A stretch of DNA of 31,898 nucleotides, from contig LARN01000022.1 in NCBI GenBank assembly GCA_000980495.1, positions 1 through 31,898 on the forward strand, in the 5' to 3' direction. Position 1 is the first letter of the stretch, and every line of letters starts with the position of its first letter. The notes beneath the pieces were generated by a model. It was given only the letters and a program-made list of their open reading frames with translations, made no database searches and was not told the DNA's origin. The position numbers and the translations under genes are program-made. This document shows, in pieces, positions 1 to 31,898 of this stretch. Source of the DNA: Acinetobacter sp. N54.MGS-139. Lineage in GTDB: Bacteria; Pseudomonadota; Gammaproteobacteria; Burkholderiales; Burkholderiaceae_F.

Positions 1-297
1 CGGTCTAAAGTCTCCAGGAACTTTGTTCTTCTGGCACCGCCCAGCTGCGGTGAGGTTTCTGCAAATAAATCAGCGAATGTGGGGGCTTTAATCTTCATAG
101 TCACACTTTTCGGTAGTGTGCTAATTATAGCATATCACCCACCTTTTGTGCAGAGGTTCCTTAACTTTCTGGAGCCTGGATTAACTGTAAATGTTGAGGC
201 CAAAGTCAAAGAGCAAATTATTTTGGACAGCAGTGATTTTTCTTATGTTGTTGGCCAAAAATCGGGAAAAACCTCAGAATGCGCTTACTGCAGTTAG
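1..297 (+). CDS. C-terminal part of an unknown membrane protein (cut by window edge)
   Basis: A frame is open from the first base to a stop at 295-297, giving at least 98 residues, so this is probably the end of a gene that begins outside the window. A GTG at 79 could also start a 72-residue protein, but no good ribosome site precedes it. The visible part has one hydrophobic segment (around ALIFIVTLFGSVLIIAY) followed by a polar tail that ends in Cys-Ala-Tyr-Cys-Ser. Two hairpins follow directly, the second a good terminator, which supports a transcription unit ending here. I do not recognise the family. The frame could be spurious because so little of it is visible. Confidence 0.4.
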   Translation, partial: RSKVSRNFVLLAPPSCGEVSANKSANVGALIFIVTLFGSVLIIAYHPPFVQRFLNFLEPGLTVNVEAKVKEQIILDSSDFSYVVGQKSGKTSECAYCS

Positions 298-303
298 AAG
301 AAC

Positions 304-404
304 GGAGGCAAGGCTCCCGGAGCCTTTGCCTCCATCCTTTGCAAGAGGTTTTTGATATCCAGGCATATCCTCCCCCGTAACTGAACCAGACGGGGGATTT
401 TTTT
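304..404 (+). terminator. tandem hairpins with a T-run after the first gene
   Basis: The first hairpin pairs 304-317 with 319-333 (GGAGGCAAGGCTCC against its near complement) and has no T-run. The second pairs TCCCCCG (371-377) with CGGGGGA (391-397) and is followed by seven T (398-404), a standard intrinsic terminator on the plus strand. Confidence 0.7.
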
Positions 405-553
405 ACGTTCTTTCTGCGATATTGATTTTTCGGGCTATACCGCTCAAGTGAAGAAAAACTTAATTTCAAGTACGGAATTTTTTACCTTAATCGCTTCCCT
501 TCACGATCTCCTTCACAATGAGCTCATTCGCAACAACGTTTCAAGGAGAAACA

Positions 554-1993
554 ATGACAGACGTAAGAATTGAACGGGACTGCCTCGGTGAAATGGAAAT
601 CCCGAACGATCAGTACTACGGCATCCAAACGCACCGTATGGAGAAAGTATCAGGTACAGCGAATCTTCCTGTTATTTTCTATCCTGATATGCACTATGCA
701 CTGGCTCAGATTAAGAAAGCAGCAGCTATTGCCAACGGTAAGATCGGTGCCATGCCGGCTGATGTTTCCAAGGCTATTGCTCAGGCCTGCGATGAAATGC
801 TGACAGGCAAATTCAACGACCAGTTCCCGTTGGATATGTGGCAGGGCGGCGGTTACACCTGCGTTAACATGAATGTGAATGAAGTCATCGGCAACCGCGC
901 CAATGAAATCCTGACCGGCCACAAAGGCACGGAGAAAGTTCATCCGAACACTCATGTCAATATGGGTCAGTCAACCAACGACACGATTCCTTCTGCTACT
1001 CACCTCGGCATGATCGGCCGTGTTGACGAACTCATCAAACAGTTAGATCTACTCGCTGCCTCCTTGCGCAAGAAAGAAAAAGAATTTAAGGACGTTGTTA
1101 AAGTTGGAAGAACTTGTATTCAGGACGCACTGCCCCTCACTCTCGGCCAGGAATTCAGCGGCTACGCCTCCGTTGTTGAACGTATGGCAAGAAAAGTCAG
1201 ACATCTCCGCCCCGGCTGCTTCGAAATCGTTATGGGCGGAAGCGCAGTCGGCACCGGCTTCAGTGCTGCTCCCGGTTACAAAGATGCGCTTTATGTCGAA
1301 CTGAGCAAGCAGTACGGTGAAGAAGTAAAACCGATGGAAAACCTTTTCGATGGTTTCCAGAATCCTGATTTCATCGTTGAAGTCGCCGGCGTTCTCAAAG
1401 AAGTGGCAATGACACTTTCCAAGATCTGCAAAGACTTCAGACTCATGGGGTCCGGTCCTCGCTCCGGTTTCATGGAAGTCAACGTTCCCGCTCTCTCCCC
1501 GGGATCCTCCATCATGCCGGGGAAGATCAACCCGACCGTTCCGGAAATGGTTATCCAGATCTCTCATCAGGTCGTCGGAAATGATGTTGCCATCTCTATG
1601 GCCTACGACGAAGGCGAACTTGACCTGAACGTTTGGGATGCCACTTTCTACAAGTGCCTGTTCGAAAACTTCCAGTTAATCAACAGCGAGCTTGAGATCC
1701 TTCGTGTGTTCTGCGTTGACGGAATGACAGCCAACAAAGAAAGATGCGCTCAGGAAGCCAATTCTTCGATCGCTCTGAGCACGGTCGTTGCAACTGCTCT
1801 CGGTTACCCGATGGGCGTCAAGGTTGCTCATTACTGCGAAAAGACCGGTAAGAATGTCCGGGAAGCAGTTGTTGAGATGGGCTTGATGACAGCCGAGGAA
1901 GCTCATAAGCTGGTTGATCCGATGCTGATGACCAACCCGCATGCTGCCGGTCCCGTTGTTGATGCTTTCAAGAAAGAAAAGAAATTGATCTAA
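554..1993 (+). CDS. aspA: aspartate ammonia-lyase family protein, divergent paralogue
   Basis: A 479-residue member of the aspartase/fumarase superfamily; E. coli AspA has a similar length. Aspartase converts L-aspartate to fumarate and ammonia in the cytoplasm. The ATG at 554 is chosen over the in-frame one at 518 because AAGGAGA (543-549) sits directly before it. The catalytic loop GSSIMPGKINP is at 317-327, with QSTND at 139-143. Two active-site stretches differ from the other two copies in this window. The Gly-Ala-Gly-Thr-Ser loop reads GGYTC (99-103), and the His after GRT (His188 in Bacillus AspB) is Cys188. Thr187, Ser318, Lys324 and Asn326 (AspB numbering) are kept. The enzyme may be an ordinary aspartase or have a shifted substrate preference; sequence alone does not decide. 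It has its own terminator and no operon partner. Confidence 0.85.
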   Translation: MTDVRIERDCLGEMEIPNDQYYGIQTHRMEKVSGTANLPVIFYPDMHYALAQIKKAAAIANGKIGAMPADVSKAIAQACDEMLTGKFNDQFPLDMWQGGGYTCVNMNVNEVIGNRANEILTGHKGTEKVHPNTHVNMGQSTNDTIPSATHLGMIGRVDELIKQLDLLAASLRKKEKEFKDVVKVGRTCIQDALPLTLGQEFSGYASVVERMARKVRHLRPGCFEIVMGGSAVGTGFSAAPGYKDALYVELSKQYGEEVKPMENLFDGFQNPDFIVEVAGVLKEVAMTLSKICKDFRLMGSGPRSGFMEVNVPALSPGSSIMPGKINPTVPEMVIQISHQVVGNDVAISMAYDEGELDLNVWDATFYKCLFENFQLINSELEILRVFCVDGMTANKERCAQEANSSIALSTVVATALGYPMGVKVAHYCEKTGKNVREAVVEMGLMTAEEAHKLVDPMLMTNPHAAGPVVDAFKKEKKLI

Positions 1994-2013
1994 TCTTGAA
2001 ACGGCAAAGAATT

Positions 2014-2059
2014 TCGGCCTAACGACTTGGGAGGAGTCGTCTAGGCCGATTCTGTTTTT
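2014..2059 (+). terminator. terminator of aspA1
   Basis: A long stem pairs TCGGCCT (2014-2020) with AGGCCGA (2043-2049) and continues inward with ACGACT against AGTCGT. It is followed by a T-rich stretch ending near 2059, about 20 bases after the aspA1 stop. Confidence 0.8.
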
Positions 2060-2123
2060 AGTGAAGTCGCATACTGAGATATCCAGAGAAGAGAAGCTTT
2101 TCTCTAAGAGAATTCTCGGTTTT

Positions 2124-2393
2124 CTAATGATCCTGCGAATCGCGTTGCTTCCTTTGCCAATTATCGTACGTCGCTTGCATACGGAGCCACATCGCAGAGT
2201 CAGGTCCGGAAATGGCAGAAGCAAATTTGACGGCCAATTCAGGAGTCACCGGTGCTTCGCCACTGATTACTTGTGCAATGCTTTCCGATGAAAGGCCCAA
2301 GTTAGAGGCAAATTGCTCTGTGCTCAGCTTCAGAGCATCAAGCGCCGAAGTTAAGATACGGCCTGGATGCGGCGGATCGAATATTTCAGACAT
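2124..2393 (-). CDS. HigA-family XRE antitoxin-like DNA-binding protein, no toxin alongside
   Basis: An 89-residue protein with the typical HigA/VapI layout. An N-terminal PPHPGRIL motif precedes a lambda-repressor type helix-turn-helix (about residues 22-45, with SLxxxQFA-like and SSESIAQVISG helices), followed by WLRMQATYD. In type II toxin-antitoxin pairs, HigA binds the HigB RNase and represses the operon; higB is normally directly upstream. Here the upstream neighbour on the same strand is an exported protein 31 bases away, and no HigB-like frame is nearby. It may therefore be a solitary regulator or a relic. CGGAGA lies about 7 bases before the ATG. The family call is firm; the role is not. 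Confidence 0.8.
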   Translation of the reverse strand: MSEIFDPPHPGRILTSALDALKLSTEQFASNLGLSSESIAQVISGEAPVTPELAVKFASAISGPDSAMWLRMQATYDNWQRKQRDSQDH

Positions 2394-2424
2394 ACCGATT
2401 CTCCGTATCGTGAAAGCTGCTTGC

Positions 2425-2892
2425 TTACTGAGGCTTCTTGAAGAATCCTTTCAGAACTTCCGCGCCTCTGAGCACATTTGCCGTTCCCGGATTCAGGAGA
2501 TTAGCCAAGGCTTCATCTGTTTTGCCCTTAAGTTGTTCTTTGGCAAGTCTGACTCCAAGCTGTGCCGCTGCGTCCTGAAGGCCGTTTTTAGATTCATGGA
2601 GTGCGACATTGGCAGCTTCTCTAGCGCAGGCCTCAGTCATCAAGCGAGTCAGACGCTTTTTGGCTTCTTTGTTGACCTGCTTAATCTTGCTTTCGGGAAT
2701 GACGGTAATTTGCTTTGCAGCATCAGTTTTGCCGAGAGTCACAAAGGCCCACTGAGTCATCACATTCTTGTCCTCCCTAGAGAGGTTGTCATAGACACAG
2801 TCTCCTAGTGCCTGTGCATATTGTCCTGCATAGCAGGACGCAGAAAAAACAGCACAGGAAACCAATGCGAGGAAAGAAGCTTTTTTGATCAT
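2425..2892 (-). CDS. small exported protein of unknown function
   Basis: A 155-residue protein with a classical signal peptide: MIKK, a hydrophobic stretch to about residue 20, and likely cleavage after CYA (residues 20-22) before GQYAQ. The mature part is charged and helical, with two Cys (in GDCVYD and TEACARE) that could form a disulfide in the periplasm. I do not recognise a family. It lies 31 bases upstream of the HigA-like gene on the same strand, so the two may be co-transcribed. Confidence 0.7.
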   Translation of the reverse strand: MIKKASFLALVSCAVFSASCYAGQYAQALGDCVYDNLSREDKNVMTQWAFVTLGKTDAAKQITVIPESKIKQVNKEAKKRLTRLMTEACAREAANVALHESKNGLQDAAAQLGVRLAKEQLKGKTDEALANLLNPGTANVLRGAEVLKGFFKKPQ

Positions 2893-3155
2893 GTTATTGA
2901 GGCATCAGCGATTAAAAACAACGCTCAATATTAAAACAGACAGAACAAAAATTAGCGTATTTCCGTATCCGTCCTCCTAATGTTCTAAAGGAAGCTTAAT
3001 TGCCAATAAAGCAAGATAAATCAGAAACTAAACGAAACTTAATTCGGAAATCACCCGACAAAAGAAATGTGCTCGGATTAGTCCCACTCTGCGTAACAAA
3101 ATGTTTACAATGCGATACCTTGTAGTTTGAATAAATAGATGTAGAGGAGCCGCAG

Positions 3156-3731
3156 ATGCAGCTTACAAAGAAAGATCTCATTACAAAACTCATTGACGCT
3201 GCCCGCAAGGCAGGCAACGCCAATCCTTTTGCACTCGGCTTTATTGCCTTTGACGACCTTCGCATGAAGCTTGAAGGTCCGATGACCACAACCGGGCAGG
3301 AATGGTATGCAACACACCCGAATGATCCTCTGGGTATGAAAGACATCCTGACTGTGCCCGATGACATCGACTACAACAAGATTGTTAAAGAAGTATTTGA
3401 ATCGCTGACTTCTGACGGCGGCCTCCATCTTTGGGTCATCCCGACAGAACAGCTTGCTGATGTGCTTAAATTCTTAATGTGCCATCCGCGCTTCCAGGGC
3501 AACCTTCTTGATATGGATGATGAAGATCCTTGGGATATGCCGAGTATTAACTTTGAGAATTTGTGCGCCGAAGCAGAAAACCAATTCCTCTCTAATCAGC
3601 CGATTAATGTTGTCTTTGAATACAAAGATGCCGATACCGGTCTGGTTGTTCACCGCATTACTTTGAATGAACGCGATTTCTGGTTCTTCGTCGACGAACA
3701 GCAGATGAAGATCGCGGATCGCCGCTGGTAA
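3156..3731 (+). CDS. conserved-looking cytoplasmic protein of unknown function
   Basis: A 191-residue protein without signal peptide or membrane segment. A strong ribosome site (GAGGAG, 3144-3149) stands 6 bases before the ATG. The sequence alternates helices and strands and is acidic in the middle, with an MDDEDPWDMP patch near residue 120. No family is recognised. It starts a two-gene unit: the next gene begins 13 bases after its stop and a terminator follows that gene. A weak promoter-like TTTACA with 17 bases to TTGAAT lies about 45-75 bases upstream. Clear codon structure and the ribosome site make it a real gene. Confidence 0.75.
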   Translation: MQLTKKDLITKLIDAARKAGNANPFALGFIAFDDLRMKLEGPMTTTGQEWYATHPNDPLGMKDILTVPDDIDYNKIVKEVFESLTSDGGLHLWVIPTEQLADVLKFLMCHPRFQGNLLDMDDEDPWDMPSINFENLCAEAENQFLSNQPINVVFEYKDADTGLVVHRITLNERDFWFFVDEQQMKIADRRW

Positions 3732-3744
3732 CACAATAAAAAAA

Positions 3745-4599
3745 ATGAACTGCCTAAGCAAACTGAACACAAAGACTTTCGTTGCAGCCGCCCTGCTCGC
3801 CGGGGCCGGAGTAACTTTTGCAAGTGTCGGTGTCGCAAAAGGTTATAACCTCTCGCCCCTGGAAACGTACATCATTGAAAGCTTTGCTCAAGAACAAATT
3901 GACGGCTTTATCAATTCAGGGGCAACCACGCTCTTTGAAAGCCCGAAGATTTTCTATCTCAACCCGAGAGCCTTTGCCAAACAGGCGAAGACGGATCTAT
4001 CGGGCGCTCAAAAGAAATATCTCGGTAATTACGGAATCGTTAAATCTTTTATTTCCAGGACAAACAAGGAGAAAACAAGGGTTCAGTTTGATATCCCCAG
4101 ACCGGAATACACGTTAGATCTGCAGCTTGCCAAAAATGCCGATCCTGATTTGACGCATGAAGTCAGTCCGGGCGAGCGTCACGGCTTTTACTGCCAGATT
4201 ACTTCGGTCGAGAAATCCTCGGCGGTTCTGTCAGATTGCCTTCCGCTGAGGCAGTTTGCCTCTTTAAAAAGCAAACAAATCGAGGCCTTAATTCATCGTT
4301 ATTTGGCCGGAGAGAAAGTCTTAGATCCTAACCTTCCGACTTATGCAATGATGGCATATATGGCAGTGGTTTCTGCAAGGCTGCTTCCAAGGGACTCGGT
4401 TTGCCGCCGAACCGTGGAAGATGAGATTATTTTCACGGATGCCGACCGCAGACTCTGCAACCAGGAAGTCGCTGACTTATGGCAGCGTGCGGATTCCAAT
4501 CCTAAGTTTGATAAGACGATGGACAACGTCGTAGAAGAACTTACGAAACACGGCGTTGATGTTTCAATGATTAATCAGGCTGCAAGCAGCTTGGATTAA
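3745..4599 (+). CDS. exported protein with a possible OB-fold (tRNA_anti-like) region
   Basis: A 284-residue protein with an N-terminal hydrophobic signal (residues 12-30, cleavage likely near AKG). Residues about 75-170 read like the tRNA_anti-like OB-fold domain: FAKQAKTDLSGAQKKYLGNY, then a strand, a GFYCQIT strand and VLSDCLPL. This is a pattern judgement, not a search result. Four or more Cys in the mature part (Cys-rich around DSVCRRTVE and RRLCNQE) fit a periplasmic protein with disulfides. Only A-rich sequence precedes the ATG, so translation may depend on the gene 13 bases upstream. A good terminator follows. Function unknown. Confidence 0.7.
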   Translation: MNCLSKLNTKTFVAAALLAGAGVTFASVGVAKGYNLSPLETYIIESFAQEQIDGFINSGATTLFESPKIFYLNPRAFAKQAKTDLSGAQKKYLGNYGIVKSFISRTNKEKTRVQFDIPRPEYTLDLQLAKNADPDLTHEVSPGERHGFYCQITSVEKSSAVLSDCLPLRQFASLKSKQIEALIHRYLAGEKVLDPNLPTYAMMAYMAVVSARLLPRDSVCRRTVEDEIIFTDADRRLCNQEVADLWQRADSNPKFDKTMDNVVEELTKHGVDVSMINQAASSLD

Positions 4600-4635
4600 C
4601 TTGAAGCAGATATCCTTCAAGTCAAAGCTAAACAA

Positions 4636-4676
4636 AAACGAGAGCCGTTGGAAAACTGACTCTCGTTTATTTTTTC
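4636..4676. terminator. terminator between convergent genes
   Basis: AAACGAGAG (4636-4644) pairs with CTCTCGTTT (4660-4668), followed by ATTTTTTC. A-rich sequence on the other side means it could also serve the minus-strand gene ending at 4686. Confidence 0.75.
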
Positions 4677-4685
4677 TTCAAAATC

Positions 4686-4973
4686 TTACTTATCGAGGCG
4701 TGCAGCTTCGATGTCCTCTTCTGTCTTATTGAGGAAGATTTTTTCCATTTCGCGAGGAGACAGACCGGCCTGAACTTCACCGCCGTAGACATATTCCTTG
4801 ACCTTTTCTTTGATCATCTTCTGTCCGGGCGTGCCTTTTGCGCGTTCGACATAAATTCTCATTAAGTCAAGAATTCCCTCTTCGACCTTGCCGTTATAGG
4901 CTCTGGAAACACAAGCTAAAAAAGCTTTTTTAAGGTCACTGTCGACCTCAAGCTGCATTAATTCTTTCGTCAT
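4686..4973 (-). CDS. small acidic protein of unknown function
   Basis: A 95-residue, highly charged, mostly helical protein beginning MTKELMQLEVDSDLKK. The start LEVDSDLKKAFLA resembles the strand-helix opening of ribbon-helix-helix proteins, but I cannot assign it. Only a purine-rich AAAGAAA precedes the ATG. It stands alone, downstream of folA on the same strand and convergent with the exported protein. It is probably real because the codon use and charge pattern fit its neighbours. Confidence 0.55.
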   Translation of the reverse strand: MTKELMQLEVDSDLKKAFLACVSRAYNGKVEEGILDLMRIYVERAKGTPGQKMIKEKVKEYVYGGEVQAGLSPREMEKIFLNKTEEDIEAARLDK

Positions 4974-5085
4974 TTTCTTTCGCTTTTGATTGGTTGTGGT
5001 TATTTTAGCTTTTTAGACTAAAAGCAATAGTAGTAATAATCATAAGAATTATTCATTTAGTCTTTTGGCCCAAAAACCCCTAAGC

Positions 5086-5592
5086 TTAATAAACCGTATG
5101 TTTTACGCGTTCAAACCGCTGGAATTTAAAACCTAACGGCTGAGCTTCGGTTTTGGGATGGTCCTCACTCCAAACAAGCATCCACTCGTCTTTATTAAGC
5201 GGATCGAAAGATGCATCCCCTTCTACATCGGCCTCAATTTCCGTTACCCAGGCCGTATCTACTAACGGGAGAGCTCGGCGGTAAAGATCGGCACCGCCGA
5301 TAACGAAAACAATATCGTCCGGACCGAAATGCTTCAGTGCCTCTTCCAAAGAAGAGACAACCGTCGCCCCTTCGGCTTTATAGGATGGGTCTCGCGTTAA
5401 TACGATGTTCTGGCGCCCCGGAAGCGGTCTTCCGATCGATTCCCAGGTACGGCGCCCCATGATGACGGGACGTCCCATCGTTGTCTGTTTAAAGAACTTT
5501 AAGTCTTCTGACAGACGCCATGGCAGTTTGCCCTCTTTGCCGATAATTCCGTTTCGGCTTCGCGCCACAATAAGACTGATATGAGGTTTCAT
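5086..5592 (-). CDS. folA: dihydrofolate reductase
   Basis: A 168-residue NADPH-dependent enzyme that reduces dihydrofolate to tetrahydrofolate, regenerating the cofactor consumed by ThyA. Visible DHFR motifs are ISLIVARSRNGIIG at the N-terminus, LPWRLSEDLKFFK (Trp25 and acidic Asp30, the folate-binding carboxylate), MGRRTWESIGRPLPGR (NADPH binding) and VIGGADLY. The ATG at 5592 is chosen over an in-frame TTG two codons upstream. It lies 18 bases after the thyA stop, so thyA-folA form an operon, a very common pairing. No clear ribosome site is visible, so it may be translationally coupled to thyA. Confidence 0.97.
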   Translation of the reverse strand: MKPHISLIVARSRNGIIGKEGKLPWRLSEDLKFFKQTTMGRPVIMGRRTWESIGRPLPGRQNIVLTRDPSYKAEGATVVSSLEEALKHFGPDDIVFVIGGADLYRRALPLVDTAWVTEIEADVEGDASFDPLNKDEWMLVWSEDHPKTEAQPLGFKFQRFERVKHTVY

Positions 5593-5610
5593 AGTCAAAA
5601 CCCAAAATAA

Positions 5611-6414
5611 TTAAACCGCAATCGGAGCCTTGATCGCAGGCCACGGATCATAGTCAACGATTTCAAAATCCTCGAACTTGTAATCAAAAATAGAGTCAGG
5701 ACGACGCTTAATGATTAACTTCGGATAAGGGCGAGGCTCACGGCTCAGCTGCAGCTTCACCTGTTCGAAGTGATTGTTATAAATATGGCAGTCGCCGCCG
5801 GTCCAGATAAAGTCACCGACATCCAAATCACACTGCTGCGCAATCATGTGCGTGAGCAGCGAATAGCTCGCAATATTAAACGGAACTCCGAGGAAGATAT
5901 CGCAGCTTCTCTGATAGAGCTGGCAGGACAGCTTTCCCTGAGCCACATAGAATTGGAAGAACATATGGCAAGGCGGGAGTGCCATCTTGTCAATCTCTCC
6001 GACATTCCAGGCAGAGACGACCAGTCGACGGGAGTCCGGATTCGTTTTAATTTGATGAATCAGATTGGAAATCTGATCAACATAACCGCCCTCAGAGGTT
6101 TTCCAGTGGCGCCACTGAACACCGTAGATCGGACCTAAATCCCCGTTGGCATCGGCCCATTCATCCCAAATCGTCACCTTGTTATCGTGAAGGTACTTAA
6201 CGTTGGAGTCACCGTGTAAGAACCACAAGAGCTCATGAATAATAGAGCGAAGATGCAGTTTCTTCGTCGTGACAAGCGGAAAACCTTCCTGAAGATTAAA
6301 ACGCATTTGGTATCCGAACATAGAACGAGTGCCGACACCCGTACGATCGGATTTTTCGACGCCGTGTTCAAAGACGTCTTTCATAAAAGTTTCGTATTGG
6401 TCTGAACGACTCAT
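5611..6414 (-). CDS. thyA: thymidylate synthase
   Basis: A 267-residue enzyme that methylates dUMP to dTMP using methylenetetrahydrofolate, producing dihydrofolate for the adjacent folA. The catalytic Cys is in [12 protein letters not shown] (Cys149 with this start; E. coli Cys146). [12 protein letters not shown] is the phosphate-loop region, and [15 protein letters not shown] is the dUMP-binding stretch. The start at 6414 is preferred because GAGGA (complement of 6423-6427) lies 8 bases upstream and MSRSDQYE aligns with the usual N-terminus. A TTG at 6444 would add ten atypical residues. Confidence 0.97.
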
Positions 6415-6515
6415 AGCAAAAATCCTCGCGCTGTTGAACCGCAATGCGTCCTTCCGGATGCAAGCCGTTTAGTTTGACTGTTTTGAGGATTCTAACGCAA
6501 GGATGTTTTTCCTTC

Positions 6516-7461
6516 TCATGACCTCTTCTTAGAACGAATAGAAAGTATGAATACCTGAGAAATCACCATCGCAATGCCGAGGCACTCGATCCATCCGAGT
6601 TTCAGGTTCATAAACATGATGCCGAAAACATAGGCAGAGGTGGGCTCGAGGCACACAACGAGACCGGCAGTGACCGGAGAAATGTACTTCAAACAAGCCA
6701 AATATAACCAGAATGCCGAGACCGTTCCTGCTAAAACGATATAAGTCAGGGCCAGCCAGGCCTTCGCATCTAACCCTTCAGCGGTAACAATCGGATTGGC
6801 GAGAAAAAGCCCGGCAATGCCTGAAGCCATCATGCCCCAGCTCGCTACTGGAACCACGCCCCAGAGGTCAATCAGAGGCTTGGGCTGAATGGAATAAATC
6901 GCCGAGAAAAAAGCACACATCATGCCCCAGAAAACGGCGTGCCAATTAAACTGGAAGGCAGAAAAGTCGCCTTTTGAAACGATTAAAAGAACACCGAAGA
7001 AGGCTAAGGCCCTCTTTTGCGGTAAAGCGTTTCTTTCCTCTTAAAAAGAGGTAGATTCCGGCAAGCAGCGGCGTCGTTGCTATGAAAATCGCTGCGGTTC
7101 CCGCATTTGAATAGTAAATAGCAATAAAGAACGTCAGATGCGCACAAAGAAGCTCAATGCCGCTGAGTGCAATACCGAGCGATCCCTTCAGAGACGAAAA
7201 AGCAGCCAACAAAGGCCGGCGCGATAAGTACAAATTCAAAATGACCAGAACAATTCCGGACAATAACAGCCTGAGAGAGGACAACGCCTGAGGCTCGGTT
7301 TTGGTGTTTTCAAAGATGTATTGAACACATACACCCATTGATCCCCAAAAGACGGATGCCAGTGAGGCAAGTAAAACGCCGTAAAGCGCCCGATTAATTT
7401 TTATCGGAGGTTCGGCATATTTTGTCGAGGTTTGAGTTTGAGACATTTTTTCTTTTGCCAT
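6516..7461 (-). pseudogene. EamA/DMT-family transporter, broken by a frameshift
   Basis: Two minus-strand frames (7461-6946 and the region down to 6516) together make a normal ten-helix drug/metabolite (EamA) exporter of about 314 residues. The first half runs from NRALYGVLLASLASVFWGSM to LFLRGKKRFTAKEGL. The frame must then shift by one base near 7004 (complement of CTAAGG) to continue as AFFGVLLIVSKGDFSAFQ and then WGMMCAFFSAIYSIQP. One extra base there explains everything; no other damage is visible. It is either a very recent inactivation or a sequencing error. CAGGA lies just before the first ATG. The substrate cannot be inferred. Confidence 0.85.
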
Positions 7462-7954
7462 TTAGTCCTGAACATTTTAGGCTTTGTGCAACATCCTTTT
7501 AATTAATAGAAAAATTTTTCTTTTTTTAGGTCTGGTTCGAGAAACAAGCAAAATGCAGTTTTTCAAATAGAAGAGAGAATCGATCTTTTCGTCTCGCTAA
7601 AGTAACAAATTTTCCTCAGTTGTTACCAATAATTGGAAAATATGTAGCTTCTTAACATTCTCTTGCAACAGAAATAAATTGCTTCAGCATTCAAATAGAT
7701 ATGGCGGTAAAGTCATTGTCAATGAGAGTGCGCAAACACTACTCAGCTTTTCCTCCTAGATCGTTTTAGGCCCTTCAGTTGTCGGGCCTATTCTTTTTTG
7801 TGCTCCTCGGTAAATTGCCGCAGGAGCTTTTTTCACAAACTTTTTCGACTTTCCGGCGGCAAAGCTTGGGTTAGAGGCCTTCTTTTATTCGATAATGAAA
7901 ATTTACCGATAGAAGTGAGTTGTTTGTCTATTAGAAACTCGAATTACATACACG
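7462..7954. other. intergenic region without a supported gene
   Basis: 493 bases between the EamA relic (minus) and the hydrolase gene (plus). It is AT-rich on the left. Its right half holds two back-to-back plus-strand terminators (listed separately) with no plus-strand coding sequence before them. No coding frame with a ribosome site was seen. Confidence 0.6.
7767..7833 (+). terminator. two tandem plus-strand terminators with no upstream gene
   Basis: First: TAGGCCC (7767-7773) pairs with GGGCCTA (7784-7790) and is followed by six T (7794-7799). Second: GCTCCT (7802-7807) pairs with AGGAGC (7822-7827), with an inner CGG/CCG helix, and six T follow (7828-7833). The strong pair suggests that a transcript reaches this point from upstream. 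Confidence 0.7.
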
Positions 7955-9172
7955 ATGAACTTCAAGCCGTTAATGATTGCTTTACCGGTTGCCTTCCTGA
8001 TCGGATGCGCTTCCGAACCGACGCCCGATATGCTGCCGGGCGGCCAGCCTACTTTTGATAGTTACGCCATTCAGGCGAAAGCTTACGTTGCTGAAAGACG
8101 CCATTTTGTGACGGATGATCATGTGCCTGAAATCGAAGGCAACTCGCCTTTTGAAATCCAGCCTAAAAATCCGAACGGCCAAGCCGTATTAATGATTCAC
8201 GGCCTCGGAGATTCCCCTTGGACGTTTACCGATATCGGAAAATCTTTGGCCGATCAGGGATACTTAGTTCGAGCGATGCTTCTTCCCGGACACGGTACGC
8301 GTCCTGCGGACATGATCGGCGTGACCTCAGAAGAATGGACAAAAGCCGTTAACGAGCAAGTCGCTCTTTTGAAAAAGCAATACCCAAAGATTTGGCTGGC
8401 AGGTTTTTCTACAGGCTGCAATCTGGCTTTAGATTATTTAGAAGAACATCCCAATGATGTTGAAGGCTTGATTCTGTTTTCTCCGGCAATGCAGGTCAGA
8501 ACCTCCTTAATCAAGCTGGCGCCGATTGTTGATTTGTTTGTGACTTGGCTCAAAGCGCCGGATAAGAAAACTGCCGGAGACACACCATTCAAATACAACA
8601 CGGTACCGATGGATGCCATTGTGGCGTTTAAGCACACCATGGATACATCCAACGACTATCTGATCAAAAACAAGATCACGAAGCCTGTGATCGTCATGAT
8701 GAGTCAGCATGACAGCATCATCAATACTCAGTCTTTGGTTAAGGTTTTTGATAACGCTTTGACGAATCCGGCCTCTAAGATTATTTGGTACGGAAAACTG
8801 CCCGATGGCAAATATTCCAAGAAAGTCGTTGCTAAGCCGGATTATCTGCCTGAGCTGAGAATCAAGTCGTTTGCTCATATGTCCATTCCTTTCTCTCCCG
8901 ACAATGTCTGGTACGGAAAGGACGGCAAGTTCCGCTATTGCCGCAACAGTGCTTCCGCTAAAGATGTTCAGGACTGCCGAAATGTTCCGGATGTCTGGTA
9001 TGGGGCCTGGGGTACGCACGACGGTGAGCACAGCTTTGCTCGTCTGACCTACAACCCTTATTTCGACTGGCAGGCAAATCAGATACTCAAAGTAATGAAA
9101 AGCGGAGAACAAAAGCCTCGAGCATCAGGCATTATTGAAAAAGTTGAACCGCAACAGAAGGAATTAAATTGA
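7955..9172 (+). CDS. lipoprotein alpha/beta hydrolase (serine hydrolase)
   Basis: A 405-residue lipoprotein. The signal peptide ends in the lipobox FLIGC, so Cys18 would be lipidated. An alpha/beta hydrolase fold follows, similar to the serine aminopeptidase/monoacylglycerol lipase group. It shows the oxyanion-side HGLGDS (82-87), GHGTRP (112-117), the nucleophile elbow GFSTG with Ser152, the acid Asp253 in SQHDSII and the base His308 in SFAHMS. The substrate is unknown, plausibly an ester or lipid in the envelope. A C-terminal extension with several Cys follows the core. The stop TGA overlaps the TTG start of the next gene, so the two lipoproteins are coupled. No ribosome site is evident. 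Confidence 0.85.
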   Translation: MNFKPLMIALPVAFLIGCASEPTPDMLPGGQPTFDSYAIQAKAYVAERRHFVTDDHVPEIEGNSPFEIQPKNPNGQAVLMIHGLGDSPWTFTDIGKSLADQGYLVRAMLLPGHGTRPADMIGVTSEEWTKAVNEQVALLKKQYPKIWLAGFSTGCNLALDYLEEHPNDVEGLILFSPAMQVRTSLIKLAPIVDLFVTWLKAPDKKTAGDTPFKYNTVPMDAIVAFKHTMDTSNDYLIKNKITKPVIVMMSQHDSIINTQSLVKVFDNALTNPASKIIWYGKLPDGKYSKKVVAKPDYLPELRIKSFAHMSIPFSPDNVWYGKDGKFRYCRNSASAKDVQDCRNVPDVWYGAWGTHDGEHSFARLTYNPYFDWQANQILKVMKSGEQKPRASGIIEKVEPQQKELN

Positions 9173-9648
9173 AAAAGCTTCTCATCGTCGCTGCTTTCCT
9201 TTCGGCCCTGCTTCTCGCAGGCTGCTCCGATAAGGAAGTGGCCAGTGTCTCCTTAGGCGTGTTTACGTTCAAAGACATCAAATTGGATGCCTTTACGGAT
9301 CCTCAGGTTCCGGGCGTCACTTGCCATGTGGCTTACATCAATTCTCCGCTTCAGCTGAGCGATCCTTCTAATAGCTCGGTTTCCTGCGTAAAGACCGGTG
9401 AGATTACTCAGGCCATGATCGACGGAATTGATAAGAGCGCCGACGGAGAAGTGGTTTTTAAGAAGTCTCAAAGCGTCTTCTTTAAAACTTTGAGAATCCG
9501 CAGAATCTTTGACGCAAAAAACCAAACGCTGGTTTATTTGAGCTACTCCACCAAGATTGCAAACGGAAGCTTTAAACACTCCATATCTTCCGTGCCTCTT
9601 TGGGGTTCTCAAGCCTATAAGCCGGAAGGCTACCTAGTAAAGAAATAA
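9169..9648 (+). CDS. CreA-family lipoprotein
   Basis: A 159-residue protein of the CreA family, an exported family of unknown function encoded beside creBCD in E. coli. Hallmarks are the VPGVTCHVAY start, SVSCVKTGEI, GEVVFKKSQSVFFKTLRIRR, FDAKNQTLVYLSYS and ISSVPLWGS. Unlike E. coli CreA, it has a lipobox (LLLAGC, Cys19) and so is probably membrane-anchored. It starts at TTG (9169), sharing bases with the upstream stop codon. AAGGAA lies about 5-6 bases before, supporting this start. No creB or creC is in the window. Confidence 0.8.
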   Translation: MKKLLIVAAFLSALLLAGCSDKEVASVSLGVFTFKDIKLDAFTDPQVPGVTCHVAYINSPLQLSDPSNSSVSCVKTGEITQAMIDGIDKSADGEVVFKKSQSVFFKTLRIRRIFDAKNQTLVYLSYSTKIANGSFKHSISSVPLWGSQAYKPEGYLVKK

Positions 9649-9718
9649 GCTGAAGCAAAGTGTAGTCACTGCAAAAATTCTCTGTTAGCATTGAACGCAC
9701 TTCGGTTTTGAACGGACA

Positions 9719-9769
9719 ACTGCCGATCCTCGAAGCCTTGTAGGAGTTGGCTGGAACGGCGGTTTTTTT
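9719..9769 (+). terminator. hairpin and T-run directly before the ridA ribosome site
   Basis: ACTGCCG (9719-9725) pairs with CGGCGGT (9757-9763, one G-T pair), with a further small CCT/AGG helix inside, followed by seven T (9763-9769). GAGGAT, the ridA ribosome site, begins at the very next base. It could be the terminator of the lipoprotein pair or an attenuator in a ridA leader. Confidence 0.6.
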
Positions 9770-9781
9770 GAGGATATTGAA

Positions 9782-10159
9782 ATGAAAGAAATTATCACTA
9801 CAGAAAACGCCCCTGCCGCTGTCGGCACTTACTCTACCGCCTACAAATGCGGCAACATGGTCTTCCTTTCCGGCCAGCTGGGTTTAGATCCCGTTTCCGG
9901 TGAACTGCCTGCTTCCTTCGAAGCTCAGTGCCGTCAGGCTTTCCGCAACGTTTTTGCGATTGTTAAAGCAGCCGGCGGTACACCTGCCGACATCGTTCGT
10001 CAGACTGTCTATCTCACCGATCTGGACAATTTCGGCGTTGTGAACAAAGTGATGTCTGAAATCTTCTCTGCTCCTTATCCCGCAAGAAGCTGCGTTCAGA
10101 TTTCCGCCCTTCCGAAAGGCGGCTTGATCGAAGTGGAAGCGACTGTCGTTCTCGACTAA
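9782..10159 (+). CDS. ridA: RidA family imine/enamine deaminase
   Basis: A 125-residue protein of the Rid (YjgF/YER057c/UK114) family. RidA hydrolyses 2-aminoacrylate and similar enamine/imine intermediates released by PLP enzymes such as serine/threonine dehydratases, protecting the cell. The C-terminal signature PARSCVQISALPKGGLIEVE carries Arg102, the substrate carboxylate ligand of active Rid proteins, and Glu119 follows in EVEA. The N-terminus GTYSTAYKCGNMVFLSGQLG is typical. GAGGAT (9770-9775) is 6 bases before the ATG. The gene stands alone, preceded by a hairpin/T-run that may attenuate its transcription. Confidence 0.93.
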   Translation: MKEIITTENAPAAVGTYSTAYKCGNMVFLSGQLGLDPVSGELPASFEAQCRQAFRNVFAIVKAAGGTPADIVRQTVYLTDLDNFGVVNKVMSEIFSAPYPARSCVQISALPKGGLIEVEATVVLD

Positions 10160-10179
10160 GACTTCTTACTGGGGAATGC

Positions 10180-10608
10180 CTACCAGGGCGTTCCTCTCGG
10201 CAGGAGCCGGTTGACCATATCGCGGATTTTAGGTTCTGAATCAGAAGCCGGATCCGCTAAGGTTGCCGGCTCTACGTTTTTTCTAAGATTGACGATGTCA
10301 GTCGGATGCCCTTCTGTTGTTAATAACAGGCGAGCATCTTTCAAGTAAGCCAAGTTGTAATTGGCTTCGTAATAAACCGTGACAGGGCAGCTCTGTTCTG
10401 TTTTTGAAACGGTTCTGACTGTTAAGCCCTTATCTTGAATCGCTTGGCGTAAAGCAATAAAAAATGAAGGAGGCACGTTTTTATTGTCGACCAAACACAC
10501 TTCCTTAAAACCGAAAGAGTCTCTTAAGTAGTAGTCGGTTGAATCCGAAGCACAGCCTGTAACTAAAACACAGGCGCTGCAGATCGTTAGGAGCGGGATT
10601 GCCTTCAT
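10180..10608 (-). CDS. small lipoprotein of unknown function
   Basis: A 142-residue protein with the lipobox LVTGC (Cys19) after a hydrophobic signal, so it should be lipidated. The mature part has two further Cys (KEVCLVD, EQSCPVT) and reads like a small mixed alpha/beta domain. No family is recognised. It is convergent with ridA (20 bases between stops). Only A-rich GCAAAGAAA precedes the ATG. Confidence 0.65.
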   Translation of the reverse strand: MKAIPLLTICSACVLVTGCASDSTDYYLRDSFGFKEVCLVDNKNVPPSFFIALRQAIQDKGLTVRTVSKTEQSCPVTVYYEANYNLAYLKDARLLLTTEGHPTDIVNLRKNVEPATLADPASDSEPKIRDMVNRLLPRGTPW

Positions 10609-10752
10609 TTTCTTTGCTATCGAATGATATCTTATGGTCTGATTCTAGCCAATCCGATTCAAAAAATTCAACCTTTTTACCCAGCGCAGCTCCTAATCTG
10701 ATTTCTTTTCCGAAAAAATCCTTTTCAAATCGCAAGTTACAGGTTTTAGGAA

Positions 10753-10783
10753 AATAGCGCTGTGCTATTATTTTTTCTTTTTT
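10753..10783 (+). terminator. possible weak terminator upstream of a membrane-protein gene
   Basis: AATAGC (10753-10758) pairs with GCTATT (10764-10769), followed by a long T-rich run to about 10783. No plus-strand gene lies immediately before it, so it may be a leader element of the following gene or chance. Confidence 0.35.
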
Positions 10784-10864
10784 AGAGGCCGGGCAGTCGT
10801 GAGGTTCAAATAATTTTTGACTTCTTTGCCTTTTCTCGAGTTGCATCCTTTAAATATTACGCAA

Positions 10865-11338
10865 ATGGCTTACCCTAAATCTCCTGCTATCGCTCTTTGG
10901 AATCCTGTTTGGACAGTTATTTGGTCCTATATCTTTACTCCGGTTTTCGGAGCATTTCTTCAAAGAACCAACTGGAGCGAAATGGGAGAGCAGGATCGCA
11001 CGGCCAACAGCCATATGTGGATGATCCTCGGATTAGTCTTCATGTTCGGCTATCTTCTGCTGGAACCATGGCTTCCCGAATCCAATTTTGAAGATTTCTA
11101 CTTCTTAGGTTCTTACACTTTGTTTTACGCCGCTTGGGTTATTTTTGACGGCTGGGCTCAGGTGCCTTTCGTTCGTGACCGATATGGCGATAACTATCAT
11201 CACCGCCTCTGGGGCAAACCGATTATGCTCGGTGCCGGCGGGCTGGTTCTGTGGATGATGATGTCTTTAACTTACGTGATTGCCGTCATCACTTTATTCC
11301 CTGACGTTCTGCCGCCTCAGCTTCCTCCGAGCCCTTAA
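10865..11338 (+). CDS. multi-pass membrane protein of unknown function
   Basis: From the ATG at 10865 the protein has 157 residues; a TTG at 10817 would add 16 residues that do not look like a membrane protein start. Four hydrophobic segments are visible: WTVIWSYIFTPVFGAFL, MWMILGLVFMFGYLLL, FYFLGSYTLFYAAWVIF and MLGAGGLVLWMMMSLTYVIA. Between them are conserved-looking polar loops (RTNWSEMGEQDRTANSH, RDRYGDNYHHRLWGK). The family is not recognised. The next gene starts 3 bases after the stop, so they form an operon. Confidence 0.7.
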   Translation: MAYPKSPAIALWNPVWTVIWSYIFTPVFGAFLQRTNWSEMGEQDRTANSHMWMILGLVFMFGYLLLEPWLPESNFEDFYFLGSYTLFYAAWVIFDGWAQVPFVRDRYGDNYHHRLWGKPIMLGAGGLVLWMMMSLTYVIAVITLFPDVLPPQLPPSP

Positions 11339-11341
11339 TCT

Positions 11342-12325
11342 ATGTCCGGCTTCTTTGATAAGCTTCCCGAAATCTCGCCTAAAAAACAGGCTCCAGCGGA
11401 AAAAACCGTTTTTGATCCGTATGCGTTTCTGAATTTAAGGCCGGAACCACAAACGGCGGAGGATCGTTTCAAAGAAGCCAAAGAACTGCTTTCTGCAGAA
11501 TCCAACACGGCCATCCAATATCTCAAAGCCGCAGCCGAAGAAGAACACGCTGCTTCTTTAGATCTTCTCGGTATGCTTTATGCCACCGGCCAGCTTTTAG
11601 AGAAAGATCCCAAACGAGCGGCCGACTTATTTAGAAAAGCAGCCGTTCTTGGGGAAACGAGCGCCAAATTCCATTTGGCTATGGCATTGCGCGAAGGGTT
11701 CGGGGTTCGCCGAAACCTAGAAGAATCTTTTGCATGGCTTCGTGTTGCCGCAAAAGAAAAGTCTCCCGAAGCGATGTTTGCTCTGGCCGAGGCCTATGAC
11801 CAGGGTTTGGGCGTTGAAAAAAACGCCGAGATTGCTGAGACCTTCTTTAGCCAAGCCGCTTTAAAAGGAGAAAGGCGCGCCATTATGCGAATGGTCCGCC
11901 TGACTTCCGAAGGGCCTCATCTCAATCCTAAACTTTGTCTTCACTGGCTGTTTAAGGGAGCAGCGGTAAAAATTCCTGTCTGCCTTCTTGCCGTAGGGCG
12001 CTATTGGCTCGAGACGACGCCTAAAAATCCCTCCAGGGGACTGGGCTTTTTAGAGGAAGGCGCGTTAACCGAAGATCCCGATTGTCTTCTCGAACTGGGA
12101 TTTTTCTGGTCTAGCGGCAGATTTGCGCCTACTGACATCGTGGCGGCCATTGTCTATTGCCACCTTGCCTCTACTTTCGGCAGCTGGAAAGCAGCGCAAA
12201 AACTCTCCGAACTTCGCACCTTGGCGCAAAGAGAACAACTGATGGAAGCTGCGGGCATCGCAGCCTTCCCGAGTTCGCAGCTCGTTGTACAAGAAACAAT
12301 TAAGCGCCGCAATCACGGCGCTTAA
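11342..12325 (+). CDS. Sel1-repeat (TPR-like) protein
   Basis: A 327-residue protein without signal peptide, built of Sel1-like repeats. Alanine-rich helices such as AIQYLKAAAEEEHAASLDLL, AADLFRKAAVLGETSAKFHL, SFAWLRVAAKEKSPEAMFAL and AETFFSQAALKGERRAIMRM are each followed by G-x-G-V/L type turns (EGFGVRRN, QGLGVEKN). Such repeats usually bind other proteins; no enzymatic domain is seen. It is translated right after the membrane protein gene (3-base gap, no own ribosome site), suggesting the pair acts together at the membrane. Its last codons form part of a perfect 10-bp inverted repeat that may terminate the opposing nnr gene. Confidence 0.8.
   Translation: MSGFFDKLPEISPKKQAPAEKTVFDPYAFLNLRPEPQTAEDRFKEAKELLSAESNTAIQYLKAAAEEEHAASLDLLGMLYATGQLLEKDPKRAADLFRKAAVLGETSAKFHLAMALREGFGVRRNLEESFAWLRVAAKEKSPEAMFALAEAYDQGLGVEKNAEIAETFFSQAALKGERRAIMRMVRLTSEGPHLNPKLCLHWLFKGAAVKIPVCLLAVGRYWLETTPKNPSRGLGFLEEGALTEDPDCLLELGFFWSSGRFAPTDIVAAIVYCHLASTFGSWKAAQKLSELRTLAQREQLMEAAGIAAFPSSQLVVQETIKRRNHGA
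12290..12325 (-). terminator. inverted repeat overlapping the end of the Sel1 gene, possible nnr terminator
   Basis: TTAAGCGCCG (12300-12309) and CGGCGCTTAA (12316-12325) are perfect complements with a 6-base loop. Read on the minus strand, the stem is followed by TTGTTTCTT, so it can act as a terminator for nnr, whose stop lies 30 bases before it. Confidence 0.5.
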
Positions 12326-12354
12326 CATGCTAAACAACGCAGCAGCAGGATTTG

Positions 12355-13863
12355 TTAGCTGTCTTCCCACTCAATCGCTCTTTCTTCTGCCTTGAGCGGA
12401 TGAAAGTGCCTCTGGTAAGAATCTCTCAATTCTTCAAGACAAGTGGAAGCCAACGGCGCAATGTCTCCGGCCAGAATGCTGGAATTCAAACCGTCGACAA
12501 CTGCACCGTGGAGATAAACGGCGGATAAAACGCAGTCCATCAATTCAAAGTGCTGAGCAAACATGGCGCCGATCATTCCGGAAAGGGCGTCGCCGGATCC
12601 GGCAGTTGCCAATGCCGGAGAACCTGTCGGATTGATCCAGCTGACGGAGCTGCGCTGAGTCACAATCGTTCCTGCTCCTTTCAGAACATTTACGGCTCCG
12701 GTGAGAATACCTAAGTCAAGGGCGCGAGAAAGACGGTCTTTATTGATTTCTTCTACGGGCAGCCTGAGGATCCGTGCGGCTTCGGCGGCATGGGGCGTCA
12801 GAACCGTATGAGCAAATCGGTGTGTTACTAAGGACAAAATCTCTTCGTCCTGAGCAATCATCGTCAAAGCGTCTCCGTCGATGACCAAAGCAGCTTTGGA
12901 TTTCAGGCATTCAATGAACCGCTGTTTTGCCTGATCGGTAAAGCCCAAGCCTGGACCGATGACGATGGCATCCATTTCATCAATATTGATTTTGACGGGG
13001 AACATTAATTCTGGGCAGAACGGGTCAAGTTTCATGTCCTCTTCTAAGAGTTCGACATAAACGCGGCCGGCACCCATATACAAACCTGAACGGGCAGCAA
13101 TTAAAGCTGCTCCGACGGTTCCCTTTCCTCCGCCGATAATGCCTAATCGACCGTAATCGGCTTTGGAAGTATTCTTTAAGCGAGGCGCGCAGACATGCTT
13201 AAAGTCCTTGACTTCGAGGAGGCTGATTTTGGTAAGCGGAATGGAAATACCGAGGTTATCCATTTTGACGCGGCCGCAGGCATCCGGCCCAAGGCCGGTA
13301 AAGAGCCCTACCTTGCCGCTTAAGAAAGAAATCGTTGCATCGGCCTTGCAGCCTGCTCTGTCACCGACCCAAGTGCCGGTTTCTGAGTTCAAGCCGGAAG
13401 GTATATCCAAAGAAACGTGCAATGCGCGTCTTTCGTTAAACCACATTGCTGCATCGAGGAATTCATCTTTAAGGGGGCGCTCCAAACCGATGCCGAAAAT
13501 CGCATCTACGACAATATCGGCCTTCGGTGTGTCGTAAGGATCGGTGTAAACGGTTCTGCCTAGCTTTTCCCACTCCGCCAAAGCAGCCTTTGCCTCTTCG
13601 CTCTTAGGTGCTTTGCCGGCGACCTGGACGACGTTGACGTCGTATTCTTTATTTAAAAGTTCGATCGCTGTTCGGTACCCGTCGCCGCCGTTGTTGCCCG
13701 GACCGCACACCACTGTCACTCGGGCCGGAGCAGGATAAAGATCGGAGATGAACTCAGCAGCGGCTTTGCCTGCCCTCTCCATAAGAACTCCGGGTCCTAA
13801 GATACGGGCGTATTTTTCCTCGAGTTCTCTTAACTGAGGAATCTGAAGTAAGGAAACCGACAT
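12355..13863 (-). CDS. nnr: bifunctional NAD(P)H-hydrate epimerase / ADP-dependent NAD(P)H-hydrate dehydratase
   Basis: A 502-residue two-domain repair enzyme, the usual bacterial fused form. The N-terminal half (about 1-215) is the epimerase that interconverts R- and S-NAD(P)HX, with VVCGPGNNGGDG at 51-62 and VVDAIFGIGLERPL. The C-terminal half (about 225-500) is the ADP-dependent dehydratase that restores NAD(P)H from S-NAD(P)HX, with the ribokinase-like LTPHAAEAARIL (near 355) and the catalytic GSGDALSG (422-429). It lies downstream of dadA on the same strand, but a terminator-like hairpin separates them, so it probably has its own promoter. Housekeeping role in nicotinamide cofactor repair. 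Confidence 0.95.
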   Translation of the reverse strand: MSVSLLQIPQLRELEEKYARILGPGVLMERAGKAAAEFISDLYPAPARVTVVCGPGNNGGDGYRTAIELLNKEYDVNVVQVAGKAPKSEEAKAALAEWEKLGRTVYTDPYDTPKADIVVDAIFGIGLERPLKDEFLDAAMWFNERRALHVSLDIPSGLNSETGTWVGDRAGCKADATISFLSGKVGLFTGLGPDACGRVKMDNLGISIPLTKISLLEVKDFKHVCAPRLKNTSKADYGRLGIIGGGKGTVGAALIAARSGLYMGAGRVYVELLEEDMKLDPFCPELMFPVKINIDEMDAIVIGPGLGFTDQAKQRFIECLKSKAALVIDGDALTMIAQDEEILSLVTHRFAHTVLTPHAAEAARILRLPVEEINKDRLSRALDLGILTGAVNVLKGAGTIVTQRSSVSWINPTGSPALATAGSGDALSGMIGAMFAQHFELMDCVLSAVYLHGAVVDGLNSSILAGDIAPLASTCLEELRDSYQRHFHPLKAEERAIEWEDS

Positions 13864-13877
13864 TGATTATTACCTTT

Positions 13878-13911
13878 AAAAAGAAAGGAGACTGCCGGCT
13901 CGGACAGTCTC
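13878..13911 (-). terminator. terminator between dadA-like gene and nnr
   Basis: Minus strand: GAGACTG pairs with CAGTCTC (ends at 13911 and 13888), with an inner CCG/CGG helix, followed by CTTTCTTTTT. It lies just after the dadA-like stop and just before the nnr ribosome region. Confidence 0.65.
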
Positions 13912-13928
13912 AAAGAATATTCGTGAAA

Positions 13929-15170
13929 CTATTTTCGTTTAACAAATCGCATCGGACTATAGGGCGTCGGATCGATTGCCGGCGTCTTTTTCTCAATAAT
14001 ATCCGAAAGAAGTTCTGCGCAACCCTCAGACAAAGCCCAGCCGTTCAATCCGTGACAAACATTGAGGTACAAGCCTTCGAAAGGTGTTTCCCCACAGGAC
14101 GGGAGGCTGTCCGGATGGACAATACATTTGCCGATCCAGTTGGTGGATTCGGTCCATTGAGCCGCTGTGGGCAGAAGCTTACAACTGGCCTCATAGATTT
14201 CTTCGATCACTTTGTCTGTCATATCGTGAGAAGATTCTCCGAGCCAATAACGACCGCAGACTCTGACGCGATTGCCTAAACGGGTAACAAGAAGATCTTT
14301 ATTGTCAAAAATAAGCGTGTGCAGCGGCGGAACATTCATCGGATCGATGGTTGCCGTCACGGCCCAGCCTGTCAGCTGCATCGTCGGGAGGTCAAGCTTG
14401 CCTTCAAGCAGCGGCTTTGTACCTAAATTACTGCAGAGAACGACGGCATCACTGGCGATTTCGCCTTTGTCCGTCTTCACACCGACGGCCTTATTGTTTT
14501 CGTCAAACATTAGGCCCGTAACTTCGGTGTGATACATCATGGTCAGATTCTTTTGGCTGACATTGATGGCCTGAATCTGTTTAGAGTAATAACAGCCGTT
14601 GCCGGAGAGTTCCTGGGGGAGATAAGAACATCCCAAGAAAGGATCAGGAACGTTTTCCAGAGAGGGATCGATTCTTGAAGATTCTTCTCTAGTCAGCCAT
14701 TCACCGGGTTTTTCGCTTTCTTCTTTATGAGCTTCTTCCCATGCCTGGGCATTTGTAAAGACACGAAGCAGACCGTAGACTTGCTCAAAAGACAGATCTT
14801 CCAAACGAGCATGGAATTCGGTTAAACCGACACTGTAGCGTGCCAAAGTCATTAAAGAGTCGTGATTTGCGGCCCAGACATCCGCACTTCTGGCGTTAGC
14901 TAAAGCGCGAAGGAATTTCATCTGTCCGATGGAAACATCCCAACCCAAACGACGAGTTTTTGCGAAAATGGAGGCCAAACCGGCTTTGCCTTTAAAGGGA
15001 GCACAAAGCATCTGTACGGAAATAGGACCCATAAATCCGGCCATTCCGAAACTGCATTCCTGATTCGGCGTCGAGGCTTTCTCGATCAATGTAACGTTAT
15101 GACCGCGCTTTAAAAAATTATGAGCACACGCAATACCCGTGACCCCTGCTCCGACAACAATGATATGCAT
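13929..15170 (-). CDS. FAD-dependent D-amino-acid dehydrogenase-like oxidoreductase (DadA/DAO family)
   Basis: A 413-residue protein of the DAO/DadA flavoprotein family. The N-terminus is an ADP-binding fold with VVGAGVTG and an acidic end to strand two (VTLIEK), then SFGMAGFMGP in the place of the DadA ANAGQ-type loop. The C-terminus has GLYLNVCHGLNGWALSEG, the second FAD-contact loop. DadA oxidises D-amino acids (classically D-Ala) and passes electrons to the quinone pool, but other amines cannot be excluded. GGTGGAG lies about 7 bases before the ATG. It diverges from a MerR-type gene, which probably controls it. No alanine racemase (dadX) is adjacent. Confidence 0.8.
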   Translation of the reverse strand: MHIIVVGAGVTGIACAHNFLKRGHNVTLIEKASTPNQECSFGMAGFMGPISVQMLCAPFKGKAGLASIFAKTRRLGWDVSIGQMKFLRALANARSADVWAANHDSLMTLARYSVGLTEFHARLEDLSFEQVYGLLRVFTNAQAWEEAHKEESEKPGEWLTREESSRIDPSLENVPDPFLGCSYLPQELSGNGCYYSKQIQAINVSQKNLTMMYHTEVTGLMFDENNKAVGVKTDKGEIASDAVVLCSNLGTKPLLEGKLDLPTMQLTGWAVTATIDPMNVPPLHTLIFDNKDLLVTRLGNRVRVCGRYWLGESSHDMTDKVIEEIYEASCKLLPTAAQWTESTNWIGKCIVHPDSLPSCGETPFEGLYLNVCHGLNGWALSEGCAELLSDIIEKKTPAIDPTPYSPMRFVKRK

Positions 15171-15183
15171 TGGTTCTCCACCT

Positions 15184-15189
15184 TATAAT
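15184..15189 (+). promoter_or_regulatory. TATAAT -10-like box for the MerR gene
   Basis: A perfect TATAAT stands 41 bases before the GTG start of the MerR gene. No good -35 hexamer is seen at the right distance. Confidence 0.4.
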
Positions 15190-15209
15190 GTGCAGATTAT
15201 TTTAACTTA

Positions 15210-15227
15210 TTTGTATTTTTGTACAAA
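15210..15227. promoter_or_regulatory. palindromic operator candidate between dadA-like and merR-like genes
   Basis: TTTGTA (15210-15215) and TACAAA (15222-15227) are perfect inverted half-sites separated by six bases, in the 59-base gap between divergent genes. On the minus strand TTGTAC here could be a -35 box with TAAAAT 16 bases further on, so a regulator bound at the palindrome would sit on the dadA-like promoter. The autoregulated MerR-type protein next door is the obvious candidate. Confidence 0.55.
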
Positions 15228-15229
15228 CC

Positions 15230-15649
15230 GTGAGCTCTAAAAACCTTCTCACCATTGATGAGCTTTCGCAGGTCTCGGGACTTAGTAAACGAACGATTCG
15301 ATACTACGTTAACAGCGGGCTTTTAGACCGGCCGACCGGCGAAACAAAAAATGCCCGTTATGACGCAAGCCACTTAGAACAGATAAGAAACGTTAAGGCT
15401 CTGCAGGAACAGGGTTACACCTTAGCCCGCATCGTTGAGCTCAAGCGCCAGACGCATCAGGAAGTGCTGAATCGTCGGGAGATCGGCGAGCCTCTAACGG
15501 TGATAGAGATTCCTGTAGACCCGGGAATATCTATTGAATTTCGGCAGGAAATATGCGGATTGACGCAGCCGCAAATGATTAAACTTGCACAAGCCTTTTT
15601 AGAAGTTATCAAGTCTGAAAAAGATAAAGCAGCTCAGGAAGAACAATAA
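15230..15649 (+). CDS. MerR-family transcriptional regulator
   Basis: A 139-residue regulator with the MerR winged helix-turn-helix at the N-terminus: LLTIDELSQVSGLSKRTIRY, then YVNSGLLDRP and ARYDASHLEQIRNVKALQEQ with GYTLARI. The C-terminal part is short and has no Cys, so metal sensing is unlikely; the ligand is unknown. The only reasonable start is the GTG at 15230, which lacks a ribosome site. It diverges from the dadA-like gene with a palindrome in between. Its stop overlaps the ATG of the next gene by one base (TAATG), so the two are co-translated. Confidence 0.88.
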   Translation: MSSKNLLTIDELSQVSGLSKRTIRYYVNSGLLDRPTGETKNARYDASHLEQIRNVKALQEQGYTLARIVELKRQTHQEVLNRREIGEPLTVIEIPVDPGISIEFRQEICGLTQPQMIKLAQAFLEVIKSEKDKAAQEEQ

Positions 15650-16248
15650 TGAACCAAAACAGCTCAAAGCTGATGGAAGACATCAAAAAATTTCTCACCG
15701 GAAAAAAGACGAATTACGTAGAGATCGGCGGCCATCGTTTCGCTGAAAATATCAAAGTCGGTCAGAACGCCTTAGTTTTAAACGGTACCGGCGTTCGTAC
15801 CCAAAGCGATCAGCCGATTTATGCCGTGGCTTTGTATTTGCCTGCTAAAACGCACCGACAGGACACTTCCAGAGCTTTATTGGGCGCTCGCCGAGTGCAG
15901 ATTGTCATATTGAAGCCCTTAAACGCTGAAGATTTTATTTCTTCTATGCGCGAGGCGATTGCCGAAAATAACGACGAGACGTATCAGAATTTTATTGAGA
16001 ACGAACTTCTTCAAATTGAAGAGTTTATGAAAGACTTGACCAATTTAGAGACCGGTGATGTCGTCGATGTCGACTGGCTGCCCTCACGCGGAACGTTTGT
16101 TTTTTACAACGGTCAGCTCATGGGAAATCCGGTTCGCGGCAAAGCCTTGTATGACGCGGTTCTTTCTATCTGGCTCGGCAACAACTCTTTAGAAGAAAAG
16201 CTTCGCGAAGGATTGCTGAGCCTTCCGAAAGAGAAAACCGAAAATTGA
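15649..16248 (+). CDS. chalcone isomerase-like domain protein
   Basis: A 199-residue protein resembling the bacterial chalcone-isomerase-like family (Chalcone_3 type). Family-like traits are ALVLNGTGVRTQ followed by IYAVALYLP, an LGARRVQI strand, a helix after DAEDFISSMREA-like sequence, and the C-terminal KALYDAVLSIWLGNNSLEEK. Bacterial members are mostly not flavonoid enzymes and their role is unclear. Most are exported, but no signal peptide is seen here, which is unusual. It is translationally coupled to the MerR gene (one-base overlap) and followed by a terminator. Confidence 0.75.
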   Translation: MNQNSSKLMEDIKKFLTGKKTNYVEIGGHRFAENIKVGQNALVLNGTGVRTQSDQPIYAVALYLPAKTHRQDTSRALLGARRVQIVILKPLNAEDFISSMREAIAENNDETYQNFIENELLQIEEFMKDLTNLETGDVVDVDWLPSRGTFVFYNGQLMGNPVRGKALYDAVLSIWLGNNSLEEKLREGLLSLPKEKTEN

Positions 16249-16297
16249 GGATTGCAGAGAAAGCCTGAACTTCGCCTTCTCTGCTCCCGAATATGGC

Positions 16298-16322
16298 AAA
16301 GCCGCCCGAACGGGCGGTTTTT
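16298..16322 (+). terminator. terminator of the merR-like operon
   Basis: CCGCCC (16302-16307) pairs with GGGCGG (16312-16317) around a GAAC loop, followed by five T (16318-16322). Confidence 0.8.
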
Positions 16323-16345
16323 AGTTCACTGGAACCTATTCGAAA

Positions 16346-17752
16346 TTACTTAACGAACTTCGGATGGATCAGGTTCTGGGTATTGAATGTGGCATCCCAT
16401 TCAGCCTGAGTCATCAGGTGCTGTTCGTCAACAACGATCTGGTGCAGAGACTTACCGGTTGTGTAGCCTTCCTTAGCGATGGCTGCGCACTTCTGATAGC
16501 CGAAATGCGGCTTCAGGAGTGTAACGATACCGATGGAGTTCATGACATAGTCTTTGCAGCGTTCGGTGTTGGCGGTAACGCCTTCAACCAACTTCTTACG
16601 CAATGTGTCGCAGGCGTTTGTCATTACCTTCATCTGTGTGTACAGAGCGTATGTAATGACCGGTTCCATGACGTTCAGTTCGAGCTGGCCGGCAGAAGCA
16701 GCAAGCATCACTGTTGTGTCGAGACCGATAGCAAGGAAGCTGGCCTGGTTGGCAACTTCAGCAGCAACCGGATTGACTTTACCCGGCATGATGGAAGAAC
16801 CCGGCTGGAGCTGAGGAAGGTTGATTTCCTTCAGGCCGCAGCGAGGACCGGAGGCAAGCAGACGAATGTCGTTGCAAACCTTAGTCATCTTGACAGCCAA
16901 GCCCTTGATAGCGGAGGACAGAGTCATGTAAGCGCCGCAGTCGCTGGTAGCAGCGATCAGGTCTTCACTGTTCTTGAAGTCGATGCCGGTCAGTTCGGCA
17001 AGGTTCTTAACAGCAAGTTCAGGATATCCCGGAGCAGCCGTAACAGTGGTACCGATAGCGGTAGCGCCGAGGTTGACGATCTTGAGGTGTTCCTGGGCAG
17101 CGCGCAGGTTTTCAATTTCGTCATTGATGGTGAAGCCCCAGCCGTGGAATTCCTGACCCAGAGTCATCGGGACAGCGTCCTGGAGGTGGGTACGGCCCAT
17201 CTTCAGAGTCTGATCGAATTCTTTAGCTTTGGCATAGAGTGCGTCGCGGAGTTCTTCAGCAGCCTTGATAAGGACGTTGGAGCGGAGGATGCAGCTCAGA
17301 TGGATAGCGGTCGGGTATGTGTCGTTCGTGGACTGACCGAAGTTTGCGTCGTTGTTCGGGTTGACGATGGAGTAGTCACCGAGCTTACCGCCGAGATGTT
17401 CGATAGCGAGGTTGGAGATAACTTCGTTAGCGTTCATGTTGGTAGAAGTACCGGCACCGCCCTGCAGCCAGTCAGTGATGAACTGGTCACGATATTTTTC
17501 AGTGTTGTTGATGAGCTGGTCGCAAGCCCAGATCATTGCGTCGGCAACTTCAGGTTTAACAACGCCGAGTTCCTTATTAGCCATCGCAGCTGCTTTCTTA
17601 ACATAAGCAAAGGCGATGATGAAGTAGATTTCTTGGTTGTTCTTTTCTTCAGTGATGAAGAAGTTTTCTTTGCCGCGAAGGGATTGAACGCCATAGTAAG
17701 CGTTGGCAGGAACTTCTAAGTCACCGATAAAATCATGTTCAATACGAGCCAT
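16346..17752 (-). CDS. aspA: aspartate ammonia-lyase, copy downstream of dcuA
   Basis: A 468-residue canonical aspartase (L-aspartate to fumarate plus ammonia). All key residues line up with Bacillus AspB at +1: Thr102 in GGAGTS, Ser141-Thr142-Asn143 in QSTND, Thr188-His189 in GRTHLQDA, the catalytic loop GSSIMPGKVNP at 318-328 with Ser319, and Lys325 and Asn327. GGAG lies 6 bases before the ATG. It differs from the copy at 19679-21085 in only three residues (Ala2/Thr2, Tyr/Phe in VIT(Y/F)ALY, Lys/Thr in DTLR(K/T)KL). It should supply fumarate to FrdAB. It is separated from dcuA by two terminators and so probably has its own promoter; a TATAAT lies on the minus strand at 17917-17912. Confidence 0.96.
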   Translation of the reverse strand: MARIEHDFIGDLEVPANAYYGVQSLRGKENFFITEEKNNQEIYFIIAFAYVKKAAAMANKELGVVKPEVADAMIWACDQLINNTEKYRDQFITDWLQGGAGTSTNMNANEVISNLAIEHLGGKLGDYSIVNPNNDANFGQSTNDTYPTAIHLSCILRSNVLIKAAEELRDALYAKAKEFDQTLKMGRTHLQDAVPMTLGQEFHGWGFTINDEIENLRAAQEHLKIVNLGATAIGTTVTAAPGYPELAVKNLAELTGIDFKNSEDLIAATSDCGAYMTLSSAIKGLAVKMTKVCNDIRLLASGPRCGLKEINLPQLQPGSSIMPGKVNPVAAEVANQASFLAIGLDTTVMLAASAGQLELNVMEPVITYALYTQMKVMTNACDTLRKKLVEGVTANTERCKDYVMNSIGIVTLLKPHFGYQKCAAIAKEGYTTGKSLHQIVVDEQHLMTQAEWDATFNTQNLIHPKFVK

Positions 17753-17929
17753 TCAGGTCTCCTCAAAAATATATATCCCGCTCCGTTGCGAAGTAGGATT
17801 TGAAAAATAACCGTGTCGGTTTAAAAACCGTTGGTCCACACAGTCATCCGATGCAGACAGAGTCGAACGCTACTCAACACGCTGCGAACCAGCTCTCGTT
17901 TGCTGCAAAGTATTATAATCGTTTGCACA

Positions 17930-17972
17930 AAAAAATATATGGTTTACCCCAAACATATGGGGTAAACCATAT
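17930..17972 (-). terminator. 14-bp perfect hairpin with T-run upstream of aspA2
   Basis: ATATGGTTTACCCC (17937-17950) and GGGGTAAACCATAT (17959-17972) are perfect complements with an 8-base loop. On the minus strand the stem is followed by ATTTTTTT, making a strong intrinsic terminator. It is the second one between dcuA and aspA2. Confidence 0.75.
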
Positions 17973-18017
17973 GCGACGGAAAAATCATTAACAGATTTTT
18001 GTATCTCTATGAATTCA

Positions 18018-18031
18018 TTGATTTTTATTAA
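18018..18031. promoter_or_regulatory. FNR-like box
   Basis: TTGAT-TTTT-ATTAA matches the FNR consensus TTGAT-N4-ATCAA with one mismatch. FNR controls aspA and dcu genes in E. coli, so the site is plausible here, but it sits upstream of the second terminator and its promoter is not clear. Confidence 0.4.
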
Positions 18032-18108
18032 GAAGATTTTTTGATCGAGCAAATATAGTTTGATTTATTATGTAATTCTTCGTAACAAACAGGTGAATTT
18101 GAGCATAG

Positions 18109-18132
18109 AAAAAGGCCTCGCACTGCGAGGCC
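18109..18132 (-). terminator. terminator of dcuA
   Basis: GGCCTCGC (18114-18121) and GCGAGGCC (18125-18132) are perfect complements around a 3-base loop. On the minus strand five T follow, about 40 bases after the dcuA stop. Confidence 0.85.
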
Positions 18133-18172
18133 CTATTCTCATATCCCTTTAGGGGTACGTTAGATCAGCGGA

Positions 18173-19507
18173 TTAGATGAAACCGCAGGCAACGAAACCG
18201 AAAGCGACGGAGAAGACAATCGCCAGAACGCCGGGGATGAAGAAGGAGTGGTTGAAGACCCACTTGCCGATGCGTGTTGTACCGGTGTCGTCCATCTGAA
18301 CAGCGCCGAGGAGAGTCGGGTATGTCGGAAGAACGAAGAGAGCGGAAACAGCGGCGAAGCAGGCAACCAGCATGTAAGCGTTATCCGGGTGAGCGGCTGT
18401 GATGCCGAGGGCGGCAACCACTGTCGGAGTAATCGCCTTGGCAGTAGCGGCCTGAGAGTACAGGAGCATAGCGGCTAAGAAGAAGACAACAGCGAGGAGA
18501 GCCGGATACTGGCTGATGGTTTCAGAAGCAAAAGCCTTGATCTGAGCGGTGTGACCGGAAACGAATGTATCACCGAGCCATGCAACACCGAGAACGCAGA
18601 TACAGGCAACCATACCGGATTTGAAAACGGATGTGGAAGCGATGTCGCCGAGTTTGATCTTGCAGAAGATCGTGATGAAAGCACCGACAGTAAGCATCAA
18701 GCTCATGATGGCTGCGTCACGTGCAACGATAACCGGTTTGATCAGGCCGATAGCCGGAGAAATAGCGGATGCGTAGCAGACGACTGCGATAACGCCGATG
18801 AGGAAGATCCAAACGGAAAGCTTGGCAGAGGAAGTGATCTTGATTTCCTGCATGCCGACAGGAGGCTTAACGAGACCTTCTTTAAGACGTTCCTGATAAA
18901 CCTGAGAGGTGCTGAGGTCCATCTTGCAGAACATCGTCATGATGAAAGCGGTGACCATGCAGCCGAGGAAAGTGGTAACAAGCCAAACAGCGATCAGAGT
19001 CGGATAGCTCCAGCCGAACGGTTCGAGAACGCCGGTCATGTAAATAACGGCAGCGGAAACCGGAGAAGCAGTAATAGCGATCTGAGAAGAGACCACAGCG
19101 ATAGAGAGCGGAACGCTCGGACGGATGTTCTGGCCTTTAGCAACTTCAACGATAACCGGGATCATCGAGAAAGCGGTGTGACCTGTACCAGCGAAAATCG
19201 TCAGAACATAGGTAACCAGCGGAGCCAGATAGTTGATGTATTTAGGATTCTTGTAGAGAATCTTTTCAGCGATGTAAACGAGGTAGTCCAAGCCGCCTGC
19301 GAGTTGCATAGCGGAAATGGCCGAGATCACGGATGCAATGATCAGGATCACGTCCCAAGGAATGTTACCCGGCTTCATGCCTAAACACAGACCGAGAATG
19401 AGAACACCGGCACCGCCGGCGTAGCCGATACCGATACCGCCGAGACGCACACCGACAAAGATCGCGCCGAGCAGAACGATAATCTGAAGAATAACCATGA
19501 TATCCAT
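18173..19507 (-). CDS. dcuA: anaerobic C4-dicarboxylate transporter of the Dcu (DcuA/DcuB) family
   Basis: A 444-residue inner-membrane carrier with 10 or more hydrophobic segments. Dcu carriers exchange aspartate, fumarate or malate for succinate during anaerobic growth. The motifs LGGIGIGYAGG, MQLAGGLDYLV, ASPVSAAVIYM, CICVLGVAWLGDTF, YSQAATAKA and AVQMDDTGTTRIGKWVFNH match DcuA better than DcuB. GGAGG is 4 bases before the ATG. It lies between two near-identical aspA genes, all on the minus strand, each with its own terminator. The context makes aspartate/succinate exchange feeding fumarate respiration the likely job. Confidence 0.93.
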   Translation of the reverse strand: MDIMVILQIIVLLGAIFVGVRLGGIGIGYAGGAGVLILGLCLGMKPGNIPWDVILIIASVISAISAMQLAGGLDYLVYIAEKILYKNPKYINYLAPLVTYVLTIFAGTGHTAFSMIPVIVEVAKGQNIRPSVPLSIAVVSSQIAITASPVSAAVIYMTGVLEPFGWSYPTLIAVWLVTTFLGCMVTAFIMTMFCKMDLSTSQVYQERLKEGLVKPPVGMQEIKITSSAKLSVWIFLIGVIAVVCYASAISPAIGLIKPVIVARDAAIMSLMLTVGAFITIFCKIKLGDIASTSVFKSGMVACICVLGVAWLGDTFVSGHTAQIKAFASETISQYPALLAVVFFLAAMLLYSQAATAKAITPTVVAALGITAAHPDNAYMLVACFAAVSALFVLPTYPTLLGAVQMDDTGTTRIGKWVFNHSFFIPGVLAIVFSVAFGFVACGFI

Positions 19508-19635
19508 AAATCCTCCGAAAGAAAGTACGCGGTTAACCGTACTCCCCGAGATGTTGGCTTAGTTAATTATTGACGGGTCGCCAAAGACCCTTGAATTGGA
19601 GCAAGAACATGTTTTTTTAACCTGCTCCGAGCGCT

Positions 19636-19665
19636 GAAAATTCGGCAGCGGATTCCGCTGCCGAA
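19636..19665 (-). terminator. terminator of aspA3
   Basis: TTCGGCAGCGG (19641-19651) and CCGCTGCCGAA (19655-19665) are perfect complements with a 3-base loop. On the minus strand TTTTC follows. It lies 14 bases past the aspA3 stop, so dcuA needs its own promoter in the remaining gap of about 130 bases. Confidence 0.8.
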
Positions 19666-19678
19666 ATCTTGAACTCAA

Positions 19679-21085
19679 TTACTTGACGAATTTCGGATGA
19701 ATCAAGTTCTGAGTATTGAATGTGGCATCCCATTCAGCCTGAGTCATCAGGTGCTGTTCATCAACAACGATCTGATGCAGAGACTTACCGGTTGTGTAGC
19801 CTTCCTTAGCGATAGCGGCGCACTTCTGGTAGCCGAAATGCGGCTTCAGGAGTGTAACGATACCGATGGAGTTCATGACATAGTCTTTGCAGCGTTCGGT
19901 GTTGGCGGTAACGCCTTCAACCAGTTTTGTACGCAGTGTGTCGCATGCGTTGGTCATAACTTTCATCTGTGTGTACAGAGCGAAAGTGATCACCGGTTCC
20001 ATAACGTTCAGTTCGAGCTGGCCGGCAGAAGCGGCAAGCATCACTGTTGTGTCGAGACCGATAGCAAGGAAGCTGGCCTGGTTGGCAACTTCAGCAGCAA
20101 CCGGATTGACTTTACCCGGCATGATGGAAGAACCCGGCTGGAGCTGAGGAAGGTTGATTTCCTTCAGGCCGCAGCGAGGACCGGAGGCAAGCAGACGAAT
20201 GTCGTTGCAAACCTTAGTCATCTTGACAGCCAAGCCCTTGATAGCGGAGGACAGAGTCATGTAAGCGCCGCAGTCGCTGGTAGCAGCGATCAGGTCTTCA
20301 CTGTTCTTGAAGTCGATGCCGGTCAGTTCGGCAAGGTTCTTAACAGCAAGTTCAGGATATCCCGGAGCAGCCGTAACAGTGGTACCGATAGCGGTAGCGC
20401 CGAGGTTGACGATCTTGAGGTGTTCCTGGGCAGCGCGCAGGTTTTCAATTTCGTCATTGATGGTGAAGCCCCAGCCGTGGAATTCCTGACCCAGAGTCAT
20501 CGGGACAGCGTCCTGGAGGTGGGTACGGCCCATCTTCAGAGTCTGATCGAATTCTTTAGCTTTGGCATAGAGTGCGTCGCGGAGTTCTTCAGCGGCCTTG
20601 ATAAGGACGTTGGAGCGGAGGATGCAGCTCAGATGGATAGCGGTCGGATAGGTGTCGTTTGTGGACTGACCGAAGTTAGCATCGTTGTTCGGGTTAACGA
20701 TGGAGTAATCGCCAAGCTTGCCGCCGAGATGTTCGATAGCAAGGTTGGAGATGACTTCGTTGGCATTCATGTTGGTAGAGGTACCGGCACCGCCCTGCAG
20801 CCAGTCAGTGATGAACTGGTCGCGATATTTTTCGGTGTTGTTGATGAGCTGGTCGCATGCCCAGATCATTGCGTCGGCAACTTCGGGTTTAACAACGCCG
20901 AGTTCTTTGTTCGCCATAGCAGCTGCTTTTTTGACATAAGCAAAAGCGATGATGAAGTAGATTTCCTGGTTGTTCTTTTCTTCAGTGATGAAGAAGTTTT
21001 CTTTACCGCGAAGAGACTGAACGCCGTAGTAGGCATTAGCCGGAACTTCTAAGTCGCCAATAAAATCGTGCTCAATACGAGTCAT
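19679..21085 (-). CDS. aspA: aspartate ammonia-lyase, copy upstream of dcuA
   Basis: A 468-residue aspartase with all catalytic residues (GGAGTS, QSTND, GRTHLQDA, GSSIMPGKVNP at 318-328), nearly identical to the copy at 16346-17752. AGGAG lies 6 bases before the ATG. At DNA level the central part (20034-20593) appears identical to 16701-17260, while both ends carry many silent differences. It is downstream of frdAB on the same strand; the upstream region now contains one copy of a 330-bp duplication made by an IS insertion. Expected product fumarate, the substrate of FrdAB. Confidence 0.96.
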   Translation of the reverse strand: MTRIEHDFIGDLEVPANAYYGVQSLRGKENFFITEEKNNQEIYFIIAFAYVKKAAAMANKELGVVKPEVADAMIWACDQLINNTEKYRDQFITDWLQGGAGTSTNMNANEVISNLAIEHLGGKLGDYSIVNPNNDANFGQSTNDTYPTAIHLSCILRSNVLIKAAEELRDALYAKAKEFDQTLKMGRTHLQDAVPMTLGQEFHGWGFTINDEIENLRAAQEHLKIVNLGATAIGTTVTAAPGYPELAVKNLAELTGIDFKNSEDLIAATSDCGAYMTLSSAIKGLAVKMTKVCNDIRLLASGPRCGLKEINLPQLQPGSSIMPGKVNPVAAEVANQASFLAIGLDTTVMLAASAGQLELNVMEPVITFALYTQMKVMTNACDTLRTKLVEGVTANTERCKDYVMNSIGIVTLLKPHFGYQKCAAIAKEGYTTGKSLHQIVVDEQHLMTQAEWDATFNTQNLIHPKFVK

Positions 21086-21117
21086 TGTTGCTCCTGTCTT
21101 GAATAATGAGAAGTCTC

Positions 21118-21446
21118 AAAAAGCGCCCTCTTTCGTCAGTCCGAAGAGCGTGGTCATACGATTGAGTGGCTGCAGGCAGTATCGTAACAAATTGTTTATT
21201 TGCATGGGAATCGGTACTGCTCAAACGGGGACTAAAGTAGCACAGTTCATGAAAATTCTCTAGAAAAATTTTCTGAATTGTCGATAAATCAAGGGTTTTT
21301 ACCTAGAACTTTCGTTTTAAGTATCATCACTTCACGGCATGTGTTGTTTCATTACCGCAACAAACAAAAACCCCTACCGATTAAGGTAGGGGTTTAGGTC
21401 TTGCTAGGACGTTTTGTTACAAAGTAGGATTAGTCGAGCTTGAGCT
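21118..21446. repeat. left copy of a ~330-bp direct repeat flanking the IS (target duplication)
   Basis: This stretch matches 23455-23781 with four substitutions (21123, 21148, 21354, 21361) and one 2-base indel (near 21266). It contains the aspA3 upstream region, a copy of the frdB terminator (21366-21395) and, at its right end, the last codons and stop of frdB (TTAGTCGAGCTTGAGCT, 21430-21446) as a non-functional remnant. One base at the junction is ambiguous because host and element both have C there. Confidence 0.93.
21363..21395 (-). terminator. duplicated copy of the frdB terminator
   Basis: AAACCCCTACC (21368-21378) pairs with GGTAGGGGTTT (21385-21395), followed on the minus strand by a T-run. 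Now separated from frdB by the IS, it may stop transcripts leaving the element toward aspA3. Confidence 0.75.
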
Positions 21447-21543
21447 CCCGAGTTTGATACTTGATTTTGGGCTTAACCACGCCCGCTCTGGGTTTAAGCC
21501 CAAAAAATTTTACCGTCAACGTAGCATAAATGTAGTACTATAT

Positions 21544-21551
21544 GGTATAAT
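21544..21551 (+). promoter_or_regulatory. extended -10 promoter of the transposase
   Basis: A TATAAT (21546-21551) is preceded by TGG, an extended -10 element, 28 bases before the transposase ATG. No convincing -35 box is seen. Confidence 0.5.
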
Positions 21552-21579
21552 TGAGCTATCTTGGTCATGGAGGGCGGCG

Positions 21580-23379
21580 ATGCCTCTGCACGTTTCAATT
21601 GTTTCGGTTAAGAATTACAAGTACATCCGTGTTTATTCAAGCTATCGAAATGAAAAGGGACAGCCCCGCTCCAGACTTATTGAAAATCACGGCCGGCTGG
21701 ATACCGCTCTCTCGAAGGATCCTCAATACGTTGAGAAATTAAAGGAACGTATTGCCAAAGAAAATCAGCTTGAGGCGAGCACTAAGGCTCAAGAAGTAGA
21801 AAAACAAGCCAAAGAGAGAATGGATAAGCTCTCCCAAGCAGCCCAAGGACTCAACGACAAACCCGGATGTTTTAAGACTTACAACGTCGGCGCGGCACTT
21901 ATCAGAAAAGTCTGGTCTGACTTGAAGCTTCCTGAGATGTTCAGGCATTTACAGCGAAGCAGAAAAATTGGGTATTCGTATGATCAGACGGCTTATTTGC
22001 TGACAGAGCAAAGACTGCTGCAGCCGGCGAGCAAGTTGAGAAGCTTCGCCAATCGATCCGGAAGCATTATTGATCACGCAAAAGTCGATCACCTGGAAGA
22101 TTTATATAAAGTTCTGGATCTTCTCCAAGAAGATAAGGCCACCATCGTGAGGCATCTGAACCGAGAAATCCAGAAGAAAACCAAGAGAAAGGTAACGGCA
22201 GCCTTTTACGACGTAACCACCTATTCCTTCGAGAGTCGCTGCGTATCTGACTACAAAGACTTCGGCATCAGCAAAGATCATAAGGTCAATGAAGTTCAAG
22301 TTGTTCTTGGGTTGATGATGGACGAAAACGGCATACCTATCGACTACGAGCTTTTTAACGGCAATACCAACGAGTTCGGAACAATGGTTCCGCTCATAGA
22401 GAAAATAAAGAAAACTTATCACCTCAAGCAGCTCATCGTCGTAGCCGACCGCGGTCTTAACAGCTGTCAGAATCTGTTTGATCTTAAAGACATCGGCTGT
22501 GATTTTGTTATTGCTCAAAAATTCAGAACAACCTCCGAGCACTTGAAAAAGCAAATTCTGGACCAAGAAAACTGGCAGGACTTCGTTTACAACGAAGAAG
22601 GCGCAGAGGTCTGCCGATACAAGACGTTAGACGTAACGCAAGAGCTATACGAGATGAGAAAAAGCCCGACGACGCATCGTAATTACAAGACGTCAAATGT
22701 CCTTGGCACTATGAATCTCAAATGGGTTGTCTCACATAGTCCCTCAAGAGCCGCAAAAGATAAAGCAGATCGAGACAGGGCCATAGAAAAAGCCAAGCAG
22801 GCGGTCGCGGATCCAAGCCGACTTAAAAACAGGGGTTACAAGTCTCTCGTCAAAGTGCCGAAAGGCAAAGGCTCGCCCACGATTAATTGGGAGAAGATCA
22901 ACGAACAGGCGAAATGGGACGGTTATTACGTAATCTGTACTAATTTAAACATATCTCCGCATGATGCTACTGCGATCTATCGAAAGTTATGGCAAATAGA
23001 AGACTGCTTCAGAGTAAGCAAGACATACCTCGAGGCTCGTCCCTGCTTTGTATGGACCGATCCTCACATCTACGGTCACTTTCTGAGCTGCTTTATCAGC
23101 CTGGTCATTGAAAAGTACATGCTTTATACCTTTAAGAACGAACTGGGCAAAGAAGAGATAACACACGAGAAGATGCTGGAAGCCTTGAGGACAGCTGAGG
23201 TTGTCTATGACGATATCAACCCTCAGGTACCGTTCTATATGAGGCTTTATGAGGCCGGTTTATTTGATCGGATGTCGGCACTGTTTAGTTTGGAAGTCCT
23301 TAACCGAGTTGAGGTCCCGTCAAGCTTAAGGAGGAAACTGCATTTACCACTGACAAAGGTTGTAGCTACACCGACGTAA
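21580..23379 (+). CDS. IS1634-family (IS4-like) DDE transposase
   Basis: A 599-residue transposase that cuts and joins the element's ends. The ATG at 21580 is chosen because GGAGG lies 7 bases before it; an upstream in-frame start would lie inside the terminal repeat. Catalytic residues are Asp211 in FYDVTTYSFES, Asp290 in VVADRGLNS and Glu474 in YRKLWQIEDCFRVSK, the Y-x2-R-x3-E-x6-K-like signature of the IS4 superfamily, followed by LEARPCFVWTD as in IS1634. The N-terminal region (KNYKYIRVYSSYRNEKGQPR) and the charged helix at about 45-90 are family-typical. No frameshift or stop is seen, so it is probably functional. Confidence 0.95.
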   Translation: MPLHVSIVSVKNYKYIRVYSSYRNEKGQPRSRLIENHGRLDTALSKDPQYVEKLKERIAKENQLEASTKAQEVEKQAKERMDKLSQAAQGLNDKPGCFKTYNVGAALIRKVWSDLKLPEMFRHLQRSRKIGYSYDQTAYLLTEQRLLQPASKLRSFANRSGSIIDHAKVDHLEDLYKVLDLLQEDKATIVRHLNREIQKKTKRKVTAAFYDVTTYSFESRCVSDYKDFGISKDHKVNEVQVVLGLMMDENGIPIDYELFNGNTNEFGTMVPLIEKIKKTYHLKQLIVVADRGLNSCQNLFDLKDIGCDFVIAQKFRTTSEHLKKQILDQENWQDFVYNEEGAEVCRYKTLDVTQELYEMRKSPTTHRNYKTSNVLGTMNLKWVVSHSPSRAAKDKADRDRAIEKAKQAVADPSRLKNRGYKSLVKVPKGKGSPTINWEKINEQAKWDGYYVICTNLNISPHDATAIYRKLWQIEDCFRVSKTYLEARPCFVWTDPHIYGHFLSCFISLVIEKYMLYTFKNELGKEEITHEKMLEALRTAEVVYDDINPQVPFYMRLYEAGLFDRMSALFSLEVLNRVEVPSSLRRKLHLPLTKVVATPT

Positions 23380-23454
23380 ATTTTAAAATTCTGAGAAGCC
23401 CGATGGATTCTAGCTTCTCAATGGATAAAGCCAGAATCCACTACCAAACTCGGG

Positions 23455-23781
23455 AAAAACCGCCCTCTTTCGTCAGTCCGAAGACCGTGGTCATACGATT
23501 GAGTGGCTGCAGGCAGTATCGTAACAAATTGTTTATTTGCATGGGAATCGGTACTGCTCAAACGGGGACTAAAGTAGCACAGTTCATGAAAATTCTCTAA
23601 AAATTTTCTGAATTGTCGATAAATCAAGGGTTTTTACCTAGAACTTTCGTTTTAAGTATCATCACTTCACGGCATGTGTTGTTTCATTGCCGCAATAAAC
23701 AAAAACCCCTACCGATTAAGGTAGGGGTTTAGGTCTTGCTAGGACGTTTTGTTACAAAGTAGGATTAGTCGAGCTTGAGCT
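23455..23781. repeat. right copy of the ~330-bp direct repeat (target duplication)
   Basis: Near-identical to 21118-21446. This copy holds the working frdB 3' end (stop at 23765) and terminator. Together with 23380-23454, the stretch between transposase and frdB has no gene. Confidence 0.93.
23701..23730 (-). terminator. terminator of frdB
   Basis: AAACCCCTACC (23703-23713) pairs with GGTAGGGGTTT (23720-23730) around a 6-base loop. On the minus strand the stem is followed by TTTTTG. It lies about 35 bases after the frdB stop. Confidence 0.85.
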
Positions 23782-24619
23782 CACGAAGAGGAATGACTCT
23801 CTTGAGGCTGGGCTCTTCTTTGCCCATGATGCCCTGCTCGGCCATCTTACGACGCATGAAAGCAATCTGAGTCTTCAGAGGCAGATCTTTCGGGCAGAAG
23901 TCGTGGCAAGCCAGAAGGGACATACAGCCGAAAACTCCGCTTTCAGTACCGAGGATTTCGTAGTAGTCGGCATCATTACGGTGATCGCGCGGATCCAGAC
24001 GGAAACGAGAGATCTTGTTGATAGCGACAGCACCGACGAAGTCAGGACGCATACGGAAGTTACCGCAGGAAGCTACGCAACAGCCGCATTCAACGCAGCG
24101 GTCAAGCAGGTAGATTTCTTCGGCCAGATGCGGATCCATCGGGGTTTCAATCTTAGACAGATTGACATTGTCATCGTTAAGGTGGCACCAGGACTGGATA
24201 CGTTCGGACATACCGCGCATCCACTTACCTGTGTTGACAGACAAGTCACCGATAAGTTCGAAGCCGGGAAGCGGAGCCAAAGTGAAGTGATCCGGAAGAT
24301 CTCTTGTCAGGCAGCGGCAGGCCAGAGTCGGTTTACCGTTAACGAGCATTGCGCAGGAACCGCAAATACCGGCACGGCAAACGAAGTCGAACTGGAGGGA
24401 AGGATCCTGTGTGTCTCTCAATTCATTCAAGAGAATGTAGAGAGTCATAGAGTCCGTTTCGGAAACGGAGTAAGTCTGCAGGTGAGGAACGCTATCCGGA
24501 TCAGCCGGGTTGTAACGAAGAATGCTTACCTGGAGCATGCGATGAGCTTTCGCCTGCTGGGGAACTGCATCTTCTTTTTTCTCTTCAGCAGCAGCCATCT
24601 GTTGTGTTGTATCAGCCAT
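23765..24619 (-). CDS. frdB: fumarate reductase iron-sulfur subunit, Wolinella type
   Basis: A 284-residue electron-transfer subunit carrying electrons to the FrdA flavin. [2Fe-2S] ligands are Cys81, 86, 89 and 101 (CRAGICGSC and ACR). Cys175, 178, 181 and 185 (CVECGCCVASC) with Cys232, 238 and 242 (CMSLLACHDFC) hold the [4Fe-4S] and [3Fe-4S] clusters. The double Cys in CVECGCC, PGFELIGDLSVNTGKW and DDYYE-like stretches follow Wolinella succinogenes FrdB rather than E. coli. An N-terminal extension of about 25 residues is extra. GGAG lies 10 bases before the ATG, and the frdA stop is 19 bases upstream, so frdA-frdB are one operon. No membrane anchor (frdC) is next to it. Confidence 0.95.
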   Translation of the reverse strand: MADTTQQMAAAEEKKEDAVPQQAKAHRMLQVSILRYNPADPDSVPHLQTYSVSETDSMTLYILLNELRDTQDPSLQFDFVCRAGICGSCAMLVNGKPTLACRCLTRDLPDHFTLAPLPGFELIGDLSVNTGKWMRGMSERIQSWCHLNDDNVNLSKIETPMDPHLAEEIYLLDRCVECGCCVASCGNFRMRPDFVGAVAINKISRFRLDPRDHRNDADYYEILGTESGVFGCMSLLACHDFCPKDLPLKTQIAFMRRKMAEQGIMGKEEPSLKRVIPLRELKLD

Positions 24620-24638
24620 TTAATTTCAACTCCAAAGA

Positions 24639-26624
24639 TTAAGACAGGGGTTCGTCAATACGTTCGTTCTTGCCGCGGAGATTTTCGGGCAGAAGCTGCA
24701 GGTACGGCATCAGTGCATTCTGGACAGCGAAGCGGTCTGCGCCTTCGGATTCCAGTTTGGCACGGATTTCGTCGACTTGTTTCTGACGAACAGGTGTTTC
24801 GGGGTTGTCAATGTAGTTCTTAGCACCGTAACCACGCCAGCCCGGAGGAAGTTCCATCTTGGAGATGTCGAGGTCTTGGTAAGTAATTGTCGGAAGAGTA
24901 TCGGATTCGTTCTTCCATGTGCTGAGTGTACGTTTGCACCATTCAGCGTCGTTACGAACAGGGTAGTCAACACGGAAGTGAGCACCGCGGGATTCTGTAC
25001 GAAGAGAAGCACCGAGAGCCATACCGAGGGCGACGCGGAGCATCTTCTGTGTTCTGTAAGCATAAACAAGCTCAGGGTTGGCACCCGGCTGGTTCTTAAC
25101 AGCAACGTTGAAGCTCTTCTTGTAGAGGTCTTCGAGTTCTTCGACAGCTTCCTTGAGTTTTTCGCCTTCGCGGAAAATACCGACCTTAGTCGTCATGATT
25201 TCCTGCATGCGAGTGCGGATCTCAGCCATGTTTTCTTTGCCATTGTTCTTAACGAAGGCGTCCAGTTTGGACTGTTCGCGCTTGATGAAGTCGTAAACAA
25301 CGCGGGTCGGAATGTCGATGGTGTTTTCAGGCTTGTCGCAGAAGTCAGCGATTGTTTCGCCGATGATCATACCGGCAACAACGGTTTCAGCAACGGAGTT
25401 ACCGCCGAGACGGTTAAAGCCGTGCATATCCCAGCAAGCAGCTTCACCGGCAGCGAACAGGCCCTTCAGAGTCTGAGATTCGCCGTTCGGGTTGGTGCGG
25501 ACACCGCCCATGGTGTAGTGCTGAGCCGGGCGAACCGGGATCCAATCCTTCGTCGGGTCAACGCCGAGGAAGTAATGGCAGATTTCGTAAACTTCACGAA
25601 GGTTGTGTTTAATGTGGTTTTCACCGAGCAGCGTGATGTCGAGCCAGAGGTGTTCACCGAAGCGGCTCTTAACGCCCTTGCCCTGAGCAATACGTTCTTC
25701 CATACGACGGGAAACAACATCACGAGAGGCAAGTTCTTTCTTTTCAGGTTCAACGTCCGGCATGAAGCGATGGCCGTCGACGTCGCGAAGCAGACCGCCG
25801 TCACCGCGGCAGCCTTCAGTAACCAGAATACCGGCCGGGAAAATACCTGTCGGATGGAACTGAACAGCCTCCAAGTTACCGCACATAGCAACGCCTGTTT
25901 CCAGAGCGATAGCGTGGCCGGTACCTTCACAGATTTGAGCGTTTGTAGAAACGCGGAAGATCTTACCTGCACCGCCGGTTGCGATAGCAGTAGCTCGGGC
26001 AACGTAACCGATGAGTTCACCGGTGATAAGGTCACGAACGACAGCGCCGTAGCAGCGGGAACCGTCGTGGATCAAAGCGATGGCTTCAACACGTTCGTGA
26101 ATAGGAATACCGAGAGCGATAGCACGGTCGGAAACAGCGTTCAGCATAGCGTGGCCGGTACCGTCGGAAACGAAGCAAGTTCTCCATTTCTTTGTACCGC
26201 CGAAGTCACGCTGACCGATCAGGCCGGCAGCTTCTTTACGTTCGGTAATAGTAACTTTTTCGCCGTTGATAATAACCTGACGGTCACCCGGAGTGATACG
26301 GCTCCAGGGCACGCCCCAAGCAGCCAGTTCACGGACAGCTTTAGGAGCAGTATTGACGAACATACGAACGACTTCCTGGTCTGCACCCCAGTCGGAACCG
26401 CGAACGGTGTCGCCGAAGTGGACATCCTCATTGTCGCCGACGCCCTTAATCACATTGGCCAGAGAAGCCTGCATACCGCCCTGAGCGGCTTTGGAGTGGG
26501 AACGTTTAGGGGGAACTAGAGAGAGGATGATGGAATCATGTCCGCGGCGTTTGGCACCGACGGCCATACGCAGACCGGCAAGACCTGCGCCGATGACCAG
26601 TACATCCGTATAAATAACTTTCAT
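24639..26624 (-). CDS. frdA: fumarate reductase flavoprotein subunit, Wolinella type
   Basis: A 661-residue catalytic subunit reducing fumarate to succinate at the cytoplasmic face of the membrane. An N-terminal FAD fold ([19 protein letters not shown]) is followed by [12 protein letters not shown] with His43, the covalent FAD attachment site. Other family stretches are [61 protein letters not shown] (active-site Arg region), HYTMGG and RLGGNSVAE. Nearly all of these match Wolinella FrdA closely. GGAG lies 9 bases before the ATG. A TTGACA with TGAATT 17 bases later lies about 80-105 bases upstream. First gene of frdAB; feeds on fumarate made by the aspartases downstream. Confidence 0.96.
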
Positions 26625-27417
26625 TTAGTAGATCTCCTTGATCCAAGTTAACCGAAAAGACGGGTGGCACCTTTCGGCAGCATGGGGTAAAAAACCAACA
26701 AATTCAGGTGCGAATAATTTCTCTGTCAAATCCGCTAGATATATTAGGGTTGACCATGAAAAACAATTGCACCTAAAACTGTTGAGCTGAAATTTAGAAC
26801 AACTTCGGACAAAAGACAATGGATTTAAAATGATCAAAAACAAAAGTAAGTAGTTTCACTTAATGAAAAATTGAAAAAAAGGATGAATTTTGTCTTTTTC
26901 TCACCCTTCGAATCTGTAGTCTTTTTTGCTTAATTTGTTGCTTTTACAGAACAAAATACCCTTTTAATAATTTACTGTTTCTTTCAATTTGTCCGATTCA
27001 CAAGGAATATTCAAAGTTGTATAGGTGTTTTCACTAAATATTGAAGCATGCGAGTGCTGTCTCTTTCTTACAACAACCTTAAGAGCTTGCTGAAATTTCT
27101 TATCATCTTAAATCGTCACAACTTAATTTTGTGAAAACGGTAACACACTAATATTATTCACCCTCCCCTATTTTCCGCCCCATTTTGGTTTTGTTTTCTA
27201 CATATTTTTTATTGCCCTGCGAAGTAATTTATCTATCAAATTGGGCATTTCTTAGGGAAACCTCCTAATTTGCTTCGCCAATCGCTTAAGGGTTTTTCCA
27301 TAATTTAGCTCAAAGTGAGTTTAGCTGGGGGTTTACGCTATTGTCCCTTTCTTTGCTTTGTTTCAATATAGCGACCAATACGAAAGTTCAATGAAATTTA
27401 ATTAAGGGAAATGAAAA
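26625..27417. other. long AT-rich intergenic region upstream of frdA
   Basis: 793 bases between the divergent frdA and the gene at 27418, with no credible coding frame. The minus-strand side near frdA has a TTGACA (complement of 26724-26729) with a plausible -10. Small imperfect hairpins occur near 27310-27335. A weak FNR-like sequence at about 26823-26836 has two mismatches. The length is large for this gene-dense window and suggests complex regulation or gene loss. Confidence 0.55.
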
Positions 27418-27882
27418 ATGTCTAAATACACAAACGGCGCGTTACAAGTTTTAGAAGCAGCCGATACGGACATTAATCAGACTTTTACGTATACCGAAGA
27501 GACGAGTGAATGTGTTATTTGTTCAACCCGCAGAGAAAGCGGCTGGGTCACGGTTGAAAAGAGCGGAATCATTTCCAAGATTGGTGAGGGCGTCGCGGCG
27601 ACGCTAGGCATTGCAGCCGGTTATCTTCTTCGTGACTTGATCGTAGACAAAGCAGTCTTTCAGGTTAAAGAAGCACAATTAAATCGTATCGGCAAAACGG
27701 AAGTCAGAATGAAAGATGCCGCCGGATCAATTTTCTGGGCCAGGCTGACATCTAAAGGCGAAAATCGTCTTCTCATTGAAGACATCGACATCGAGAAGAA
27801 TTTTGAATTGGACGGTGAAGACCTTATCGAAGAACAGGAAAGAGAATTCAATCGTTTTGGTATGATGCCTTCGTTTCAATAG
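27418..27882 (+). CDS. small protein of unknown function with one hydrophobic segment
   Basis: A 154-residue protein. Residues about 30-40 include CVICSTRRESGW, residues about 55-75 are hydrophobic (GVAATLGIAAGYLLRDLIV), and the C-terminal half is a charged, probably beta-rich domain ending in an acidic helix. No family is recognised. AAGGGA lies about 9 bases before the ATG and a strong terminator follows, so it is a real single-gene unit. Confidence 0.65.
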   Translation: MSKYTNGALQVLEAADTDINQTFTYTEETSECVICSTRRESGWVTVEKSGIISKIGEGVAATLGIAAGYLLRDLIVDKAVFQVKEAQLNRIGKTEVRMKDAAGSIFWARLTSKGENRLLIEDIDIEKNFELDGEDLIEEQEREFNRFGMMPSFQ

Positions 27883-27888
27883 TCTTTA

Positions 27889-27924
27889 ACAACAAAAAGC
27901 GGCCGCAGGGCCGTTTTTTGTTGT
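27889..27924 (+). terminator. terminator after the unknown gene
   Basis: CGGCC (27900-27904) pairs with GGCCG (27909-27913). The A-rich arm before it pairs with the TTTTTTGTTGT after it, giving a long bidirectional stem. Confidence 0.8.
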
Positions 27925-27950
27925 CTCAAAATGGAAAGATTTTCTTTTGT

Positions 27951-28021
27951 CCGCTAATGGATAAACCGTCAGAAGTAATTTTCAAGATTCTTCAGCTCTG
28001 ACGGATCCCTCCGATTAGCGG
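27951..28021. repeat. nested long inverted repeat between convergent genes
   Basis: CCGCTAAT (27951-27958) pairs with ATTAGCGG (28014-28021), and inside it CCGTCAGA (27966-27973) pairs with TCTGACGG (27997-28004). No T-run follows on either strand, so it is not a standard terminator. It could be a structured 3' end for the metQ-like mRNA. Confidence 0.55.
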
Positions 28022-28035
28022 CCAATTAATCAAAA

Positions 28036-28827
28036 TTAGAAAGCCGGTACTACGGCTCCGTTATATTTTTCCTCAATAAACTTCTTAACTTCGGGCGAAT
28101 GAAGAGAGCTCATCAATTCCTTAATGGCAGGTTTGTTTTCGTTCCCTGCTCTCACAGCCACAACGTTTGCGTAAGGAGAATCTTTGGCTTCAATGGCAAT
28201 CGCGTCTTTTGTGGGGTTCAAATTAGCGCCGAGGGCATAATTAGAATTGATGACGGCAGCATCTAAATCGTCCAAAGCTCTTGGCAGTGTTGCAGCTTCC
28301 ACTTCGACGATACGGATTCTCTTAGGATTATCGATGATATCCAGAGGAGTTCCGTTCACACCGACACCGTCTTTCATTTTGATCAAACCGGCAGCAGCCA
28401 GAACCTGAAGTGCTCTTCCGCCGTTCGTCGGGTCATTCGGAATGGCGACGGAGGCGCCTTTTTTCAGATCAGCCAAATTCTTTACTTTCTTAGAGTAAAC
28501 GCCCATCGGCTCGATATGGACTGCTCCGGCAGACACCAGATTCAAGCGATGATCTTTCGAGAAAGCGTCTAAATAAGGAAGATGCTGGAAGAAGTTGGCA
28601 TCCAAATCTTTGTCAGAAAGGGCCAAGTTCGGCTGAACATAATCAGAGAACTCAATGATCTTGAGGTCAATGCCCTTTTTAGCAAGTTCGGGCTGCACGA
28701 CCTTAAGAATATCTGCGTGCGGCACCGGGGAAGCCCCGATCTTTAAAGTTTCTGCTGCGTTTGCCGTTCCGAAAAAGCAGAAAGCGGCGCTGAGCGCGGC
28801 GGTAATCAAGAAATTGCGTTTATTCAT
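28036..28827 (-). CDS. MetQ/NlpA-family substrate-binding protein, second copy
   Basis: A 263-residue periplasmic binding protein of the NlpA/MetQ family, which captures D/L-methionine (or related ligands) for the MetNI ABC transporter. It has a Sec signal with AlaXAla-type cleavage (TANA before AETLKIGASP) and no lipobox Cys, unlike many MetQ. Family stretches include FSDYVQPNLALSDKDLDANF, IPNDPTNGGRAL, VEVEAATLPRALDD, AVINSNYAL and SPYANVVAVR. It is the downstream gene of a tandem pair (18 bases between genes) that arose by duplication and has diverged. No metN or metI is in the window. Substrate not certain. Confidence 0.88.
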   Translation of the reverse strand: MNKRNFLITAALSAAFCFFGTANAAETLKIGASPVPHADILKVVQPELAKKGIDLKIIEFSDYVQPNLALSDKDLDANFFQHLPYLDAFSKDHRLNLVSAGAVHIEPMGVYSKKVKNLADLKKGASVAIPNDPTNGGRALQVLAAAGLIKMKDGVGVNGTPLDIIDNPKRIRIVEVEAATLPRALDDLDAAVINSNYALGANLNPTKDAIAIEAKDSPYANVVAVRAGNENKPAIKELMSSLHSPEVKKFIEEKYNGAVVPAF

Positions 28828-28845
28828 TTCCTAGACGTCCTAATG

Positions 28846-29640
28846 TTAGAAGGATGGAATCAAAGATCCTTTGTAGTGTTCAAGTATGAATTCTTTTACT
28901 TCGGGCGTGTGAAGTGCGTTGTTTAATTCAACAAGTTCCGGACGATTGTCACCGGTACGGATGGCAACCATGTTTGCATAGGGAGAATCTTTGCTTTCAA
29001 TGAGGAGCGAGTCTTTGACAGGATTAAGACCGGCCGGCAGTGCATAAGTTTGGTTAATCACGGCAGCGCGGGCATCATCGAGCGTTCTCGGCAGAGTAGC
29101 TGCTTCAACTTCCATGATTCTTAATCTAAGCGGATTATCAATGATGTCTTCGACCGTTGCAGCATGTCCTACACCTTCTTTAAGCTTTAAGAGGTCTGCT
29201 CCGGCAAGAAGCTGCAGCGCTCTGCCGCCGTTGGTCGGATCGTTAGGAATCGTGATGGTGTCGCCCTTCTTAAGCTCTTTCACATCTTTAATCTTTTTCG
29301 AGTAAAGAGCGATCGGAGCAATAAAAATTCCGGGCAAAGCCGTCAGTTTAAGGCCTCTATCCTGGCAGAACTTATCCATGAAAGGCTTGTGCTGGAAAAG
29401 ATTTGCATCAATTTCTTTATCGGCCAAAGCTAAATTCGGCTGGATATAGTCGGTAAATTCGATGATCTTGAGATTGATGCCTTTTTTGGCAAGGGCAGGT
29501 TTTACGAACTCAAGGATGTCACCTGTTACAAGGGGAGAAGCTCCGACTTTGAGGGTAACAGGTTCAGTTGCAAATGCAGGGAGCAAAGATGAAAAAAGTG
29601 CCCCGGCGGTTAAGCATTTAATTAATTGACGGCGTTGCAT
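28846..29640 (-). CDS. MetQ/NlpA-family substrate-binding protein, first copy
   Basis: A 264-residue paralogue of the next gene, with the same architecture: signal peptide (MQRRQLIKCLTAGALFSSLL, cleavage after AFA), FTDYIQPNLALADKEIDANL, IPNDPTNGGRAL, VEVEAATLPRTLDD, AVINQTYAL and SPYANMVAIR. The start MQRRQLIK has a twin-Arg-like pair but no full Tat motif. The only early Cys is inside the signal core, so it is probably a free periplasmic protein. AGGAG lies about 8 bases before the ATG. First gene of the pair; its upstream region is long and AT-rich. The two copies may bind different ligands. Confidence 0.88.
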   Translation of the reverse strand: MQRRQLIKCLTAGALFSSLLPAFATEPVTLKVGASPLVTGDILEFVKPALAKKGINLKIIEFTDYIQPNLALADKEIDANLFQHKPFMDKFCQDRGLKLTALPGIFIAPIALYSKKIKDVKELKKGDTITIPNDPTNGGRALQLLAGADLLKLKEGVGHAATVEDIIDNPLRLRIMEVEAATLPRTLDDARAAVINQTYALPAGLNPVKDSLLIESKDSPYANMVAIRTGDNRPELVELNNALHTPEVKEFILEHYKGSLIPSF

Positions 29641-31376
29641 AAATAGTCTCCTAAGGATCAGAAAAATAGTCGTTTCGAAAATTACAACACAGAAATCTTA
29701 TCTAAAAAAGGCAGAACAACCCGATTTATAGACAATTTTTTTGGTTTTTCTTTTTCTCACGATTTTTCACCCCCAAGAAGCAAATTTTAAATATTTATAA
29801 AAATTTCAATAGATAAAAGTAGTTAAGAATCATTTTGCAAGTTAATAAGTGTTCTCTATATCGTTCGTAAAGGAGACACAGGCCTGACAAACTGACGAGT
29901 TAATTAAAAATTATATTTATATTTAGATTGCATTTATTGCAACTTTATAAAATATATTATAAAAACTGTACAAAGATGTTTTCAGGAATCTTATTCATTA
30001 TCATTGGTTAGCGAAAATAATCTAAGAAAATATTTTAATAATTAAATTTATTTTTACAATACATCATTATTAAGAATTGTTAGAGATCAAATTCTAAAAA
30101 TCCACATCAGATAATAATTGTATTTTCATTTCAATGTAATTTCAGATTGCGATATTTGTCATGACTTTGTTGATAGTTAGTATAAATGCTACTTTATATC
30201 ACAGGGTATAAGCATTTTACTGGAACGGGGTGAGGTTAAAGATACATTCCTCGAATGATAGAATTCAACTGTACGAATCATTTTTACAGTAATATTAACA
30301 GCACAGCATGCTGTATGAATAAATCAACCTTTAAGAAACTACTTAACCAACTGTTTATTCATATAAAATTTTGTCAACAAGAGATTTTTCAAATGGCCGA
30401 CTAATCTAAATAAACTTGTAGGAAATTTCTGTATCGCTTTGATTTTACGTTTAATAAAACAGTCTGTTTCGATTTATTATCATTCTTAAGAAGTGTTTAT
30501 AAACTGTTCTAACCTTATGATTAAAGGGGAAATCTATCGGATCCTGACTATTCACAGTTCCATGTGAACAACTATTCCGGCATTCCATTCGGAGACATCG
30601 GTTCACACTCCAGATTGCTCTAGTTGCTGTATAAATAAGGTATTGACAATTTAGGAGTGAAATTCCCCTAAATTTAACTTTCTTCAACAAATGGAACTTC
30701 TATAATTCGATGGCTAAACTGAGGTTTCGTTTCAAATTAGATCATATCTAATTAACTTTTTCGACATGTTATATGTAGAGGTATTTTTGGATTAAATTTA
30801 ATATTTAGAACAGGGAAAATTAATATCTAATTTTATGGGGATAATAAGTTTTAGATTGTCACTATCAAATATTTATTTATTAAATTTCATCAAGTATCAC
30901 ATAAATTAATTTGTCCAATTTCCTGACTATGAAATCGTTATGCAGTATTTAACTTCCCTGTCCTCTACCCTCTTCCTCGCCCCTGATCCTGCCTGAATCA
31001 ATTTTTTATGTTTTGTTAAGGACTTTCCTAATCTTTCGTAATTCATATTCATCAAAGATTTGTCGATTTTCTTCTGTTATGTGACTTCAAATCTTTATTT
31101 CCTCAATATAGAAATGATCTGGTTATGAACCGCAAGATTTAAATGAGAAATATCATTCGAACTTCAAAGACAGGACTGCATCCAACTTCTAATACCAATT
31201 TTTACTCTTCTTCTTTTTGCTCAATTTCTTCTATTAACTTCAGAAGAGCTTTTGTTTTTTCTGCCTTACTTCATCTAGTCAGCGCCTTTTCTTTGGCTAC
31301 AGCCCCGGACGTATCATTATTTCTTCCGAAAAAAAGCCTCGTCGCATAGACGAGGCTTGGAATGTTTTAGGTTTAA
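29641..31376. other. 1.7-kb AT-rich region with no convincing gene
   Basis: The DNA here is clearly more AT-rich than the flanking genes, and all frames are short. Noted within it: a 49-codon frame at 30255-30404 without a ribosome site; a less AT-rich patch at about 30530-30625 where one plus frame reads VNNYSGIPFGDIGSHSRL between stops, possibly a decayed gene; an inverted repeat AATTTAGG/CCTAAATT at 30648-30655 and 30667-30674. It also holds the promoter of the metQ-like pair near its left end. No RNA gene was recognised. Confidence 0.55.
31329..31358 (-). terminator. terminator of the small membrane protein gene
   Basis: AAGCCTCGTC (31334-31343) and GACGAGGCTT (31349-31358) are perfect complements with a 5-base loop, followed on the minus strand by seven T. 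Confidence 0.85.
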
Positions 31377-31640
31377 CTAACGTGCCAGGTATGGAACTAA
31401 GTACAGCAGCGTTGCAATAATGCTCAAGGCGCCGACGATGAACCACCAAACGTGGTACTCCCGATCCATCGCTCTCTTTTCTTCCGGGCTCGGTGTTTCA
31501 TCAACACCTGACTCTTTCTCATCTAACTTGAAAGACGTTCCGGAACCGTAATACTTGGAGCAGCACCAGTAGATTGCAATACCAAGAAGGCACCAAATAA
31601 CACCAGTATAGAAAGCTTCATTGCTAAGCTCTGTCATCAT
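31377..31640 (-). CDS. small two-helix membrane protein of unknown function
   Basis: An 87-residue protein from the ATG at 31640 (a second ATG follows at once, and a TTG lies two codons before). Two hydrophobic helices (YTGVIWCLLGIAIYWCC and WWFIVGALSIIATLLYLVPY) flank an acidic loop with DEKESGVDETPSPEEKRAMD. The shape resembles many small inner-membrane proteins; no family is recognised. There is no good ribosome site. A strong terminator directly downstream supports a real transcript. Confidence 0.6.
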   Translation of the reverse strand: MMTELSNEAFYTGVIWCLLGIAIYWCCSKYYGSGTSFKLDEKESGVDETPSPEEKRAMDREYHVWWFIVGALSIIATLLYLVPYLAR

Positions 31641-31696
31641 ATACAAGTAGATTAAGGCGCTCCCGTTTTCAATACCTGAGCTAGTTTAAAAAACCT

Positions 31697-31722
31697 CGCG
31701 AGCCCCCGTGGGCTCTCTTTTT
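31697..31722 (+). terminator. plus-strand terminator before the last reading frame
   Basis: GAGCCC (31700-31705) pairs with GGGCTC (31710-31715) and is followed by TCTTTTTTG. No plus-strand gene precedes it. It may insulate the following gene from outside transcription, as the left-end stem of the IS at 21447 could do. Confidence 0.6.
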
Positions 31723-31761
31723 TGCCAAAAAATATTTTCTTAACTTATGTATTATTTGTAG

Positions 31762-31767
31762 TATAAT
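31762..31767 (+). promoter_or_regulatory. TATAAT -10 box of the last gene
   Basis: A perfect TATAAT lies 33 bases before the ATG at 31795. A weak TTAACT lies 16 bases upstream of it. Confidence 0.5.
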
Positions 31768-31794
31768 AAGTCTGTGATTAGCCTAGGAGGAGCT

Positions 31795-31898
31795 ATGCAC
31801 TACAGACTTGGATTTAGTTCAAAACTGGAAAACTCCAGCGTCTACATTGAGTGCTCCGTTCGGAAACCCGGAGTCAATCATCCTATCCGTGAGATCGT
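31795..31898 (+). CDS. start of a gene cut by the window edge, possibly another transposase
   Basis: The ATG at 31795 has an excellent ribosome site (AGGAGG at 31785-31790) and a TATAAT 33 bases upstream. The 34 visible codons read MHYRLGFSSKLENSSVYIEC and then a basic stretch, SVRKPGVNHPIREI. The pattern of a short strand, VYIE, and a basic Arg/Pro-rich turn resembles the N-terminus of IS1634-type transposases (compare KYIRVYSSYRNEKGQPR in the IS here), but too little is visible to be sure. Confidence 0.55.
   Translation, partial: MHYRLGFSSKLENSSVYIECSVRKPGVNHPIREI

What the first reader, a model, noticed from the sequence alone, without database searches (positions are those of the whole stretch)
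21118..23781. IS1634-family element flanked by a ~330-bp target duplication
The IS (21447-23454) lies between two direct copies of about 330 bp of host DNA (left 21118-21446, right 23455-23781) that differ by four substitutions and one 2-base indel. The repeats are host sequence: they contain the frdB terminator and end inside the frdB coding sequence. Ordinary IS elements duplicate 2-14 bp. The IS1634 family (IS1634 of Mycoplasma mycoides, IS1549 of Mycobacterium) is known for long, variable-length repeats, and the transposase belongs to that family. A betaproteobacterial case with repeats this long is a useful example of staggered cuts hundreds of bases apart.
Basis: partly seen in the sequence, partly recalled or inferred. 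Interest (0 to 1): 0.8.

Follow-up and report, generated by a model that had tools for sequence, protein, structure and literature searches.

The report
Insertion element with long target duplication
A small jumping gene sits between two copies of the same 329 bases of host DNA, and its relatives leave similarly long and variable duplications, apparently because each of its two ends chooses its own landing spot.

Summary
Confirmed: a 2,008-bp IS (21447-23454) lies exactly between direct repeats of 329 and 327 bp (four substitutions, one 2-base gap). It is an IS1634-family element (NF033559, E 1e-99). The repeat is a target duplication: the nearest held relative, G001, lacks the IS and has each part of the block once, although another repeated element splits it there. 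For a related IS in G069, 4 of 4 tested insertions have an empty site in G004 with the block once.

The wider result was not in the literature I could search. Long repeats abut 63 of 83 relatives outside, and 0 of 15 inside, a group with 4-8-bp repeats (one row re-filed); one well-supported branch separates the groups. In 54 measured copies from nine phyla lengths run from 21 to 808 bp, fit an exponential and show no helical phase, and both junctions carry the same one-sided A-R-A-A-A site just inside the repeat. I infer that the two IS ends join opposite strands at separately chosen sites, probably one after the other. The element is a new member of a known kind; the rule makes an old puzzle testable.

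The parts
21118..21446 (.). left copy of the direct repeat (329 bp of host DNA upstream of aspA, with the frdB terminator and the last 17 bases of frdB)
21447..23454 (+). IS1634-family insertion sequence, 2,008 bp
   Evidence: boundaries from inverted ends and repeat edges
21447..21460 (+). left terminal inverted repeat (first 14 bases)
   Evidence: 12 of 14 match
23441..23454 (-). right terminal inverted repeat (last 14 bases)
21580..23379 (+). transposase, 599 aa from the ATG at 21580 (the ORF list starts it at a TTG, 21454)
   Evidence: NF033559 334.8 bits against a cut-off of 100; PF01609; Tn5-like fold
22210..22212 (+). codon of first aligned catalytic Asp (D211)
   Evidence: D in 66 of 66 aligned transposases
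22447..22449 (+). codon of second aligned catalytic Asp (D290)
   Evidence: D in 66 of 66
22999..23001 (+). codon of aligned catalytic Glu (E474)
   Evidence: E in 66 of 66
23455..23781 (.). right copy of the direct repeat (327 bp)
23455..23460 (+). site joined to the right IS end, AAAAAC here (AAAAAG in the left copy, 21118-21123)
   Evidence: fits the A-R-A-A-A junction site
21441..21446 (-). site joined to the left IS end, AGCTCA on the minus strand: A-R at +1/+2 but not A-rich after that
21368..21395 (-). copy of the frdB terminator hairpin carried into the left repeat
23703..23730 (-). frdB terminator hairpin in the right repeat

Best explanation
An IS1634-family IS inserted between aspA and frdB and duplicated 329 bp of target DNA. 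SHOWN: the parts of the block are single in the IS-free relative and doubled here; four insertions of a related IS have matching empty sites; repeat lengths vary freely; both junctions carry the same one-sided site, 5'-A-R-A-A-A, which starts at the joined base and lies inside the repeat. INFERRED: the 3'-OH of each IS end attacks its own such site, one on each target strand, and the two attacks are not held at a fixed spacing as in ordinary DDE transposition. The strands between the sites separate and are copied, which turns the interval into two repeats. The order I think most economical is sequential: the first joining frees a target 3'-OH that can prime displacement synthesis, and the second end joins the other strand after a random time.
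For: Family. Window duplication: both copies share six substitutions against G001 and each has private changes; G001 lacks the IS and has each part of the block once. Empty sites: 4 of 4 tested G069 copies in G004, block 360/196/476/161 bp against repeats 362/196/476/161. Generality: 63 of 83 against 0 of 15, and 0 of 50 pseudo-elements (one row re-filed). Junction site: A at +1 in 43 and 40 of 54, A/G at +2 in 85% and 88%; holds when weighted over 28 lineages and separately in 25 and 29 copies. Lengths: exponential not rejected (p 0.72), no 10.5-bp phase (p 0.27). Ends choose independently (rank correlation -0.05).
Against: Fifteen of the 83 copies have no repeat that I could find or explain. 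Of the four empty sites, one (L064) has T at +1 at both ends. A log-normal fits the lengths as well as an exponential; a 10.6-bp period gives p 0.065. Equally good sites inside the repeat are not avoided (p 0.54), and there is no orientation bias against GC skew (28 of 54), so no direct sign of a link with replication. The copying step and the order of events are not tested. The best empty sites are for a 53%-identical IS, not for the window's IS itself.
Confidence: 0.75

Rival explanations
1. Simultaneous wide stagger: one synaptic complex holds both IS ends and attacks two sites of looped double-stranded target DNA at once; the interval is then unwound and filled in.
For: Also gives target duplication and a site at each end; needs no polymerase between the two steps. 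Nothing here tests timing.
Against: 18 of 54 repeats are under 100 bp, where looping of stiff DNA should be rare and phased to the helix, yet no phase is seen. DNA stiffness is general knowledge, not tested here.
Confidence: 0.17
2. Recombination or a pre-existing duplication: the IS landed beside an older tandem repeat, or two IS copies inserted some 330 bp apart recombined between sister chromosomes.
For: IS copies of this group do recombine: L084 and L085 have exchanged repeat partners. The window's own empty site is not intact in G001.
Against: Block single in G001 and in 4 of 4 empty sites; the IS fits the repeat edges exactly at dozens of unrelated places.
Confidence: 0.04
3. Joining to two sister duplexes: one IS end inserts into each sister chromosome at different places, so that the interval is doubled on the product.
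For: Explains free spacing and separate sites.
Against: It should give deletions about as often as duplications. In the sets with several complete copies per genome that I inspected, all showed duplications: 18 of 18 in Turicimonas (two of them exchanged, one nested), 5 of 5 of group B in G069, 7 of 7 in Syntrophomonas. Harmful deletions may be lost by selection, and the fifteen unexplained copies could hide some.
Confidence: 0.03
4. Assembly artefact: the doubled block was made by the assembler.
For: The window's source assembly could not be inspected.
Against: The two window copies have diverged; the pattern recurs in few-contig genomes, complete plasmids and MAGs, and agrees with what is reported for IS1634 and IS1549 (PMC2266710).
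Confidence: 0.01

Closest known systems
IS1634 (Mycoplasma mycoides) and IS1549 (Mycobacterium smegmatis)
   Same: Same IS family by profile; long repeats of variable length, 8-514 bp according to PMC2266710 (passages).
   Different: Their sequences were not compared here; the original papers are not held. No junction site or length law is given in the passages I saw.
Turicimonas muris YL45 group A element (G083; L055-L060)
   Same: 77% identical transposase; long repeats of 51, 87, 99, 116 and 432 bp, plus 194 in a nested copy.
   Different: Different host and several copies; the window element is 2,008 bp against 2,020 bp (one copy 2,019).
Short-repeat IS1634 members (ISPfe2, ISGka5, ISAzo6-like)
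   Same: Same family, same catalytic triad.
   Different: Repeats of 6 bp reported for ISPfe2 and ISGka5; 6 bp scored here for the ISAzo6-like copy L196; separated from all long-repeat rows by one branch.
IS1630 (Mycoplasma fermentans)
   Same: Duplications of variable length: 16, 23, 25 and 26 bp (PMC3317919, passages).
   Different: Described there as IS30-type, targeting inverted repeats; shorter repeats.
Tn5 transposase
   Different: 13% identity over the match; a fixed 9-bp duplication (recalled; the IS50 subgroup is listed at 8-9 bp in PMC2266710).

Membership tests
IS1634 family | Transposase of the IS1634 type | tested here: met
   NF033559 E 1e-99, 334.8 bits against a cut-off of 100; other IS families at 35 bits or less
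IS1634 family | DDE catalytic triad | tested here: met
   D211, D290, E474 aligned with D, D, E in 66 of 66 transposases
IS1634 family | Ends of the form C-----YT (PMC2266710) | tested here: met
   CCCGAGTT at both ends
IS1634 family | Size 1,500-2,000 bp (typical, PMC2266710) | tested here: met
   2,008 bp, at the upper edge
IS1634 family | Repeats of 5-6 bp (most listed members) or long and variable (IS1634, IS1549) | tested here: met
   329/327 bp: the second kind, not the first
Long-repeat group of IS1634 transposases | Lies on the long-repeat side of the tree | tested here: met
   W groups with L056, L062, L063; the short group of 13 rows is split off with 100/99
Long-repeat group of IS1634 transposases | A-R-A-A-A site just inside the repeat at both ends | tested here: met
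   AAAAAG/C at one end; AGCTCA at the other, which has A-R but no A-run
Long-repeat group of IS1634 transposases | Single block in the empty site of this very insertion | tested here: inconclusive
   G001 has each part once but interrupted by another repeated element
IS4 family (Tn5, IS50, IS10) | Constant repeats of 7-13 bp | tested here: not met
   329/327 bp; NF033592 IS4 profile 34.9 bits against a cut-off of 115
IS1634 family | Transposition activity | not testable with these tools
   Only sequence is available

The most novel reading that the evidence does not exclude
Target joining in this large group of DDE transposases is sequential, not concerted: the first IS end joins one strand, the freed target 3'-OH primes strand-displacement synthesis, and the second end joins the opposite strand at an A-rich site at a random later moment. 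Repeat length then records how far DNA was copied between the two chemical steps, a mode closer to target-primed retrotransposons than to Tn5.
Probability: 0.35. Interest if true: 0.85.

Novelty: new member of a known kind. Interest (0 to 1): 0.62.

Why it matters
Target duplication length is normally a fixed property of a transposase. PMC2266710 (2008) treats the long repeats of IS1634 and IS1549 as two exceptions for which no mechanism had been proposed (passages). Here long repeats are the usual state of a group of transposases seen in nine phyla among the measured copies, with a shared site at each end and free spacing. That turns a curiosity into a rule with predictions that laboratory strains can test. 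It also matters for hosts: such repeats can leave a whole copy of the interrupted gene or operon end beside the IS, as for frdB and the region upstream of aspA here, and they offer homology for exact removal of the IS (inferred).

Tried and rejected
Looked for and not found. DNA hits to the window IS: none in PLSDB plasmids; two weak partial matches in 41 related genomes. The first protein pattern scans of genome and viral contigs confirmed no relative; the alignment query did. Class-wide search: 3 of 377 genomes. Helical phasing, orientation against GC skew (a crude local measure) and depletion of unused sites gave no signal. No alignment column met my thresholds for separating the long from the short group, and the D-to-E spacings overlap. 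A C-terminal Q-x-x-L-F-like clamp motif, reported in PMC4549789 for another IS1634 member, is visible by eye in several short-group tails and a few long-group ones and does not separate the groups. No solved structure matches by sequence: two hits at E 0.24 and 0.95.

Dropped or corrected rows. Of the 79 loci, 15 were not scanned: eleven repeat Turicimonas copies already held as G083 and four (L130, L156, L176, L181) have a short left flank. Of 65 copies given to the boundary script, 9 had no CC...GG ends and 2 more (L128, L140) had no credible inverted ends, which leaves 54. In one search, 21 copies with under 1 kb of flank and one duplicate (L184) were left out, and L210 was misfiled: the printed 63 of 84 and 0 of 14 become 63 of 83 and 0 of 15. 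Thirteen of the 15 short-group copies are in the tree; L195 and L201 were assigned to it beforehand. The 83 are all other copies, not all of them in the tree; among the 63 the repeats at L147 and L175 do not meet a recognised IS end. Three transposases were too short in one open frame for the first tree (L157, L189, L197). L190 was first scored as 7 bp and entered in both trees as SHORT7; one search shows 13-14 bp. The window's tree label LONG330 stands for 329/327.

Rejected as the main route: pre-existing tandem duplication, assembly artefact, joining to two sister duplexes (see rivals).

Papers. PMC2266710, PMC3281130, PMC3053259, PMC8024623, PMC3317919 and PMC8944449 were seen as passages found by terms; PMC4549789 as abstract and passages; other titles in listings only. 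The original IS1634 and IS1549 papers were not seen. Searches for prior work. They cover only openly licensed papers, so earlier work on the mechanism may exist.

Full report

IS IT A TARGET DUPLICATION? The window's own assembly is not held. The nearest held genome, G001 (22% of the window's sampled 31-letter words), has no match to the IS. It has the first part of the block once, next to aspA, and the rest once, next to frdB. Both contigs leave the block at the same place (window 21364/21365) and stop 30 and 26 bases later. The end of one of them recurs at 10 places in G001, at least seven of them at contig ends, so another repeated element, probably an IS, sits there. The two window copies share six substitutions against G001, and each has private changes: three substitutions on the left; one substitution and the 2-base deletion on the right. 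They therefore come from one ancestor after the split from G001.

EMPTY SITES. G069 carries five full copies of an IS with a 53%-identical transposase. I tested four in its relative G004 and all four sites are empty, with flanks contiguous and the repeat present once: block 360, 196, 476 and 161 bp against repeats of 362, 196, 476 and 161. The fifth (L066, 31 bp) was not tested. On an Aliarcobacter plasmid a 680-bp repeat that includes most of a Crp/Fnr gene flanks the IS; two Arcobacter plasmids without the IS at this place, probably near-identical to each other, have the comparable 590 bp once.

HOW GENERAL IS IT? 27 of 67 genomes of the window's family have a transposase match. Loci of other phyla came (79 distinct loci kept out of 554 confirmed candidates, themselves a capped list), and 22 plasmid regions. 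Comparing left with right flank, an abutting repeat of 20 bp or more is found in 63 of 83 copies outside the short group with at least 1 kb on both sides, in 0 of 15 copies of the short group, and around 0 of 50 pseudo-elements (one row re-filed). Of the 20 without, L055 and L093 have the repeat beyond further inserted DNA, L084 and L085 have exchanged partners (1,318 and 726 bp, 100% identical) and L190 has 13-14 bp; fifteen are unexplained, at least two of them incomplete copies (L083, L157). The 54 measured copies come from nine phyla: Pseudomonadota, Bacillota, Thermotogota, Synergistota, Bacteroidota, Ignavibacteriota, Campylobacterota, Mycoplasmatota and Actinomycetota.

FAMILY TREE. In a tree of 66 transposases (58 different), 13 rows are cut off from all others with support 100/99. 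They hold eight elements scored here at 4-8 bp, mostly 5-6, and five of unknown length. All 46 rows labelled long lie on the other side, with L190 and six rows of unknown length. A second tree of 57 rows that includes the Mycoplasmopsis element keeps this split. The root is a midpoint for drawing only, so which state is older is open.

LENGTHS. Exact lengths (repeat period minus IS length) were obtained for 54 of 65 copies: 21 to 808 bp, median 153, mean 221, standard deviation 204, 18 under 100 bp, six over 514. An exponential above the minimum is not rejected (p 0.72); a log-normal fits at least as well. There is no phase at 10.5 bp (p 0.27; 10.6 gives 0.065). Within Turicimonas four element groups differ in length (Kruskal p 0.027; A against C p 0.019; few values, three of them from nested or exchanged copies), which suggests that the element rather than the host sets the scale.

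THE JUNCTIONS. Reading from each IS end into the repeat, base +1 is A in 43 of 54 (right end) and 40 of 54 (left end), base +2 is A or G in 85% and 88%, and +3 to +5 are 46-57% A. Outside the repeat, positions are near background apart from slight preferences such as G at -1 of the left-end site, and nothing stands out beyond +6. The site survives weighting by 28 lineages (+1 A 74% and 67%) and appears separately in 25 copies of the window's family and in 29 others. In DDE chemistry the 3'-OH of the IS joins the 5' end of the cut target strand (established), so each end is joined to this site on its own strand. In the four empty sites the site was there before insertion at both ends in three (A-R at each); the fourth, L064, has T at both. 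The quality of the two sites is uncorrelated between ends.

MECHANISM. The spacing between the two joinings is not fixed, while each joining has its own local preference. I prefer a sequential scheme: one end joins first, the freed target 3'-OH is extended with strand displacement, and the second end joins the other strand later. It predicts duplication rather than deletion, a near-exponential spread and no helical phase. The copying step is inference. Against a simple version, equally good sites inside the repeat are not avoided, and no orientation bias points to replication forks. PMC4549789 (abstract and passages) reports that an IS1634 transposase of Acidiphilium binds the beta sliding clamp; a link to DNA synthesis is therefore possible but not shown for this group.

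WHAT IS KNOWN. PMC2266710 (passages) gives 5-6 bp as typical for the family, names IS1634 and IS1549 as exceptions with 8-514 bp and says that no mechanistic model had been proposed. ISPfe2 and ISGka5 make 6 bp. Searches listed no later survey or model in the openly licensed library. The element is a new member of a known kind; the breadth of the long-repeat group and its shared junction site are what I did not find described.

HOST EFFECT. The right repeat keeps the end of frdB and its terminator, and the left repeat keeps the DNA upstream of aspA, so neither neighbour is cut. This is read from sequence, not from expression.

Noticed in passing
16346-17752 and 19679-21085 (minus strand): Two nearly identical aspA-like genes (3 of 469 residues and 66 of 1,407 bases differ) flank a transporter-like gene at 18173-19507; a more distant aspA-like gene lies at 518-1993.
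   Followed up: partly
L003:1-31 and L021:1-27 (G001): In G001 a different repeated element interrupts the same aspA-frdB spacer beside the frdB terminator; its end recurs at 10 places. The spacer has been hit twice.
   Followed up: partly
L084 and L085 (Turicimonas muris YL45, G083): Two IS copies have exchanged flanking-repeat partners (1,318 and 726 bp), the mark of recombination between IS copies.
   Followed up: partly
6516-6923 and 6946-7461 (minus strand): Two neighbouring frames look like halves of one EamA/DMT-type transporter (by eye), perhaps a frameshift.
   Followed up: no
28036-28827 and 28846-29640 (minus strand): Two tandem genes that look like MetQ-type methionine-binding lipoproteins (by eye).
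   Followed up: no
L119 and L141, right repeat start: The first few bases of the right repeat differ from the left copy although the rest is identical; L119 has about five such bases.
   Followed up: no
L069, L070, L126, L139, L092, L209: Copies with recognisable inverted ends but no direct repeat found; L069 still has A-rich sites at both junctions. They could be deletion-type insertions or rearranged copies.
   Followed up: partly
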